Below are positions 1-64,000 of a stretch of 64,000 nt of DNA, one piece after another (the first letter of the stretch is position 1; each line of letters starts with the position of its first letter). Position numbers and translations under genes: made by a program. The DNA comes from Paucibacter sp. TC2R-5 (GTDB lineage Bacteria; Pseudomonadota; Gammaproteobacteria; Burkholderiales; Burkholderiaceae_C): the NCBI RefSeq assembly GCF_025717605.1, contig NZ_JAJIRQ010000004.1, positions 132,804 to 196,803 of the forward strand. Reading direction: 5' to 3'. The notes under the pieces are model-generated. The model ran no database searches. It saw only the letters and a list, made by a program, of their open reading frames with translations, and was not told where the DNA came from.

Positions 1-438
1 GGCCAGGGCTCGGCGCTGCTCCATCTGCACACCGCCCGCCTGATTGACCGGCCTGTCCACCACAAACGCGCCCGGGTAAAGCAGGATTTGCTTCAGCTTG
101 GGGTAGTAGCCGCGGCGCGCGCCCAAGAGCGGCAAGCAGGCCTGGGCGGCGATGCTGACGCGCATTTCATCGGTGACCGTCAGGCCGCCGCAACCCAAGA
201 TGGGTTTTTCGGCCAGAAACACCTGGATATCCTGCTTCAGGCGCATTTGCAGGTTGGCCGGCAGGCGCTGGAACAAGGGCATGCGCCGCCGCAAAATGCG
301 CCGCCAGGCTTGGGGGAAGGGCTGTTCCCGCAGCTTTTGGCGGCGCCGGCGCTGCAATAGCGGGCCGCCGGCCAGCCAGCCGATCAGGCCCAAGCCAAAG
401 GCGATGGTGAGCAACAGTGGCAGGGCGTTGATGTCCAT
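1..438 (-). CDS. mtfA: MtfA-type zinc peptidase (M90 family), N-terminal part, cut by the window edge
   Basis: 146 codons are visible from an ATG at 438 and the frame runs open off position 1. The start has a hydrophobic segment (residues about 3-21), then an Arg-rich linker and the family signature region with a conserved 'GCGGL' stretch and 'LLYPGAF' near the cut. In Enterobacteria MtfA is a zinc metallopeptidase that interacts with the glucose-PTS repressor Mlc. The HExxH zinc site would lie beyond the edge, so activity cannot be judged. The N-terminal membrane helix is typical of the proteobacterial versions. It is divergent from the MFS gene with about 64 bases between the starts. Confidence 0.75.
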   Translation of the reverse strand, partial: MDINALPLLLTIAFGLGLIGWLAGGPLLQRRRRQKLREQPFPQAWRRILRRRMPLFQRLPANLQMRLKQDIQVFLAEKPILGCGGLTVTDEMRVSIAAQACLPLLGARRGYYPKLKQILLYPGAFVVDRPVNQAGGVQMEQRRALA

Positions 439-502
439 GGCTCACCACATGGGCGCGTTTGTGTTGATTGCAAGGGTGACTCAATGCCTTAGGCTTGGGG
501 TC

Positions 503-1693
503 ATGCAAAGCCCCAGCTCACTCACCACAGCGCGGCCACTACAGGCTTGGCAAGTCATCGTGGGCGGCATCTGCGGCCTGATTCTGACCATAGGCTTGGC
601 GCGCTTTGCCTACACGCCCTTGCTGCCCCTGATGCAGGTGCAGGCGGGCTTGTCCGATGTGGCAGGCGGTTGGCTGGCCTCGATCAATTACCTCGGTTAT
701 ATGAGCGGCGCGCTGCTGGCTGCCTGGATTGATGATGCCCGGCTGCGCCAGCGCCTCTACAGCGGCGGGCTGATCTTGAGCTTGGTTGTCACCGCACTGA
801 TGGGCCTCAGTGGCAACTTCTGGGTCTGGGCCCTATCGCGTTACCTGGGCGGCTTGTGCGGCGCGGCTGGCATGTTGCTGGGTTCCGGCCTGGTGCTGAA
901 TTGGTTGATGCGCCATGGTCGCCGGCCCGAGCTGGGCCTGCATTTCACCGGCCTGGGGCTGGGCATTGTGGTGTCGGCGCTGGGTGCCTTTGTGATGAGC
1001 GGGCTGTTGATGACTTGGGCGCAGCAATGGTTGGGCTTTGCGAGCCTGGGCCTGCTGTTTTTGCTGCCTGCTTGGGCCTGGCGGCCGCCAGTGCCCCCCG
1101 CCCTGACCGGCACACATGCGGCGCCGAGTGCCCCGTCTAGGCGCTGGATGGGTTTGATGACCTTGATGTATTTTTGTGCAGGTTGGGGCTTTGTGATCAG
1201 TGCCACCTTTACCGTTGCCATCGTCGAGCGCCAACCCTTGCTGGCGGGCCAAGGCCCCTGGGCCTGGGCGCTGGTGGGTCTGGCCGCCACGCCGGCGGTG
1301 TTCTTGTGGGACAAGCTGGCCCGCCGCTGGAGCGAGCTGACGGCCTTGCTGCTGGCTTTCGCGCTGCAGACGCTGTCGGTGCTCTTGCCGGCCTGGTCCA
1401 ACAGCCTGGGCGCCGCGCTGGCGGGTGCCTTTTTGTACGGCGCAACCTTTATCGGCATTGTCAGCCTGACCTTGGCCTTGGTCGGCCGCCGCGCCCCCAA
1501 CAACCCCGGCAAGGCGATGGCCAGGCTGACGCTCAGCTACGGATTGGCGCAGGTCTGTGCGCCGGCTTTGGCGGGGGCTATGGCGCAGGCCAGCGGCAGC
1601 TATCGCGGCGCGCTGTGGATCACGGCGGCGGTGCTGTTCTTGGGCATGGGCTTGTTGCTGCTGTTGCTGCGCGAAGTCGCGCAAAACCCTTGA
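503..1693 (+). CDS. MFS transporter, YbfB/YjiJ family
   Basis: 396-residue integral membrane protein with about 12 hydrophobic segments. It begins 'MQSPSSLTT' and quickly enters a first helix with the 'GLARFAYTPLLPLMQ' motif typical of the YbfB/YjiJ branch of the major facilitator superfamily. The N-half has the family's 'YLGYMSGA' and 'RYLGGLCGAAG' glycine-rich helices. The substrate is unknown for the family; some relatives are thought to export sugars or drugs. The reading frame is open further upstream, but that part is antisense to mtfA and not membrane-like, so the ATG at 503 is preferred. Confidence 0.8.
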   Translation: MQSPSSLTTARPLQAWQVIVGGICGLILTIGLARFAYTPLLPLMQVQAGLSDVAGGWLASINYLGYMSGALLAAWIDDARLRQRLYSGGLILSLVVTALMGLSGNFWVWALSRYLGGLCGAAGMLLGSGLVLNWLMRHGRRPELGLHFTGLGLGIVVSALGAFVMSGLLMTWAQQWLGFASLGLLFLLPAWAWRPPVPPALTGTHAAPSAPSRRWMGLMTLMYFCAGWGFVISATFTVAIVERQPLLAGQGPWAWALVGLAATPAVFLWDKLARRWSELTALLLAFALQTLSVLLPAWSNSLGAALAGAFLYGATFIGIVSLTLALVGRRAPNNPGKAMARLTLSYGLAQVCAPALAGAMAQASGSYRGALWITAAVLFLGMGLLLLLLREVAQNP

Positions 1694-1708
1694 GCTGAAA
1701 AAACGCGA

Positions 1709-3382
1709 TCAAGGCTCGACCGGCACAAGCCCGCTGCGCCTGGCCCAGCCGGGTAGGCGGCGTTCCATGGCGGTGACGATTGCAGCGTGCCGGGCGCGTG
1801 CAAACGCTTCATCGCTGAGCCCGGCAGCGGGCTTTGTCGCGGGCATAGTGCGCGCCAAAATCTTCGCCCTGGGTGCGTTGCTGGCGCTGGCACTGGCCGT
1901 TGGCATGACGCGTAGCGCGTAAATGTCGCTGCGGTTATTGCTGTCTTGGCCGGACAGGGCCAGCACGGGCAAGAAGCCGCCTCTGCTGCCGACCAGACCT
2001 TGATAGTCGCCCAGAAAGAGCCCGCGCGCATCGGCCGCCTGGGCCATGTCGAAGGGGCTCCAGATTTTGGTTTCGACCCAGTTGACGCCGTTGCGCGAGC
2101 TTAGCAACCAGGCGCCGGCGAGCAAGGTCGAGGCGTCGGCGGTGTCGGCGCGCAAATCGTAGTGGCTGATGGCAACGAGGCCATCGGCATTGACGGCCAC
2201 CGCCGGCGTGAAGGCGGCCACATTGGGGTCGCGGTTGATCGCGACCGGCGCCGACCAGCTGAGGCCGCCGTCGCTCGAATGCGCGACAGCAATCGCATCG
2301 CGCAGGCCGCCGCTGAAGCGAGCATCCTGCCAGGTCAGCCACAAGCTGCCGGCGAGACCAACGGCGATGGAGGCCAGCGTCGCGCCGTCCCGAATAGCCT
2401 TGCCGGTTTGCGGGTCGCGGGCGCCAACGGCCTGGACATCGCTGATGCGAATCGGCGCCGACCAAGTCAGGCCTTTGTCACTGGAGCGCAGCACGCCTAA
2501 CCAGCTACTCGACTGAGCGCCGACCGTGTCGATTTGTGTGAACAGATTGACCAACGTGCCGTCTTGCAGCACGACGATGCGGTTGCCTATGGTCTGGCTG
2601 ATGCCGCCACTGACGCTGGGGCTGTAGATGATGCGGGCCTGCTCCCAACTGGCGCCACTGTCGATCGAACGGGCCAGCAGCGTCGGCCCGAAATTCGTCG
2701 CTTCCAAGCGGTCCCAAACGGCGTAAACATAGCGCGCATCGGTCGGGTCGGCGGTCAGTGTGTTCTTGTCGTTAAAGAGCGTCTCGCCGTCGCGCAAGAG
2801 CGTGGCCGGCGTGCTCCAGCTCAGGCCGCCATCGACTGAGCGGCTGGCCAGCAGGGCCGAGCTGGCGCCTGGCGTGAAGGAAGTGCCGGTGAAGGCCAGC
2901 GCCATCGAATACATCACGCCGCTGGGGCCTATATCGACCCAGGGGTCGCTGGCGCGCTCGTAGTCACCGCTGCTCCCTGTTGCCGCGCCGCCGCAGCGCG
3001 AGAAGGGCAAGAGGTGGCGGGTCCAGGTGTTGCCGGCGTCGCTCGACACGGCGGTGACCAAGGCGCGCGCGCCGCCATTGCTCCAGCGGTCTTGCTGCCA
3101 GGCGCTGATCAATACATTGGGATTGCCGGGGTGGGCGGCGACGAAGGGTTCGACCTCCGCATTGGCGTACAAGCTGCCGCCACTCGTGCCACCGGTGCAG
3201 CCTGCGGCGACCGGGCTGTCGGCGCTGATGCGCGTGCTGGGCAGCGCAGGGGCGGGGTTTGGCGCGGGGGCCGGTGCAGGTGCCGGAGTACTGGCATCGC
3301 CGCCACCTCCGCCGCCGCAGCTACTCAGGCCCAAGCCGGCAAGCGCCAAGGCCGCGAGGCCGACACATCTGTGCAAACTCAT
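1709..3382 (-). CDS. Surface or periplasmic lipoprotein with five Asp-box (BNR) repeats, sialidase-like fold
   Basis: 557 residues. The signal peptide ends in a lipobox (LSSC, Cys22), followed by a Gly run and an Ala-Pro linker. Five Asp-boxes (SxDxGxxW) are regularly spaced near residues 113, 182, 239, 300 and 369, so the chain should fold as a six-bladed beta-propeller. I see no clear FRIP motif and cannot place the arginine triad of true sialidases, so glycosidase activity is unproven; it may only bind sugars. The start was chosen because the ATG at 3382 has GGGAGA a few bases upstream and begins the signal peptide; an upstream in-frame start would spoil it. Confidence 0.75.
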   Translation of the reverse strand: MSLHRCVGLAALALAGLGLSSCGGGGGGDASTPAPAPAPAPNPAPALPSTRISADSPVAAGCTGGTSGGSLYANAEVEPFVAAHPGNPNVLISAWQQDRWSNGGARALVTAVSSDAGNTWTRHLLPFSRCGGAATGSSGDYERASDPWVDIGPSGVMYSMALAFTGTSFTPGASSALLASRSVDGGLSWSTPATLLRDGETLFNDKNTLTADPTDARYVYAVWDRLEATNFGPTLLARSIDSGASWEQARIIYSPSVSGGISQTIGNRIVVLQDGTLVNLFTQIDTVGAQSSSWLGVLRSSDKGLTWSAPIRISDVQAVGARDPQTGKAIRDGATLASIAVGLAGSLWLTWQDARFSGGLRDAIAVAHSSDGGLSWSAPVAINRDPNVAAFTPAVAVNADGLVAISHYDLRADTADASTLLAGAWLLSSRNGVNWVETKIWSPFDMAQAADARGLFLGDYQGLVGSRGGFLPVLALSGQDSNNRSDIYALRVMPTASASASNAPRAKILARTMPATKPAAGLSDEAFARARHAAIVTAMERRLPGWARRSGLVPVEP

Positions 3383-3423
3383 GGCAGTCTCCCATTGGCA
3401 TGCAGCGCCCCAAAGGCGCATTT

Positions 3424-4413
3424 TCAATCGTCGGCGCCTTCTTCCTTGCTGCGCTCATTTTCGCTGTTTGGCTGTGCCGCCATGGGCGCGCGCTCTTCGG
3501 CAGCTTTCTTTCTGCGCTTGCTGGTTTTGTCCTTGCGGGCTTCTTCGGCTGCGTCGGCGGCCGCCGACCATTGCTTGAACTCGTCCGGCGTCTCCAGCGT
3601 GATGCGCCCGAGTATGCATTGGCGGAATTCGTAAATCAGCACCTCGGCGGCTTTTTGCAAATTGACGCGGCCGCCGCTGAGCATGGCGCCGCGTTTGCGG
3701 CCGATGGCGGTCAGTAACTCCTCGTCGCTCAGGCCGGCCACATCGCCGAGCTTGTAGCGCTCTTCCACCTGGCCGGCATAGTGCTGGCGCAAGCGTGCCA
3801 ATAGCTCCAAGGCCACCTCTTCTTCTTCAAAGGCATTGCGGCCAATCGCGCCACTGGCGGCCAGGTTGTAGCCGCTTTCTTCGATCGTGATGCGGGGCCA
3901 CAGCATGCCGGGCGTGTCGAAGAGGTAGAAATCATTCTCCAGCACGATCTTCTGTTCGATCTTGGTGATGCCGGGCTCGTCGCCGGTCTTGGCGATGCGC
4001 TTGGTCGTGATGGTGTTGATCAGCGTGGACTTGCCCACGTTCGGAATGCCGCAGATCAACACCCGCACCGGCTTGACCATGCCACCACGCAGCGGCGCCA
4101 ACTCGCGGCAGGCCTTGATCAAAGCTTGGGCGGGCGCTTTGATCGAGGCGTCCAGGCCAATTGCGCGCGTGTCGGGCAAGGCGTTGTAATGGTCCAGCCA
4201 CATGGCGGTGCGCTCGGGGTCGGCCAGGTCTTGCTTGTTCAGCAGCTTGAGCGTGGGCTTGCCCTCGGTCAGCTTGGCCAGCAGCGGGTTGGCGCTGGAG
4301 CCGGGCAGGCGCGCGTCCAGCAGCTCGATCACCACGTCGAGGCCGGCCTTCATGCGATCGTTGATCGCATTGCGGGTCGAGTTCATATGCCCGGGGAACC
4401 AGTGGATGGCCAT
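3424..4413 (-). CDS. ylqF: Ribosome biogenesis GTPase YlqF/RbgA
   Basis: 329 residues. A circularly permuted GTPase: the G4 motif NKQD (59-62) comes before the P-loop GIPNVGKST (122-130) and the G3 motif DTPG (166-169). The N-terminus 'MAIHWFPGHM' is the RbgA/YlqF hallmark. The family helps late assembly of the 50S subunit. The C-terminus ends in a Lys/Arg/Glu-rich tail, probably disordered and RNA-binding, which is longer than in Firmicutes. It is divergent from the cold-shock gene and lies upstream of the lipoprotein gene on the same strand. Confidence 0.9.
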   Translation of the reverse strand: MAIHWFPGHMNSTRNAINDRMKAGLDVVIELLDARLPGSSANPLLAKLTEGKPTLKLLNKQDLADPERTAMWLDHYNALPDTRAIGLDASIKAPAQALIKACRELAPLRGGMVKPVRVLICGIPNVGKSTLINTITTKRIAKTGDEPGITKIEQKIVLENDFYLFDTPGMLWPRITIEESGYNLAASGAIGRNAFEEEEVALELLARLRQHYAGQVEERYKLGDVAGLSDEELLTAIGRKRGAMLSGGRVNLQKAAEVLIYEFRQCILGRITLETPDEFKQWSAAADAAEEARKDKTSKRRKKAAEERAPMAAQPNSENERSKEEGADD

Positions 4414-4659
4414 TGTTCTTGTGTCTTTCTAAAGCGCGAGCTCGTTGTCGCAGGCTGTCGCGGCCAGGTGGCCGGACGAATTCAAGAGCCGATTGTCGCG
4501 GGTCGGCGCCTGAAACATTGCTTACCTGTTGTTGCATCGTTGCCGCGCTGCCGCTGCAAGATGGTGGCACAGGTAAAAATGAGAGGCGCCCCCAATGGGC
4601 TAGGCCTCGCTCCTAAGGCTCAAAGAGGTCAGGGGGTTTCAGAGTGAGTGAGGTCCATC

Positions 4660-5067
4660 ATGCGTTTTGAAGGCAATCTGACGGTCTGGCATATCGATCG
4701 AGGCTATGGCGCGGTCACGCCCGATCAAGGCGGGCAAGAACTGTTTATTCACGTCTCGGCCTTCCCGCCCGAGGGGCCGCAGCCGGTCGTGGGTGAGCGG
4801 CTGAGCTTCGAAGTTGTGAGCGGACGCAACAATCAGAAACAGGCCTGCCGTGTGCAGAGACTCAAATCCAGCATGGCAACGCCGCCGGCCTTGGCGCCTG
4901 CGCGCAGTCACGCCCGGCGGCCACCACTTAAATCGGAGCGCCCGACCTTGGCCTATGTCTTGCTGGGTTTGGCGCTGGCGGCCGGCGTGCTGAGCTGGTT
5001 TGAGTTCAGCCAAGCGGATGGGCGGCACTTCGCCCGCCTGGTGAACAGCAGCACTACCTTGCGCTGA
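4660..5067 (+). CDS. Cold-shock domain protein with a single C-terminal membrane helix
   Basis: 135 residues. Residues 1-65 form a cold-shock (OB-fold) domain: 'GNLTVWHIDRGYGAVTP' corresponds to the RNP1 region and 'ELFIHVSAFP' to RNP2. Then comes a basic linker and one hydrophobic helix ('LAYVLLGLALAAGVLSW', about residues 101-118) with a short tail. It resembles the proteins in which a cold-shock domain precedes a DUF1294 membrane domain, but most of DUF1294 is missing. An in-frame GTG lies four codons upstream; the ATG at 4660 with AGG about 7 bases ahead is preferred. Nucleic-acid binding near the membrane is inferred. Confidence 0.7.
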   Translation: MRFEGNLTVWHIDRGYGAVTPDQGGQELFIHVSAFPPEGPQPVVGERLSFEVVSGRNNQKQACRVQRLKSSMATPPALAPARSHARRPPLKSERPTLAYVLLGLALAAGVLSWFEFSQADGRHFARLVNSSTTLR

Positions 5068-5086
5068 GCCTGTACCGTCGGTCGGT

Positions 5087-5596
5087 TCAGTCCGTGTGCT
5101 TGCCCCAGGGCAGTGAAGCGGCCTTGCGGTCCGCGCCCTTGCGGGTTCGCAGTACCGCATCAAAAGCCTGATTGGCGCCGTTGACGACGCTGGTGAGCAG
5201 ACCCACGACGTCCTCTTGGCTGAGTGCATCGGCATCACGCCGAAACTGTTTGATGGCCATGGCCAGCATCTCGCGTGAGACCGCCGGGTGAGTGACGACC
5301 ACCGCCTGCATCGCGTTGAAAAGATCGGGGAAACGCCCGCACAAGGCCTTGATGCGGCGCAATGACTGGGCCGGCGTGCTGCGCCCGCCTGGGGCGATCC
5401 AGCTCAACTCCTCGTCGGCTGCCTTGAGGCTGAGCTCAAGGCAGCGGATGCGGGTCAGCAGGTATTCGGTATCGCGCGCCTCGACCGCTTGCAACTCGGC
5501 CTCATCATCGCTCTCGGCCTCGAAGTAGCGCTGATGCACCATGGTGGCCAGGGCGGCCTCCAGTTCGGGCAGGGTGAGGCGGCGTGCTGCATCCAT
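5087..5596 (-). CDS. Hypothetical protein, helical, 169 residues
   Basis: Not recognised. No signal peptide or membrane segment. The N-terminal half is rich in Glu/Ala/Leu and likely helical ('ELEAALATMVHQRYFEAESDDEAEL'), and the C-terminal half is Arg/Asp/Ala-rich. The start codon ATG at 5596 gives 'MDAARRLTLPELEAAL'. It is convergent with the cold-shock gene and lies about 70 bases downstream of the TonB-domain gene on the same strand. It could belong to that transcript. Codon use looks like its neighbours. Confidence 0.6.
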   Translation of the reverse strand: MDAARRLTLPELEAALATMVHQRYFEAESDDEAELQAVEARDTEYLLTRIRCLELSLKAADEELSWIAPGGRSTPAQSLRRIKALCGRFPDLFNAMQAVVVTHPAVSREMLAMAIKQFRRDADALSQEDVVGLLTSVVNGANQAFDAVLRTRKGADRKAASLPWGKHTD

Positions 5597-5665
5597 AGGG
5601 GCTGTGGTCTAGCGACTTGATCGCTGTATTTCGGCCTCTGGGTGCAGGACTTGAGCGCCCGGCAA

Positions 5666-6007
5666 TCAATCTTCGTTATTGAACACCAGCTTGACTTCGT
5701 GCGACTGCTTTTCGCCGCTGGCTTCAAAGCGCCAGTCCATCAAGGCGCGGGTGACGGCCTTGTCGAAGACCTTGCGCGGCTGCGCTTCCAGGATGTCAAC
5801 GCCGGTAACGGCACCTTCCGCATCAATCGACATCTTGGCTTTGACCACGCCATTGGAAACCGAGGCCTTGGCGGCTTCGGCTGGAAACTCGGGCGGCACT
5901 TTCTTCATGATCTTTGGCGCGGCCGCTTGGGCGCTGAAGGCTAGGGCCAGGCCGGTGCAGAAGAGGGTGGCGGCGCGTGTCAGGGTCGAGCTTGTAGTCT
6001 TGGACAT
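5666..6007 (-). CDS. Stand-alone TonB C-terminal domain protein, periplasmic
   Basis: 113 residues. A signal peptide (about 1-28, ending AFSAQA) is followed directly by a TonB-family C-terminal domain, including 'PPEFPAEAAKASVSNGVVKAKMSIDAEG' near its start (residues about 38 on) and 'VTRALMDWRFEASG' near its end. The usual N-terminal inner-membrane anchor and Pro-rich spacer of TonB are absent, so it cannot couple to ExbB/ExbD in the classical way. It sits just downstream of a chemoreceptor gene on the same strand (60 bases between). The role is unknown; binding to an outer-membrane receptor or peptidoglycan is possible. Confidence 0.75.
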   Translation of the reverse strand: MSKTTSSTLTRAATLFCTGLALAFSAQAAAPKIMKKVPPEFPAEAAKASVSNGVVKAKMSIDAEGAVTGVDILEAQPRKVFDKAVTRALMDWRFEASGEKQSHEVKLVFNNED

Positions 6008-6067
6008 GATGATTTTCTAGAACAGGGAAAGGAAAAAAGGGGAAGGGAAATAAAGGGAGTGCTGGCC

Positions 6068-7627
6068 TTAGGCCAAGGCGTCGGCCGCTCGGAAGAAGCC
6101 AACGGCGTCCAGCAGGCGGGAGGAGCTGTTCTTCAAGGCGTCGGTGGAGCGACCCAGGTCGTCTACCAGCGTGGTGTTTTGCTGAGTGGCACGGTCCAAC
6201 TCGTTCATCGCGTTATTGACCACGCCCACACCGGCCGCTTGCTCATGAGCGGAGTGCGAGATTTCCTCGATCAGCTGGCCCATATTGTTGACCTCGTCGA
6301 CGACGCTGCGGATGGTGATGCCAGCGTTGTTGACCAGAGCAGTGCCGTTCTCGACCTTGACCGAGGATTCCTGGATCAAGACCTTGATTTCTTTGGCCGC
6401 CGAAGCCGAGCGCGAAGCCAGGGCGCGCACCTCGGAGGCGACCACCGCGAAGCCGCGGCCATGCTCACCCGCGCGCGCCGCTTCCACCGCCGCGTTCAGC
6501 GCCAGGATATTGGTTTGGAATGCGATGCCGTCGATCACGCCGATGATGTCGCCGATCTTCTTCGAGCTGGCGCTGATGTCTTCCATCGTCGCGACCACTT
6601 TGGAGACGACCGCGCCACCCGCCGTAGCGGACTGGCGGGCCTTGGTGGCGATGTCGGCGGCCCGGCGCGTAAGGTCGCTGGCGCCGTTCAAGTTGGCGGC
6701 AATCTGTTCCACCGAGGCGGCAGTGTTTTGCAGGCTGGCGGCGGAACGGGCGGTGCGGTCGGACAGATTGACATTGCTGTCAGCGATATCAGACGAGTTC
6801 TGCACCACTTCGCCGGCGGCTTCGCTGACGCTATTGACCACGCCCGACAAGGCGCGCTGCATTTCCTGCATCGCGCGGAGCATCTGCGAGAGCTCGTCCT
6901 GGCCATGTGCCTGAATGACTTGCGTGAGGTCGCCGGCGGCGATGGCCTCGGCAGCGGCCTGCGCTTGCTGTGCCGGCAGCACGATGGAGCGGGCAATCAC
7001 CAAGCCGCCGCCGATGCCGATCACCGCTGCGACCGCCACCAACACTGCGGTCAGGAGTACCGAGGAGCGCGCCAACTCGCCGCCACTGACGGCCAGGTCA
7101 CGCGCGGAGTCGAACTGCAGGTCGACCAGGCCTTTGAGGCCGTCTTGATAGCTTTGCTGGGCCGGGCGCACGTCGGTGATCAGGCTCTCGCGTGCCTCGT
7201 CCGGGCTGCCGTCCTTTTGAATCTTTTGGAACTTGGCCACGGCGGCGAAGAACTTGGCCTGGTTGGCCCGCACTTGACTGATCAGCTCTTTTTCCTTGCT
7301 GCCGTCGAGGCTTGCTTCCAAGGCGCTCAGCTGCTTTTCACTCTCTTGCAGCGCGCCTTCGATGGCGGCTTTTTGCTTCTTGATCTGGCGCGCTTCGTCG
7401 AGCAGCAGCAGGTCGCGGGAAGCACGTGCGATCACATTGACTTGACCTTCTAGCCCATTGGCCGAGGCAATCTTGACCAGGCTGATATTGGCCGTGTGGT
7501 CCAGATCCTTGGCCAGGTGGCTGGCGGTGCCGGCGCCGTAGCTGCCAATCGCGACCAGCAGCAAAATCAGCAGGCCATAGCTGACCGCCAGGCGCTGGCT
7601 GATGCGTAGTTTCGTCAGTAGATTCAT
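6068..7627 (-). CDS. Methyl-accepting chemotaxis protein
   Basis: 519 residues. TM1 is at about 11-30. A periplasmic four-helix-bundle ligand domain spans about 31-187, and TM2 is near 188-209. A HAMP segment follows, then a long cytoplasmic coiled-coil with the invariant hairpin tip '[28 protein letters not shown]'. The tip binds CheW/CheA. No C-terminal CheR-docking pentapeptide (NWxxF) is present; the end is 'FFRAADALA'. No chemotaxis or flagellar genes are nearby, so it is a solitary receptor whose ligand cannot be read from sequence. Confidence 0.93.
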
Positions 7628-7968
7628 TTATCGGGACCCTCGTCAACGATTGTTTCTTTTTGGCGCCTTTGGCACCTCTTCGGCAATTTGTGCGCTTTCG
7701 GCCCGGCTTGCTCAAGACTTGAGAGCTTGTCGCTCGCCGCACATTGGCTTCGTGAAATTTGACGCATTTCAGAGTCGGCAGTGCAGGTCTGGCTTGAGGC
7801 TGTCGGCGCCAAAAAACGCGGCAGAGGCAGTGTCGGAGGGTTTGACTGTTTTGTGACCAAAGCTATCCGCCACATGCGTGACAAAGTACCCGCTTGGTGC
7901 GGGGGAAACCCCCGAATGGGGGCTTGCGCGCAGCGGCGCTTGGCTGGGAGGCCGGGCGCAGCCGGGTT
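7628..7968. other. 341-base intergenic region between chemoreceptor and triheme cytochrome genes
   Basis: No convincing gene is present; the reading frames here lack family resemblance and ribosome binding sites. The part nearest 7627 should hold the chemoreceptor promoter, and a sigma-28-like candidate is listed separately. The part nearest 7969 receives the end of the cytochrome operon. A short GC hairpin with arms CGGGGG/CCCCCG at 7900-7914 lies there and could serve as a weak terminator, although no U-run follows it. Confidence 0.6.
7695..7722 (-). promoter_or_regulatory. Sigma-28-like (flagellar/chemotaxis) promoter candidate
   Basis: Read on the minus strand: TCAAGTCT, 12 bases, GCCGAAAG. 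This is close to the FliA consensus TAAAGTTT-N11-GCCGATAA, with a spacer one base longer. It would start transcription about 60 bases before the chemoreceptor ATG. The -35 part lies inside a perfect small palindrome (CTCAAGACTTGAG), which weakens the call because that could equally be an operator or chance. Confidence 0.35.
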
Positions 7969-9240
7969 TCAGTTGACGCGTTGGGTCTTCAGTTGCAAGA
8001 CGTCAAGCGGCCGCACGTCGGCGGCCTGGTTACCCCAGGCATTGCGTACAAAACTGGCCAAGGCGGCCTGCTCGGTGTCGCTCAAGATGCCGGCAAAGGG
8101 CGGCATGCCGTAGGGGCGTGGATTGCCGGCGGTAGCGGGGGCGAAACCGCCGCGTTGAATGATGCGTAAAAGATTGGCCGGGTTTTGCATTTGCACGCTG
8201 CGGCTGCCTGCCAGCGCGGGGTAAGCGGCTTTGACGCCCTCGCCTTGCTCGCCATGACAGCGTGCGCAATGGTCGGCGTACAAGGCTTTCCCGAGTTCGC
8301 GCAGCGCCGGCTCGGGTCGCCTCTGCGTGCTTTTAGCGGCAGCATGTTGCGGCAGGCTTTGCAGATAAGTGGCCATGGCCGCCAGATCAGCCTCGTTCAA
8401 AAACTGCGTGCTGCCCAGAATCACCTCGCCCATGGGGCCGAGCGCGCTTGAGCTTGCGCTGCTGCCCGTCTTCAGCCATTGCCGCAAGTCTTGCGCCGGC
8501 CAGTCGGCCACACCGGCTTCGGCGGGGTCGTGCAGCGACGGGGCATACCAAGCCAAGGGCGCCAGCATGCCGCCCGAGAAATCGGTGGCCGCTGGCGTGG
8601 CGCCCAGGCTGTTGCGCGGCGCGTGGCAGGCATTGCAGTGGCCCAGGCCTTGAGTCAGGTAGGCGCCCCGGTTCCATTCGGCGCTGCGTCCGGCGTCGGG
8701 TTTGAATACGGCCGGGCGGAAATAGAGGGCGCGCCAGACCGCCATGGCCGGCTGGGTGTTGTAGGGGAAGCGCAGCTCATGGGCGCGATTCGCCTGGGCG
8801 ACGGCCGGCAAGCTTTGAAGATAGGCGAACAAGGCATCGGCATCTTCACGCGTGACCAAGGCGTAGTTGGTGTAGGGGAAGGCGGGCGTCAGCAAGCGGC
8901 CGTCTTTGCTGCGGCCGTTGTGCAGCGCAGCCCAGAAATCATTGCTCGTCCATTGACCCAGGCCGGTCGCCGGGTCGGGCGTCAGATTGGGCGCGAAGAC
9001 GTCGCCAAAAGGTGTGGGCAAGGCGCGCCCGCCCGCATAGGGGGCGCCGCCGCGCTGGGTATGGCAGCCCATGCAGTTGCCGGCGCGGGCCAGGTAGGCG
9101 CCGCGCTCGACCATGGCCGGGCTTGTTGCCGCGGCGCTTTGAGTTGGCGCGGCCTCGTCCAGATGATTGAGCCCGTAGACCACCGCGCCGGCGAGCGCCA
9201 GCGCAGCGAGCAAGGCCACAGCAAGCAGACGGGCCTTCAT
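7969..9240 (-). CDS. Triheme c-type cytochrome, dehydrogenase-subunit type
   Basis: 423 residues. An uncleaved or cleaved N-terminal membrane helix (about 5-25) is followed by three class I cytochrome c domains with heme sites CMGCH (56-60), CNACH (202-206) and CARCH (325-329). The order and length match the cytochrome subunit of membrane-bound alcohol/aldehyde/gluconate dehydrogenases, which passes electrons to ubiquinone or a terminal oxidase. No catalytic subunit is encoded beside it. The start at 9240 overlaps the stop of the diheme cytochrome gene by ATGA, so translation is coupled; an alternative ATG five codons upstream is less likely. Confidence 0.85.
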   Translation of the reverse strand: MKARLLAVALLAALALAGAVVYGLNHLDEAAPTQSAAATSPAMVERGAYLARAGNCMGCHTQRGGAPYAGGRALPTPFGDVFAPNLTPDPATGLGQWTSNDFWAALHNGRSKDGRLLTPAFPYTNYALVTREDADALFAYLQSLPAVAQANRAHELRFPYNTQPAMAVWRALYFRPAVFKPDAGRSAEWNRGAYLTQGLGHCNACHAPRNSLGATPAATDFSGGMLAPLAWYAPSLHDPAEAGVADWPAQDLRQWLKTGSSASSSALGPMGEVILGSTQFLNEADLAAMATYLQSLPQHAAAKSTQRRPEPALRELGKALYADHCARCHGEQGEGVKAAYPALAGSRSVQMQNPANLLRIIQRGGFAPATAGNPRPYGMPPFAGILSDTEQAALASFVRNAWGNQAADVRPLDVLQLKTQRVN

Positions 9241-9950
9241 TGCAGACCACCGCATTCAAGCGGCAGGGCCGCGGGCAGGCTTGCCAGTGAAGCCAGCGCC
9301 GGTTTGCTGCCCAGGGCCAGGTCTTGCCCTGCCAACCAATGCGAGATCGCGTTGATCTCCTCGGGCTGCAACTGCTTGGCAATCTTGGCCATACAGTCCG
9401 GTGCGACGGCGCTGCGCTGGCCGCTGCGCCAAGCTCCTAACTGCCCATTCAGATAGTCGCGCGGCAGGCCCAGCAGGCCGGGGATGAAGGGCTGCACGCC
9501 CGTCAAAGCCTGACCGTGGCATTGCACGCAGGCAGGTAGCTTGCGGGCCGCATCACCATTGAAAATCAGCTGCTTGCCCTTGGCCAAGGCCGCGGCGTCC
9601 AGACCGGGCTTTTGCGCCGGCGGATAGGGCAGGCTCAAGCCCGCGAAGTAGCCGGCCAACTCATTCAAATAAGCGTCGCTCAAGGGGTCGATCAGATCGC
9701 TCATCAAGCCGTAATGGCGTCGGCCATCGCGAAAATTCAGCAATTGCTTGTAGAGATAGCCCTGCGGCTTGCCGGCCAGGCGCGGGTAATAGCCGTCTGC
9801 CGCCGCGCGGCCTTCTCGCCCGTGGCACAGCGTGCAAGCTTGCGCGCGCTGGGCGATCGAGTCCTCGAACTTGGCCGGCTCGGCCTGGCTGCGTGGTGCC
9901 TGCAACAAGGCCGCAAAGACCGCCAAGGCGTAGATGAGTTTTGTACTCAT
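9237..9950 (-). CDS. Diheme cytochrome c (cytochrome c4-like)
   Basis: 237 residues. A signal peptide (about 1-23, ending RSQA) is followed by two cytochrome c domains with CTLCH (39-43) and CVQCH (141-145). The two-domain layout and 'PRLAGKPQGYLYKQLLNFRDGRR' resemble cytochrome c4, a periplasmic electron carrier to cytochrome oxidases. It starts with ATGA overlapping the stop of yggS, and its own stop overlaps the triheme cytochrome start. The two cytochromes therefore probably work as one electron chain. The C-terminal tail after residue about 215 is Ala/Leu-rich and of no clear function. Confidence 0.85.
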   Translation of the reverse strand: MSTKLIYALAVFAALLQAPRSQAEPAKFEDSIAQRAQACTLCHGREGRAAADGYYPRLAGKPQGYLYKQLLNFRDGRRHYGLMSDLIDPLSDAYLNELAGYFAGLSLPYPPAQKPGLDAAALAKGKQLIFNGDAARKLPACVQCHGQALTGVQPFIPGLLGLPRDYLNGQLGAWRSGQRSAVAPDCMAKIAKQLQPEEINAISHWLAGQDLALGSKPALASLASLPAALPLECGGLQ

Positions 9951-10645
9951 CCGTATTGGCGCGCGCCAAAGATCGCCGAGCCCACGCGTACCAGCGTCGC
10001 GCCCTCGGCAACCGCCGCTTCCAGATCGGCGCTCATGCCCATAGACAGGCTGTCCATCTGCAGGCCGAGTTGCTGATTCACCTCGGTCAGCAAGGTGGCC
10101 AGGGCGCGGTGCGCTTGCCGCTGAGTTTCGAAGTCAGCGGCCGGCTCAGGAATAGCCATCAAGCCGCGCAGACGAAGGCGAGGCAGTTCGCTAACGGCCA
10201 AGGCCAGCGCCGCCACCTCAGCCGGCAACAGTCCGCTTTTGCTGGCCTCGCCGCTGATATTGACTTGCAAGCAGACATTCAAGGGCGGCAGTTCGGCAGG
10301 GCGTTGCTCGGCCAGACGTTGCGCGGTCTTGAGCCTGTCCACGCTATGCACCCAATCGAAGTTCTCGGCTACCGGCCGGGTCTTGTTGCTCTGCAGCGGG
10401 CCGATCAAATGCCACTCCAGCTGCTGGCGCAGCGCGCTCAACTCTGCGATTTTGTCCAGACCCTCTTGCACATAGTTCTCGCCAAAGCGCCGCTCGCCGG
10501 CTTCATAAGCTGCTTGCACCGCGCTGGCCGGAAAAGTCTTGCTGACGACCAGCAATGTGACGCTTTGCACGGCTCGCCCGGCTTGGGTGCAGGCCCGATT
10601 GATGCGCTCGTGCTGTTCTTGTATGTTTTTTGCGATCGTCGCCAT
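9947..10645 (-). CDS. yggS: YggS/PROSC-family pyridoxal-phosphate homeostasis protein
   Basis: 232 residues. A single-domain PLP-binding TIM-barrel resembling alanine racemase domain I. Visible signatures are 'LLVVSKTFP' (the Lys of SKT binds PLP), 'FGENYVQEG', 'WHLIGPLQSNK' and 'SMGMSADLEAAVAEGATLVRVGSAIFG'. The family buffers PLP and affects amino-acid metabolism. The start at 10645 is preferred over an in-frame ATG nine codons earlier because it begins at the conserved region and leaves a normal divergent gap to pilT. It heads a coupled operon with two cytochromes, an unusual partner; yggS is more often near pilT and proC. Confidence 0.93.
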   Translation of the reverse strand: MATIAKNIQEQHERINRACTQAGRAVQSVTLLVVSKTFPASAVQAAYEAGERRFGENYVQEGLDKIAELSALRQQLEWHLIGPLQSNKTRPVAENFDWVHSVDRLKTAQRLAEQRPAELPPLNVCLQVNISGEASKSGLLPAEVAALALAVSELPRLRLRGLMAIPEPAADFETQRQAHRALATLLTEVNQQLGLQMDSLSMGMSADLEAAVAEGATLVRVGSAIFGARQYG

Positions 10646-10674
10646 AATGGCCCTCAGCTCATCTGCCCACACAT

Positions 10675-11718
10675 ATGGACATCACTCAATTACTGGCATT
10701 CTCGGTCAAGAACAAGGCCTCCGACCTGCACCTCTCGGCCGGCCTGCCGCCGATGATCCGCGTCAACGGCGACGTGCGCCGTATCAATGTCGAGGCGCTC
10801 GAGCACAAAGATGTGCACGATATGGTCTACGACATCATGAACGACTCGCAGCGCAAGGCATACGAGGAGATTCTTGAGGTCGACTTCTCGTTCGAGATTC
10901 AGGGTCTGGCGCGCTTTCGTGTCAATGCCTTCAACCACAACCGCGGTGCCGGCGCGGTGTTCCGGACCATCCCGTCCAAGATCTTGTCGCTTGAGCAGCT
11001 CAACGCGCCGAAGATTTTTGCCGAGCTGGCCCTGCGCCCACGCGGCTTGGTGCTGGTGACCGGGCCGACTGGCTCGGGTAAATCGACCACGCTGGCCGGC
11101 ATGGTCAATCACCTGAACGAAAACGAATACGGCCACATCCTCACCATCGAGGATCCGATCGAATTCGTGCATGAATCAAAAAAGAGCCTGATCAACCAGC
11201 GCGAGGTCGGGCCGCACACGATGAGCTTTGCCAACGCCCTGAAGTCGGCGCTGCGCGAAGACCCGGACGCGGTGCTGGTCGGTGAAATGCGCGATCTGGA
11301 GACGATACGGCTGGCGCTGACTGCGGCTGAGACCGGCCACTTGGTCTTCGGCACCCTGCACACCAGCTCCGCCGCCAAGACGGTGGACCGTATCGTTGAC
11401 GTCTTCCCGGCGGCTGAAAAAGAAATGGTGCGGGCGATGGTGTCGGAGTCGCTGGTCGGCGTGATCTCGCAAAGCCTGTGCAAACTGAAGGACGGTACCG
11501 GCCGAGTGGCAGCGCATGAGATCATGCTGGGCACCTCGGCGATCCGCAATCTGATCCGCGAGAACAAGGTGGCGCAGATGTATTCGTCCATCCAGACGGG
11601 CAATAGCCAGGGCATGCAGACCTTGGATCAGAATCTGACCGATCTGGTGCGGCGCAACATCATTGCGCCGTCGGAAGCCCGAGCCAAGGCGAAGTTTCCG
11701 GAGAACTTTCCGGGCTAA
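10675..11718 (+). CDS. pilT: Type IV pilus retraction ATPase PilT
   Basis: 347 residues. An N-terminal PAS-like domain is followed by the secretion-ATPase core: Walker A GPTGSGKST at 130-138, the Asp box and 'GEMRDLETI' (Walker B region), and the C-terminal retraction motif AIRNLIRE (289-296), which is specific to PilT. This hexameric motor depolymerises type IV pili at the inner membrane for twitching motility. It is divergent from yggS with only 29 bases between the starts, so both promoters must overlap. It is followed by pilU, 77 bases on. Confidence 0.96.
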   Translation: MDITQLLAFSVKNKASDLHLSAGLPPMIRVNGDVRRINVEALEHKDVHDMVYDIMNDSQRKAYEEILEVDFSFEIQGLARFRVNAFNHNRGAGAVFRTIPSKILSLEQLNAPKIFAELALRPRGLVLVTGPTGSGKSTTLAGMVNHLNENEYGHILTIEDPIEFVHESKKSLINQREVGPHTMSFANALKSALREDPDAVLVGEMRDLETIRLALTAAETGHLVFGTLHTSSAAKTVDRIVDVFPAAEKEMVRAMVSESLVGVISQSLCKLKDGTGRVAAHEIMLGTSAIRNLIRENKVAQMYSSIQTGNSQGMQTLDQNLTDLVRRNIIAPSEARAKAKFPENFPG

Positions 11719-11795
11719 TCACTCGATCTATTTTTGGTGGCACCGCTATATTGCGGCGGGTCAAATGATGCTTCGCTCAGGGAAACGCAAAAATC

Positions 11796-12932
11796 ATGGA
11801 ACGCGATCAAGCCACCAAATTCATCAACGACCTCTTGCGTTTGATGATCTCCCGAAAAGGCTCGGACCTATTTTTGACGGCGGAATTCCCGCCTGCCATC
11901 AAGGTTGACGGCAAGGTCACCAAGGTCTCGCCCCAGCCCTTGACCGGCCAGCACACGCTGCAACTGGCGCGCGCCATCATGAACGACAAGCAGGCGGCCG
12001 AGTTCGAGCGCAGCAAGGAATGCAATTTCGCTATTTCGCCGCAAGGTGTCGGGCGCTTCCGGGCTAACGCCTTTATTCAACAGGGCTCGGTCGGTCTGGT
12101 GTTGCGCACGATTCCGGCCGATGTACCGACCATTACCTCGCTGGACTTGCCGCCCGTGCTCCGCAAAGTGGTGCAAGAGAAACGCGGCCTGGTGATCGTG
12201 GTCGGAGCCACTGGCTCGGGCAAGAGCACTTCGCTGGCGGCCATGGTCGATGAGCGCAACCAGACGACCTTCGGCCACATCATCACGATCGAAGACCCCA
12301 TCGAGTTCGTGCACCCGCACAAGAACTGCATCATCACCCAGCGCGAAGTCGGCATCGACACCGACAGTTGGGAGCAGGCGCTGAAGAACACACTGCGGCA
12401 AGCGCCCGATGTGATCCTGATGGGTGAGGTGCGCGATCGCGAGACCATGGAGCACGCAGTCGCCTTCGCCGAGACCGGTCACCTCTGCATGGCCACGCTG
12501 CACGCCAACAGCGCCAACCAGGCGCTGGACCGCATCATCAACTTCTTCCCCGAGGAGCGCCGCGCCCAGCTGCTGATGGATTTGTCGCTGAACTTGCGCG
12601 CCTTGGTGTCGCAGCGCCTGCTGCCGCGTCGCGAAGGCAAGGGCCGAGTCGCGGCGGTCGAGATCATGCTCAACTCACCGTTGATCTCCGACTTGATCTT
12701 CAAGGGCGAGATCGGCGAGATCAAGGAAATCATGAAGCGCTCGCGTGAGCAAGGCATGCAGACTTTTGACCAGGCCTTGTTTGATCTTTACGAGACCGGC
12801 AAGGTCACCTACGAAGATGCGCTACGCAACGCCGACTCAGTCAATGATTTGCGCCTGCAGATCAAGCTCAATAGCGAGCGGGCCCGCTCCGAAGACATGT
12901 CGGCCGGGACCGAACATTTCACGATTGTTTAG
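11796..12932 (+). CDS. pilU: Type IV pilus accessory ATPase PilU
   Basis: 378 residues, a PilT paralogue. Walker A is GATGSGKST (137-145), and the 'GEVRDRETMEHAV' region is conserved. Where PilT has AIRNLIRE, this protein has 'PLISDLIFKGEIGEIKEIM', which marks it as PilU. The longer C-terminal tail (ending SEDMSAGTEHFTIV) is also typical. PilU works with PilT to retract pili under load. It lies 77 bases after pilT on the same strand. Confidence 0.95.
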   Translation: MERDQATKFINDLLRLMISRKGSDLFLTAEFPPAIKVDGKVTKVSPQPLTGQHTLQLARAIMNDKQAAEFERSKECNFAISPQGVGRFRANAFIQQGSVGLVLRTIPADVPTITSLDLPPVLRKVVQEKRGLVIVVGATGSGKSTSLAAMVDERNQTTFGHIITIEDPIEFVHPHKNCIITQREVGIDTDSWEQALKNTLRQAPDVILMGEVRDRETMEHAVAFAETGHLCMATLHANSANQALDRIINFFPEERRAQLLMDLSLNLRALVSQRLLPRREGKGRVAAVEIMLNSPLISDLIFKGEIGEIKEIMKRSREQGMQTFDQALFDLYETGKVTYEDALRNADSVNDLRLQIKLNSERARSEDMSAGTEHFTIV

Positions 12933-12942
12933 ATAGTTGTCT

Positions 12943-13836
12943 ATGAACACAAGAACCTACGAATCCGTTGCACCCCTCAAACTTGCCTTCTTGGGCCTGG
13001 GCGTCATGGGCTACCCCATGGCCGGCCATTTGCAGCGCGCCGGCCATGCGGTGACGGTCTACAACCGCACGGCGGCCAAGGCGCAGGCCTGGGTGGCTGA
13101 ATACGGCGGCGCCTCGGCCGCCACGCCGGCCGAGGCCGCGGCGGGCGCTGACATGGTGTTCGCCTGCGTCGGCAATGATGACGATCTGCGCTGGGTGGTG
13201 TTGAGCACGCAAGGCGCATTCGCTGGCATGAAGTCGGGTGCGATCTTTGTTGACCACACGACCGCCTCGGCGGAAGTTGCGCGCGAACTGCATGCCGAAG
13301 CAAAAAAGCGGGCCTTGCATTTTGTCGATGCGCCGGTGTCGGGCGGGCAAGCTGGCGCCGTCAATGGGGCGTTGACGGTGATGTGCGGCGGTGACGCAGG
13401 CCCATTCGAGGCCATGCAGCCGGTGGCGATGGCCTACTCCAAGGCGGTCACGCGGGTCGGCGAATCGGGCGCTGGGCAGTTGGCCAAGATGGTCAATCAG
13501 ATCTGTATCGCCGGCCTGGTTCAGGGCTTGGCCGAGGCGATTGCCTTTGGGGACAAGGCTGGCCTGGACATGAAGCAGGTGCTGGACGTGATCGGCAAGG
13601 GCGCGGCGCAGAGCTGGCAGATGGACAACCGTGGCAAGACCATGGTGGACGGCAAGTTCGACTTCGGCTTTGCCGTCGACTGGATGCGCAAGGATCTGGG
13701 TCTGGTGCTGGATGAGGCGCGCCGCAACGGCGCAAGGCTGCCGGCGACCGCCCTGGTTGATCAGTTCTATGCCGATGTTCAAGCGGCGGGTGGTGGCAGG
13801 CTGGATACCTCCAGCCTGATCAAACGTTTGACTTGA
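12943..13836 (+). CDS. NAD(P)-dependent beta-hydroxyacid dehydrogenase (2-hydroxy-3-oxopropionate reductase / 3-hydroxyisobutyrate dehydrogenase type)
   Basis: 297 residues. The N-terminal Rossmann fold carries 'FLGLGVMGYPMAGHL' (GxGxxG) from about residue 16. The substrate-loop signature is 'FVDAPVSGGQAGAVNGALTVMCGG', and the catalytic-lysine region is 'GAGQLAKMVNQ'. The family reduces tartronate semialdehyde or oxidises 3-hydroxyisobutyrate; the exact substrate is not visible. An in-frame TTG two codons upstream is possible, but the ATG at 12943 is preferred. It starts 10 bases after pilU, so it may share its message, although it is unrelated in function. Confidence 0.85.
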   Translation: MNTRTYESVAPLKLAFLGLGVMGYPMAGHLQRAGHAVTVYNRTAAKAQAWVAEYGGASAATPAEAAAGADMVFACVGNDDDLRWVVLSTQGAFAGMKSGAIFVDHTTASAEVARELHAEAKKRALHFVDAPVSGGQAGAVNGALTVMCGGDAGPFEAMQPVAMAYSKAVTRVGESGAGQLAKMVNQICIAGLVQGLAEAIAFGDKAGLDMKQVLDVIGKGAAQSWQMDNRGKTMVDGKFDFGFAVDWMRKDLGLVLDEARRNGARLPATALVDQFYADVQAAGGGRLDTSSLIKRLT

Positions 13837-13850
13837 GCGTGACTTGAGTT

Positions 13851-14510
13851 TTACTTTGCTGCCTCGGCCTTAGCAGGCTTGGGCAGCATCCGCGCCAACT
13901 CTTCTTCGCTGATGATCTCAACGGCGCGCACCACTTTTGTCACGCCGCTGACGCCGCGCGCAATACTGACCGCACGAGCAGCCTCGCGCTCGGTGACCCG
14001 GCCCATGATGAAGACCTCACCGCGTTCGACCACGATGTAAAAGGCGTTTGAGATCAAGTCGGGCGCATCGACCAAGCTGGCCTTGACCTTGGTGGCAATC
14101 AACACATCGTTGGAGCGGCTGGTGTAGGAGCTCAGGAAGGTCACGGCCGTCTCGTTCAGCACACGGCTGACGTTTTCAACGCCGGCGACGATTTGCTCTA
14201 ACTTGGCGCGGTCGGCTTCGGTTTTCGTCTCACCGGTAATCAATACCATGCGGTTATAGCTGTTGACGTTGACGTGCACTCGGTCGCCGAGTTGCTCGCG
14301 GATGCGAGCGCCGGCCTTGTATTCGATGCCCTCGTCTTCCACCTGGGCGCCCGATGTGCGGCGATCGGTCGCCATCAAGCCGCCGCCGACCATGGCGCCG
14401 CCCACGGCCAGCGGCACGCAGGCGCTGCTGACGACGGCGCCTGCCAAGGCGAGCAAGAGCACCGGGAGGCGCGAAAGCTTGTGGAGTGATGAGGCAGCTC
14501 GAATAGTCAT
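13851..14510 (-). CDS. BON-domain lipoprotein (DolP/YraP family)
   Basis: 219 residues. The signal peptide ends near Cys31 (SSAC, a slightly off-consensus lipobox), followed by a glycine-rich stretch and two tandem BON domains (about 60-130 and 135-205), with 'VNVNSYNRMVLITGE' and 'IVVERGEVFIMGRV' as the beta-strands. DolP sits in the outer membrane at anionic phospholipids and helps the BAM complex and septal wall splitting. The neighbours (SIS protein, yraN, rsmI) match the E. coli yraP locus, which supports the call. The C-terminus is Lys/Ala-rich. Confidence 0.85.
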   Translation of the reverse strand: MTIRAASSLHKLSRLPVLLLALAGAVVSSACVPLAVGGAMVGGGLMATDRRTSGAQVEDEGIEYKAGARIREQLGDRVHVNVNSYNRMVLITGETKTEADRAKLEQIVAGVENVSRVLNETAVTFLSSYTSRSNDVLIATKVKASLVDAPDLISNAFYIVVERGEVFIMGRVTEREAARAVSIARGVSGVTKVVRAVEIISEEELARMLPKPAKAEAAK

Positions 14511-14534
14511 GGTTTTCCTGGAGAAAGGGCCGGC

Positions 14535-15110
14535 TTATTCGCCGTCACCCAGCAATTGAACATCGACCGCATCGCACAAGCAGTGGGCGAGCAAGCGCTG
14601 CGCCTCGGCGACGCGGGCGCTGCGGGGGTGATGGACGCGAATTTGTACATCGGTGTCGCGCAGCAAGCCTTGCAGCTCATCGTTGGCGCTGCCGGTGATG
14701 GCGATCACGCTCATGTCTTGCTCATGCGCGGCCCCAAGAACCTCGGCCCATTGGCCCAAACCCGTTTGGCGCGAGTCAAAGATTAGCAGCAGATCGCCCG
14801 GGTGCCCATGTGCCTGTATCTGGCGCGTTAGGGCTGCCAGCTCCGAGCTGCTGCCATGGGCTTGGGTGTCCAGGCTCCATGCGGCCAAGCCCGGCCTATC
14901 CTGCTCGAAGCGGCCGACCAGCAGAGCGGCCATATAGCTGGCGTCAAGTGCCGAAAGACCCTGGCCGCAGCACAGTACGCGGCCGCCGCCGGTGATGCCG
15001 TCCAGCAGCATTTGCGCGGCGCTGGCCAGCGGGCGTGACAGGGTCTCGGCGGCCTGATACAGCAGGTCGGCGCTCTCGAAGAATTGTTGTTGGATGCGTT
15101 GCTCTAGCAT
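14535..15110 (-). CDS. SIS-domain protein, DiaA/GmhA-like
   Basis: 191 residues. A single sugar-isomerase (SIS) domain with 'GGGRVLCCGQGLSALDASYMAALLVGRFEQDRPGLAA' and 'GDLLLIFDSRQTG'. The order with a BON lipoprotein, yraN and rsmI is the same as around diaA, so a DnaA-binding initiation protein (DiaA type) is more likely than phosphoheptose isomerase. The serine and zinc-site residues of GmhA are not evident. It starts 30 bases from the end of yraN on the same strand, so it is likely co-transcribed with yraN and the BON gene. Confidence 0.75.
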   Translation of the reverse strand: MLEQRIQQQFFESADLLYQAAETLSRPLASAAQMLLDGITGGGRVLCCGQGLSALDASYMAALLVGRFEQDRPGLAAWSLDTQAHGSSSELAALTRQIQAHGHPGDLLLIFDSRQTGLGQWAEVLGAAHEQDMSVIAITGSANDELQGLLRDTDVQIRVHHPRSARVAEAQRLLAHCLCDAVDVQLLGDGE

Positions 15111-15140
15111 GGGGCGCGATCATAAGCGAGGGAGAGGTTC

Positions 15141-15521
15141 TCAGCCTCCGAGCTCAAATGCCGCCTGAATCCACTCGATGGCTTCACCGTCTATCGCCAG
15201 CACATCAAAGCGGCAGGGCGGCGGACTGGCTTTGCTTAAGAGGTAATGCTGCGCGGCGTAGATCAGCCGGCGCTGCTTGGCCGGCGTGACGCTGGCCGCT
15301 GCGCCGCCATGTGAGAGGCTGGCGCGGGCACGTACCTCGACGAACACCAGCGTGCCGTCCTTGTCGCCCAGAATCAGATCGACTTCACCGCCGCGCGCGC
15401 CCGGGCCGGCGGCGACCCGATAATTACGCTCCACCAGGCGCAGACCGCGCTGCTGCAAGTAGCGCAGCGCCAGGTCTTCCGCCGCCGATCCGAGAATCTT
15501 GGGAGAGCCCCACTTGAACAT
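15141..15521 (-). CDS. yraN: YraN/UPF0102 endonuclease-like protein
   Basis: 126 residues. A restriction-endonuclease-like fold with the family's 'GSAAEDLALRYLQQRGL' start, 'GGEVDLILGDKDGTLVFVEVRAR' (the ExD...ExK-like core with Glu, Asp and EVR) and 'KQRRLIYAAQHYL'. Function in vivo is unknown. It is divergent from rsmI: its ATG at 15521 overlaps the likely rsmI TTG start by 8 bases. Confidence 0.9.
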   Translation of the reverse strand: MFKWGSPKILGSAAEDLALRYLQQRGLRLVERNYRVAAGPGARGGEVDLILGDKDGTLVFVEVRARASLSHGGAAASVTPAKQRRLIYAAQHYLLSKASPPPCRFDVLAIDGEAIEWIQAAFELGG

Positions 15522-16440
15522 AGTTGCCGATGCCTCCCTGCTGATGATGCAGGCCGCCGCCGCTGCGGCCGGGAGTCAGCAGTATCCCGCGTCCACGCTG
15601 TATGTGGTGGCCACGCCGATCGGGAATCTGGCCGACATCACCTTCCGCGCCGCCCATGTGCTGGGGTTGGTTGACGCAGTGGCTTGCGAGGACACCCGGG
15701 TCAGCGCTGGCCTGCTGCGCCATCTCGGCCTGCACAAGCCGCTTTTGAAGCTGCACCAGCACAACGAGCATGAGGCCAGCGCGAGTCTGGTGGATCGACT
15801 CAAACAGGGCGAGCGCATCGCCTATATCAGCGACGCAGGCACGCCCGCCATCTCCGACCCCGGCGCGGTGCTGGTGGCGGCGGTGGCCGCAGCAGGTCTG
15901 CGAGTTTTTCCCGTTCCCGGCGCCAGCAGCACGGTGACGGCGCTGAGCGTGGCGGGCGACACGGTGGCGCAGGGCTTCGAGTTCGCTGGCTTCTTGCCGA
16001 CCAAGGCGGCCGAGCGTCGCACGGTTTTGCTGACGCTGTGTGGCCGGCCGCGCAGTCAGGTCTTGTTTGAAGCGCCGCACCGCATCAAAGCGGTGATCGA
16101 GCTCTTGGCCGAAGTCTGTCCGGCGCAGAAGGTCACCGTCAGTCGTGAGCTGACCAAGCAGTTTGAAACCGTCCACACGGCCTTGGCGGCCGAGTTGCCG
16201 GCCTGGATGGCTGCGGACGCTCAGCGTGAGCGTGGCGAGTTTGTGCTGGTGCTGCATGCGCTCAAGCCGGAAGCAGCTTCTGAGGGCGAGCTGCCTGCCG
16301 AGGCGCTGCGCGTGCTGGCGCTGCTCAGCGCCGAGTTGCCCTTGAAGCAGGCGGTGGCGCTGGCGGCCGAAATCAGCGGCAGCTCGCGCAACCGGCTGTA
16401 TGACTTCGCTTTGGCGCAGAAAAAAGCACGCGAGCAATAG
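15514..16440 (+). CDS. rsmI: 16S rRNA 2'-O-ribose C1402 methyltransferase RsmI
   Basis: 308 residues from a TTG at 15514, which has GGGAGAG six bases ahead. ATG at 15544 is the alternative and would shorten it by ten codons. A tetrapyrrole-methylase-type fold starts with 'LYVVATPIGNLADITFRA', the 'EDTRVSAGLLRHL' helix and 'YISDAGTPAISDPG', with 'PVPGASSTVTALSVAGD' as the SAM-binding loop. RsmI methylates the ribose of C1402 in the decoding centre. The C-terminus 'SGSSRNRLYDFALAQKKA' is also diagnostic. Confidence 0.93.
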   Translation: MNIVADASLLMMQAAAAAAGSQQYPASTLYVVATPIGNLADITFRAAHVLGLVDAVACEDTRVSAGLLRHLGLHKPLLKLHQHNEHEASASLVDRLKQGERIAYISDAGTPAISDPGAVLVAAVAAAGLRVFPVPGASSTVTALSVAGDTVAQGFEFAGFLPTKAAERRTVLLTLCGRPRSQVLFEAPHRIKAVIELLAEVCPAQKVTVSRELTKQFETVHTALAAELPAWMAADAQRERGEFVLVLHALKPEAASEGELPAEALRVLALLSAELPLKQAVALAAEISGSSRNRLYDFALAQKKAREQ

Positions 16441-16463
16441 GCGAGGTCGGCGCGTCGCCACGG

Positions 16464-16961
16464 CTATTGAGGCGCCCTTGCCTGGCTCTTGCGGGCCCGA
16501 TCCAAACGCGCTGCAGCCGATTTCATCTCCCCCGAAGCCGAGTGCAAGCTGCCGGCCTTTCCGAGGCCAAAGGCCGGCATATTGACGTAGATGTTCTCGT
16601 AGCTGCCTGGGCTGGCCGCATAGGTTTCATGCCAGATGCCGACCGAGCCATCGTCGCCTATGGCCTTGTTGAAGGCCGTCCAGGCCGGCAAGTGCGCGGC
16701 TTCACGGTTCTTGGCGTAGGCCAGCAGATGTTCCATCGAGCGCCAATACTGCACCATGATCAGGGTGCGAGAAAACCAGCTTTCGCCATGCAAGAAGCCC
16801 AGCTCGGGGTTTTTTTCGAGCTCGCTCAACATGCGCGGCATGGCGGCCGCCACCGGCCACCATTTGTGCACCTTGAGGGGCTTGTTGATGCGCATACCTA
16901 TCATGAAGACGACGAAATCGCCGTCCAGTTTGGCGGTAAGTCGGGCGGCATTGATCATCAT
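16464..16961 (-). CDS. DUF4188 protein (monooxygenase-like fold)
   Basis: 165 residues. Matches the DUF4188 pattern: 'FVVFMIGMRINKPLKVHKWWPVAAAMPRML', 'LGFLHGESWFSRTLIMVQYWRSMEHL', 'HLPAWTAFNKA', 'VGIWHETY' and 'YENIYVNMP'. The family resembles the small dimeric alpha/beta barrel monooxygenases and heme-dependent aldoxime dehydratases, but its activity is not known. Its ATG overlaps the stop of the NAD-epimerase gene upstream (ATGA), so the two are translationally coupled and may act on the same compound. Confidence 0.8.
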   Translation of the reverse strand: MMINAARLTAKLDGDFVVFMIGMRINKPLKVHKWWPVAAAMPRMLSELEKNPELGFLHGESWFSRTLIMVQYWRSMEHLLAYAKNREAAHLPAWTAFNKAIGDDGSVGIWHETYAASPGSYENIYVNMPAFGLGKAGSLHSASGEMKSAAARLDRARKSQARAPQ

Positions 16962-17944
16962 GCTGTCGCTCCTGCCGTTGCCCCTGCTGACCCTGCTGCC
17001 ACCCCTGCGGCAGGCATGCCGAGTGCGACCAGACTGTCTTGCAGCGCGGTGACCAGCCGCGTTTGAGGCGGCTCACCGATCAGCAGGCGCAGCTCGGTGT
17101 CATCCAAACGGTGCGGACGCAGCCACAGGTAGCGCATCTCGGCGATCGCGCGCCAGCTGGCGACGAATGGAGATCCGAGGCGAATCGCCAGCCAAGGCAA
17201 ACCGCCTGTCTTCAAAGGCTGGCCCCAGGCTTGCTCCAAGGCTTGCTGCATGACTCGACCTTCGACCGAGTGGCCGGCGTAGTGCAGGCGGTGATGGCCG
17301 CTCAAGTCACTGCGCTTTTCAGCGACGCGCACAAAGCATTCGGCCAGATCGGGCAGATAGGCCCAGGCATGGGTCTGGTCCAGCGGGCCGGGATAGATGA
17401 AACGGCCGCTTTTGAGCTTGGAGGCCAGGGCCAGATCGAACCAACTGCCAGTCCCCGGACCACCAAAGAAATCACCGGCCCGCAGCACCACTGAGTCCAA
17501 GCCCGGCTCAGCAGCCATGCGCGCCTCCATCTCGATGCGCAGGCCGGCTTTAGGGGTGTTGGCTCGCTCGGGTGTGTTGGGCGTCAGCACGCTGGGCAAT
17601 TCGCTGCCGAAGTTGTAGACATTGCCGGGCAACATCAGCAAAGCGCCGAGTGCCTTGGCCGTCGCTTGCGCCGCGTCGGCCAGCGGCAGCAGCAATTGAT
17701 GCCATTCGGTATAGGGCGGGTTCAAGGCGTTGATGACGACGGTGGCACCTTGTGCGCCCTTGAGCAGGGCGGCTCGGTCAAGCGCGTCGCAGTTCAGCGT
17801 GCGTACATTGGCGAGTTTGCTCAATTCATCCGGCAGCGGCTTACGTGCCTGCGCGATCACCTGCCAGCCGGCTGCGGCGAAGGTGCGCGTCAAACATTGG
17901 CCAAGGCGGCCGGCCGCACCAAGAATCAAAATGGAGGTTTGCAT
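16958..17944 (-). CDS. NAD-dependent epimerase/dehydratase-family protein
   Basis: 328 residues. An extended SDR fold with the nucleotide-binding loop 'ILGAAGRLGQCL' (GxxGxxG) near residue 6 and Asn-rich 'VINALNPPYTEW'. The Ser-Tyr-Lys triad is not obvious, so catalysis is uncertain; it may act as an NAD(P)H-binding reductase. The start at 17944 is preferred over an in-frame ATG eight codons upstream. Its stop is coupled by ATGA to the DUF4188 gene. It is divergent from a LysR gene across 115 bases, the common arrangement of a regulator and its target. Confidence 0.75.
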   Translation of the reverse strand: MQTSILILGAAGRLGQCLTRTFAAAGWQVIAQARKPLPDELSKLANVRTLNCDALDRAALLKGAQGATVVINALNPPYTEWHQLLLPLADAAQATAKALGALLMLPGNVYNFGSELPSVLTPNTPERANTPKAGLRIEMEARMAAEPGLDSVVLRAGDFFGGPGTGSWFDLALASKLKSGRFIYPGPLDQTHAWAYLPDLAECFVRVAEKRSDLSGHHRLHYAGHSVEGRVMQQALEQAWGQPLKTGGLPWLAIRLGSPFVASWRAIAEMRYLWLRPHRLDDTELRLLIGEPPQTRLVTALQDSLVALGMPAAGVAAGSAGATAGATA

Positions 17945-18059
17945 AGCGAGTCCTGCTGTTGTTATCACGATTGCTTGGGCTGCAGTTTGAGTCGCTTGAG
18001 GTCAATTCGGAAGTGGCTATCATGCAATTCAGGTATTCAAAAATGAATGGCGAGGCCGT

Positions 18060-18932
18060 GTGCTTGATTGGTCGCAGGTTCAGATTTTTTTAGGGCTGGC
18101 TGAAGCGGGCTCTTTGAGTCGCGCCGTGGGCTTGCTGGGTCAGAGTCAGCCGACCTTGAGTCGGCAGTTGTCGGCCTTGGAGGCCTCACTTGGCCAAAGC
18201 TTGTTCGAGCGTCACCCGCGAGGTCTGAGCTTGACGGCAGCAGGCCAAGCGCTGCTGCCGGCCGCAAGGCGCATGCGCGAGGGTGCGCAAGAGCTGAGCA
18301 TGGCGCTGGCGGCTCGAGAAAAGAGCCTGGCCGGCACGGTGCGCATCACTGCCAGCGAGATCGTCTGCTGCTATTTTTTGCCCGAGTTCTTGGCGCAGAT
18401 GCGGCTCGACCATCCGGAGATTCAGCTTGAGCTGGTCGCCAGCGACGAGGTCGAAAATTTGCTGGAGCGCAGCGCCGACATTGCGCTGCGCATGGTGCGG
18501 CCCGAGCAAGGCATGTTGGTGGCGCGCAAGCTGGCTGACTGGCCGCTAGGGCTCTATGCGCACCGGCGCTATTTGGCCCGCCACGGCGTGCCGACGGTGG
18601 CAACGATGGGCCAGCACCAATGGCTGGGCTATGACCGCTCCGACCAGTTGCTGCGCGGCTTTGCGGCGGCAGGGTTTCCGGTGACGCGCGAGTTTTTCGG
18701 TTTGCGCAGCGACAGCCACGTGGCGATCTGGGAGGCGATGCGGGCCGGCTGTGGTATCGCCGTGGGGCTGCAGCGCGGGGCCGCGCGCGATCCAGATCTT
18801 CAACAAGTGTTGCCCGAAATGCCGATAGCGCCGCTGCCGCTGTGGTTGACCGCTCACCGCGAACTGCGCGATACGCCGCGCCTGCGTTTGGTGTTCGAGG
18901 CCTTGGCGGCTTGGGCCCTTGCGAGCCCGTGA
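18060..18932 (+). CDS. LysR-family transcriptional regulator
   Basis: 290 residues from a GTG at 18060 preceded by GCGAGG. The N-terminal winged HTH is '[50 protein letters not shown]', followed by a LysR substrate-binding domain. The effector is unknown. It is divergent from the epimerase/DUF4188 pair and is likely to regulate it. The intergenic stretch around 18021-18042 is AT-rich and may hold the T-N11-A box, but I could not single one out with confidence. Confidence 0.9.
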   Translation: MLDWSQVQIFLGLAEAGSLSRAVGLLGQSQPTLSRQLSALEASLGQSLFERHPRGLSLTAAGQALLPAARRMREGAQELSMALAAREKSLAGTVRITASEIVCCYFLPEFLAQMRLDHPEIQLELVASDEVENLLERSADIALRMVRPEQGMLVARKLADWPLGLYAHRRYLARHGVPTVATMGQHQWLGYDRSDQLLRGFAAAGFPVTREFFGLRSDSHVAIWEAMRAGCGIAVGLQRGAARDPDLQQVLPEMPIAPLPLWLTAHRELRDTPRLRLVFEALAAWALASP

Positions 18933-18939
18933 TTTGCCT

Positions 18940-18970
18940 TTGAGCGAACTGGACCGGTCCCTCCTACAAT
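18940..18970 (+). promoter_or_regulatory. Candidate tldD promoter
   Basis: TACAAT (18965-18970) is a good -10. TTGAGC (18940-18945) is a possible -35 with a long 19-base spacer. The -10 ends only six bases before the tldD ATG at 18977, so if it is used the message would be almost or fully leaderless. Confidence 0.3.
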
Positions 18971-18976
18971 GAAGTC

Positions 18977-20440
18977 ATGATTTCGCGCGAACCCACCCTT
19001 GCCCGCCTGGTAGCAGCCCGTAGCCAATTGCTGGAGCCTTACGGCCTCAGCGAGCCCTTGCTGGCCAAAGCGCTGCGGCTGATCACCGAGCATCGCGTCG
19101 ACGACGCCGACCTCTACTTCCAGCACACCCGCTCCCAGGGATGGAGCCTGGAAGAGGGCATCGTCAAGAGCGGCAGCTTCAGCATCGACCAAGGCGTGGG
19201 CGTGCGCGCCGTGGCCGGCGAGAAGACCGCGTTCGCCTATTCCGACGATATCTCCGAGGCCGCCATCATCGATGCGGCCCTGACGGTGCGCTCGATTGCC
19301 GCCGCCGGCCAAAGCCGCCGCGTCAAGGTGCCCGCCAACCCTACCGTGTCGAAGAGCCGCTCGCTGTACGGCCCGGCCGACCCGATTGCCAGCCTCGACA
19401 GCACCGAAAAGGTTGCTTTGCTTGAGCGTACCGAGCGCATGGCGCGCGGCAAAGACCCGCGGGTGGCGCAGGTGATGGCAGGCCTGGCCGCCGAGCATGA
19501 GGTGATCCTAGTAGCACGCGCGGACGGCACCTTGGCCGCCGATGTGCGGCCGCTGGTGCGCCTGAGCGTGACCGTGATTGCCGAAAGCAACGGCCGGCGT
19601 GAGGTCGGCTCGGGCGGCGGCGGCGGGCGCTTTGGCTTGGCCTATTTCACCGACGAAATGATCTCCAGCTATGTCGATCAAGCCGTCAATGCGGCGCTGA
19701 CGAATCTCGAGTCACGCCCGGCCCCGGCCGGCGAGATGACCGTGGTGCTTGGCCCCGGCTGGCCCGGTGTGCTCTTGCACGAGGCGATCGGCCATGGCCT
19801 GGAAGGTGACTTCAACCGCAAGGGTTCGAGCGCTTTTGCCGGCCGCATCGGCCAGCGCGTGGCGGCCAAGGGTGTGACGGTCTTGGACGATGGCACGCTG
19901 GCGGATCGCCGTGGTTCACTGAATGTCGACGACGAAGGTTGCGCCTCGCAGCGCAATGTCTTGATCGAAGACGGCATCCTGAAGGGCTATATCCAGGACG
20001 CCATGAATGCGCGCCTGATGAAGGTGGCGCCGACCGGCAACGGCCGACGTGAGAGTTATGCCCATGTGCCGATGCCGCGCATGACCAACACCTATATGCT
20101 CGGCGGCGACAAGGATCCCAAGGAAATCATCGCCAGCATCAAGAAGGGCATCTACGCGACCAATTTCGGCGGTGGTCAGGTCGACATCACTTCGGGCAAA
20201 TTCGTGTTCTCGGCCAGTGAGGCCTTTTGGGTCGAAAACGGCCAGATTCAGTACCCGGTCAAGGGCGCCACCATCATCGGCAGCGGCCCCGAGGCGCTGA
20301 CCCGCGTCACCATGATTGGCAACGATATGCAACTCGACACCGGCGTCGGCGTCTGCGGTAAAGAGGGTCAGAGCGTGCCGGTCGGCGTCGGTCAGCCAAC
20401 GCTGCGTATTGACGGCCTGACGGTCGGCGGCACGGCTTGA
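18977..20440 (+). CDS. tldD: Metalloprotease TldD
   Basis: 487 residues. The TldD/PmbA peptidase family (M103). The zinc site HEAIGH sits in 'VLLHEAIGHGLEGDFNRKGSS'. TldD works with TldE (PmbA) to cleave unfolded peptides such as the CcdA antitoxin and microcin B17. The C-terminal half holds 'GVGVCGKEGQSVPVGVGQPTLRI', the conserved family tail. The partner gene is not in this window. Only a weak ribosome site precedes the start. Confidence 0.94.
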   Translation: MISREPTLARLVAARSQLLEPYGLSEPLLAKALRLITEHRVDDADLYFQHTRSQGWSLEEGIVKSGSFSIDQGVGVRAVAGEKTAFAYSDDISEAAIIDAALTVRSIAAAGQSRRVKVPANPTVSKSRSLYGPADPIASLDSTEKVALLERTERMARGKDPRVAQVMAGLAAEHEVILVARADGTLAADVRPLVRLSVTVIAESNGRREVGSGGGGGRFGLAYFTDEMISSYVDQAVNAALTNLESRPAPAGEMTVVLGPGWPGVLLHEAIGHGLEGDFNRKGSSAFAGRIGQRVAAKGVTVLDDGTLADRRGSLNVDDEGCASQRNVLIEDGILKGYIQDAMNARLMKVAPTGNGRRESYAHVPMPRMTNTYMLGGDKDPKEIIASIKKGIYATNFGGGQVDITSGKFVFSASEAFWVENGQIQYPVKGATIIGSGPEALTRVTMIGNDMQLDTGVGVCGKEGQSVPVGVGQPTLRIDGLTVGGTA

Positions 20441-20452
20441 TTGTTGCGCGCT

Positions 20453-20467
20453 AGCCGCAGTGCGGCT
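20453..20467. repeat. Small inverted repeat after tldD
   Basis: AGCCGC-AGT-GCGGCT, a perfect six-base stem with a three-base loop, 12 bases after the tldD stop. There is no U-run, so it may be a transcript-end stabiliser or part of the aroG leader's 5' side. Confidence 0.4.
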
Positions 20468-20499
20468 GGGCTGCAATATTCGCGTGCTACATTCAAGTC

Positions 20500-20571
20500 A
20501 TGCCTACGCAAAAGTTTTATACATTCTTTTGGTTCTCATACCGCACCGGCGGCAGAGAGGCGAACGCGTAA
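20500..20571 (+). CDS. Aromatic-amino-acid leader peptide of the aroG attenuator
   Basis: 23 codons from ATG 20500 to TAA 20569-20571. Residues 6-14 are F-Y-T-F-F-W-F-S-Y: seven aromatic residues (4 Phe, 2 Tyr, 1 Trp) within nine codons, far above chance. The rest is MPTQK before and a Gly/Arg/Asn tail after. It ends 95 bases before aroG and is followed by a terminator hairpin. Such peptides make the ribosome stall when charged tRNA-Phe, -Tyr or -Trp is scarce. The Shine-Dalgarno is poor ('TTCAAGTC' precedes the ATG), so initiation may be weak or leaderless. It is the same kind of device as the pheL and trpL leaders, but here it serves DAHP synthase. Confidence 0.8.
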   Translation: MPTQKFYTFFWFSYRTGGREANA

Positions 20572-20608
20572 ACCAAAAACGCAAATCAAATTTCTGAAAA
20601 CCGCCGGG
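20546..20608 (+). promoter_or_regulatory. aroG: Alternative (anti-terminator) pairing of the aroG leader
   Basis: CCGGCGG at 20546-20552, inside the Thr-Gly-Gly codons of the leader peptide, is fully complementary to CCGCCGG at 20601-20607, the 5' arm of the terminator. The same heptamer recurs in the terminator's 3' arm (20616-20622), so the two pairings exclude each other. A ribosome halted on codons 6-12 would leave the upstream copy free to pair and open the gate. This is inference from pairing; no energy was computed. Confidence 0.65.
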
Positions 20609-20631
20609 TTCACCCCCGGCGGTTTTTTTTT
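20597..20631 (+). terminator. aroG: Attenuator terminator in front of aroG
   Basis: Stem CCGCCGGG (20601-20608) / CCCGGCGG (20615-20622), loop six bases, flanked by AAAA before and a run of nine T (20623-20631). It lies 35 bases before the aroG ATG, too close to be a simple terminator of tldD, which ended 160 bases earlier. Confidence 0.85.
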
Positions 20632-20666
20632 GCTCATCGAATCAGAATCAGAAAGACCGCCACGAT

Positions 20667-21794
20667 ATGAACGCCAAGAATGTGAAAGCTGAGGCCACCG
20701 CCGAACGTTGGTACTCGCCGCAGGACAAAACCAGCGAGACCGATGACCAGCGCATCGTCGACGTCACGCCGCTGCCGCCGCCGGAACACCTGATCCGCTT
20801 CTTCCCGATTCGCGGCACGCCGATGGAGCCGCTGATTGCCGGCACACGCGCCAAGATCCGCAAGATCATGCAGCGCAAGGATGACCGTTTGCTGGTCATC
20901 ATCGGCCCCTGCTCCATCCACGATCCGGCCGCTGCGATCGAGTACGCCCGCAAGCTGCAGGTGCAGCGCGAGAAATACGCCGACACGCTGGAGATCGTCA
21001 TGCGCGTCTACTTCGAGAAGCCGCGCACCACGGTGGGCTGGAAGGGTTTGATCAACGACCCCTACTTGGACGAGAGCTACCGCATCGACGAAGGCCTGCG
21101 CATCGCGCGCCAGTTGCTGTTGGAGATCAACCGCTTGGGCATGCCGGCCGGCTCCGAGTTCCTCGATGTGATTTCGCCGCAATACATTGGCGACCTGATT
21201 TCCTGGGGCGCGATCGGCGCACGCACGACCGAAAGCCAGGTGCACCGCGAGTTGGCCTCGGGCCTGTCCGCACCGATCGGTTTCAAGAATGGCACCGACG
21301 GCAATATCAAGATCGCCACCGATGCCATCCAGGCCGCGGCCCGCCCGCACCACTTTTTGTCGGTGCACAAGAATGGTCAGGTCGCCATCGTCGAGACCAA
21401 GGGCAATAAGGATTGCCATGTGATTTTGCGCGGCGGCAAGGCGCCCAATTACGACGCCGAGAACGTGGCAGCCGCTTGCAAGGATCTGGCCGCGTCCAAG
21501 CTCGATACCACGCTGATGGTGGATTGCTCGCATGCCAACAGCTCCAAGCAGCACCTGAGGCAGGTGGACGTTGCTGCCGACGTTGCGGCGCAGATCAAGG
21601 CCGGCAGCACCAGCATCTTTGGTGTGATGGTTGAAAGCCATCTGATCGACGGTGCGCAGAAGTTCACCCCCGGCAAGGACGACGCTAAGAAGTTGGAATA
21701 CGGCAAGAGCATCACCGACGCTTGCTTGGGCTGGGACGATTCGCTCAAGGTGATGGAATTGCTCAGTGATGCTGTAAAAGCGGCACGCGGCTGA
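20667..21794 (+). CDS. aroG: 3-deoxy-7-phosphoheptulonate (DAHP) synthase, class I
   Basis: 375 residues. Catalyses condensation of PEP and erythrose 4-phosphate, the first step of aromatic biosynthesis. AroF/G/H type I enzyme: 'VIIGPCSIHDPAAAIEYA' holds the Cys of the metal site, 'RVYFEKPRTTVGWKGLINDP' binds PEP, and 'LRGGKAPNY' and 'MVDCSHANSSK' add metal ligands. The N-terminal extension (about 1-45) resembles the feedback-binding part of the E. coli enzymes; which amino acid inhibits it cannot be read off. The leader peptide and terminator directly upstream point to attenuation by aromatic amino acids. Confidence 0.95.
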   Translation: MNAKNVKAEATAERWYSPQDKTSETDDQRIVDVTPLPPPEHLIRFFPIRGTPMEPLIAGTRAKIRKIMQRKDDRLLVIIGPCSIHDPAAAIEYARKLQVQREKYADTLEIVMRVYFEKPRTTVGWKGLINDPYLDESYRIDEGLRIARQLLLEINRLGMPAGSEFLDVISPQYIGDLISWGAIGARTTESQVHRELASGLSAPIGFKNGTDGNIKIATDAIQAAARPHHFLSVHKNGQVAIVETKGNKDCHVILRGGKAPNYDAENVAAACKDLAASKLDTTLMVDCSHANSSKQHLRQVDVAADVAAQIKAGSTSIFGVMVESHLIDGAQKFTPGKDDAKKLEYGKSITDACLGWDDSLKVMELLSDAVKAARG

Positions 21795-21839
21795 TTTCTA
21801 GGCCAGAATCGGCGCGTCACAAGCCCACAAAGGCCAGCG

Positions 21840-22151
21840 ATGCGCAGTCTCGTGAAGGTCGTTTTTAGTCCGATTCAGCAGTTCGATTTGGTCGTTGACG
21901 AGGCCGAAGTCTTGAGCTTCGAAGCCGCCCGTCAATGGCTGGATGAGCAATTCATCCAGCATGATTGCGCGCCTATGCGGGGCACCGGCAAGGTCTTGCT
22001 GGCCGACAAAATCCTGGGCGTTGCCAGCACGGCGGGGCCGGCTGCTTTTGCAGATGCCGCCTGGGCACTCGACTTCGCGCGAGCCACCAGCAGCGCCTTG
22101 AGCAAGGCGCTGCTGCGGGTTGATGTGGCCAAGCGGACGCTGTCTTACTGA
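21840..22151 (+). CDS. Hypothetical protein, 103 residues
   Basis: Not recognised. Mixed alpha/beta composition, no signal or membrane segment. It starts 'MRSLVKVVFSPIQQFDLVVDEAEVLSF'. It begins 45 bases after aroG on the same strand and could be the second gene of that transcript. It ends two bases from the stop of the TRIC gene on the other strand. Confidence 0.55.
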   Translation: MRSLVKVVFSPIQQFDLVVDEAEVLSFEAARQWLDEQFIQHDCAPMRGTGKVLLADKILGVASTAGPAAFADAAWALDFARATSSALSKALLRVDVAKRTLSY

Positions 22152-22153
22152 AT

Positions 22154-22825
22154 TTATTGGCTGAGCTGCGGCGCAGGCAACTGCCAGCCGTAGTGCAGCG
22201 CCGCCAGTCGCAGCGCCACCACCGTCAACATGCCGGCAAAAAAGGCCAGCTGGCGCGGCACCCCTAAGGCCCGCAGCAGCAGATAGGCGCTGATGCCACC
22301 GATGGCCGCACTCGCATAGATGTCGCGGCGCAGCAGCAGCGGCACTTGGCCCGTCATCAGGTCGCGCAGTACGCCGCCGCCGCTGGCGGTGATGGTGCCC
22401 AGCAGCACGACGACAAGGCGCGGCTTGCCGGCCTCCTCGGCAATTTCGGCGCCACACAGGGCGAACAAGGCCAGGCCGAGGGTGTCGGCGATCAAGAGTG
22501 CGCCATTGCCGGTCTGCAAGACTTGACCCCAGCCGCTGGCCATCTGGGTGGCCAAGGCGGTCAGCATTGCGGTCAGGCCGATCACCTTGATGTAGCGGGT
22601 GTCGCGCATCCAGAAGATCGGATGCCGGCCTAAGAGCATGTCACGCAGCGTGCCGCCGCCGATCGCGGTGATCGCGGCCAGCACCAAGACGCCGAATAGA
22701 TCGAGCCTGGCCTGCATCGCAGCCAAGGCGCCGCTGATGGCAAATACGGCCACGCCGGCCAGATCCATCCAGTACAGGACGACGCGCGCTTTTGGGGTCA
22801 GAGACTCATTGGGGGAATTGCTCAT
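22154..22825 (-). CDS. Trimeric intracellular cation channel (TRIC)-family membrane protein (YadS/UPF0126)
   Basis: 223 residues with seven predicted helices in two inverted repeats. Both repeats contain the conserved glycine-rich kink: '[22 protein letters not shown]' and '[22 protein letters not shown]'. Prokaryotic TRIC channels form trimers and pass potassium/sodium. The start chosen gives a short polar N-terminus before helix 1; an ATG three codons upstream is an alternative. Confidence 0.88.
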
Positions 22826-22879
22826 GGGCGGCATTCTGGCAGTGATGTGGGCAAGTGCTGCTGTCGGCGTGCAATAGGT

Positions 22880-22907
22880 CTTGAAGCCGGCCGAGACGAC
22901 CCCACAT
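22880..22907 (+). promoter_or_regulatory. htpG: Sigma-32 heat-shock promoter of htpG
   Basis: CTTGAA (22880-22885), 14 bases, CCCCACAT (22900-22907). This fits the RpoH consensus CTTGAA-N13-15-CCCCATNT with one inserted or altered base in the -10. It lies about 87 bases before the htpG ATG, and htpG is a classic RpoH target. Confidence 0.75.
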
Positions 22908-22993
22908 CGGGTGCACGGGCGCAAGCTCAGGTGGGTGGTGGCTCAAGCCGACCGCTCATCACCGTTTTCAGCCATTTGAAAGAAGCGCAAATC

Positions 22994-24877
22994 ATGACAA
23001 AGCAAACCCATGCCTTCCAGGCCGAGGTCAAGCAGATCCTGCACCTGGTCACTCATTCGCTCTATTCCAACAAGGAAATTTTCCTGCGCGAGCTGGTCTC
23101 CAATGCGTCGGACGCTTGCGACAAGCTGCGCTTCGAAGCGCTCGACAACGCCGCCTTGTTTGAAGACGCACCGAACCTGGAAGTACGCGTCAGCTTTGAC
23201 GAGGCCGCCCGCACCGTCACCATCAGCGACAACGGCATCGGCATGAGCGAGGAAGAGGCGATCTCGCATCTGGGCACCATCGCCAAGAGCGGCACGCGTG
23301 AGTTCATGGCCAAGCTTGAAGGCGACCAGAAGAAGGACGCCAATCTGATCGGCCAGTTCGGCGTCGGTTTCTACTCGGGCTTTATCGTCGCCGACCGCAT
23401 CACCGTTGAAACCCGCCGCGCCGGCGTCGCCGCCGATGCCGCAGTGCGCTGGACCTCGGAAGGCACCGGCGACTACGAAGTCGAGACCATCACCAAGCTC
23501 GGCCGCGGCACCGATGTGATCTTGCATCTGCGTGAAGGCGAGGAAGAATTCCTCAAGACCTGGCGCCTCAAGTCGGTCATCAGCAAGTACTCCGACCACA
23601 TCTCGCTGCCCATCCTGATGCGCAAGGAAGAGTGGGATCCGGAGGCGTCCACCCAAGTCCTGAAGGACGAGTGGGAGCCGGTGAACAAGGCCTCAGCGCT
23701 GTGGTCGCGCTCGAAGAGCGAAGTTACGCAAGAACAGTACGACGAGTTTTACAAGCAGATCAGCTACGACACCGAAGCGCCGCTGGCCCACACGCACAAC
23801 CGCGTTGAAGGCCGCAGCGAGTACACGCAGCTGCTCTACATCCCCAAGAAGGCACCGTTTGATCTGTGGAACCGTGACAAGCGCGGTGGCGTCAAGCTCT
23901 ATGTGAAGCGTGTCTTCATCATGGACGATGCCGAGGCGCTGATGCCGGTCTACCTGCGCTTTGTGAAGGGTGTGATCGACTCGGCCGACCTGCCGCTGAA
24001 CGTTTCGCGTGAGCTGCTGCAAGAAAGCCGTGACGTCAAGGCGATCCGCGAAGGCTCGACCAAGCGCGTCTTGTCGATGCTGGAAACGCTGGCCGACAGC
24101 GAAGATGCGGCCGAGCGCGCTAAGTACGCCGACTTCTGGAAGGACTTCGGCTCGGTCTTGAAGGAAGGCATTGGCGAGGATCACGCCAACCAGGAACGCC
24201 TGGCCAAGCTCTTGCGCTTTGCCTCGACGCACGCCGACGAGGGCGTCTCGCTGGCCGACTATCTGAAGCGCGCTAAGGACGATCAGGAAGCGATTTACTA
24301 CATCACTGCCGACTCTTTAAGCGCCGCCAAGAACAGCCCGCAGCTGGAGATCTTCCGCAAGAAGGGCATCGAGGTCTTGCTGCTGGTCGACCGTGTCGAC
24401 GAGTGGATGCTCTCGCATCTGTATGAGTTCGAAGGCAAGGCGCTGCAGTCGGTCGCCAAGGGCTCCATCGATCTGGGCAAGCTGCAAGACGAGGACGAAA
24501 AGAAGAAGGCCGAGGCCGATGCCGAGACCTTCAAGCCGCTGCTGGATCGTCTGAAGGAAACGCTCAAGGCCCGCGCCAAGGATGTGCGCGTGTCGACACG
24601 CCTAGTCGACTCGCCCGCCTGTATCGTCGTTGAAGAGGGCGATATGAGTGGCCACTTGGCGCGCCTGCTCAAGCAAGCCGGTCAAGCCGCACCTGTGAGC
24701 CTGCCGACGCTGGAGATCAACGCGGAGCATGCGCTGGTGAAGAAGCTGAGCAGCAGTGAGGCTCATTTCGACGACCTCGCTAACGTGATCTTCGATCAGG
24801 CTGTGCTCGCCGAAGGCGGCCATCTGGAAGACCCGGCCGCTTATGTGCGGCGTGTCAACGCGATGCTGCTGGGCTGA
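22994..24877 (+). CDS. htpG: Molecular chaperone HtpG (Hsp90)
   Basis: 627 residues, close to E. coli's 624. The N-terminal GHKL ATPase domain has '[17 protein letters not shown]', 'ISDNGIGMS' and '[16 protein letters not shown]'. The middle domain carries '[22 protein letters not shown]'. The C-terminal dimerisation domain ends at 'NAMLLG' without MEEVD, as in bacteria. The start at 22994 is at '[16 protein letters not shown]'; the longer frame upstream is only the UTR. It is preceded by a sigma-32 promoter. Confidence 0.97.
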
Positions 24878-24893
24878 TGGTTTTTGACGGGGG

Positions 24894-25964
24894 CTATTTG
24901 AAGCCCTCGTCAAAGGCGATGTCGTCGTCTCTGAAGTTGTCCAGCACGACTTCATCCGCTGGCCGCATCGCCTCCAGTTGTTCATTCAGCTTGGCGACTT
25001 GGTCGTGCCAGTAGTTGGGCGTGCCGAACCAGGGGAAGGCACGCGGGAAGGCCGGATCGCCCCAGCGCTTGGCCAGCCAGGCGCTGTGATGAATCATGCG
25101 CAGCGTGCGCAGCGGCTCAATCAGCTTCAGCTCGCGGCGGTCAAACTTGGCGACCGTTTCGTAGCCCTCCAGCACACAGGCTAGCTGCTGTCGCGTGGCC
25201 AGCGCGTCGCCCGACAAGAGCATCCATAGGTCTTGTACGGCCGGGCCGGTGACGGCGTCGTCCAAGTCGACAAAATGGGGGCCGTGGTCGGGCGTCCAGA
25301 GAATGTTGCCGGGATGGCAGTCACCATGCAGGCGCAGCAGTTGCAAATCCGGAATTGCATCAAACGCGGTTTGAATGCGGGCCAAGCAAGCATTGACGAC
25401 CGTTTCCCAGGCACTTGCGACTTCAACCGGCAGTGTTTGGTTGGCGAGTAGCCAATCTCGGGCGATTTGACCCGGTTCAGCCCCAACCCAGCTCAAGCGA
25501 TGTTCAAACGGCCGTTGCCGGCCCACCAGATGCAGGCGCGCGAGCAGGCGACCTATCCAGGTCAATACTTCGGGATCATCTAGCTCCGGTGCGCGGCCAC
25601 CCTGGCGCGGTGTGACGGCAAAGCGCTGATCGCCAAAATGGGCCAGCGTTGCCGGCCTGCCACTCAGTTTCAACTGACCCTTGATGTCGGCAAGCGTCCA
25701 GGGTGAAGCCACCGGTACTTCCGCCGCGGCCAACTCCAAGGCGAATAGGTGTTCTTCGAGAATCTGCGTGTCGGTCCAGCGGCCGGGCCGGTAAAACTTG
25801 GCGACCGCAATCCGCCCATCTTCCAGATGCAACTGCAGCACGCGGTTCTCATACGAGTTCAGCTGCAGCATGCGGCCGTCGCCGTAAAGGCCGGCGGCGT
25901 CGAGGGCGTCCAGCATGAATTCGGGCGTCAGGTTGCCGAAGCTGCGATCGAGGTCTGGGGTCAT
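24894..25964 (-). CDS. srkA: Stress response serine/threonine kinase SrkA (YihE)
   Basis: 356 residues. An aminoglycoside-phosphotransferase-type kinase fold: glycine/valine loop 'ENRVLQLHLEDGRIAVAKFYRPGRW' with the ATP-lysine, catalytic 'LLRLHGDCHPGNILW' (HGDxxxxN) and 'HFVDLDDAVTG' (DFG-like). SrkA protects E. coli cells against stress-triggered death. A terminator lies between it and the DUF2726 gene. Confidence 0.88.
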   Translation of the reverse strand: MTPDLDRSFGNLTPEFMLDALDAAGLYGDGRMLQLNSYENRVLQLHLEDGRIAVAKFYRPGRWTDTQILEEHLFALELAAAEVPVASPWTLADIKGQLKLSGRPATLAHFGDQRFAVTPRQGGRAPELDDPEVLTWIGRLLARLHLVGRQRPFEHRLSWVGAEPGQIARDWLLANQTLPVEVASAWETVVNACLARIQTAFDAIPDLQLLRLHGDCHPGNILWTPDHGPHFVDLDDAVTGPAVQDLWMLLSGDALATRQQLACVLEGYETVAKFDRRELKLIEPLRTLRMIHHSAWLAKRWGDPAFPRAFPWFGTPNYWHDQVAKLNEQLEAMRPADEVVLDNFRDDDIAFDEGFK

Positions 25965-25973
25965 TGAGTGGCA

Positions 25974-26010
25974 GAAAAAGAAACGGCGTCAGACCGACTG
26001 GCCTGACGCC
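25974..26010 (-). terminator. Rho-independent terminator after the DUF2726 gene
   Basis: Read on the minus strand: stem GGCGTCAG / CTGACGCC (26010-26003 and 25992-25985) followed by the T-rich GTTTCTTTTT (25984 downward). It separates the DUF2726 transcript from srkA. Confidence 0.8.
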
Positions 26011-26041
26011 CTAGTATCAGCGCAAATTTTCGCTGCAACGC

Positions 26042-26917
26042 TTAACGAGGCAAGCGGCCACCATAGCGGGGGGAATCAACTACCAGACCGACGATGTCAT
26101 TGGGTGCTTCATCGGGGTAACGCGACTCGCCACCCAAGGCTTCACCAAACGGCGTCACGCTGTGTGCGCCTGCGCTGCTATTGCGTGCCATGCGAGGCAG
26201 GTCGGGCCCTGCAGCAGTGTCAAAGCGGCTATCCGGCGCGAAGAAAGAGTCATGAAAGACGGCAGAGTCTTGCCAAAGACTGTTGCGGCCTTTGGTGCTG
26301 GCCGCATTGCCGCCGGCAATCGATTGAGTACTCGCGCCGCTGCGGCGTGGAGTCGAACCATTGATGGGGCTGCGCGCATTGATTGCACTGTGGGGCGCGG
26401 GAGCAGGTTGAGGGCCGCGCGAATTGCTGTTGCTGAAGGGCACCAAGAGCTGCAATTCGGCAGCGCTGGGCAAATTGTCGATAGCGCAGCGCAGATAGCG
26501 CACCCGGCAGGCGCCCAGCACCGATTGTTTGATTTGGAGGCCTCGCCCGGAAATACCGCGCTCGCTGTCCAGGTCAACAGCGGCCAAGACGCGGCCGTTG
26601 GGGCTGCAAATCGCGAAAGTCACGTTAATAGCGCCCAGCAACTCGAACCAATAGCGCACTTCGCTGGCTTCGGTGGGCTGGCAAAACCGCACCATCGGCA
26701 GTTTGGCCAAAATCACATGGTGAGGCAGCGCTTCTTTGAGCAAGCGGTAGACGCGGCGTTCGTCGGCGCTGAAGACTGGACGTGCCGTCAGCGCCCATTC
26801 GGTAGGCAGGGGCTTGTTGGCGGCGTTCTTCGGGCGACGCAAGACCCATGCCGCAAGAAAGGCAAGCAGGCTGCTGCCCACGACCAAAGCGACTATCCAC
26901 GGAATGGTGATTTGCAT
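26042..26917 (-). CDS. DUF2726-domain membrane-anchored protein with a disordered tail
   Basis: 291 residues. An N-terminal membrane helix (about 5-27) is followed by a DUF2726 domain (about 38-150: 'LTARPVFSADERRVYRLLKEALPHHVILAKLPMVRFCQP', 'FAICSPNGRVLAAVDLDSERG'). Then comes a long Ser/Pro/Asn/Ala-rich, probably disordered segment to residue 291. DUF2726 has no settled function. It ends in its own terminator and is monocistronic. Confidence 0.75.
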   Translation of the reverse strand: MQITIPWIVALVVGSSLLAFLAAWVLRRPKNAANKPLPTEWALTARPVFSADERRVYRLLKEALPHHVILAKLPMVRFCQPTEASEVRYWFELLGAINVTFAICSPNGRVLAAVDLDSERGISGRGLQIKQSVLGACRVRYLRCAIDNLPSAAELQLLVPFSNSNSRGPQPAPAPHSAINARSPINGSTPRRSGASTQSIAGGNAASTKGRNSLWQDSAVFHDSFFAPDSRFDTAAGPDLPRMARNSSAGAHSVTPFGEALGGESRYPDEAPNDIVGLVVDSPRYGGRLPR

Positions 26918-27045
26918 TGCCCTCGACCGCCATTTATTAGGTTTGCACTGTATGTCCAGTGCTTATTCGGGCAATGTAGCGCATCGTTGTGACAAATAGG
27001 CTTGGTAGCTACCCCCGGTTTGGGTGGTGGGCGGCCGAAAATTTT

Positions 27046-27789
27046 TTACAGCTTGGCGGCCTTGCCGGCCTCGCTGAACTTGGACTTCACCTCGGCCACG
27101 CCGTCGATGATTTGCCCAATGACACGCACATGGCGTTTGAACTGAAAGTCCAGTTCGGCCATATGGCGCTCAATGGCTTCGCCAACATGGGATGACACGG
27201 TGTCGGGCGGCAGGCGCAGCCAAGCTTCTGATTCCGAGCCGTCGCGTTCCACCGTCGCGCCGGCGTTGCGTGCGATTTTGAGCATGGCGCCGTTCTCGCT
27301 CAGCGCATGGATGAAGAGCGTGTCGATGCCGCGGTTGCGTGCGTGTAGCGCAGCGCGCTCAAACAGGCGCGCGCCCAAGCCGCGGCCCCGCGCCTGACTC
27401 AAGACCGAAACGCCAAACTCGGCCATGGCGGGCAGGCCGGCGCGTTGCGGCTGTGGGGAGTAAGCCAGGTGCGCCATCGCAATGAGTTCGAGTTTGCGAT
27501 TGAAGATGCCGAAAACTTCGTCCCGGTCAAAATCCATCGCCATCGCGTAGCGACTGATTTGATCGTCTCCCGCTGCATAGCCAAAGCGCAGGTAGCGGTC
27601 ACGCTCGGTCAGCGCCAGCAAGTGCAAAGCAATCCGCTTGCGATGTTGCCGGCCCAGAGAGCGAATCGGTATCCAATTGCTCATGCGCTTCAAAGCGGCC
27701 GAGGGTGCCCATGCGGCAAGCGTACCGACGTTTGAACTTGCGGGTTCAGGCGGCGTTGTGCTGTTGCTTGGATTGGGCTTGGACTTCAT
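27046..27789 (-). CDS. GNAT-family N-acetyltransferase
   Basis: 247 residues. A Ser/Pro-rich N-terminus (1-35) is followed by a GNAT domain with 'FGVSVLSQARGRGLGARLFERAALHARNRGIDTLFIHALSENGAMLKIARNAGATV' (the RGxGxA coenzyme-A loop) and 'AWLRLP'. The C-terminus is an extra helix ('AEVKSKFSEAGKAAKL'). The start at 27789 is preferred because the longer frame upstream lacks similarity. The substrate is unknown. It is monocistronic and divergent from rplM. Confidence 0.85.
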   Translation of the reverse strand: MKSKPNPSNSTTPPEPASSNVGTLAAWAPSAALKRMSNWIPIRSLGRQHRKRIALHLLALTERDRYLRFGYAAGDDQISRYAMAMDFDRDEVFGIFNRKLELIAMAHLAYSPQPQRAGLPAMAEFGVSVLSQARGRGLGARLFERAALHARNRGIDTLFIHALSENGAMLKIARNAGATVERDGSESEAWLRLPPDTVSSHVGEAIERHMAELDFQFKRHVRVIGQIIDGVAEVKSKFSEAGKAAKL

Positions 27790-28179
27790 GCGATGGTGCG
27801 AGGCTAGAGGGGAGGCTGAATTATTGGTGTTAACCCTAATTTTAACCCAGAGTCGGTCAAAGCCGGCTCGGAGGTCGATTTGTGTCGCAGGCCTGCCAAG
27901 CCTAGTAATTTTCGGCGACATCCTGCTAGAATGGTCGGCTTTTCCGTATTTGGCTGCGGGGAAGAAGTTTTTGCGTTCAGCGTGAGAGGTTGCGAGAGCG
28001 GGGTAGTTGGGGCGGCATCAAGCTGCTTTGGCGGGCCTAGTTCCCAATAAGCAACACCGAGCGAAGTCGAAACGTTGGCCGGGCTCTTGCCTGGTGGGCG
28101 AAAGTAAATGGACGCAAAAATCTAAATCAGCCATCCGACCGCTGAGTTCCGTTTTGGAGCCAGCATTCGAAAGTAACTC
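27790..28179 (+). other. 390-base divergent region and rplM leader
   Basis: Holds no protein gene. It carries the promoter for the GNAT gene on one side and a long (about 240-base) leader of rplM-rpsI on the other. I see several GC-rich segments able to pair but no named riboswitch. Autogenous control of L13 in other bacteria acts through this leader, so a protein-binding structure is likely here. Confidence 0.6.
27924..27932 (+). promoter_or_regulatory. rplM: Extended -10 promoter candidate for rplM-rpsI
   Basis: TG-C-TAGAAT, an extended -10 element (TGnTAGAAT) 248 bases before the rplM ATG. A clear -35 is missing, which is normal for extended -10 promoters. Confidence 0.5.
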
Positions 28180-28608
28180 ATGAAGACCTTCAGCGCCAAA
28201 CCGGCAGAAGTGACGCACGAGTGGTTTGTGATTGACGCCACCGATAAGGTGCTCGGACGTGTTGCCAGCGAAGTGGCACTCCGTTTGCGCGGCAAGCATA
28301 AAGCCATTTATACGCCTCACGTAGATACCGGCGATTTCATCGTCATCATCAACGCAGAAAAACTGCGTGTCACTGGCAACAAGGCCAATGACAAGGTGTA
28401 CTACCGTCATTCGGGCTTCCCAGGCGGCATTCACGCCACGAAGTTCAAGGACATGCAAGCCAAGCATCCAGGCCGCGCGCTGGAGAAGGCTGTCAAGGGC
28501 ATGCTGCCCAAGGGTCCTTTGGGCTACGCCATGGTGAAGAAGCTGAAGGTCTATGCCGGTGACACGCATCCGCATGCCGCTCAGCAGCCCAAGGCTCTGG
28601 AAATCTAA
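28180..28608 (+). CDS. rplM: 50S ribosomal protein L13
   Basis: 142 residues, the usual length. Begins '[52 protein letters not shown]'. It contacts domain II/VI of 23S rRNA early in 50S assembly. It forms the conserved rplM-rpsI operon with the next gene, 9 bases between. Confidence 0.98.
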
Positions 28609-28617
28609 GGAACGATG

Positions 28618-29010
28618 ATGATCGGAAACTGGAACTACGGTACAGGCCGCCGCAAGTCGTCGGTCGCTCGCGTCTTCATCAAGAAGGGCACTGGCCAAAT
28701 CGTCGTCAATGGCAAAGCCATCGGTGACTATTTTGGTCGTCAAACCTCCATCATGATCGCCAAGCAGCCTTTGCTGTTGACGAACCATGGTGAGACTTTT
28801 GACATCAAGGTGAACGTTCATGGTGGTGGTGAGTCGGGTCAAGCCGGTGCATTGCGCCACGGCATCACACGCGCTCTGATCGACTATGACGCAACCCTGA
28901 AGTCCGAACTGAGCCGCGCCGGCTTCGTCACGCGTGATGCGCGTGAAGTCGAGCGTAAGAAGGTCGGTCTGCACGGCGCCCGTCGCAGGAAGCAGTTCAG
29001 CAAGCGCTGA
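28618..29010 (+). CDS. rpsI: 30S ribosomal protein S9
   Basis: 130 residues. Starts '[32 protein letters not shown]' and ends 'RRKQFSKR', the tail that reaches the P-site tRNA. Two ATGs are adjacent; the second (28618) is preferred because AAGGAA is then about six bases upstream. Confidence 0.98.
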
Positions 29011-29062
29011 TCCTGCTCGGTTTGCCGTCTTGGACTTGGTTCAGCGACGGCAAGCTCACAAC

Positions 29063-29097
29063 AAAGCCGCTCCCGTTTACGAGGGCGGCTTTTTTTT
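29063..29097 (+). terminator. Terminator of rplM-rpsI
   Basis: Stem arms AAAGCCGC (29063-29070) and GCGGCTTT (29085-29092), extended by TCCC/GAGGG, then eight T. It lies about 50 bases after the rpsI stop. Confidence 0.9.
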
Positions 29098-29241
29098 GAA
29101 TTGAGCATTTCGGCCTGCTCGCGAATAACCCTGTTCCAGTACGGGCTCGCCGAGCATGGCATCATCCGGACAGAGGTCAAATATTTGTCTTTTGTTTGCA
29201 TGGACAATAGCGGCCGAAGTGCAATTACATCAGGAATCCAT

Positions 29242-29616
29242 ATGAGCGCAGTTCTTGAATCTCCAGCGGCCGATGCCGATGCAATGCCCGTGCCCTTGAT
29301 CTTCACCGATAGCGCCGCCGAAAAGGTAGCCGACTTGGTGGCCGAGGAAGGCAATCCTGAGCTGAAGCTGCGTGTCTTCGTGCAAGGTGGCGGCTGCTCT
29401 GGCTTCCAGTACGGCTTCACCTTCGATGAAGCGGTCAACGAAGACGATACACAGATGCATAAAAATGGCGTGACCCTGCTGATCGATGCGATGAGCTTGC
29501 AGTACCTGGTCGGCGCGGAAATCGATTACAAGGAAGATTTGCAAGGTGCGCAGTTCGTGATTAAGAATCCGAATGCAACGACGACTTGTGGCTGCGGATC
29601 GAGCTTTTCGGCCTGA
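29242..29616 (+). CDS. erpA: Iron-sulfur cluster insertion protein ErpA (A-type carrier)
   Basis: 124 residues. The A-type scaffold '[21 protein letters not shown]' with the first cysteine, and a C-terminal '[11 protein letters not shown]' with the CxC pair. It transfers Fe-S clusters to apo-proteins, including IspG. The start is ATG 29242 with AGGA ahead; the frame upstream is not conserved. It is followed by its own terminator. Confidence 0.95.
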
Positions 29617-29637
29617 TCGCGGGCATTTGCCCTCAAT

Positions 29638-29667
29638 AAAAAACCGCCAAATTCAGGCGGTTTTTTT
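29638..29667. terminator. Bidirectional terminator between erpA and anmK
   Basis: AAAAAACCGCC (29638-29648) / GGCGGTTTTTTT (29656-29667). It has U-runs on both strands, so it ends erpA transcription and could also end the anmK transcript from the other side. Confidence 0.88.
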
Positions 29668-29671
29668 ATGC

Positions 29672-30787
29672 TCAGGCGGGATAGAGGGCGCCCAATAGGC
29701 GAGGTCCCAGAGCGCCGGTTGCCGCAGCCAAGTTGCCCGGCAGTTGACGCAGATGACGCATGGCCAGCCAGGCAAAGGCCGCCGCTTCCACTTGCATGAC
29801 CGGCAGCCCTCGCGCATCGCTGGTCATGACCTGTGTGTGCGGCAGCAGGGCCTGCATCCGCGTCATCAACTGCGTGTTAAAGGCGCCGCCACCGCAGACC
29901 AGCAGTTCTGTGGTATTCGGGCTGTGCTGCAGAAGACTTTGCGCGATCGTCTGCGCGCTCAACTCCAGCAGGCTGGCTTGCACATCTTCCTGGCGCAGAT
30001 CGGCGTGCTGCAGTCGGCTGTCCAACCAAGCCCGGTTGAACAGATCTCGCCCCGTGCTGCGCGGAGGCGGCAAAGTGAAGAAGGGCTCGGCAAGCAGTCT
30101 GTCCAGCAGCGCTGTCGAAACCTGACCCAGCGCCGCCCAGGCGCCGCTCGCGTCAAATTCGTGACCCAGATGTTCTTGGATCCAAGCGTCCATCAAACAG
30201 TTGCCCGGCCCGCAGTCAAAGCCCAAGGTACTGCCGTCTGCGCCCAGCAGGCTGATATTGCTGATGCCACCGATATTGACAACGGCAATGTCGCGCCCGG
30301 TCTGGCCAAATTGCGCCCGGTGAAACGCCGGTACCAGGGGCGCGCCTTGCCCCCCGGCCGCCACATCGCGGCTGCGCAGATCACAGACCACGGCCACGCC
30401 GCTTTGCTCCGCCAGTAAGGCGCCGTTCAAGAGTTGTGTGGTGTAGCCACAGCCATCGAATTCGCCGGGTCTATGCCTGACGGTCTGGCCATGGGCGCCG
30501 AGCGCGGCGACTTCGCTTGCGACGACGCCGCAGGCCTCCAGCAGCTGAGCTACCAGATCCGCGTAGCTGCGGGCCAGTGCATTGGCCGCCAAGGCAGCTC
30601 GGTGCAGTTCGTTGTGACCAGGACTGTTGAGTGCCAACAGCTCGTCTCGCAGCGGTTTGCTGAAGGGTTGATGCAGGTGACCTAGCACTTGCATGGCTGT
30701 GCCGTCTGCAGGGAATCGCGCCAATAGCGCGTCCACTCCGTCCAGCGAGGTGCCGGACATCAAGCCAATGAAGAGCTCGCTACTCAT
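29672..30787 (-). CDS. anmK: Anhydro-N-acetylmuramic acid kinase
   Basis: 371 residues. Recycles peptidoglycan by converting anhMurNAc to MurNAc-6-phosphate. Signature 'FIGLMSGTSLDGVDALL' (phosphate loop), 'LGAHGQTVRHRPG', 'VCDLRSRDVAAGGQGAPLVPAFH' and 'FDCGPGNCLMDAWIQ'. It follows an M23 endopeptidase gene on the same strand, 23 bases apart. The two form a peptidoglycan-turnover pair, as in other betaproteobacteria. Confidence 0.95.
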   Translation of the reverse strand: MSSELFIGLMSGTSLDGVDALLARFPADGTAMQVLGHLHQPFSKPLRDELLALNSPGHNELHRAALAANALARSYADLVAQLLEACGVVASEVAALGAHGQTVRHRPGEFDGCGYTTQLLNGALLAEQSGVAVVCDLRSRDVAAGGQGAPLVPAFHRAQFGQTGRDIAVVNIGGISNISLLGADGSTLGFDCGPGNCLMDAWIQEHLGHEFDASGAWAALGQVSTALLDRLLAEPFFTLPPPRSTGRDLFNRAWLDSRLQHADLRQEDVQASLLELSAQTIAQSLLQHSPNTTELLVCGGGAFNTQLMTRMQALLPHTQVMTSDARGLPVMQVEAAAFAWLAMRHLRQLPGNLAAATGALGPRLLGALYPA

Positions 30788-30810
30788 TTGCGGCGAGCCG
30801 CCAATGGGTT

Positions 30811-32205
30811 TCAGTCTGCGCCGCTGACGCCGCCGTCCATGGTCTGAGCGACGCTCAGCTGCGTCTTCACGCTGGCGACGGTCTGCTTGAACTGCGTACG
30901 AGCGTAATTGGGCAGGGTGACGGCTTCCGAGGCGCGTGCGATTACGCGCGGGTCTTGGTGGCTGCCCTTGACGCGGAATTCAAAGTGCAGATGCGGGCCG
31001 GTGGCCCAGCCCGTTGCACCGACGGCGCCAACTTTCTGGCCCTGTTCAATGCGTTGACCCTTCTTGACGTCGATGCGGCTCAGGTGAGCGTAGACCGTTG
31101 TGCGATCGCCGCTGTGGCGAACATGGACGACATTGCCGAAACCATTTTGCCAACCGGCAAACTCGACCGACCCATCTCCGACGGTGCGCACGGGCGTCCC
31201 GGTGGGGGCGCCGTAGTCAACGCCGAGGTGCTGGCGCCAGGTTTGAAGTATCGGGTGAAAGCGCATCGAGAACCCGGAGGTCACGCGCGAAAACTCCATC
31301 GGGCTGGCCAAAAAGGCGCGGCGCTTGCTTTGGCCGTCAAAGCTGTAGAAATTGCCTTTGCCGGTGGCGTTGTCCTTGAACCAAACGGCCGAATGGGTGC
31401 GCCCGTTGTTGATGAATTCACCTGCGATCAGCCGGCCCGCGGAGTTGTCCCAGCTGACGTTTTCTCCGTCGGCGGTCATGCTTTCATAAACGACGGAAAA
31501 ACGGTCGCCCTTGCGCAGCTCGCGGTGGAAGTCGATCTCGCCCGAGAACATATCGGCCATCTGAGAGGCGATCGCATCCGGGATACGCGCCTCGTCGGTG
31601 GCAGCGAACAGCGAGCTTTGGATGCTGCCGCTGCCCAAGCGAATTTGTGCCTGCAGCGCTGCCGTTTCCAGCTTGGAGACAAAGCCCTTGCCTTCGCGTG
31701 TGATGCTCAGACGGCTGAAATGAGTCGCTTGCTGTTCAGCCTTTTCGGCCGGAAAGCGCACCACCATTGTTTGAACAATGCCCGAGGCATCGGCCGTCAA
31801 TTGCACCGACTTGCCGGCGCGGCCTTGCAGCGTGCGCCGGGCCAAAGGGTCGTTGCGCAAGAACTGGGCGGCAGCCGGATCGAAAGCACCGAGACGCTTG
31901 AACAGGCTTTCAACCGTGTCACTGCTACGAGTCAATTCGCTGCGGCTCAGACCAATCTGATGTTCGGCCAAGGCTGAAAGCTGTGCTTCTAGGTCATTTG
32001 TCTGCACCAACTCCGCCAGCGTGCGCTGAGGCAGGTCGCGTGCATCGGGTGCGAGCGGGGCAATACCAAAGGCGGTCACGGCGAAGCCGGTCAACAAACC
32101 CACCACGGTGCCGGTCAGCGCGCGTGGGTGGCGAGCGGCAAAGGCGTCGGCTCGCGCAAAGGCCTGGGCCGCGGCCACTTTCACTTCAGTCATCCGGTCG
32201 GTCAC
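30811..32205 (-). CDS. M23-family (LytM) murein endopeptidase
   Basis: 464 residues. An N-terminal membrane helix is present (about 29-50). A central OapA/CsgG-like region (about 60-300, with the 'QTMVVRFPAEKAEQ' and 'MFSGEIDFHRELRKGDRFSVVYE' blocks) precedes the LytM domain with 'RQHLGVDYGAPTGTPV' (HxxxD) and 'GWATGPHLHFEFRV' (HxH), so it is probably zinc-active. It cleaves peptide cross-links, like E. coli MepM. It is divergent from tyrS. Confidence 0.9.
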   Translation of the reverse strand: MTDRMTEVKVAAAQAFARADAFAARHPRALTGTVVGLLTGFAVTAFGIAPLAPDARDLPQRTLAELVQTNDLEAQLSALAEHQIGLSRSELTRSSDTVESLFKRLGAFDPAAAQFLRNDPLARRTLQGRAGKSVQLTADASGIVQTMVVRFPAEKAEQQATHFSRLSITREGKGFVSKLETAALQAQIRLGSGSIQSSLFAATDEARIPDAIASQMADMFSGEIDFHRELRKGDRFSVVYESMTADGENVSWDNSAGRLIAGEFINNGRTHSAVWFKDNATGKGNFYSFDGQSKRRAFLASPMEFSRVTSGFSMRFHPILQTWRQHLGVDYGAPTGTPVRTVGDGSVEFAGWQNGFGNVVHVRHSGDRTTVYAHLSRIDVKKGQRIEQGQKVGAVGATGWATGPHLHFEFRVKGSHQDPRVIARASEAVTLPNYARTQFKQTVASVKTQLSVAQTMDGGVSGAD

Positions 32206-32315
32206 GTTGCAGAATCCCTCGTTGCTCAGTCAGTGGCGATAGCCGATGCTGGCTGACAAAAAGCGGCGCATCTTTGTTCGAGTCGCGTCCACTAGAATTG
32301 GTGTCTTTGCTGCCG

Positions 32316-32333
32316 CCCCCCTACTTTTGGGGG
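32316..32333. repeat. Inverted repeat in the tyrS / M23 divergent region
   Basis: CCCCC (32316-32320) and GGGGG (32329-32333) with an 8-base loop, inside the 228-base divergent region. It sits about 100 bases before tyrS and could be part of its leader; no T-box features are seen. Confidence 0.35.
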
Positions 32334-32433
32334 TGCCGGCTTCAAGCTAGGCGCGAGTATACCGAGTTGATCGGCGCGTCAAACTCTAGAAAACCCCATA
32401 TATCAAGGCTTTAGCCGAGGCTCGACTGCTGCT

Positions 32434-33675
32434 ATGTCCGAAATCCGAACTTCCGTGACACCTGCTTTTCCCGTCACCGACCGCGTCCGCGAAGCCTTTG
32501 CCGTCAGCAAGCGCGCCTGCGATGAGCTTTTGCCCGAAGCCGACTGGCTGCAAAAGCTGGCCAAATCCGAGGCCACCGGCGTGCCGCTGCGTATCAAACT
32601 GGGTCTCGACCCGACCGCGCCCGACATCCACCTTGGTCATACCGTGGTGCTTAATAAGCTGCGCCAGTTGCAGGACTTGGGCCATCAGGTGATTTTTCTG
32701 ATCGGCGACTTCACTTCGATGATCGGCGACCCGTCAGGCCGCAACGCAACGCGCCCGCCGCTGACGCAAGAGCAGATCAAGGCCAATGCCGAGACCTATT
32801 ACGCTCAGGCCAGCCTGGTGCTGGATCCGGCCAGGACCGAAATTCGCTACAACTCCGAGTGGAGCGACCCGCTGGGCGCACGCGGCATGATCCAGTTGGC
32901 GGCCAAATACACGGTGGCGCGGATGATGGAGCGCGACGACTTCACCAAGCGCTTCGCCGCGCAAACGCCGATCTCGGTGCATGAGTTTCTGTACCCGTTG
33001 ATGCAGGGCTATGACTCGGTCGCCTTGAAGAGCGATATCGAGTTGGGCGGCACCGATCAAAAGTTCAATCTTTTGATGGGTCGGCATCTGCAGCAGGAAT
33101 ATGGCCAAGAGCCGCAGTGCATCTTGACCATGCCGCTGCTGGAAGGTCTGGACGGCATCGAGAAGATGTCCAAGTCCAAGAACAACTACATCGGTATCAG
33201 CGAGCCGGCCAACAGCATGTTCGCCAAGGTCTTGTCGATCAGCGATGTGTTGATGTGGAAGTGGTTCGCGCTGCTGAGTTTCAAGAGCGAGGCCGAGATT
33301 GCGGCGCTGAAGGCCGAAGTTGATGCCGGCCGCAACCCCAAAGAAGCCAAGGTCTTGCTGGCTAAGGAGATCACCGCTCGCTTCCACAGCGCCGATGCGG
33401 CCGATGCGGCGGAGGCCGACTTCAACAACCGTGCGCGCGGCGGTATTCCGGACGATATTCCTGAAGTCACGCTGAGCGGTGCGCCTTTGGGCGTTGGCGC
33501 GATGCTCAAAGCGGCCGGCTTGGTCTCCTCAGGTGGTGAGGCCACCCGCATGATCGAGCAGGGTGGCGTCAAGATCGACGGCGTCACCATCAGTGACAAG
33601 GCCTTGAAGCTGGAAGCCGGCAGTTTTGTCGCTCAGGTGGGCAAACGCAAGTTTGCCCGTGTAGCGCTCAGTTAA
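32434..33675 (+). CDS. tyrS: Tyrosyl-tRNA synthetase
   Basis: 413 residues. Class I synthetase: HLGH (66-69) is the HIGH motif and KMSKS (244-248) the second signature. Presence of KMSKS rather than KFGKT puts it in the TyrZ-like branch. The C-terminus holds an S4 RNA-binding domain ('[34 protein letters not shown]'). The stop overlaps the S41 protease stop by 4 bases on the other strand. Confidence 0.96.
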
Positions 33676-36600
33676 GGCATTTTGATCGGCCGGGGATAGG
33701 CGCCAGGCTTTGGCATGACCTTAGGCTTGGAGGCCATCTCCTGCTTCAGATGGGCGATCGCCGCATCCAGCTGCGCGTCGCCACCCAGGAAGGTGGCGCG
33801 TGGTGGGTTGTCCACCTCAATGTCCGGCTTGACGCCTATGCCCTCGATGATGAATTGACCATCGGCCGTCATCTGGCCGCTCTCGGCTGCCCGCATGATG
33901 CCGTTGTCCAGCAAGCGGTTCTGATCCGACAGCCAGACGCCCGCGCCCGAGGTCGTCTTGCCTATCACCGGTGCCAGCCCTAAGCGCTTGATGCCCTCGG
34001 CAAAGGTCTCGCCGTCGGAGTAGGTCTCCTCGTTGGCCAGCACCACCAAATGGCCCCGGAAGGCGTGCTGCATATTCGAGCTGGCCGGCGGCGCGCCTTC
34101 GGGCGAGCGGCGCTGCCAGAAGGCCCAGGCGCGGCGCATGAGCTTCTCCAGAATCCAGCTGTCGATATTGCCGCCGCCGTTGAAGCGCACATCGATGATC
34201 AGCCCCTCGCGGTCGCTGTGGGCATAGAACTCGCGGGCAAAGTCGGCAATATCCTCGCGCCCCATCGCGCGCAGATGTAAATAGCCGATGCGGCCGTCCG
34301 AGGCGGCCTCGACGGCGCGTGCGCGTGCGTAGCGCCAGTCACCATAGCGCAATTGCTGTTCGCGCCGCTGCGCCACCGGGGTGACGACGGCCTGCTTGTC
34401 TTTGCCATCGGCGCTAAGCAGTTGCAGCAGTACCTGCTTGCCAGCCTGGCCGCGCAGCAGCTCGGACGGATGGGCGGCGTCCAAGGCCTTGCGTCCATTC
34501 ACGGTGGTGATCACATCGCCGACCTGGATGCTGACGCCGGGCGCGGCCAAGGGCGAGGCCTCGCTCGGCAGCTCCGGGTCGCTGCGGTAAATCTGCTCGA
34601 CGCGCCAGCCGTTTGGCGCGCGCCCAAGCCGGGCGCCCAGACCCGCCAAACCAGGTGCAGCGGGCTCCTCGGCGGCAGCCCGCACATCGCCGGCACCCAC
34701 CTGGCTGTGCAAGGCGCTCAACTCGCCGACCATCTGCGCCATCAGTTCGGCCAGCTCAAGGCGGTCGGTCACGCGCGCCACCAGCGGCTCGTACTTGGCC
34801 CGCATGGCCTGCCAATCGACGCCGTGCATCTGCTTGTCGTAGAAATAGTCGCGTTGCATGCGCCAGCCGTCGGCAAACATCTGCTGCCACTCCAGCTTGG
34901 GGTCGGTGGCGATCTGCCAATCGCTCCACTTGATTTGAAATTTGGCCGTCTCGGGCGGTAACTTGGCTGTCGCCTCGACCAGCAAGATCTCCGACGCCGC
35001 GCCCGGCGCCGCTGCGCGCACCAGCATCAACTTCTTGCCGTCTGCGCTGAGTTCGAACTCGCGCACATCGGAAGCGACCGTTTCGGGCGAGGCTCCCAGC
35101 CGGTCGATGGTGACCGTCTTCAGGCTGCTCTTGCGCTCGGGCGAGCTGCTCGCTTCGCTTTCCAGCCACCACAGGCGCTTGCCATCAACGCGCAGCTCGC
35201 CGTAATTGGCCGCAGGCAGCGGCAGCTCAAACAAGCGCTCGGCCAGACCGGCCCAAACGATGGCGGGTTTGGAGGCGGGTTTGGCGTCTGCCTTGATGTC
35301 AGGTTTGGCCTCCGCTTTGGCTTCACTCGGGGTCAACTCATCCCGGGGGGCGAAGGGGAAGCTCTGGCCCGGCTGCAGGGCCAGTGCATAGAGCTTGCTG
35401 CGCTTGTCAAAGAAGGGGCCCATATTGCGGTCGCCCCAGGGGCCGCTATTGCCGGTGACCGAGAAGTTGCGCTGAGAGGCGAAGTAGAGCCAGCGCCCAT
35501 CGGGGCTGAAGGCCGGCGCTGCGCTTTCATAACGATCACTGCTGACGGTGCGGGTCTTGCCGTCCGCGACGCTGTAGAGCCGCAGCTGAGCCCGCCCGAC
35601 CGCGCGCAGCGGCTGCGTGAAGGCGAGCGCTTGGCTGTCGGGCGACCAAGTCAGGTGCTCGATGTCTGCGGCCAGCTTGTCATGGCCGATCAGCCGGGTG
35701 GCTGCCGTGCCGCTGGCCTTCAGATCGGTCAGGAACAAGTGCCCTTCCTTGTCGGTATGGGCCAGGTAGCGGCCATCGGGCGAGGGCTGCAGATCGCTGC
35801 GCTGAGCGGTGGCTCCAAAAGTGATTTGTTCGCCGCCACCCAGGCCGTCGGCGGGCAAGCGCCAGACCTCGCGCTCGCCGCTGAAGTCGCACAGCGCAAA
35901 CACCTGGCTGCTGTCGGCGCTGAACACGCTATTGTGGCAGCGGCTGGCGGCCGGCTGCACCAGCTCGGCCCGGCGCAAGTTGCCGGTGCCTTGCGTGGCT
36001 AGGCGGCCGCGGCTGGCCAAGAGCACGCGCTCGCCGTTCGGGGCCAGCGTGGTGCCGGTCAGAAAGTCTTGCGGCTTCTTGATCCAGCGTTGACGCTGCT
36101 GGTCAAAGTCACCCGTCAAAGTGAGCTTCAAGCGCTGGCCCTGGTCGGCTGTGGCAGCTTCCAAGTCGAGCAAATAGATGTCGGCACCGACCGCGACGCT
36201 GACGCGCGTGCCGTCGATCGAGGCATGGCGAATGTCCCAACCCTTGAAGCGGCTGTGCTGGCGCAGGTCCTGGCCCTGGGGGTTGACCGACCAGAGATTG
36301 ACGGTGCCGTCGCGGTCGGACAAAAAGGCGACCCGCTCACCCGTGGCGCTGCGGTAGGGCAGCGGCCGAGAGTCGTTTGCACCCTCGGCAAGCAGCGGCC
36401 GGGCTTCGGCGCTGCCGCTCAAATCCATCGTCCAGAGCCGCGCGATCGCACCGCCCCGGTATTGCCGGGCGTTGTCGCCGCGCAGGCCGTTGCGGGTGAA
36501 ATAGAGCTGCTTGCCGTCGGCGCTGAGCGCGCCGTCGCTGGCCTGGCCCACCGGCAAGGCGCGGCGCTGTGCGGTCTTGGGGTCCACCGCATAGAGCTGA

Positions 36601-36995
36601 TTGATCGGTTGGCCCGATTGCGAGGGGCCGCTGTAAATCACTTCGCCGGCCGGGCCGAAGCCCCAGACCTTCTGGGCCGAGCCTTCCCAGCTGAGTCGTT
36701 TGGGCACACCGCCTTGGATGGGCATGATGTAGACATCGGCGGGGCCGTCGTACTGGGCTACAAAAGCAAGCCATTGGCCGTCGGCCGACACGGCGGGCAT
36801 GCTCTCGGCGCCGGGGTGCGTGGTCAAGCGCTCGGCCCGGCCGCCGTCGGTGGCGGCGCGCCAAATGTCACCCTCGGCGACCAGCAAGAGCTGGGTACCT
36901 CGCAACGCCGGCTGGCGATAAAAACCTTCGGTCTGTGCCTGGGCCGGCAATTGCAATGCGACCAAACAGGCCGCCGTGAGAAGACGCAATTTCAT
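33672..36995 (-). CDS. Periplasmic Tricorn-like S41-family protease
   Basis: 1107 residues. A signal peptide (1-20, ending LPAQA), then about 650 residues of WD40/TolB-like beta-propeller repeats ('[27 protein letters not shown]' and similar), a helical linker, a PDZ-like domain (about 800-885, '[16 protein letters not shown]'-like) and an S41 protease core with '[17 protein letters not shown]' (nucleophile Ser near 993). Tricorn trims peptides from the proteasome; here the signal peptide implies the periplasm. The start at 36995 has AAGGAA upstream. It follows the 5'-nucleotidase gene on the same strand. Confidence 0.85.
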
Positions 36996-37054
36996 CAAGC
37001 AATTCCTTGTGGGAGGATGTGTGCGGCGGCGCTGGTGGCGCAGCCGAGGCATTG

Positions 37055-37951
37055 TCAGCGATTCGAGATGCCCGAGGTGACGTGGCCTGCCGGTACATGG
37101 GGCGCGGCGTTTGCGACATGACCGGCCTGGTCATCGAAGAAGAAATCGGGCTCGAACTCGCGCAGGAATTCGCCCTTGGCAAGGCCGCCCAGGAACATCG
37201 CCTCATCAACCTCGATCTGCCAGTTCATCAGCGTGCGGATGGCGCGTTCATGCGCCGGCGCGCTGCGGGCCGTTACCAGCGCGGTGCGCACCCGCATGTC
37301 GCCATTTGGTTGATGCTGCAAACGCTGCAAAGCCTGCAGCACCGGCTTGAACGGTCCGGCCGCCAGAGGCGTGTTGGCGTGGGTGGTCTCATGGCTTTGA
37401 AAGGCATTCAGGCCGTCGCGCTGAAAGACCTGCTCGGCCTCGTCGGAGAACAAGACGGCGTCGCCGTCGAAGGCGATGCGCAGTTCGCGCGGGTGTTCGG
37501 CCGAGGCGCGTGCCGACAGCGGCAGCACCCGTGCGGCGGCCACGCCGGCGGCGAGCGCGGAGCGCACATCGGCCTCGTTGGTGGACAAAAACAGCTGCGC
37601 CTTCAAGGGCCGCAAATAACGCCAGGGTGACTCGCCCCGCGTGAACACGCCGCGCTGCAGCCCCAAGCCGTACTGCGCGGCCGAACGGAACACCCGCATG
37701 CCCGAGACCGGGTCATTGCGCGACAGCACGACGATCTCGACTTGCGCTTGCTCGGGGGTATTGAAGGCCAGGAGTTTGTTGACCAACGAGAAGGCGACGC
37801 CTGGCTTGGCCGGCAGATCTAGCCGGCTTTCTTGCAAGGCCATATAGGCGCGATCATCGCCGGCCTCGAACAGCTCGTTCTCTTCTTCAAAATCAAACAG
37901 CGCGCGGGACGAGATGGCGACGACCAACTGCCCGTCCAGATTGGCTGCCAT
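37055..37951 (-). CDS. 5'-nucleotidase (cytosolic NT5C1A type)
   Basis: 298 residues. Matches the 5-nucleotidase family found in animals as cN-I: 'LVVAISSRALFDFEEENELFE', 'VEIVVLSRNDPVSGMRVF', 'QLFLSTNEADVRSALAAG', 'IAFDGDAVLFSDEAEQVF' and 'AMFLGGLAKGEFLREFEPDFFFDD'. It would cleave phosphate from a nucleoside monophosphate such as AMP. It begins 3 bases after the gspF stop, so it sits in the tail of the T2SS operon although no secretion role is known. Confidence 0.88.
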   Translation of the reverse strand: MAANLDGQLVVAISSRALFDFEEENELFEAGDDRAYMALQESRLDLPAKPGVAFSLVNKLLAFNTPEQAQVEIVVLSRNDPVSGMRVFRSAAQYGLGLQRGVFTRGESPWRYLRPLKAQLFLSTNEADVRSALAAGVAAARVLPLSARASAEHPRELRIAFDGDAVLFSDEAEQVFQRDGLNAFQSHETTHANTPLAAGPFKPVLQALQRLQHQPNGDMRVRTALVTARSAPAHERAIRTLMNWQIEVDEAMFLGGLAKGEFLREFEPDFFFDDQAGHVANAAPHVPAGHVTSGISNR

Positions 37952-37954
37952 GGT

Positions 37955-39166
37955 TTACTTGACCCAGGTGTTCAACTGGATGATAGGCATCAAGACGGCC
38001 AAGACAATCATCAAGACGATGGCTCCCATCACCACAATCAGAATCGGCTCCAGCAAGGTGGCGGCGGCCATCGAGCGGCGTTGCACCTCGACGCTGAGCT
38101 GCTTGGCGGCGCGCTCCAGCATCTGCGGCAATTGCCCGGTCTGCTCACCCAGGCGGGCGAACATCGCCAGGATGCCGGGGAAGCGCTTCTTGCCGGCCAA
38201 GGCCGAGCCCAGTGGCGCACCTTCGCGCACCTGCACCAGCGCGTCGAGCGCGTCGGCCCGCATCGCGCGGTTCGAGAGCGTCTCGGCCGCCGCCTGCAAG
38301 GCTTTCAAAATCGGCACACCGGCGCCCGCCAGCATCGCCAGGGTGCTGGCGAAGCGGGCTGCGTTATAGCCACGCGCTAGACGCCCGAGCAGGGGGAGTT
38401 GCAAGACGCCGGCATCAAAGCGCTGCCTGAAGGCTTCGCCGCGCAGCGCCGCCGACAAGCCCATGCCGCCGGCGACCAGGGTCAAAATCATCAGCCAGCC
38501 CCACTGCCGCACAAAGGCGCTGATGGCTAGCATGGCGACCGTCAGAAACGGCAAGGCCCGCTTGGAATTCGTGAACACGGTTGCGATCTGCGGCACCACA
38601 TAGGTGACCAGAAAGATCACGATCATTACCGAGATCAGCGACACGATGGCCGGGTAGGCCATCGCACCGACCAGCTTGCCGGACAGGTCTTGGCGCTCCT
38701 CCAAATCGTCGGCAAGCTTTTCCAGTACATGGCCGAGCGCGCCACTTTGCTCGCCCGCCGCCACCACGCCGCAGAAGACCTCGTCGAACTCGCGCGGCGC
38801 CGTCGCCAAGGCGCGTGCAAACGAAGCGCCGGCATTGACCTCGGCCTTGAGTTGCGACAGCAGCTCGCGCTGACGGGCATCCTCGCATTCGTCGGTCAAG
38901 GCGGTCAGCGCCCGCTCGACGGGCAGGCCGGAGCCGACCAGACCGGCCAACTGCCTTGTCCAAACGGCCAAAGCCGTTGCATTGAAGACCCGCCTGGTGA
39001 AGCGGCTGCCGCTGGCCTGGCCATGCTGCTGCACCGTCTGTAGGGTCAAGGGCACCTGGCCTTGCGCGCGCAAGAGCGCACGCGCGGCGCGCGGTGTATC
39101 GGCCTCGATCAGGCCGCTGACGCTGCGCCCGGAGGCGTTGAGGGCTTCGTATTTATAGGCCGGCAT
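37955..39166 (-). CDS. gspF: Type II secretion inner-membrane platform protein GspF
   Basis: 403 residues. Two T2SSF domains, each with three membrane helices in all. The first carries 'VDRALTALTDECEDAR'-like 'VERALTALTDE' and 'FCGVVAAGEQSGALGHVLEKLADDLE', and the repeat is 'LAMFARLGEQTGQLPQMLERAAKQL'. It links the ATPase GspE to the pseudopilus. It begins 5 bases after gspE ends. Confidence 0.94.
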   Translation of the reverse strand: MPAYKYEALNASGRSVSGLIEADTPRAARALLRAQGQVPLTLQTVQQHGQASGSRFTRRVFNATALAVWTRQLAGLVGSGLPVERALTALTDECEDARQRELLSQLKAEVNAGASFARALATAPREFDEVFCGVVAAGEQSGALGHVLEKLADDLEERQDLSGKLVGAMAYPAIVSLISVMIVIFLVTYVVPQIATVFTNSKRALPFLTVAMLAISAFVRQWGWLMILTLVAGGMGLSAALRGEAFRQRFDAGVLQLPLLGRLARGYNAARFASTLAMLAGAGVPILKALQAAAETLSNRAMRADALDALVQVREGAPLGSALAGKKRFPGILAMFARLGEQTGQLPQMLERAAKQLSVEVQRRSMAAATLLEPILIVVMGAIVLMIVLAVLMPIIQLNTWVK

Positions 39167-39171
39167 GTTTT

Positions 39172-40593
39172 CTATTCACGCGTGACCCGAATCACTTCTT
39201 CGGCGGACGTAATGCCGGCCGCCACCAGGCGAGCACCGTCGTCGCGCATTGAGCGCAGTCCGCCCGCTTGCGCCGCCGCCAGCAATTCGCTCTCGGCCGC
39301 TTGGCTGTGAATCAGTCCACGCACCTTGTCATTGGCGATCATCAATTCATAGACGCCGGTGCGGCCCTTGTAGCCGGTCTGGCTGCAGGCATCGCAGCCA
39401 ACGGGATGGTAGTGGCCATGTTCATCCGCGCGCTTGCACACCGGACATAACTTGCGAACCAAGCGTTGCGCGAGCACGCCCAAGAGACTGGAGCTGAGCA
39501 AGAAAGGCTCTATGCCCATATCGGTCAAACGTGTCACCGCGCTCACCGCGTCATTGGTGTGCAGCGTGGCCAGCACCAAGTGGCCGGTCAGCGAGGCCTG
39601 GATGGCGATTTGCGCGGTTTCATGGTCGCGGATTTCGCCGATCATGATGACGTCCGGGTCCTGCCGCAGGATTGCGCGCAGCGCCTTGGCGAAGGTCAGG
39701 TCGATCTTGGCATTGACCTGTGTCTGGCCGATGCCGCCCAGCTCGTACTCGATCGGGTCTTCCACGGTCAGCACATTGGTCGTGCCCGTGTCCACCGTCT
39801 GCAAGGAGGCATAGAGGCTGGTGGTCTTGCCGCTACCGGTCGGGCCCGTCACCAAGACGATGCCGTGCGGCTGCTGCACCAGGCGCTTGAAGCTGCTCAG
39901 CACATCGCCGCTCATGCCTAAGCCCTCGAGCGTGAACTTTGATTCGCTCTTGTCCAGCAGTCGCAACACGGCTCGCTCGCCATGCGCCGAGGGTAGGGTT
40001 GAGACCCGCACATCGATGGCGCGCCCGCCGATGCGCAGCGAGATGCGGCCGTCTTGCGGCAAGCGCTTCTCGGCGATATCCAACTCTGCCATGATCTTCA
40101 GGCGCGAGATCAGCGCGGCATGCAGACCACGGTTGGGCTGCACCACCTCGCGCAGCGTGCCGTCGACGCGAAAGCGCACCGAGCTGGCGCGCTCATAGGG
40201 TTCGATATGGATGTCGCTAGCGCCATCCTTGGCGGCCTGCGTCAGTAATGCGTTAAGCATGCGGATGATGGGGGCGTCGTTGGCGGCCTCCAGCAAGTCC
40301 TCAACTGCCGGCAAGTCCTGCATCATGCGGCTCAGATCGACAGCGCTCTCAACCTCGCCGATCACCACCGCCGCGCTCGACTCAGAGCCCGCATAGGCCG
40401 CGTTGATGCGTTCGCTCAGGGTGCTGCGAGGCTCTTGCTCGAAGCGGTCAACGACGTAGAGCCGCTGCACCTCGGACAAGGTGGCCAAGCTGACCTCGGG
40501 CGGCGCCCACAGCACCAGGGTGCTGCCGTCGTCTTCCAGCAGCACGGAATTGGCCTTGGCAAAGGCGTAGGGCAGGGGGTGGCGGATGGCCAT
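39172..40593 (-). CDS. gspE: Type II secretion ATPase GspE
   Basis: 473 residues. Walker A GPTGSGKT at 250-257, 'GEIRDHETAQIA' near 320 and a four-cysteine zinc module (Cys383, 386, 400, 403: CPVC ... CDAC). The N-terminal domain (1-95) is short, which fits a GspE that docks to GspL without the extra N1 domain. Powers pseudopilus assembly. It lies 27 bases after gspD, which ends at 40621. Confidence 0.95.
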   Translation of the reverse strand: MAIRHPLPYAFAKANSVLLEDDGSTLVLWAPPEVSLATLSEVQRLYVVDRFEQEPRSTLSERINAAYAGSESSAAVVIGEVESAVDLSRMMQDLPAVEDLLEAANDAPIIRMLNALLTQAAKDGASDIHIEPYERASSVRFRVDGTLREVVQPNRGLHAALISRLKIMAELDIAEKRLPQDGRISLRIGGRAIDVRVSTLPSAHGERAVLRLLDKSESKFTLEGLGMSGDVLSSFKRLVQQPHGIVLVTGPTGSGKTTSLYASLQTVDTGTTNVLTVEDPIEYELGGIGQTQVNAKIDLTFAKALRAILRQDPDVIMIGEIRDHETAQIAIQASLTGHLVLATLHTNDAVSAVTRLTDMGIEPFLLSSSLLGVLAQRLVRKLCPVCKRADEHGHYHPVGCDACSQTGYKGRTGVYELMIANDKVRGLIHSQAAESELLAAAQAGGLRSMRDDGARLVAAGITSAEEVIRVTRE

Positions 40594-40620
40594 CGGATAT
40601 CAATCTAAAAGGATGGGCGA

Positions 40621-42861
40621 TCAGGGCTGCTGCTGTGGCTGCGGATCAACCACGGCCTTGGGCGGCTTCATGCCTTCGGTGGCTGAGGCCGAACCCGGCA
40701 GAGCCGGCAACACCGGCACGCCGGTATCGGGCAGCACAAAGCTGGGGGCCGGCTGGGATTTTTGCTGCACAGCGCGAATCGACTCGTAGCGATCCAGCGT
40801 CATCTGGTCGGCTGTTTGCTGGTCACGCATCACCACAGGGCGCAGGAAAACCATCAAATTGGTCTTCACCCGCTTGCGGTTTTCGCTCTTGAACAGCGCA
40901 CCCACCAGCGGCAAATTGCCCAGTCCAGGCACCTTGTCGTCACCGTCGCTGTATTCGTCCTTGAGCAGGCCGCCCAGCACAATCGTCTGTCCATCGTCGA
41001 CCACCACGGTGGTTTCGATTGAAGCCTTGTCGGTGGTCGGCCCCAGGCTGGAGGTGCCCGGCACAACGGCGGAGTTTTCTTGGAACACCGTCATGCGCAC
41101 AGTCCCGTTTTCACCGATCTGGCTGCGAATGCGCAGCGTCAGGCCGACGTCCTTGCGATCAACGGTTTGAAAGGGGTTGACGGCGCCGCCGGCGCTGCCG
41201 GTATTGGAGAAGGATCCGGACAAGAAGGGCACGTTCTGGCCGATCACGATCTTGGCTTCTTCATTGTCCAGCGAGACCAGATTTGGCGTTGACAACACGT
41301 TGGCGCCGGCCTGTGACTCCAGGAAGTTGGCGATCGCGCCCAGCGTGTAAAAGCTGCCCAGCTTCTTGAGGAATCCCAGATTGAAGCCCAGCGGTGCGGG
41401 GCTTGCGGTGAGCGCTTTCCCGACGCCTTCTCGGCCGCCTGCAACCGCCAAGGAGCCATTGATGATATTGCTAGATCCAGTGCCGAAATTGGTGCCCACG
41501 CCCGTAATGACGCTGTCGCCCTGGTTGCCGAACAGGTTTTGCCACTGCACGCCGAATTGCGCCGCCTTGCTGGCATCGACCTTGACGATCATGGTTTCGA
41601 CATAGACCTGCGCGCGGCGCGAGTCCAGTTGGTCAATGACGCCACGGATCTGGCGGTAGAACGGGCCTGAGGCCGTGATGATCAGCGAGTTGGTGGCCGG
41701 ATCGGCCTGCACAAAGCCGCCGGTCGAGGGCCCTTGGCTTTGCGCCACCGGCGTGGTGGCCGCCGTGGAGGGGCCGCTGTTATTGCCCTGGCCCGCGCCG
41801 GTCAGCGCGGAGCCACCCAGGTTGCTGCCGATGCCGCCGCTGTTGCTGCCGCTGCCCGAGGCATTGCCCAAACCGCTGCTTGCGCCGCTCGCTCCACCGG
41901 ACCCGCCCGCAAAAGCAGCCCTGAGCACGGTGGCTAGCTTGGTCGCGTCTGCATTCTTCAGATAGACGACATGGATATTGCTGCCGGTGCCGCCGTCGGT
42001 GGGTGGCTGATCGAGCTTGTCTATCATGCCGCGCGCCATCGCCATCCGAGCCGGATTGGAGGCGCGCAGGATCAAGGCATTGCTGCGCGGATCTACCAAC
42101 ACGCTCAGTGACCCGCCGGCTTGGCCTGGCACTGCAGCGGCGCCGCCATCGGCGAGTTTTTGCACCAAGGCGGCGAGGTCGGAGGCGACCGCGTGTTTGA
42201 GCGGGACCACTTCCAGATCTGTGCTGCCTGGTGTGTCCATGGTCGCGATGATGCGGCCCAGGCGCTGCAGATTTTCCGCGTAGTCGGTGATCACCAAGCT
42301 GTTATTGCCCGGATTGGCGTTGATGGTGTTATTGGGGCTGATCAGCGGGCGTAACACGGCCACCAGGTTGTTGGCGTTCTCGTGGTTGAGGCGGAAGATC
42401 TGCGTGATGATTTGATCGCCACGCACATTGCTGGCGCCAACTGCGACCGATCCCGCCTGCAGCTTGGCATCGGCTTCGGGCACGACCTTGTACATGCCGG
42501 TGTTCTCCACCACCGTGAAGCCCAGGCCGCGCAACGCCGCCAGGTAGTTCAGGTAGGCCTCGCGCACGGTCAGGGGTTGCTCGCTGTAGAGCGTGATCTG
42601 GCCCTTGACGCGCGGGTCGATGATGAACTGGCGATCCATCATCACGCCGATGGCGCGGGTGACGGCCTCGATGTCGGCATTGACGAAGTTCAGTGTCACC
42701 GGCGTTTGGGCCTTCAAGGCTGGGCCGCGTGTGCGAGTGCTGGTCTGCGGCAAGCCGCTCGCGGGCTGAGCCCAAGTGGGGTTGACCAAGGCCAAAGCCA
42801 ACAGCGAGAGTCCAGCCTGCCGAGCTCGGCGCGCAATTTGCGGGCGCATTTTCATTGTCAT
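40621..42861 (-). CDS. gspD: Type II secretion outer-membrane secretin GspD
   Basis: 746 residues. A signal peptide (about 1-31), N0 (about 50-130), N1-N2-N3 ring domains and a secretin core (about 505-678) ending in 'VPGLGNLPLVGALFK'. Residues 319-381 form a Gly/Ser/Asn-rich low-complexity insert inside N3. The C-terminus after 700 is Pro/Gln-rich and may hold a pilotin-binding part; no pilotin gene is seen. The first of three closely spaced ATGs (42861) is coupled by ATGA to the gspN stop. Confidence 0.95.
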   Translation of the reverse strand: MTMKMRPQIARRARQAGLSLLALALVNPTWAQPASGLPQTSTRTRGPALKAQTPVTLNFVNADIEAVTRAIGVMMDRQFIIDPRVKGQITLYSEQPLTVREAYLNYLAALRGLGFTVVENTGMYKVVPEADAKLQAGSVAVGASNVRGDQIITQIFRLNHENANNLVAVLRPLISPNNTINANPGNNSLVITDYAENLQRLGRIIATMDTPGSTDLEVVPLKHAVASDLAALVQKLADGGAAAVPGQAGGSLSVLVDPRSNALILRASNPARMAMARGMIDKLDQPPTDGGTGSNIHVVYLKNADATKLATVLRAAFAGGSGGASGASSGLGNASGSGSNSGGIGSNLGGSALTGAGQGNNSGPSTAATTPVAQSQGPSTGGFVQADPATNSLIITASGPFYRQIRGVIDQLDSRRAQVYVETMIVKVDASKAAQFGVQWQNLFGNQGDSVITGVGTNFGTGSSNIINGSLAVAGGREGVGKALTASPAPLGFNLGFLKKLGSFYTLGAIANFLESQAGANVLSTPNLVSLDNEEAKIVIGQNVPFLSGSFSNTGSAGGAVNPFQTVDRKDVGLTLRIRSQIGENGTVRMTVFQENSAVVPGTSSLGPTTDKASIETTVVVDDGQTIVLGGLLKDEYSDGDDKVPGLGNLPLVGALFKSENRKRVKTNLMVFLRPVVMRDQQTADQMTLDRYESIRAVQQKSQPAPSFVLPDTGVPVLPALPGSASATEGMKPPKAVVDPQPQQQP

Positions 42862-43778
42862 CCGATCGAAATGACGGAGCGCGCGCCTTGGCGGCGTCCG
42901 ATGATATTCAGTAAGTTATTCAGGGCCGCTTCGCGTCCCGGTGCGGCCGAGGCCTCGCCCAGAAAGCGGGCCTTGCCTGCCCCCATGGTGCCTTCGCCCG
43001 ACAGTAGCAGGGCGCCGTCCAGCGTGATCAATGTGAGCGTGCTGATGCCTGCCTTGGATTCGTCGCTGCTTTGCGCTGCCAGCGTGAAACGATAGCTGCC
43101 CAAGGGGGCCAGCGTGGAGATGCGCGAGGATAAATTGATCAGATCCAAGTCCAGCTGACCAAACTGGCGCCAGCGCCCTTGCACCCACTCCAGCTTGAAG
43201 TCCCGTGCAGTCAAACGGATAGATCCGCCCAGCTGCAAGGTGTTCCAAGGCGTGCCCAGGCCCGCCAGCAAGCCGGCCGGCCAACGAGCGAGCCAATCCG
43301 CATGGCTGATCAGCGCGACCTCAAACCGACCCCAACCGGGCCGAATCTGCAGTTGCAACTCGCCGTTGATACAGCAGTCTTGGCTGGCCTTTAATGCCAG
43401 CGCCATCCCTTGCACATGCATGGACCAGCGCAGCCGGCCGGGAAGCAGACTGGCGTCGCGGCTGTCCAGGCCGCCGGTCAAGACCAGCACGCCGCTGCCG
43501 TTCCAGATGCTGCCGCGGGTGTCGGTGATCAAGACATGGCCATTGCTGGCCGAGGCCACGCCATGGGCCAACCAACTGGCCGGCGCAAACATGATCAATG
43601 AAAGCAGACCACCGAGTACGGCGCCGGCGATGCTCCAGCGCAGATTGGTTTGGGTGCGGCCGCGCCAAGTCGGCTCGATCTGACGCGAGTCTTGCCATTG
43701 GGTTGGCGCCAACTCGGTCAGCGGCGCCTCGTTGCGGCGGCGTCGGCTGAACCATGATTTCATCGAGAAGGCAGTCAT
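42858..43778 (-). CDS. gspN: Type II secretion protein GspN
   Basis: 306 residues. A basic cytoplasmic N-terminus, one membrane helix (about 47-69), then a beta-rich GspN domain with 'GHVLITDTRGSIWNGSGVLVLTGGLDSRDASLLPGRLRWSM'. GspN occurs only in some T2SSs, especially in betaproteobacteria and Xanthomonas, and its function is unclear. The frame is open for 126 more codons upstream, but that overlaps gspM entirely and is rejected. The start at 43778 overlaps the gspM stop by ATGA. Confidence 0.85.
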   Translation of the reverse strand: MTAFSMKSWFSRRRRNEAPLTELAPTQWQDSRQIEPTWRGRTQTNLRWSIAGAVLGGLLSLIMFAPASWLAHGVASASNGHVLITDTRGSIWNGSGVLVLTGGLDSRDASLLPGRLRWSMHVQGMALALKASQDCCINGELQLQIRPGWGRFEVALISHADWLARWPAGLLAGLGTPWNTLQLGGSIRLTARDFKLEWVQGRWRQFGQLDLDLINLSSRISTLAPLGSYRFTLAAQSSDESKAGISTLTLITLDGALLLSGEGTMGAGKARFLGEASAAPGREAALNNLLNIIGRRQGARSVISIG

Positions 43779-44284
43779 GGTGTGGCTCCGCTGAGCATCA
43801 GCACGATGGTGCCGGTATAGCCATTCGGGCTGCGTTGCAATTTGGCTTCCAGCGGCCGGGCGCGTGCGGCGCTGCGCACTTCGCCGAGCCAAGCCTGCAG
43901 AGGCTCCGCACCGACGCCGTTGACGCTCAACACCGCCCGGTCGCCGTTGACGCTGAGCTTGGCGGCCGGACCGAGATGCTCGCTGGCTGCTTGCAAGGCC
44001 TGGGCGGCGAGGGCGATCGGCACAGCCGGTGTGGCGCGCAGTTCGCGGGCCTCGGCGGCCAGTGCTTGCATCTCCTGCAACTGCAGCTCCAGCGCTTCCA
44101 ACTGCGCCGGTGCCTGGCGCAGGCTGCGCAGACCGGGCTGAATGGCAATCAGCCATAGCAGCAGCAGAGCCAAGATCCAGGCGACAAACTGTAGCGCCAG
44201 CTGCTCGCGGTCGGCCAGCGCCTGCCAGCGCGTTAGTGCCTGGGCTTTCAGCGCCGGCCAGTTGAGGGTTTTGGGCTGGTTCAT
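43775..44284 (-). CDS. gspM: Type II secretion protein GspM
   Basis: 169 residues. One membrane helix (about 31-48), then a coiled-coil ('QAPAQLEALELQLQEMQALAAEARELRA') and a ferredoxin-like GspM C-terminal domain ('KLSVNGDRAVLSVNGVGAEPLQAWLGEV'). It partners GspL. ATGA overlaps join it to gspL upstream and gspN downstream. Confidence 0.88.
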   Translation of the reverse strand: MNQPKTLNWPALKAQALTRWQALADREQLALQFVAWILALLLLWLIAIQPGLRSLRQAPAQLEALELQLQEMQALAAEARELRATPAVPIALAAQALQAASEHLGPAAKLSVNGDRAVLSVNGVGAEPLQAWLGEVRSAARARPLEAKLQRSPNGYTGTIVLMLSGATP

Positions 44285-45561
44285 ATTTTGTTTGCGCTCA
44301 GGGCGTTACCGCCGCTCAGGCCTTGCATTCGGCTCAGCGTCAGGCGACCTTCAACAGCGTCGAGCTGCCAGCCTTCACTGCTCAACTGGCTGCGGAACTG
44401 CTGGATATGGGCCTCGCTCCATCCCGTCGACGAGAGGGTCAGTCGGCCGGATTCGAAGGACAGCGTTTCGACCGGGCCGCGCTCGGACGGCCAAGCGGTG
44501 GCGGCGGCAGCCAGCAAGGCTTCCAGGTCCTGATCGCTGCTGCGACCCGCCATGGCACGCAGCTGATCGGTTTCGCGCTGCATCTGTACCGGTGCATCGC
44601 GGATCGCTCGCACCTGCGGGAAGCTGGCCGTGAGCGTGCTATCCATCGCGGCGCGCTTGGCTTTGAGTTGCTGGTTTTGCTGCCAAGCGAGCAGATTCAG
44701 GCCCAAGACCTGCACCGCCACCAGACCGGCCAAGCCCCAGCGCACCGGCCGCCAATTGCGCCGCATCAGGCCGCGCAGCAGATGGCGCAAGGCCCGAATG
44801 CCACGGGTGCGCGGTGCCAGTTCGAACTGGCGCAAGTTCCAGGGGCTGTCGATCACGGCCAGGGCACGCTCGGCGGGCGTGATCACATTGACGGCCGTGC
44901 CCAGCCAGCGTTCGGACTGAGCCGCCACTTCGGGTGCGGCCGTCCAATGCGACATCTGCACCAACGAGGCCGGAAAAAGTTGGCGCGACAGGCTGCCATC
45001 CAGCGGCAAATTGGTCACCCCCTCGGGGTGGCTCCAGCGCAGAGCGATCGGCGTCAACTCGTTGCCGGTTTCGTAAAAATGCCCGCGCGGTGGCGCATCG
45101 GGCCAGGCCAGCGGCGACACTCGGTCCACAAAGACCTGGGCTGCCTCCAAGGCCGTCAAATGCTGTTGCAGCCATGCCCGCGAGGTGATCGCGACCCAGG
45201 CTACGTCACCCCCGGAGGCCTCCGATTCAACCGCGAAATGCAGGCTATCTGCATCGTCAAGCAAGGACTCTTCCAACATGCCCGCCAGCGCGGAGCGCAT
45301 TTGCCGGCCCGCGCGCGGCAGGGTCACGCGCTGCCAAGAGAGATCGGATTCAGCCGGAATGGCAATCACCACATCTGCGTGTGGCAACTGTGCCGCCGCG
45401 CGGCTGCCTTGGGCCGAGATGCTGCTGCCGTCGGTGGTCAACACATAGTCGTAGTCGCGCCCGGGCACGGCGCGGCCCAGGCCTTCAAGGGTCTGGATGC
45501 TGCGGCCTTGGGCATGCAGGCGACTGCGGGCTGGCAGGAAGAGGAGTAATGTCGTACTCAT
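44281..45561 (-). CDS. gspL: Type II secretion protein GspL
   Basis: 426 residues. A cytoplasmic actin-like N-domain that binds GspE, a single membrane helix (about 275-294) and a periplasmic C-domain ('ESGRLTLSSTGWSEAHIQQFRSQLSSEGWQLDAVEGRLTLSR'). Its stop overlaps the gspM start by ATGA. A 107-base gap separates it from gspK, the only large break in the cluster apart from the short spaces near gspE. Confidence 0.9.
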   Translation of the reverse strand: MSTTLLLFLPARSRLHAQGRSIQTLEGLGRAVPGRDYDYVLTTDGSSISAQGSRAAAQLPHADVVIAIPAESDLSWQRVTLPRAGRQMRSALAGMLEESLLDDADSLHFAVESEASGGDVAWVAITSRAWLQQHLTALEAAQVFVDRVSPLAWPDAPPRGHFYETGNELTPIALRWSHPEGVTNLPLDGSLSRQLFPASLVQMSHWTAAPEVAAQSERWLGTAVNVITPAERALAVIDSPWNLRQFELAPRTRGIRALRHLLRGLMRRNWRPVRWGLAGLVAVQVLGLNLLAWQQNQQLKAKRAAMDSTLTASFPQVRAIRDAPVQMQRETDQLRAMAGRSSDQDLEALLAAAATAWPSERGPVETLSFESGRLTLSSTGWSEAHIQQFRSQLSSEGWQLDAVEGRLTLSRMQGLSGGNALSANKI

Positions 45562-45668
45562 GGATGCGGTGGAGCCTATCTCATTCTAGAAGTCTGACAA
45601 TTTCAAGTCCTCTGAAATCAAAGACTTAGAGCGGCTATTTGTAGTGCGCACGCAGCAATTCTGAGGCA

Positions 45669-46664
45669 TCAAGGTTTAGTTTCCAGTCGGGGTACTACGC
45701 GTTGACGGTCCAGCACAATGATTTCTAAATCGCGCCTTTGTACCAAAGAACGTTCCTCCAGCACCCGCTCCTCCAGACGCAGGCGCCCGTTGACGATGAA
45801 GAAGGCGGAGTTCACCGAGGCCCGCTCGGCCGTCACCACCACACCCTTGGGGAAGAAGTCGGCGCTATCTTCCAGCTTGCTCAGGGGCTTTGACTGCCGG
45901 GCCTGCACCAAGCGTTCGGCAGAGGCCAGATCCATGCCGTCGAACAAGGCAGCAATGACCTCGCGCGGCGCGGTGTTGAGATTGACGGGCGTGGGGATGG
46001 GCAAGAGGGTCAGCAGCGGACTCAGGCGCTCGATGGTGTCGGCACTCAGGCCGAACCAAGCGAGCTGGGCGATGTTCTTCGGCTGCAAGGGTATCTCGGC
46101 TTTATCTCCGCTTGATGACGGACCTTCAGATTCGGCCTTGACGGCATAGGCGCTGCGCAGCTTGCTGATGATCAGGGCCGCCGTGCCAGGCGCCGCACCG
46201 GCGCTGATGACCAAGCGTTCCAGGACTTTTTGCTCCAAGGGCGGCACCACCTTGCCGCTGAGCAGGTGACGAAGGTTGTAGCGAGACTGGGCGTCTTGCA
46301 GGCTGCCGGACAAAAAGGCCTCCGGACCGTCGTCAGCATTGTTTTTGTCGGCAGCTAAAAAGGTCGAAAGGCGGGCCTCGGCAAGCGGCACGGACCAGAC
46401 TTCACCCAGGTGATCGACGGCCTGCTCGCCCCGCCGCTGCGCGTCACGGTCGGCGCGTGCGTCTTCGCGCAGGATCAAACGGGCCCAATCCAGCGAGCCT
46501 TGCAAAATCCAGCTGGCCTGGGCGCGAGCACGCTCGGCCGCCTCGATTTGCACCGCGCGGTACTGGCGCCAGACCATGGCCGAGGCCAGCGTCGCGACCA
46601 GGGTGACGATGATCATCGCGGTCAGTAAGGCCGCACCTTGCTGGGATCTAAACCGCCGCTTCAT
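45669..46664 (-). CDS. gspK: Type II secretion minor pseudopilin GspK
   Basis: 331 residues. A prepilin-like N-terminus cleaved after Gly10 ('QQG|AALLTAMIIV'), lacking the Glu5 of major pseudopilins as is normal for GspK, then a large globular domain with 'YNLRHLLSG' (calcium-site region) and 'PVNLNTAPREVIAALF' (helix-hairpin-helix-like). It caps the pseudopilus with GspI and GspJ. Its ATG is coupled to the gspJ stop. Confidence 0.92.
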   Translation of the reverse strand: MKRRFRSQQGAALLTAMIIVTLVATLASAMVWRQYRAVQIEAAERARAQASWILQGSLDWARLILREDARADRDAQRRGEQAVDHLGEVWSVPLAEARLSTFLAADKNNADDGPEAFLSGSLQDAQSRYNLRHLLSGKVVPPLEQKVLERLVISAGAAPGTAALIISKLRSAYAVKAESEGPSSSGDKAEIPLQPKNIAQLAWFGLSADTIERLSPLLTLLPIPTPVNLNTAPREVIAALFDGMDLASAERLVQARQSKPLSKLEDSADFFPKGVVVTAERASVNSAFFIVNGRLRLEERVLEERSLVQRRDLEIIVLDRQRVVPRLETKP

Positions 46665-47314
46665 GGCTGCGGCCTCAGTTCAACCTGGCGCGTCAAGGGC
46701 CCGCCAAAGCCGCTGCCCGGGCCGAATTGGATCAGCATGCGAATGCCGCTGGGTAGGGCCTGGCGGGGCTTTTCCGGCGGGGCCGCGCCCGATGCGCCGG
46801 ACGCAGGCGGCAGCGGCGGGGCAGTCTCGTCGTTGCCGCTGGACAGGCAATTGCTCCAGCTATTGCCCCGGTAGCAGTAGAGCTGCCAGCCTGAGACGCC
46901 TTCCAGCGCGCGCAACTGGCCCGCATCTTGGGCCAGCAACTGCGCGCCGCGCTTGAAATTCTCTTCCAAGGGGCCCACCGTTTGCACGGGTTTGCTTTCC
47001 CAGCGATTCAGAGCGCCGCCGCGCACCGTCCAGACGACGACTTGGATGCCTTGCGGGTGCTGGCGCGTCAGGCGCAGGCTGGCACCGTCAAAATTCAAGG
47101 CATCGACGCTGCCGCTGTCTTGAATCGAGCGGAGATCCTGTTCCCACTGAGCCAAGACGGTTTGAAGGCGTGCGCTTTGATCGAGGTTGGTTTGCGCGAT
47201 CTCGCGGCTCTTGATCAAGGCATCAAGACCGCGCCACGCCATCATGGCCAGGGTGGACATCACGACCAGGGCGACCAGCACCTCGATCAAGGTAAAACCT
47301 CGGGCCCGCTGCAT
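46661..47314 (-). CDS. gspJ: Type II secretion minor pseudopilin GspJ
   Basis: 217 residues. Prepilin signal 'RARG|FTLIEVLVALVVMSTLAMMAWRGLDAL', then a beta-rich head with 'TVLAQWEQDLRSIQDSG' and 'RWESKPVQTVGPLEENF'. The C-terminal part has a Pro/Gly/Ala-rich loop before the final strand. Its stop overlaps gspK by ATGA. Confidence 0.93.
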   Translation of the reverse strand: MQRARGFTLIEVLVALVVMSTLAMMAWRGLDALIKSREIAQTNLDQSARLQTVLAQWEQDLRSIQDSGSVDALNFDGASLRLTRQHPQGIQVVVWTVRGGALNRWESKPVQTVGPLEENFKRGAQLLAQDAGQLRALEGVSGWQLYCYRGNSWSNCLSSGNDETAPPLPPASGASGAAPPEKPRQALPSGIRMLIQFGPGSGFGGPLTRQVELRPQP

Positions 47315-47315
47315 A

Positions 47316-47675
47316 TCAGTAGCGGCCCATGATGGTCGAGATCAGCAGCAGTTGATTGCCGGCCTCGTCACGAATGGCGGCATCGACACGGCGAAAGCTC
47401 GGGTTAGGCGTTGGGCGCACGGTGACCTGGCCTTTGTAGCTTTCGCCGAATTGTTCGCAGGCGAAATCGCTGTCGCCGACGCTGGGGAATTGTTTGGACA
47501 GCCGCAGCTCGGTCAGCTGATTTTCGGCGCACCACTGCGCCGCGCTGATGGTGCGCAAGCGCCCAGCGTTCAAGGTCAAAGCGCCGGCAGCCTTGACGCC
47601 GGCGGTCAATGCAATCGCCACGATCACCAGCGCGACCAAGACTTCTATCAAAGTAAAACCGCGCACTGGCTTCAT
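47316..47675 (-). CDS. gspI: Type II secretion minor pseudopilin GspI
   Basis: 119 residues. Prepilin signal 'KPVRG|FTLIEVLVALVIVAIALTAG', then the GspI domain with 'CAENQLTELRLSKQFP'. Its stop is one base before the gspJ start, and its start overlaps gspH by ATGA. Confidence 0.93.
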   Translation of the reverse strand: MKPVRGFTLIEVLVALVIVAIALTAGVKAAGALTLNAGRLRTISAAQWCAENQLTELRLSKQFPSVGDSDFACEQFGESYKGQVTVRPTPNPSFRRVDAAIRDEAGNQLLLISTIMGRY

Positions 47676-48187
47676 GGCGTTGGTGCTGGGGCCACTTCGA
47701 ACGCCGACAAGCCATCGGTCGCCAAGACGATCTGCTGAGTGCCCAGGCTGAGCTGCAGGCGCTGCGCGCCAATCATCGGCTCCGGGCCTAGGTTGATGAC
47801 GTTCGCCCCGGCAATCTGCACGGCGACCGGCTCACCGAGCCAGCGCTGCGGCAATATGATCCGTTTGGGCAGACCGAGGAACTGGAAGTCGTCGCCAGTG
47901 TCTTTTTTGCTCGGCGCCCATTGCACAGGCAGCCCAGCGGCGCGGCTTTCGGCGCGGGCGGTTTCGAACAAGGCGGTCAGGCGCTCCGCCTCGCGCTCCA
48001 ACTGGGCGGCGGCCGGGTCGCGCAAAGACAGGCTGACGGTGGCCGTCGCGATCGCGATCAAGGCCACGACCACCAAAAGCTCGATCAGAGTGAAGCCATG
48101 AGCCCCAAGGCGACGGCCGGCTGCGATCACAGAGTCACTGCCCAGAGCGGCACAACACTTATTGCCAAGAACCGATGTCGGCGTCAT
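47672..48187 (-). CDS. gspH: Type II secretion minor pseudopilin GspH
   Basis: 171 residues from the ATG at 48187, which has GAGG close upstream but overlaps the end of gspG by 29 bases. A GTG at 48130 would give a short leader (152 residues) and no overlap, and is a real alternative. The prepilin motif is 'GAHG|FTLIELLVVVALIAIATATVSLSLRDP', followed by a GspH head with 'FETARAESRAAGLPVQW'. The long leader predicted from 48187 (31 residues) is unusual. Confidence 0.85.
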   Translation of the reverse strand: MTPTSVLGNKCCAALGSDSVIAAGRRLGAHGFTLIELLVVVALIAIATATVSLSLRDPAAAQLEREAERLTALFETARAESRAAGLPVQWAPSKKDTGDDFQFLGLPKRIILPQRWLGEPVAVQIAGANVINLGPEPMIGAQRLQLSLGTQQIVLATDGLSAFEVAPAPTP

Positions 48188-48617
48188 TGCCCTCGCCACC
48201 GGCGCGGCCATCGGCACCGAAGCTGTAGACATCGATCTCACCCTTGATGCCGGGGTTGGCATATTGGTAGGGCTGCTTCCACGGATCCAGCGGCAGCTTC
48301 TCGACATAAGGCTTCCAGTTCGGCGGCGGCGTGCCGGCGGTGGGCTTGCGCACCAAGGCCTCCAGGCCTTGCTCGGCGCTGGGGTAACGTTGGTTGTCGA
48401 GCTTGTACAGCTTCAAGGCCTGCATCAGATTGTTGACGTCGGTGCGGGCGGCGGTGACGCGGGCCTCGTCGGCACGGTCCAGCACATTGGGCACCACCAG
48501 CGCTGCCAGCACGCCGATGATGACCAGTACGACCAGCAATTCGATCAGGGTGAAACCGGCGCTGCGGCGGAGGTTTCGGCGGCGCGGGATTGAAGGCAGC
48601 GTTGCTTGGATATGCAT
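48159..48617 (-). CDS. gspG: Type II secretion major pseudopilin GspG
   Basis: 152 residues. Prepilin signal 'RRSAG|FTLIELLVVLVIIGVLAALVVPNVLDRADEARVTAARTDVNNLMQALKLYKLDNQRYPS', with Glu5 in place, and the calcium-loop end 'SFGADGRAGGEGNDADIGSW'. It is first of the minus-strand gsp genes. The leader before the cleavage glycine is 21 residues, longer than usual. It is divergent from gspC. Confidence 0.96.
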   Translation of the reverse strand: MHIQATLPSIPRRRNLRRSAGFTLIELLVVLVIIGVLAALVVPNVLDRADEARVTAARTDVNNLMQALKLYKLDNQRYPSAEQGLEALVRKPTAGTPPPNWKPYVEKLPLDPWKQPYQYANPGIKGEIDVYSFGADGRAGGEGNDADIGSWQ

Positions 48618-48682
48618 TTGAGCGTGAGCTTGTTGTGGCGAAGATGAAGCGAATGAAACCCACCTGATGAGTGGGCCAGCGG

Positions 48683-49276
48683 ATGAATCATAATCTGCTC
48701 ATGCTTGCACGAATGATTGCTTTTTTGGTGTGGGGTTTGCTCGCCTGTAGCGGCGGCTATTGGTTGATCCAATTGCTGGCCAGACCCATTCAAGTGCCGG
48801 CTCAGGCTCAACCGGCGCTGGAGCAGCGTGCGGGCCAAGCCGATTTGACCCGCTTGTTCGGCGCGGCAGCGGCTGTGGCGGCCGAGGCGGCGCCGGCCGT
48901 TGAGAGCCGTTTCAAACTGCTGGGCGTGGTGGCGCCTAAAAATGCCGGTGCGAGTCAGGCTGGCGGTGAAGGTGTGGCCTTGATCGCCGTCGACGGCGTG
49001 GCCCGTACTGTCCGCGTTGGTGCCTTGGTGGACGGCAATCTGCAACTCTTGTATGTGGACGGGCGCTCGGCCAGTTTGGGTGAGGCGGGTGTGGTCAGCA
49101 TGACCCTGCAGATCGCACCGCTGGCTGCTGCCGCGACCGGTGCTTTGCCTGCTGCTCAGCCCTCACCGGTGGTGCTGGGCTCCTACGCGCCGCCGCCCCT
49201 GGCGCCAGCACAAGCGCCGCTCGAGAGCCAGCCTCGGCCTTTGCATGATCCGGCCGGGCCGTCCTCTACACATTAA
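48683..49276 (+). CDS. gspC: Type II secretion inner-membrane protein GspC, short form
   Basis: 197 residues. One membrane helix (about 9-31), then an HR domain (about 75-155: 'FKLLGVVAPK', 'ALIAVDGVARTVRVGALVDGNLQLLYVDGRSASLG') and an Ala/Pro-rich tail to the end. The PDZ domain that follows HR in most GspC proteins is absent. It connects GspD's N0 domain to the inner-membrane platform. An in-frame GTG four codons upstream is an alternative start. Its stop overlaps the cobT stop by 4 bases. Confidence 0.85.
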   Translation: MNHNLLMLARMIAFLVWGLLACSGGYWLIQLLARPIQVPAQAQPALEQRAGQADLTRLFGAAAAVAAEAAPAVESRFKLLGVVAPKNAGASQAGGEGVALIAVDGVARTVRVGALVDGNLQLLYVDGRSASLGEAGVVSMTLQIAPLAAAATGALPAAQPSPVVLGSYAPPPLAPAQAPLESQPRPLHDPAGPSSTH

Positions 49277-50289
49277 GCATTCAGCTCATTTAAGTCGGTC
49301 AGCAGGGCCGCTGCGCTGCGAATCATTGGCCAGGCCAAGGCCGCGCCGGTGCCGTCGGCACTGTCCATACCGAGTTCCAGCAAGGCCGAGGCATGAAACA
49401 TGGCCAGCGCCTCATCCAAACCACGGCGCCCATGGCTGCGGCAAAAGACCGCGTAGTCGGTCACCGGAGGCGCAATCTTGGCGGCAATTTTCAAGGCCGC
49501 GCAGGCGGTCATGCCGTCGACGATGATCAGGCTGCGCTTAGACGCGGCGACCAGCATCGCGCCCACCATCACGGCGGTCTCGAAGCCACCAAAGGCCGCC
49601 AAGACCTCCATGGGGTCGTTGACATTGCGGTGTCGGGCCTGCGCCGCCTGCAAGACGTTCAGCAAATGGGCAAGGTTGTCCTGGCGCATATCGGGGCCAG
49701 AGATGACAAAGTCTCGCAAGGGGCAGTCCATCAAGCGCGCCAAGACCAGCGACGAGCTCTCGTCCGAGCCTTGGCCCATGCCAGCACAGGCCAGCACATT
49801 GCCGGTGAGCTTGTCGGCAATCTCCATGCCGACGCGCACACCTGCATGGGCTTGCTCCAGGCTCATGGCGGCCGTGACCCGCGCATTGCGGGTGCCGTGA
49901 GCGATCTTTCGCGCCAGCAGTCTTGCGTGCGGTGCCAGCGCTTCCGCGATACCGCAATCGACCAGCACCAACTGCAAGCCCTGCAGGCGCGCAAAGACGG
50001 CCAGTGGCAGGCGGTTTTGCAGGGCCAGCAGAGCTTGCTCGCGTGTGCTGCGGCCCCATTGGCTGCCAATGCCGTCGACCGCCAACCCATGGTCGGCAGC
50101 AAAGAGCGTCAAGGCCGGGTCGCGAAAGCGCGGCGTGAGGGAGTTCTGAATCAGTCCGAGTCGCACCGCCAGCGGCTCCAACTCGCCCAGCCCGCCGGCA
50201 ATTTCCCCATGTCGATCAACCTGGTCTCGCAGTGCCTTTTCCAGTGCTGGATTGGCCGTCGGACTGATCAGAGACTGTTGAATGGGCAT
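49273..50289 (-). CDS. cobT: Nicotinate-nucleotide-dimethylbenzimidazole phosphoribosyltransferase
   Basis: 338 residues. CobT-type: 'FAADHGLAVDGIGSQWGRSTREQ', 'GGFETAVMVGAMLVAASKRSLIIVDGMTACAAL' and the C-terminal 'LLELGMDSADGTGAALAWPMIRSAAALL'. It makes alpha-ribazole phosphate for the lower ligand of cobalamin. The start at 50289 (ATG) is preferred over a TTG seven codons earlier. No other cobalamin gene is nearby, so it may serve salvage or lower-ligand exchange. It lies 93 bases after ilvA on the same strand. Confidence 0.9.
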   Translation of the reverse strand: MPIQQSLISPTANPALEKALRDQVDRHGEIAGGLGELEPLAVRLGLIQNSLTPRFRDPALTLFAADHGLAVDGIGSQWGRSTREQALLALQNRLPLAVFARLQGLQLVLVDCGIAEALAPHARLLARKIAHGTRNARVTAAMSLEQAHAGVRVGMEIADKLTGNVLACAGMGQGSDESSSLVLARLMDCPLRDFVISGPDMRQDNLAHLLNVLQAAQARHRNVNDPMEVLAAFGGFETAVMVGAMLVAASKRSLIIVDGMTACAALKIAAKIAPPVTDYAVFCRSHGRRGLDEALAMFHASALLELGMDSADGTGAALAWPMIRSAAALLTDLNELNA

Positions 50290-50382
50290 TGACGGTCGGG
50301 CGCGCTGCAAATGAGGAGGCTGGATTTTGAGGGCGGGGCCGCGTTTTGCGCATCCGCACTTGCCCCTGTCCGCGCTGAAGCT

Positions 50383-51975
50383 TTATCCCAGGAATTGCTT
50401 GTAGACAGGGTTGTTGGACTCGTCCACAAAGGGGTAGTTCAAGGAGTCCAAAAATGCGCGCAGTGCGGTGTTGTCGCCGCGCGGAACCTGGATGCCGACC
50501 AAGATGCGACCGTAGTCGGCGCCCTGGTTGCGGTAGTGAAACAGGCTGATGTTCCAGTCTGGGTGCATGGAACTCAAAAAGCGCATCAAGGCGCCGGGCC
50601 GTTCCGGAAATATGAAGCGGTACAGGCGCTCGTTGCGGGCCAACTCGGAGCGGCCGCCGACCATATGGCGAATATGCAGCTTGGCCAACTCATCGTCGCT
50701 CAGGTCCAGTGTCTCGAAGCCATGTTTGGCGAAGGTCTTGGCCAGCTTCAAGGACTCTTCACGCTTCTGGGTGGCGATGCCGACAAAGATATGGGCCTTG
50801 TTGGCGTCCGAAATGCGGTAATTGAATTCGGTCACGCTGCGTGGGCCCAGCAGCTCGCAAAAGCGTTTGAAACTGCCGCGCTCCTCTGGGATGGTGATGG
50901 CGAACAGCGCCTCGCGGTGCTCGCCCACCTCGGCACGCTCGGCCACAAAGCGCAGGCGGTCGAAGTTCATATTGGCGCCGCAGGTGATGGCGACGAAGGT
51001 CTGGCCCTTGCAGCCATACTCGGCCACATACTGCTTGATGGCCGCGACGCCCAAGGCGCCGGCCGGCTCCAAAATGCTGCGGGTGTCTTCAAAGACATCC
51101 TTGATAGCGGCACATACCGCGTCGGTCTCCACCAGCACAAAGTCGTCCACCAACTCGCGAGTGATGCGGAAGGTTTCTTCGCCCACCAGTTTGACGGCCG
51201 TGCCGTCGGAGAAGAGACCCACATCCGCGAGCGTGACGCGCTTGCCGGCCTTGACCGAGCGCACCATGGCGTCTGAGTCTTTGGTCTGTACGCCTATGAC
51301 CTTGATTTCGGGGCGCAGCGCCTTGATGTAGGCCGCGACCCCCGAAATCAGCCCGCCACCACCAATGGCAACAAAAACCGCGTCAATCGGGCCTTGATGC
51401 TGGCGCAAGATCTCCATCGCCACCGTGCCCTGACCCGCAATCACATCGGGGTCATCGAAGGGGTGTACAAAAGTCAGCCCTTGCTCGCGCTCGAGCTCCA
51501 GCGCGCGCCCGTAGGCATCGGTGAAACTGTCGCCATGCAAAACGACTTCACCGCCAAAGGACAAGACTGCATCAATCTTGACCTTGGGCGTCGTGACCGG
51601 CATCACGATGACTGCGCGGCAGCCGAGCTTTTTCGCCGACAACGCCACACCCTGCGCATGGTTGCCGGCGGAGGCGCAGATCACGCCTTTGGCCAGGCTT
51701 CCGGCGCTCAGGTTCACCATCTTGTTGTAGGCGCCGCGCAGCTTGAAGCTGAAGACCGGTTGCTCGTCTTCGCGCTTTAAAAAGACCTTGTTACCCAAGC
51801 GTTTGGACAGGCTTTTGGCCGGTGACAGCGAGGTTTCGATGGCGACGTCATAGACGCGCGCGTTCAAAATCCGTTGCAAATAGCTGTTGTCGCTGGGAAT
51901 CAATGCTGGCAGTGCGGACTTGCTAGCCTTGGTGGCCTTTGCGGGCCGAGGTCTTGCGGGGGAGGGGCCACCCAT
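50383..51975 (-). CDS. ilvA: Biosynthetic threonine ammonia-lyase (threonine deaminase)
   Basis: 530 residues. Turns threonine into 2-oxobutanoate for isoleucine. The PLP domain has 'VFSFKLRGAYNKM' (Lys78 is the likely Schiff-base lysine) and 'ICASAGNHAQGVALSAKKLG', with 'AIGGGGLISGVAAYIK' binding phosphate. Two C-terminal ACT-like regulatory domains (about 350-525) mark the isoleucine-inhibited biosynthetic form. A Pro/Lys/Ala-rich N-terminal extension of about 25 residues is not part of the core. A structured leader with a terminator lies in front. Confidence 0.95.
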   Translation of the reverse strand: MGGPSPARPRPAKATKASKSALPALIPSDNSYLQRILNARVYDVAIETSLSPAKSLSKRLGNKVFLKREDEQPVFSFKLRGAYNKMVNLSAGSLAKGVICASAGNHAQGVALSAKKLGCRAVIVMPVTTPKVKIDAVLSFGGEVVLHGDSFTDAYGRALELEREQGLTFVHPFDDPDVIAGQGTVAMEILRQHQGPIDAVFVAIGGGGLISGVAAYIKALRPEIKVIGVQTKDSDAMVRSVKAGKRVTLADVGLFSDGTAVKLVGEETFRITRELVDDFVLVETDAVCAAIKDVFEDTRSILEPAGALGVAAIKQYVAEYGCKGQTFVAITCGANMNFDRLRFVAERAEVGEHREALFAITIPEERGSFKRFCELLGPRSVTEFNYRISDANKAHIFVGIATQKREESLKLAKTFAKHGFETLDLSDDELAKLHIRHMVGGRSELARNERLYRFIFPERPGALMRFLSSMHPDWNISLFHYRNQGADYGRILVGIQVPRGDNTALRAFLDSLNYPFVDESNNPVYKQFLG

Positions 51976-52050
51976 GAAATCTCCGATGCCAAACTATTGC
52001 GGTGCAGCATGATAAGCGAGCGCTCTCATCTCATTGCTGTCCAGTCGGGG

Positions 52051-52084
52051 CAAAAAAAAGCCCAAGCTTTTGCAAGCTTGGGCT
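52051..52084 (-). terminator. ilvA: Terminator hairpin in the ilvA leader
   Basis: On the minus strand: AGCCCAAGCTT (52084-52074), loop of four bases, AAGCTTGGGCT (52069-52059), then eight T-type bases (52058-52051). It lies 75 bases before the ilvA ATG. No minus-strand gene precedes it between the OsmC-like gene and ilvA, so it must act inside the ilvA leader or end a small RNA. Confidence 0.85.
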
Positions 52085-52135
52085 GAATCCACCATGGAGG
52101 CGGTGGAGGAGACAATCGGTGCGAGGCAAGCAGTT

Positions 52136-52156
52136 CGGTATCACATCAGGATACCG
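52136..52156 (-). repeat. ilvA: Leader hairpin before the ilvA terminator
   Basis: CGGTATC (52156-52150) / GATACCG (52142-52136) with a 7-base loop, on the minus strand. A second copy of CGGTAT lies just upstream (near 52170), so the 3' arm can also pair with that copy. The two pairings would exclude each other. Confidence 0.45.
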
Positions 52157-52204
52157 ATCGGAAAATACCGCTTAGAGACCACTTGCGGATTTCGCTCGGG
52201 TCTG

Positions 52205-52234
52205 ATTTTAGCCGGAAGTTATGCTGCGCTGCAA
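52205..52234 (-). promoter_or_regulatory. ilvA: Promoter candidate of the ilvA leader
   Basis: Minus strand: TTGCAG (52234-52229), 18-base spacer, TAAAAT (52210-52205). Transcription would begin near 52198, giving a leader of about 220 bases to ilvA. Confidence 0.5.
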
Positions 52235-52306
52235 TATTTCCTGATGAATACTTGAGTCCCTGTGAAGAAACGCTGCCGCAGAGGCGGCAAAAAATGGAGA
52301 ATTCGT

Positions 52307-52729
52307 ATGGAGTGCACGATCAATTGGATGGGCGCAGGTGGTATGGCTTTTGTGGCCGAAACCGGCAGCGGTCACATGCTGGCGATGGACGGTGCGCCGG
52401 ACGGCGGCGGTCGAAATTTGGCGCCTCGTCCCATGGAAACCGTGTTGGCCGGCACGGGCGGTTGCACCGCCTATGACGTGGTGTTGATCCTCAAACGCGG
52501 GCGCCATGATGTGACCGGTTGCCAAGTCAAACTGACTGCCGAACGGGCGCCGACCGAACCCAAGGTCTTTACCGCCATCCATATGCATTTCCTGGTGACT
52601 GGGCGCGGGCTCAAGCAAGATGTGGTGGAGCGCGCGGTAGCTCTGTCGCATGAAAAATACTGCTCGGCCAGCATCATGTTGGGCAAAACGGCGGCGATGA
52701 CGACCTCGGTCGAGCTGATCGAAGGATGA
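52307..52729 (+). CDS. OsmC-family peroxiredoxin-like protein
   Basis: 140 residues. The two conserved cysteines are in 'GTGGCTAYDVVLIL' and 'EKYCSASIML'. The family includes organic-hydroperoxide reductases (OsmC/Ohr); this one is of the short YhfA-like branch ('MECTINWMGAGGMAFVAETGSGH'). The start at 52307 has GGAG 7 bases ahead. It ends 13 bases from coq7. Confidence 0.85.
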   Translation: MECTINWMGAGGMAFVAETGSGHMLAMDGAPDGGGRNLAPRPMETVLAGTGGCTAYDVVLILKRGRHDVTGCQVKLTAERAPTEPKVFTAIHMHFLVTGRGLKQDVVERAVALSHEKYCSASIMLGKTAAMTTSVELIEG

Positions 52730-52742
52730 GCTGCGGGGCTTG

Positions 52743-53390
52743 CTAAATGTAATGTGCGGTGCGGGTCATCACGCATGCCGCCAAACGCATCAGTTTGCCC
52801 AGCGGGGCCGACAAGGGGCGCGCACCGGCGTCCAGGGCTTCTGCGGCGTGGCGGGCCTCTTCCTCTTTCATTTGAGTAACGATGGCGCGCGAGCGCAGGT
52901 CATTGAGTGGCAGGCGTTCGAGGTGAGTGGCCAGATGCTGCTCCACCTGGCGTTCGGTTTCGACCACAAACCCCAAACTGTTGCGGTCGCCGGCCAGGCC
53001 CGCCAAGCTGCCAATCGCAAAGGCGCCGCCGTACCACAGCGGGCTCAAACGACTGGTGTGGCTGCCCAATTCATCAATGCGTTGCTGCGTCCATGCGAGG
53101 TGATCCAACTCTTCTTTGGCGGCTTGGGCAAAGTGGGCGCGTAAATCAGGGTCGCGTGTCAGCAGCGCTTGCGACTGATACAGCGCCTGCGCGCAAATCT
53201 CACCCACATGATTGACCCGCATCAGCGCTGCGGCGAGTTGCACTTCAGCGGGGCTCAAGGCGGACTCGTCGACAATGGATTTCGCAGGGGAGGCACGCGC
53301 GGCCGGTGGTTTGCCGAATACAGTCCTCAGCCCATGGTCGGCGCTGGCCAGTAGCAGGTCCAGTTTTGAGAGCTTGATGCGAGAGGTCAT
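52743..53390 (-). CDS. coq7: 2-polyprenyl-3-methyl-6-methoxy-1,4-benzoquinone monooxygenase Coq7
   Basis: 215 residues. The diiron ubiquinone hydroxylase of beta- and gammaproteobacteria. Iron ligands come from 'VNHVGEICAQALYQ', 'EELDHLAWTQQRIDE' and 'EEEARHAAEALD' (E..ExxH twice). It inserts the C6 hydroxyl of ubiquinone. A run of nine G lies 10 bases upstream of its start on the plus strand (nine C in its own transcript). Confidence 0.94.
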   Translation of the reverse strand: MTSRIKLSKLDLLLASADHGLRTVFGKPPAARASPAKSIVDESALSPAEVQLAAALMRVNHVGEICAQALYQSQALLTRDPDLRAHFAQAAKEELDHLAWTQQRIDELGSHTSRLSPLWYGGAFAIGSLAGLAGDRNSLGFVVETERQVEQHLATHLERLPLNDLRSRAIVTQMKEEEARHAAEALDAGARPLSAPLGKLMRLAACVMTRTAHYI

Positions 53391-53493
53391 GGGTGTTGGT
53401 GGGGGGGGGCGAAGAAGCGGGTCTAAAGCCCGCAGTCTACGGGGCGCTCGGTCAAAACCACCGAATGTGACGATGTTGTGATGCCTGTTTTTT

Positions 53494-53509
53494 GTTGTGA
53501 GTCAACAAC
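53494..53509. repeat. Inverted repeat before porin 1
   Basis: GTTGT-GAGTCA-ACAAC, 144 bases upstream of the first porin ATG. It could be an operator; the 262-base gap between coq7 and the porin otherwise holds only promoter DNA and a G9 tract at 53401-53409. Confidence 0.35.
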
Positions 53510-53652
53510 GCAAACCCTAGTTTTATCGGCCCTGTTGTCGAAAAGTGGCATTCATCTGGTGCAATACGGCAACTTCCGATGAAGGGAGTGGGTCCGGCGA
53601 GCGCTAAGTGGTGTTTGCAGATCGGCCCTTTTTGAACACTTAGGAGTATCGA

Positions 53653-54681
53653 ATGAAGAAATCTATTGTTGCTTTGGCCGTACTCGGCTCGTTCGCTGGC
53701 GTCGCAGCTGCTCAATCGTCGGTGACCTTGTTCGGCGTGGTTGACGCTGCTATGCGTTACACCGATGCCAACGGCAAGAGCGTGTACAGCCTGGCTTCCG
53801 GTGGCAACACCACCAGCCGTTTCGGCGTGCGTGGCGTTGAAGACCTCGGCGGCGATCTGAAGGCTGGCTTCTGGCTGGAAGGCGCTGTTAACACTGACAC
53901 CGGTGCAGCTGATTCCGCTTTCTGGGCTCGCCGCGCTACCGTCAGCCTGATCTCGGCCAGCATGGGCGAAGTGCGCCTGGGTCGTTTCAAGACCATCACC
54001 AAGATCACTGTTGAAGATTTCGATCCTGTCAGCGCCACTGGCCTGGGTTCGGTCTACAACCTGTACAGCACGCTGGGCGCGACTGGCCTGAACACAAGCC
54101 GCACCGACAACCAAGTGTCGTACTCCGCTCCAGCTAATCTGGGTGGTTTCTACGGCACGCTGGAAGCTTCGGCCGGCGAAGGCACGAATGAGTTGAACAA
54201 GAGCGTTGGTGGCCGCGTGGGCTACAAGGCTGGCGCGTTCAATGTGGCTGCTGCCTACACTGAGTTCGGCACCAACACGAAGTTCAAGTTCATGAGCTTG
54301 GGCGGTTCGTATGACTTCGGCATGGCCAAGGTCAGCGGTCTGTACTCGACCAACGAGTTTGGTGAGCACAGCCAAGACCTGTACACCATCGCCGTGACTG
54401 CACCTATCGGTGCCGGCTCGGTCTGGGCTTCGTACACCGACGCCAGCTACAGCAAGAGCAATGCCAAGACTGTTGCCGTTGCTGGTGACTCTTCGCAGCT
54501 GGCTGCTGGCTATGTGCACAACCTGTCCAAGCGCACTGCGCTGTACACGACCGTGTCTTACATCGACAACAAGGCCGGTGCTAGCTTCGGTGTCAACGGT
54601 ACTGGCGCCAGTGCTAACCCTGCAGTCGTCAAGGACGGCCGTTCCGGCGGTGTCGACGTCGGCGTGCGTCACAGCTTCTAA
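53653..54681 (+). CDS. Gram-negative porin (Burkholderiales type)
   Basis: 342 residues. Signal peptide 'MKKSIVALAVLGSFAGVAAAQ', mature start 'SSVTLFGVVDAAMRYTD', then 16-strand-type barrel repeats such as 'SRFGVRGVEDLGGDLKAGFWLEGAV' and a C-terminal Phe ('GVDVGVRHSF') required for insertion by BAM. It forms a trimeric water-filled channel in the outer membrane. AGGAG precedes the start. It is monocistronic with a terminator after it. Codon use is strongly biased, suggesting high expression. Confidence 0.93.
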   Translation: MKKSIVALAVLGSFAGVAAAQSSVTLFGVVDAAMRYTDANGKSVYSLASGGNTTSRFGVRGVEDLGGDLKAGFWLEGAVNTDTGAADSAFWARRATVSLISASMGEVRLGRFKTITKITVEDFDPVSATGLGSVYNLYSTLGATGLNTSRTDNQVSYSAPANLGGFYGTLEASAGEGTNELNKSVGGRVGYKAGAFNVAAAYTEFGTNTKFKFMSLGGSYDFGMAKVSGLYSTNEFGEHSQDLYTIAVTAPIGAGSVWASYTDASYSKSNAKTVAVAGDSSQLAAGYVHNLSKRTALYTTVSYIDNKAGASFGVNGTGASANPAVVKDGRSGGVDVGVRHSF

Positions 54682-54719
54682 GCAATACGGCTGATGGGCT
54701 TTCGGGCCTGTTGACCAGC

Positions 54720-54743
54720 AAGCCGCCTTCGGGCGGCTTTTTT
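54720..54743 (+). terminator. Terminator of porin 1
   Basis: AAGCCGCC-TTC-GGGCGGCTT followed by a T run. It lies about 40 bases after the stop. Confidence 0.88.
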
Positions 54744-54873
54744 GTGTCCGGTAGCAAAGCAAGTCACATGGGTGACAGGGTTAGCGCCTGTGGGTGTCGA
54801 GCAACACAGCCCCCTATGAGTCGATTGAATACTTCAAAATCAAGTCATTCGAATTTGATAACAGGAGACATCC

Positions 54874-56115
54874 ATGAAGAAGACCTATCTCGCCCTCAGC
54901 TTGTTGGCTGCCAGCACTTCCGCCGCTTGGGCGCAGTCCAGCAGCGTGACGCTGTACGGCATCGTCGACGCCGGTGTGACTTACACCTCGGGTGTGCGTG
55001 GCGGCAATGTCACGCAGGTGGTCAGCGGCATCATGGACGGCTCCCGCCTGGGCGTGCGCGGCACCGAAGATCTGGGTGGCGGTTTTAGCGCCGGCTTCAC
55101 CTTGGAAAATCGCCTTGAGGCCGACACCGGCGGAACCAGCAACCGCCCTGTCAGCGGTGGACAGCTGCCCGATCGCTTGAGTCAGGCCAAGCTGCTGGGC
55201 TTGCCGGCGGCATTGCAGCCCATTGTGAACGGCGTCGCTGCGAATCTCGGTAATAGCTTTGGCGTCAACGTCGCCAACAACTTCTGGGATCGGCAGGCCT
55301 TTGTTCGCCTGGTGACGCCGGTCGGTGCGGTATCCGCTGGCCGCCAGTACACGCCCGCTTATTTGATGCAGGCCGAGTTTGACATCATGCAAACCCAGTC
55401 CAGCCTGGCGGCGGGTCAAGTGGCCAGCTTCCCACCTGCGATCGACATCCGCCAGAGCAACTCGGTGCAATACGGCATTCAAACGGGCGGATTCACCGCG
55501 GCTGCCATGGTTGCTGCCGGAGAAGGGTCTGCTGCGCAGGGCCATTTCATGGGCCTGCTGAGCTACTACCGCTCGGATGCTTTCACCGTGGGTTTTGGCT
55601 ATCAAGAGCGTGAAAACGAAAACGGCCAGAAGTCGCTGAAAAATCTTGTCGTCGGCGCATCTGCAGCATTGGGCCCGGGCAAGCTGAGCGCGATGTACAT
55701 CACCGCCAAGGATGACAATCCTTCCGGCTTGGGTGGCATCCGCGCGTCTTTGCTGGCAAGTCCGTCCACGGCGCCTTTTGCCGGTTTGGTGTCGAATGCC
55801 TATATCAATGCCTTGAAGCAAGACTCGGTGTTGATGCACATTGGTTACAAGATGACGATGGGCGCGAATACCTTCTACACGGCGTATTCGAAGCTTGACG
55901 ACAAGACGAAATCCAATGCCGATACCCAGTCTTACGGGGTTGCTTACACCTACTCCTTCTCCAAGCGCACCGATGTCAATATGGTGCTGACTCACTTCGA
56001 CAATACCGGTCTGGGCCAGATGGCTCCTGGTGGCGCTGGCTTCTTGGGCGGCGTGACCACCAGTGCCGGTACCGATTCCAACAGCTTCGGCGTCGGCTTG
56101 CGTCACCGCTTCTGA
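54874..56115 (+). CDS. Second Gram-negative porin, larger
   Basis: 413 residues. Signal peptide about 1-21 (ending SAAWAQ), mature start 'SSSVTLYGIVDAGVTYTSG', barrel motifs 'SRLGVRGTEDLGGGFSAGFTLENRL' and C-terminal 'GVGLRHRF'. It is about 70 residues longer than the first porin because of larger loops (around residues 85-130 and 155-185). It has a different promoter and ribosome site (CAGGAG) from the first and ends in its own terminator. Confidence 0.93.
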   Translation: MKKTYLALSLLAASTSAAWAQSSSVTLYGIVDAGVTYTSGVRGGNVTQVVSGIMDGSRLGVRGTEDLGGGFSAGFTLENRLEADTGGTSNRPVSGGQLPDRLSQAKLLGLPAALQPIVNGVAANLGNSFGVNVANNFWDRQAFVRLVTPVGAVSAGRQYTPAYLMQAEFDIMQTQSSLAAGQVASFPPAIDIRQSNSVQYGIQTGGFTAAAMVAAGEGSAAQGHFMGLLSYYRSDAFTVGFGYQERENENGQKSLKNLVVGASAALGPGKLSAMYITAKDDNPSGLGGIRASLLASPSTAPFAGLVSNAYINALKQDSVLMHIGYKMTMGANTFYTAYSKLDDKTKSNADTQSYGVAYTYSFSKRTDVNMVLTHFDNTGLGQMAPGGAGFLGGVTTSAGTDSNSFGVGLRHRF

Positions 56116-56167
56116 TCGTTTTTATCGCTGTATTTCGGGCGCGCTCAAGATGAGCGGCCTGTCTTGA

Positions 56168-56200
56168 AAAAGGGTCGCAGAGCGACCCTTTTCTTTTTTT
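56168..56200 (+). terminator. Terminator of porin 2
   Basis: AAAAGGGTCGC-AGA-GCGACCCTTTT with a T-rich tail to 56200, about 55 bases after the stop. Confidence 0.88.
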
Positions 56201-56207
56201 AGGCAGA

Positions 56208-56237
56208 TTTTTGGGGCGATCCCGGCCTTCGTATACT
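56208..56237 (+). promoter_or_regulatory. Promoter candidate for the DUF3047 gene
   Basis: TATACT (56232-56237) is a strong -10, with TTTTTG at 56208-56213 as -35 (18-base spacer). It ends 6 bases before the ATG, so the message may be leaderless. Confidence 0.4.
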
Positions 56238-56243
56238 GTGCAA

Positions 56244-57038
56244 ATGCCTGAGCAAAGCCCGCCGTCACCCTTATCGCTGAGGTCTTTTGGCCTATTGCTT
56301 GCCGCAGTCGGAATACTTCTGGCTTGTGCCTCGCCTGCGCCTCCACACATCAAGCCAATCGAGGCCTACGCTCCAGTCGAATCCATGCCGGAGGCGCTGG
56401 TGGATTGGTCGGCTAAAGAGTTGCCGGGCAAGCGCGTCACGCAGTATTCCTTGGCCAAGCGGGGTGGACAGGATTGTGTGTTGGCACAGGCCGCCGAATC
56501 CGTCAGCCTGTGGCGCCGTGAGCTGAAGATCGAACCCGAGCAGCTCGAGGCGGTGCAATTCGATTGGTGGATACATGCACTGGACGCGCGCTCATCGGTC
56601 CAAGAGGCTGACACCGATGACGCGCCGGCGCGCCTGCTTTTGGGCTTTGCTGGCGATGAAGGCAGCTTGTCCTTGCGTAACCGCATGCAGTTCGAGTTGG
56701 TGCAGACCCTGACCGGTGAGGCGCCTCCGTTTGCGACGCTGATGTATGTATGGGATGCCCATGCCGCGCCGGAGACGGTGCTGATCAGCACGCGCAGCGA
56801 CCGCGTTCGAAAGATTGTCGTCGGCTCCGGCGAGGGTGGGCGAGGAACTTGGCAACGTCTGCGGCGCAATGTGCGTGCCGACTATATGAAGGCTTTTGGC
56901 GAGGAGCCCGGTCGGCTCACCTCAATGGCTATGATGACCGACGGCGACAATACACGCAGTCGCGCCGAAGCCTGTTACGGCAATATTCTGTTGCTGGATG
57001 CCCATCAGCAGGCGCTCAAGGGGAGCTTGCAATTTTGA
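56244..57038 (+). CDS. DUF3047 lipoprotein
   Basis: 264 residues. A signal sequence ends in a lipobox LLAC (Cys28). The body fits DUF3047: 'FDWWIHALDARSSVQEADTDDAPARLLLGF', 'TLMYVWDAHAAPETVLIS', 'VVGSGEGGRGTWQRLRRNVRADYMKAFGEEPGRLTSMAMMTDGDNT'. The family has a galactose-binding-like fold but no known task. No Shine-Dalgarno is visible. It lies 191 bases before the peptide transporter genes, with an inverted repeat between. Confidence 0.8.
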   Translation: MPEQSPPSPLSLRSFGLLLAAVGILLACASPAPPHIKPIEAYAPVESMPEALVDWSAKELPGKRVTQYSLAKRGGQDCVLAQAAESVSLWRRELKIEPEQLEAVQFDWWIHALDARSSVQEADTDDAPARLLLGFAGDEGSLSLRNRMQFELVQTLTGEAPPFATLMYVWDAHAAPETVLISTRSDRVRKIVVGSGEGGRGTWQRLRRNVRADYMKAFGEEPGRLTSMAMMTDGDNTRSRAEACYGNILLLDAHQQALKGSLQF

Positions 57039-57124
57039 TCTCACGCAGGCTCATTAGACTGCTCTAAGGGCTTACCCGTTTGTGGCGAGGTACGCTCTTC
57101 GCCATCATGTGGTAGCTTTTCCTT

Positions 57125-57148
57125 TGCGCCGGTTTTAAAGCCGGCGCA
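57125..57148. repeat. Inverted repeat upstream of the transporter operon
   Basis: TGCGCCGG (57125-57132) and CCGGCGCA (57141-57148) with an 8-base AT-rich loop. No U-run. It may stabilise the end of the DUF3047 message or act as an operator. A TATAGT-like -10 lies 17 bases further on (57165-57170). Confidence 0.4.
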
Positions 57149-57229
57149 CGCTTGGCTCTACTCCTATAGTCTTCTTGGCCGCCCGCGATTGCGTCGCTCG
57201 TCGGGCAGCCACCGGTCCATGCACAACCC

Positions 57230-58207
57230 ATGCTAGTTTTCATTCTCAGACGCCTTGCCCAAGCCATCATTGTGATGTTGACGGTGGCTTTTATCGCCTT
57301 CATGTTGTTTCAGTATGTGGGCGACCCGGTGACTAATTTACTCGGGCAAGACGCGACCGAGGAACAGCGCGTGGCCCTGCGCCATGACCTCGGTCTCGAC
57401 GCGCCGTTCCCGGTCCAGTTCGCCCGCTTCATCGGCAATGCGCTGCAGGGCGAGTTCGGGCTCAGCCTTCGTCAGGGTCGCAAGGTCTCCAGCTTGATCG
57501 TCGAGCGTTTCCCTGCAACCTTGGAGTTATCGATGGTGGCCGGTCTGATTGCACTTGGCGTAGGCATTCCGCTGGGCGTTTATGCGGCCCTAAGGCGTGG
57601 CCGGGCCAGCTCGCAGTTGCTGATGATGTTCTCGCTTTTGGGCGTTTCGCTGCCGACCTTTTTGATCGGCATCTTGCTGATCCTGGTCTTCGCGGTCTGG
57701 CTGAAATGGTTGCCCAGCTTCGGGCGCGGTGACGTGACCGCGTTCGGCACTTGGACCACCGGCCTGCTGACCGCTGACGGCCTGCGTCACGTCTTGCTGC
57801 CGGCGATCACGCTGTCGGTGTTTCAGCTGACCTTGATCATGCGTTTGGTCCGTGCGGAGATGTTGGAGGTACTGCGCACCGACTACATCAAGTTCGCGCG
57901 GGCACGCGGCTTGAGCAATCGCAGTGTCTACTTCGGCCATGCGCTGAAGAACACCTTGGTGCCGGTGATCACCATCACGGGCCTGCAGCTCGGCTCCTTG
58001 ATTGCTTTCGCCATCATCACCGAGACCGTGTTCCAGTGGCCGGGCATGGGGCTGCTCTTCATTCAGGCGGTGCAGTTCGCCGACATCCCGGTGATGGCGG
58101 CCTATCTGTGCCTGATCTCCTTCATTTTCGTGACCATCAACCTGCTGGTTGACTTGCTCTATTTCGCGGTCGACCCGCGTTTGCGTGTCGAAGGCAAGGC
58201 GCATTGA
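57230..58207 (+). CDS. Peptide ABC transporter permease (DppB type)
   Basis: 325 residues. Six membrane helices, an N-terminal helix and the conserved cytoplasmic loop 'VRAEMLEVLRTDYIKFARARGLSNRSVYFGHALKNTLVPVITITGLQLG' (EAA loop). One half of the channel for di-/oligopeptides or nickel. It is followed by its partner permease 46 bases on, and no binding-protein gene is beside it. Confidence 0.9.
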   Translation: MLVFILRRLAQAIIVMLTVAFIAFMLFQYVGDPVTNLLGQDATEEQRVALRHDLGLDAPFPVQFARFIGNALQGEFGLSLRQGRKVSSLIVERFPATLELSMVAGLIALGVGIPLGVYAALRRGRASSQLLMMFSLLGVSLPTFLIGILLILVFAVWLKWLPSFGRGDVTAFGTWTTGLLTADGLRHVLLPAITLSVFQLTLIMRLVRAEMLEVLRTDYIKFARARGLSNRSVYFGHALKNTLVPVITITGLQLGSLIAFAIITETVFQWPGMGLLFIQAVQFADIPVMAAYLCLISFIFVTINLLVDLLYFAVDPRLRVEGKAH

Positions 58208-58253
58208 TGATGTCACCCGCCAAACCCCGTCTTCTTGCCGAGTTTCTTCACGC

Positions 58254-59189
58254 ATGAGTTCTCTTTCTTCGACTGCTGCGCCGGGTGCGCTGAGCCGTTT
58301 TTTTGCAGGCGACGTCTGGCATTCTTTCCGCTCGTCGCCGGTGGCGATGATGGCGGCGGTGATTGCCTTTGTTTGCATTTTCTGTGCGCTGTTTGCGGAA
58401 TTCATTGCCCCGCACAACCCCTTTGATTTGGCTTCGCTGGAATTGATGGATGCGCGCCTGCCACCCGCTTGGATGGAAGGCGGCAGCAGCAAATACCTGC
58501 TCGGCACCGATGATCAGGGGCGCGATTTGCTCTCGGCGCTGATGTATGGCGCGCGCATCTCTCTGTTCGTCGGCTTTGCCTCGGTGCTGCTGTCGATGAC
58601 GATTGGCGTTGGCTTGGGTCTGCTGTCGGGCTTTGTGGGCGGCAAGGTCGATGCCTTCATCATGCGCATCTGCGATGTGATGCTGTCCTTTCCGTCCATC
58701 TTGATCGCCTTGCTGATCGACGGCGTCGGCCGCGCGATGTTCCCGAACGCGCATGACAGCTTGGCTTTTTTGGTCCTGATTCTGGCGATCTCGTTGACCG
58801 GTTGGGTGCAGTACGCGCGCACGGTGCGAGGCACGACCATGGTGGAGCGCAACAAGGAATATGTGCAGGCGGCCCGCGTGATCGGCGTGGCGCCTGGGCG
58901 CATCATGCGCCGCCATGTCTTGCCCAATGTCCTGGGCCCGGTGCTGGTGTTGGCGACCATTCAAGTGGCGGCCGCCATCATCACCGAGGCTACGCTGTCA
59001 TTTCTCGGTGTCGGTGTGCCACCGACCAGCCCCTCGCTGGGGACCTTGATCCGCGTTGGCAATGACTTCTTGTTCTCGGGCGAATGGTGGATCACCATCT
59101 GGCCCGGCGCCATGCTGGTGCTGATCGCGCTGAGCGTGAACCTGCTTGGCGACTGGCTGCGCGATGCGCTCAACCCTCGCCTGCGTTGA
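58254..59189 (+). CDS. Peptide ABC transporter permease (DppC type)
   Basis: 311 residues from ATG 58254. Carries the N-terminal DppC extension, 'LGTDDQGRDLLSALMYGARISLFVGF' and the EAA loop 'VRGTTMVERNKEYVQAARVIGVAPGRIMRRHVLPNVLGPVLVLATIQVAAAI'. The reading frame is open 35 codons upstream, overlapping the DppB gene, but that part is not conserved. Confidence 0.9.
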   Translation: MSSLSSTAAPGALSRFFAGDVWHSFRSSPVAMMAAVIAFVCIFCALFAEFIAPHNPFDLASLELMDARLPPAWMEGGSSKYLLGTDDQGRDLLSALMYGARISLFVGFASVLLSMTIGVGLGLLSGFVGGKVDAFIMRICDVMLSFPSILIALLIDGVGRAMFPNAHDSLAFLVLILAISLTGWVQYARTVRGTTMVERNKEYVQAARVIGVAPGRIMRRHVLPNVLGPVLVLATIQVAAAIITEATLSFLGVGVPPTSPSLGTLIRVGNDFLFSGEWWITIWPGAMLVLIALSVNLLGDWLRDALNPRLR

Positions 59190-59207
59190 TAGATAACTCC
59201 TTCCCTC

Positions 59208-60187
59208 ATGACCCAAGCTCTTCTTGAAGTCCGCCATCTGCGGGTCGAATTCCCCACCCGCCACGGCACTTTGCTGGCGCTGGATGACATCAGTTTCGAT
59301 ATTGCGCCGGGCGAGATCCTGGGCGTGGTGGGGGAGTCCGGTGCGGGCAAGTCACTGACCGGCGCGGCCATCATCGGCCTGCTCGACCCACCTGGCCGTA
59401 TCGCCTCGGGCGAGATCCTGCTTGAAGGCCGGCGCATCGACAACTTGCCTTACGACGAGATGCGCAAGATCCGTGGCCGCCAGATCGGTGCCATTTTTCA
59501 GGACCCGCTGACCTCGCTGAATCCGCTCTACACGGTCGGGCGTCAGCTGATCGAAACCATCACCACGCACTTGAACTTGAGTGAAGCGCAGGCGCGCAAA
59601 CGTGCCATCGAGCTGCTGGAGCAAACCGGTATACCTGCGGCGGAAGCGCGCATCGACCAGTACCCGCATCAGTTCTCGGGCGGCATGCGTCAGCGGGTGG
59701 TGATCGCGCTGGCGCTGGCCGGCAGCCCGAAGTTGATCGTCGCGGATGAGCCGACCACCGCCCTGGACGTATCCATCCAGGCACAGATCATTGCTCTGCT
59801 CAAACGCGTCTGCAAAGAGCAGGGCGCAGCGGTGATGCTGGTCACGCACGATATGGGCGTGATCGCCGAGACTTGCGACCGGGTGGCCGTGCTCTATGCC
59901 GGCCGGGTCGCCGAAATCGGGCCGGTGCACAGTGTCATCCATAAGCCTGCCCACCCCTATACCGCCGGCCTGATGGGTGCCATCCCTGTGATGGACGAGG
60001 ACCGCGAGCGCTTGTTGCAGATTGACGGCGCGATGCCGCGCCTGAACGCGATTCCAAAGGGCTGCGCCTACAACCCGCGTTGTCCGCAGGTGTTCGATCG
60101 CTGCCGGGTCGAACGGCCGGAGCTGACTATCGTTGGTGACACCGGTGCCGCTTGCTGGCTGCACAGCGCAACTCAAGGAGTAGCAGT

Positions 60188-60191
<4 letters not shown>
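59208..60191 (+). CDS. Peptide ABC transporter ATP-binding protein (DppD type)
   Basis: 327 residues. Walker A '[11 protein letters not shown]', signature '[13 protein letters not shown]', Walker B '[14 protein letters not shown]', and the oligopeptide C-terminal domain with a Cys-containing '[22 protein letters not shown]' stretch. Its stop overlaps the next gene's start (ATGA). Confidence 0.93.
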
Positions 60192-61174
<983 letters not shown>

Positions 61175-61181
61175 GCCTTCT

Positions 61182-61391
61182 TCAAGGCTTTGCCGGGCTG
61201 GCCGCTGCCGAGGCCGCCGGCGCCGGCTCGGGCAGGCGCAGCGGGCCCTTTTGACCGCAGCCCTGTAGCAAGGCCGAACATGCCAGCAGAGTCAGCAGCA
61301 GGGCGGCCGGCTGGCGTCGTTTTGACCCTGTACGCGCAACGGCCAAGTTTGGCGGGAATACACTGACCAGCATCTTGTACGTTTTCATCAT
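61182..61391 (-). CDS. lptM: Small lipoprotein LptM (YifL-like)
   Basis: 69 residues. Ends in the family's hallmark: lipobox 'LQGC' followed by GQKGPLRLP, with a Pro/Ala-rich tail. LptM helps form native disulfides in the LPS exporter LptD. Two ATGs are adjacent at the start (61391 and 61388), and a third lies six codons in, so the first residue is uncertain. It is divergent from cyaY with 18 bases between. Confidence 0.85.
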   Translation of the reverse strand: MMKTYKMLVSVFPPNLAVARTGSKRRQPAALLLTLLACSALLQGCGQKGPLRLPEPAPAASAAASPAKP

Positions 61392-61409
61392 TGCGGAAGT
61401 TTATCGCCC

Positions 61410-61778
61410 ATGTCTGCTCCTACCCCATCAACGCCTCCGGCCACGCCACTGACTGACGTCGAGTACCTTGCCAAAACGCGGGCGATGCTGGATCACATTG
61501 AGGCCAAAATTGACGAATGGCTGGACAGTGATGTGATCGATATCGATAGTCATCGCAGCGGTGGTTTGCTGGAGTTGAGTCTGCCGGGCGGCAGCAAGAT
61601 CATTCTCAACACCCAGGCCCCCTTGCAGGAACTGTGGATGGCCGCACGCGCGGGCGGCTTCCACTTTCGCTTTGTGGACGGGCTGTGGCTGGACACCAAA
61701 ACCGGCGCCGAGTTTCTCAGCATGCTTGCCGCCCAGGCCAGCGCCCAAGGCGGTAAGCCGCTGAACTTCAGCGTTTGA
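61410..61778 (+). CDS. cyaY: Iron donor protein CyaY (bacterial frataxin)
   Basis: 122 residues. Frataxin fold: N-terminal helix 'YLAKTRAMLDHIEAKIDEWLDSDVIDIDSHRSGG' with acidic iron-binding residues, strand 'LELSLPGGSKIILNTQAPLQELWMAA' and 'FHFRFVDGLWLDTKTGAEFLSML'. It modulates IscS and iron supply for Fe-S assembly. Its stop overlaps the PBP1A stop by 11 bases. Confidence 0.95.
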   Translation: MSAPTPSTPPATPLTDVEYLAKTRAMLDHIEAKIDEWLDSDVIDIDSHRSGGLLELSLPGGSKIILNTQAPLQELWMAARAGGFHFRFVDGLWLDTKTGAEFLSMLAAQASAQGGKPLNFSV

Positions 61779-64000
61779 ACATATCGAGAATGCTTTTCTT
61801 CTCGTCTTCGCCGGCTGCTTTGGGTAGGTGAGCCTCGTCGTCACTGAGTGCAGGCACGCCATCTTTGCCGCTGAATTCGTCGAAGTACCACTCGCCGTTG
61901 ACGTTCAACACACCTTCGGGCGCCGAGGGTTCTGAAACCGCCACGCCGCGCAGCGCAAAGCCCATGTATTCGATCCAGATCGGCAGCGACAAGCCGCCGC
62001 CGGTCTCGCGGTCACCTAGCTTGCGTGGCTGGTCGTAGCCAATCCAGACCACCGCCACCACTTCTTTTTGGTAGCCGGCAAACCAGGCGTCCATCGAGTC
62101 ATTGGTGGTGCCGGTTTTGCCATAGATGTCTGGGCGCTTGAGCTGCGCCTGCGCCTTGGCGGCGGTGCCGCTGCGCGTCACTTCTTGCAGCAAGCTGGTC
62201 ATCAAGAAGGCGTTTCTTGCTTCAATCGCCCGCGACTCTTCGCCCAGTTGGGTGGGCGGCGCCTCGAACAGCACCCGGCCCTTGTTGTCCGTCAACTTGG
62301 CGATCAGTTGCGGCGCGACCCGGTAGCCGCCGTTGGCGAACACCGCATAGCCCTGCGCCATCTGCATCGGTGTGACCGAGCCCGCTCCGAGCGCCATCGT
62401 CAAATAGGCCGGGTGCTTCTCTGCCTCGAAACCAAAGCGAGTCAGCCATTGCTGGGCAAAGCCGACGCCGATCGAATTGAGGATGCGGATCGAGACCATG
62501 TTCTTGGACTTGGCCAGGGCCCGGCGCAAGGGCATGGCGCCCTCGAAGGTGCCGTCATAGTTCTTCGGTTCCCAAGGCTGGCTGCCGGTGGTGGACGCGC
62601 TGAAAAACAGCGGCGCGTCGTTGACCACGGTGCTTGGCGTGAAGCCTTTTTCCAGCGCTGCGGAATAGATGAAGGGCTTGAAGCTGGAGCCGGGTTGGCG
62701 CCAGGCCTGCGTCACATGGTTGAATTTGTTCTTGGCGTAGTCGAAACCTCCGACCATCGCGCGGATGCGTCCGTCGCGCGGGTCCATGGCAACAAAGGCG
62801 CCTTCAACCTCGGGCAATTGCGTGATCGTCCATTCATCCTTGCCGCCTTTGGTGGACTTGATGACGCGAATCACGGCGCCGCGGCGAATGCGGGTCTTGG
62901 GGTTGCCTTTGTCGCTTAAGCCCGAGGTCGCGGGTTTGAGGCCTTCACCGCTCAGCGTCAGGGTTTCGCCACTTTGCAGCGCTGCAACGACCTTGCGGGG
63001 GTCGGCTTCAAGCACCACAGCGGCCAACAACTCGTCATTGGCCGGATGGTCCGCCAAGGCTTCGGCGACACGCACGTCGAGGGCCTTGGGGTCTTTGGGC
63101 AGATCAATATAGGCTTCGGGTCCACGGTAGACTTGGCGGCGCTCGAAATCCATGATGCCGCGGCGCAGCGCCCGGTAAGCAGCTGTCTGTTCGTCTGAGC
63201 GCAGAGTCAAGTAGACGTTCAAGCCGCGCGTGTAAGCCTCGTCACCGTACTGGTTGAACATCAACATGCGCGCGGCCTCGGCGACATACTCAGCATGCTG
63301 CGGCGATTCACTGATCGGCTTAAAGACCAGTTTTTCGGCCTTGGCAGCGTCGCGTTGCTCTTCGGTGATGAAGCCGTTCTCCAGCATCCGCTCGATGATG
63401 TATTGCTGGCGGATGGTGGCGCGCTTGAGGTTGTTGATTGGGTTGTAGGCGGACGGCGCCTTGGGAAGCCCGGCCAACATCGCGGCTTCCGCGACCGAGA
63501 TGTCGCGCAGCGGCTTGCCGAAATAGACCTCGCTGGCTGCAGCGAAACCGTAGGCCCGGTGCCCCAGAAAAATCTGGTTCATATAGATCTCGAGAATCTC
63601 ATCCTTGCTGAGCGCGTTCTCGATTTTCAGCGACAGCAAAATCTCGTAGATCTTGCGGGTCAAGGTCTTCTCGGTCGAGAGATAGAAATTGCGCGCCACC
63701 TGCATCGTGATCGTCGATGCGCCCTGGCTGCGCGACTCGCCAAAATTTGCCATTCCGGCGCGAATGACGCCCAGATAGTCGACGCCGCCATGCTGATAAA
63801 AGCGCGCGTCCTCAATCGCCAGCACGGCATCCTGCATGCGCTTGGGAATCTCTTTGATGGTCAGGAAGTTGCGGCGCTCCTCGCCAAACTCCCCCAGCAA
63901 AACGCCGTCGCGGGACAAGATGCGCATGGGCAGCTTGGGCCGGTAGTCGGTCAAGCCGCTGATGTCGGGAAGGTTCGGGTAGGCCATCGCCAGCGCCAGG
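61768..64000 (-). CDS. mrcA: Penicillin-binding protein 1A, C-terminal 740 or so residues, cut by the window edge
   Basis: The frame is open to 64000; upstream residues 'LALA' are the end of the N-terminal membrane helix, so the true start is outside. Bifunctional class A PBP: the glycosyltransferase has 'EDARFYQHGGVDYLGVIRA' and 'GASTITMQVARN', and the transpeptidase has SxxK in 'GSSFKPFIY', 'SKNMV' (SxN) and 'KTGTTN'. The insert between the domains contains the ODD/OB-like region seen in proteobacterial PBP1A. The end overlaps cyaY. Confidence 0.95.
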   Translation of the reverse strand, partial: LALAMAYPNLPDISGLTDYRPKLPMRILSRDGVLLGEFGEERRNFLTIKEIPKRMQDAVLAIEDARFYQHGGVDYLGVIRAGMANFGESRSQGASTITMQVARNFYLSTEKTLTRKIYEILLSLKIENALSKDEILEIYMNQIFLGHRAYGFAAASEVYFGKPLRDISVAEAAMLAGLPKAPSAYNPINNLKRATIRQQYIIERMLENGFITEEQRDAAKAEKLVFKPISESPQHAEYVAEAARMLMFNQYGDEAYTRGLNVYLTLRSDEQTAAYRALRRGIMDFERRQVYRGPEAYIDLPKDPKALDVRVAEALADHPANDELLAAVVLEADPRKVVAALQSGETLTLSGEGLKPATSGLSDKGNPKTRIRRGAVIRVIKSTKGGKDEWTITQLPEVEGAFVAMDPRDGRIRAMVGGFDYAKNKFNHVTQAWRQPGSSFKPFIYSAALEKGFTPSTVVNDAPLFFSASTTGSQPWEPKNYDGTFEGAMPLRRALAKSKNMVSIRILNSIGVGFAQQWLTRFGFEAEKHPAYLTMALGAGSVTPMQMAQGYAVFANGGYRVAPQLIAKLTDNKGRVLFEAPPTQLGEESRAIEARNAFLMTSLLQEVTRSGTAAKAQAQLKRPDIYGKTGTTNDSMDAWFAGYQKEVVAVVWIGYDQPRKLGDRETGGGLSLPIWIEYMGFALRGVAVSEPSAPEGVLNVNGEWYFDEFSGKDGVPALSDDEAHLPKAAGEDEKKSILDMFKR

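Follow-up and report, generated by a model that had tools for sequence, protein, structure and literature searches.

In the pheL-pheA and trpL-trpE systems of Escherichia coli, a peptide rich in the amino acid that is sensed is coded within a leader RNA that folds into mutually exclusive helices, 1:2, 2:3 and 3:4, with an intrinsic terminator ahead of the regulated gene. In the multivalent leaders ilvL and thrL, codons for several amino acids from a common pathway are united in one peptide. As for DAHP synthase genes, Neshat et al. 2014 are said to have described an attenuator of aroR-aroF in Corynebacterium glutamicum. Prediction of this attenuator is documented in the portion covered of PMC4046766. 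Among regulators, TyrR is described as limited to the lower gammaproteobacteria (PMC1173090), and where a large regulon survey treats TyrR and TrpR it deals with gammaproteobacterial lineages (PMC5343134), as far as the sections covered go. The consequence is that the regulator of aroG in the organism considered here looked open. The portions covered of four surveys (PMC2965389, PMC3766115, PMC5343134, PMC1262725) carry no mention of an aroG leader, and searches of the open-licence literature of PubMed Central yielded no account of the proteobacterial leader described here.

The leader gene and its surroundings

The window is the whole stretch of DNA that was analysed, 64,000 nucleotides of Paucibacter sp. 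TC2R-5, and all positions below refer to it. Its relevant genes and signals are as follows.

18977-20440, forward strand: tldD, scoring above the cut-off of NF008006
20485-20493, forward strand: probable extended -10 element TGCTACATT, a TGnTAnA[GT]T box at conserved spacing
20500-20571, forward strand: leader peptide gene coding for MPTQKFYTFFWFSYRTGGREANA, 23 codons, ATG at 20500, stop codon at 20569-20571
within 20515-20541, forward strand: aromatic codons 6, 7, 9-12 and 14 of the leader, assigned from sequence and codon conservation
20667-21794, forward strand: aroG-type class I DAHP synthase gene (375 aa; PF00793, TIGR00034), the presumed regulated gene

The DAHP synthase contains PF00793 and passes the TIGR00034 cut-off, and the AroG model NF006723 gives it 540 bits, just under its cut-off of 568. 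The leader ATG lies 59 bases downstream of the end of tldD. A tldD-aroG neighbourhood is common to many relatives, both with the leader (67) and without it (9). Codons 6 to 14 of the leader read F, Y, T, F, F, W, F, S, Y, exactly the 4 Phe, 2 Tyr and 1 Trp that an earlier note on this DNA had recognized in a frame of 23 codons. Among 825 short ATG frames on both strands of the window, this one alone has at least five aromatic residues per 10 codons, and dinucleotide shuffles of 20441-20666 produced 7 aromatics in none of 5000 trials and 6 in 4 of 5000, which rules out a chance origin of the frame.

Conservation of the leader peptide

Relatives of the gene were collected to the number of 110 (30 + 80), holding 109 distinct loci since the sequence of L031 is that of L003; the closest named ones are a Roseateles MAG (96%) and Pelomonas (84%). 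An aromatic leader lies upstream of the gene in 87 of the 110 loci, a count that includes L024, L037 and L043, and takes L056 (only 4 upstream bases) as being without a leader; L085 and L107 have no true leader. The 83 leader rows retained comprise 81 distinct sequences and 65 distinct segment sets. Sets were divided by gene similarity and by eye, with no tree; set A consists of 54 leaders from L001-L080, minus L024-L027, L071, L075, L076 and identical rows (e.g. L031). Within the genus, 15 of 18 loci have the leader. At the threshold used, none was seen in the same-genus loci L015, L017 and L018 nor, for example, in three Polynucleobacter and two Cupriavidus loci. In L017 and L018, what appears in L015 as a terminator stem is interrupted by 166 bases whose ends are inverted (AGGGATGCTC ... 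GAGCATCCCT); this may be a small mobile insertion.

The peptides vary in detail, as in FYFAYFWFS from Comamonadaceae-type loci, KFYFYFFW from Burkholderia, Caballeronia and Paraburkholderia, or FFTGYFYFSNSNPKAVE from Rugamonas. When 54 leaders are aligned on their Trp codon, TTT and TTC replace each other among the aromatic codons, as do TAT and TAC, and columns -6 to +1 contain a single TTG and TTA not at all. This indicates that the amino acid is conserved, and not merely richness in U; an incidental U-rich tract is thereby ruled out.

Probable start of the leader transcript

Of the 54 leaders of set A, which extends from Roseateles to Comamonadaceae, 52 have a TGnTAnA[GT]T box (TGnTAnATA being also accepted in the count) whose end lies 6-8 nt ahead of the leader ATG; at six control spacings none has it. 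None of the 54 has AGGA, GGAG or GAGG as a Shine-Dalgarno sequence in the 18 nt before the ATG. Together, these features suggest that the leader mRNA of set A is probably leaderless. A scan of 20000-21000 for a two-hexamer consensus promoter gave no site, hence no recognisable -35 element. In the window, the box at 20485-20493 would probably place the transcript start at 20500, the A of the leader ATG, or within some 2 nt of it, contrary to the earlier assumption of a start well before 20500.

This layout appears to be specific to the clade. In the order-wide set described below, where the choice of start codons was automatic and probably mistaken in some cases (e.g. L207, L227), a -10-like box stands 6-8 nt before the chosen start in only 14 of 95 leaders. 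Burkholderia-type loci display instead, by eye, a TATAAA-like box some 35-40 nt upstream. The leaders of a second order resemble set A in layout: by a crude count, a TATnnn hexamer ends 7-9 nt before the start in 26 of 30. For B. cenocepacia, the part covered of PMC4603805 reports leaderless genes immediately preceded by a promoter motif.

Predicted mutually exclusive RNA structures

The leader RNA may fold in competing ways, which involve the following segments.

20528-20544, forward strand: segment 1, 5' strand of the predicted hairpin 1:2, pairing with 20549-20564
20546-20558, forward strand: segment 2, CCGGCGGCAGAGA, the antiterminator strand, within the leader gene, pairing with 20591-20607
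20591-20608, forward strand: segment 3, common by folding to antiterminator (2:3) and terminator (3:4)
20596-20631, forward strand: intrinsic terminator (3:4), stem 20596-20608/20615-20627, U run 20623-20631

The core arms of the terminator (20601-20608/20615-20622) extend to 13 pairs if A-U and G-U are counted, for -22.8 kcal/mol alone. Its nine T residues end 35 bases ahead of the aroG ATG at 20667, and CCGGCGG at 20546-20552 is identical to part of its 3' arm and complementary to its 5' arm, all as the earlier note had it. Terminator-like sites are not rare by themselves (2 in 20000-21000, for 1.1 expected), so that the weight is carried by the combination with the leader and by conservation. 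A terminator was reported for each of 87 tabulated loci, one of which (L085) is not a true leader.

The 2:3 pairing (20546-20558/20591-20607) is obtained when the 3' arm of the terminator is held unpaired. Its core is the complementarity of GGCGG to the 5' arm of the terminator. Of 85 leaders, 83 contain this pentamer between +36 and +66 of their gene, its exact form being absent from L024 and L037, and it is present in all 30 leaders of the second order; both the aromatic codons and the heptamer, on whose conservation in related aroG leaders the earlier interpretation depended, are retained (87 of 110 loci have the leader). Windows of equal size adjacent to the expected one contain GGCGG in at most 2 of 81 leaders, and windows further upstream in 12-20 of 81. 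As it occurs in the three reading phases (phases 0, 2 and 1 in 43, 35 and 3 of the 81 distinct leaders), coding for different residues, it must be held as RNA.

Hairpin 1:2, which had been overlooked in the RNA scheme of the earlier note, is predicted in the window as three helices (20528-20531/20561-20564, 20533-20537/20555-20559 and 20541-20544/20549-20552) and supported in alignment A1 and in an Oxalobacteraceae-type set. Its helix TTCTC:GAGAG is 92.1% paired in 58 sequences, with changes on both sides in three of five pairs. Taken together, the 1:2 and 2:3 helices, which were picked from the same sequences as those used to test them, are 94.9% paired, against 39.7-58.1% when slid, and in 4 of their pairs both partners have changed (1.2 after shuffling); further pair types are no more numerous than in shuffled controls (9 vs 9.0). 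In a third set, which comprises the Burkholderia type along with some others, helix 1:2 and the outer helices of 2:3 do better than shuffled partners but not better than the partners taken from other sets, and this counts against a uniform model.

As to covariation in the stems, which had been suggested as a check, helix 1:2 has the changes on both sides given above, and the base 5' of GGCGG varies along with its partner; it pairs with segment 3 in 51 of the 65 distinct sets against 39.3 after shuffling, a value reached by none of 2000 shuffles, in a comparison that ignores relatedness; C-G, T-A and A-T all occur there. At offset -2 a small excess persists (47 of 65 vs 42.9, reached by 46 of 2000 shuffles), and at offset -3 there is none (21 vs 18.8, reached by 563 of 2000). 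By contrast, the five core 2:3 pairs are invariant and speak neither for nor against a switch, and RNAalifold gave no covariation term on the large alignment.

A candidate attenuator of aroG

The frame, the terminator, the alternative pairings, conservation at the level of codons and, for segment 2, of RNA, and the tie to DAHP synthase documented below are all found by computation. They support the earlier inference of a ribosome-mediated attenuator before aroG, and the leader region is very probably a transcription attenuator of this kind. A plausible course of events would be as follows. Transcription would start at or beside the leader ATG, and a ribosome would translate the run of aromatic codons while RNA polymerase makes the remainder of the leader. 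Were charged tRNA-Phe or tRNA-Tyr scarce (in this clade probably also tRNA-Trp), the ribosome would stall on codons 6-12 and open hairpin 1:2, freeing segment 2 to pair with segment 3; helix 2:3 would then form before the 3' arm of the terminator is made, and aroG would be transcribed. With sufficient amino acids, the ribosome would cover segment 2, allowing 3:4 to form, and transcription would end at 20623-20631.

Folding was also simulated with a ribosome whose footprint was assumed to be about 30 nt. When the window's RNA has been made as far as 20611, a ribosome stalled on codons 6-12 still allows 6-7 core 2:3 pairs. A simulated stall at Tyr14 removes them all, in keeping with an earlier remark that a ribosome halted there would mask the heptamer; L002-L004, the nearest relatives, have N or H at the corresponding position. 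Across the 81 distinct leaders, the 2:3 core forms in nascent RNA in 80 when the ribosome sits on at least half of the aromatic codons, and in none when it stands three codons past the last one, a figure that is largely set by spacing. In 31 of the 81, the core forms even with no ribosome. The model is weakest for what follows full translation: with the ribosome at the stop codon, the 2:3 core is still possible in 40 of 81 leaders, the window included (6 pairs). Moreover, the minimum-energy fold of the full-length leader is the terminator at every simulated position of the ribosome, stalls included, so that the switch must be kinetic, with the antiterminator forming first.

Distribution of the leader

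A covariance model, R1, was built from 49 leaders. It matches 108 of 399 genomes of the window's order, two of these twice, and because it was trained on the collected relatives a match is built in for at least G000, G029 and G034. Of the 110 matches listed, 106 were examined and 101 precede a DAHP synthase gene, the other five being the weakest; the remaining four (G024, G025, G033, G034) are also beside DAHP synthase. The search upstream of DAHP synthase genes in Burkholderiales that the earlier note proposed finds aromatic leaders in many relatives (87 of 110 loci; 108 of 399 genomes with R1). There are exceptions: six of the 101 order-scan loci before DAHP synthase (L182, L195, L219, L226, L228, L230) are without a frame of at least four aromatics in 10 codons, and 10 of the 95 order-wide leaders are without GGCGG at +36 to +70. 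Among the five weakest matches, L232 (G330, E 8.9e-5) has a leucine-rich leader, MELFIAALLSLLLLSRL..., and a terminator before an acetyltransferase-like gene and leuA, coding for 2-isopropylmalate synthase.

In the wider class, R1 matches 18 of 369 genomes. Three belong to the family of the window; four lie outside the order, have E < 1e-7 and precede DAHP synthase; the other eleven are weak (E 1.1e-4 and up) and have no DAHP synthase. Within the order of G584, perhaps the Xanthomonadales, 37 of 151 genomes are matched. Outside the window's order, all 31 loci checked (30 of these 37, the seven weakest left out, and L238 from the class scan) combine a DAHP synthase gene with an aromatic leader, which in many of them contains FYFWYYFPKPLAEEG or a sequence close to it. 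No aromatic leader was seen at 14 second-copy DAHP synthases of the same family (L111 of this genome and L112-L124), three of which gave scan matches judged by eye not to be leaders, and a plasmid collection contained no similar DNA.

No Rfam family reaches its threshold in the window's stretch or in nine related loci. On the leader, Phe_leader (RF01859) gives 22.9 bits for a gathering score of 55 and Leu_leader 24.4 bits for 50; a known Rfam leader or small RNA is thereby ruled out. As a consequence, such leaders may be missed in annotation, and the RNAs that end at their terminators mistaken for small RNAs. A weak match to ncS54 pointed to PMC5688073, in whose main text neither 'aroG' nor 'DAHP' occurs; that work's compilation of 82 short B. 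cenocepacia 5' UTRs might already include an aroG leader. Elsewhere in the window, 52052-52114 on the reverse strand matches RF02278, a Betaproteobacteria toxic small RNA, with 62.7 bits (gathering score 50).

Which amino acids are sensed, and other readings

The earlier note proposed that one peptide senses three amino acids. The codons for all three are indeed present in the window, but this is not general: Tyr is found in 79, Trp in 66 and all three aromatics in 64 of the 81 distinct leaders, and order-wide Trp occurs within the first 20 residues in 46 of 95. Attenuation might then sense Phe only, or Phe and Tyr, Trp being kept because its codon overlaps helix 1:2, a view that is compatible with an attenuator and to which we would grant a little under an even chance. 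The Trp codon takes part in the predicted 1:2 hairpin through its U and G, Trp is missing from 15 of 81 distinct leaders and 49 of 95 order-wide, and the C. glutamicum aroR peptide (Phe-Tyr-Phe) is reported, in the part covered of PMC11802643, to respond to Phe and not to Tyr. Against this, a simulated stall at Trp11 keeps all 7 core 2:3 pairs, the three amino acids stand together in the 64 leaders just counted, and Trp, Tyr and Phe lie within ten codons in 31 of 31 leaders outside the order. That a single leaderless peptide gene acts as a combined gauge of Phe, Tyr and Trp at the entry of the aromatic pathway, as an old switch of at least two orders of the class, whose decision would depend on leaderless (70S-type) initiation because the mRNA begins at the AUG and has no 5' UTR, can only be put forward tentatively, as a possibility somewhat short of likely.

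Two further readings deny the attenuator itself. The terminator could simply end the upstream tldD transcript, the aromatic frame being incidental: tldD ends 59 bases before the leader ATG and lies upstream in 67 of 87 leader loci. Yet no tldD was detected upstream in the 20 others (some of their contigs being short), nine tldD-bearing loci have no leader, and codon-level conservation and segment 2 would be left unexplained; on these grounds, the 20 loci in particular, this account was rejected as very improbable. Just as improbable is that the leader gives an independent small RNA or a small peptide acting in trans, despite the terminated RNA of about 130 nt that is expected and the trans activity of the trpL leader RNA and peptide of Sinorhizobium meliloti (PMC7298713, in the part covered), for the tie of 101 of 106 examined matches to one kind of gene makes a free small RNA unlikely and no Rfam family reaches its gathering score on the leader.

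Attenuation of aroG, the reading we prefer, would provide a concrete and testable control for the first committed aromatic step in Burkholderiales and another order. The leader set is widespread and, as a putative attenuator, of a known kind; what is special to it is the clade-specific, probably leaderless form and the mixture of aromatic codons. With the former, attenuation lacking a 5' UTR could be tested in a simple natural case; with the latter, one could ask what weight a single peptide gives to each of several amino acids. Control of DAHP synthase is also useful for engineering producers of aromatic compounds.

Comparison with known systems

The E. coli leaders pheL-pheA and trpL-trpE respond to one amino acid each and govern genes of terminal branches, whereas the present leader has mixed aromatic codons and precedes DAHP synthase. 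In this respect it resembles ilvL and thrL, which belong to the branched-chain and threonine pathways rather than to the aromatic one. C. glutamicum aroR-aroF has a Phe-Tyr-Phe leader peptide before a DAHP synthase gene, with ribosome stalling reported; it belongs, however, to another phylum, has another peptide and is reported to respond to Phe and not to Tyr, a comparison made by description only (PMC11802643, in the part covered). For two Vibrio species, an attenuator is predicted upstream of aroAI-alpha-Y > tyrA, again with a DAHP synthase gene and in a gammaproteobacterium; these entries come from a web database of predictions, name no leader peptide in the part covered and are set beside our leader by description only (PMC1173090, Table 7). 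A parallel in the architecture of the start is the S. meliloti trpL attenuator, where the 5' end of the leader RNA is the leader ATG, as predicted here, even though it uses Trp codons, controls trpE(G) and belongs to the Alphaproteobacteria (PMC7298713, in the part covered). The features of this trpL type, a -10 element that would place the start at the ATG and no Shine-Dalgarno sequence, are found in the window and in 52 of 54 set A leaders; across the order, a -10-like box so placed stands in only 14 of 95.
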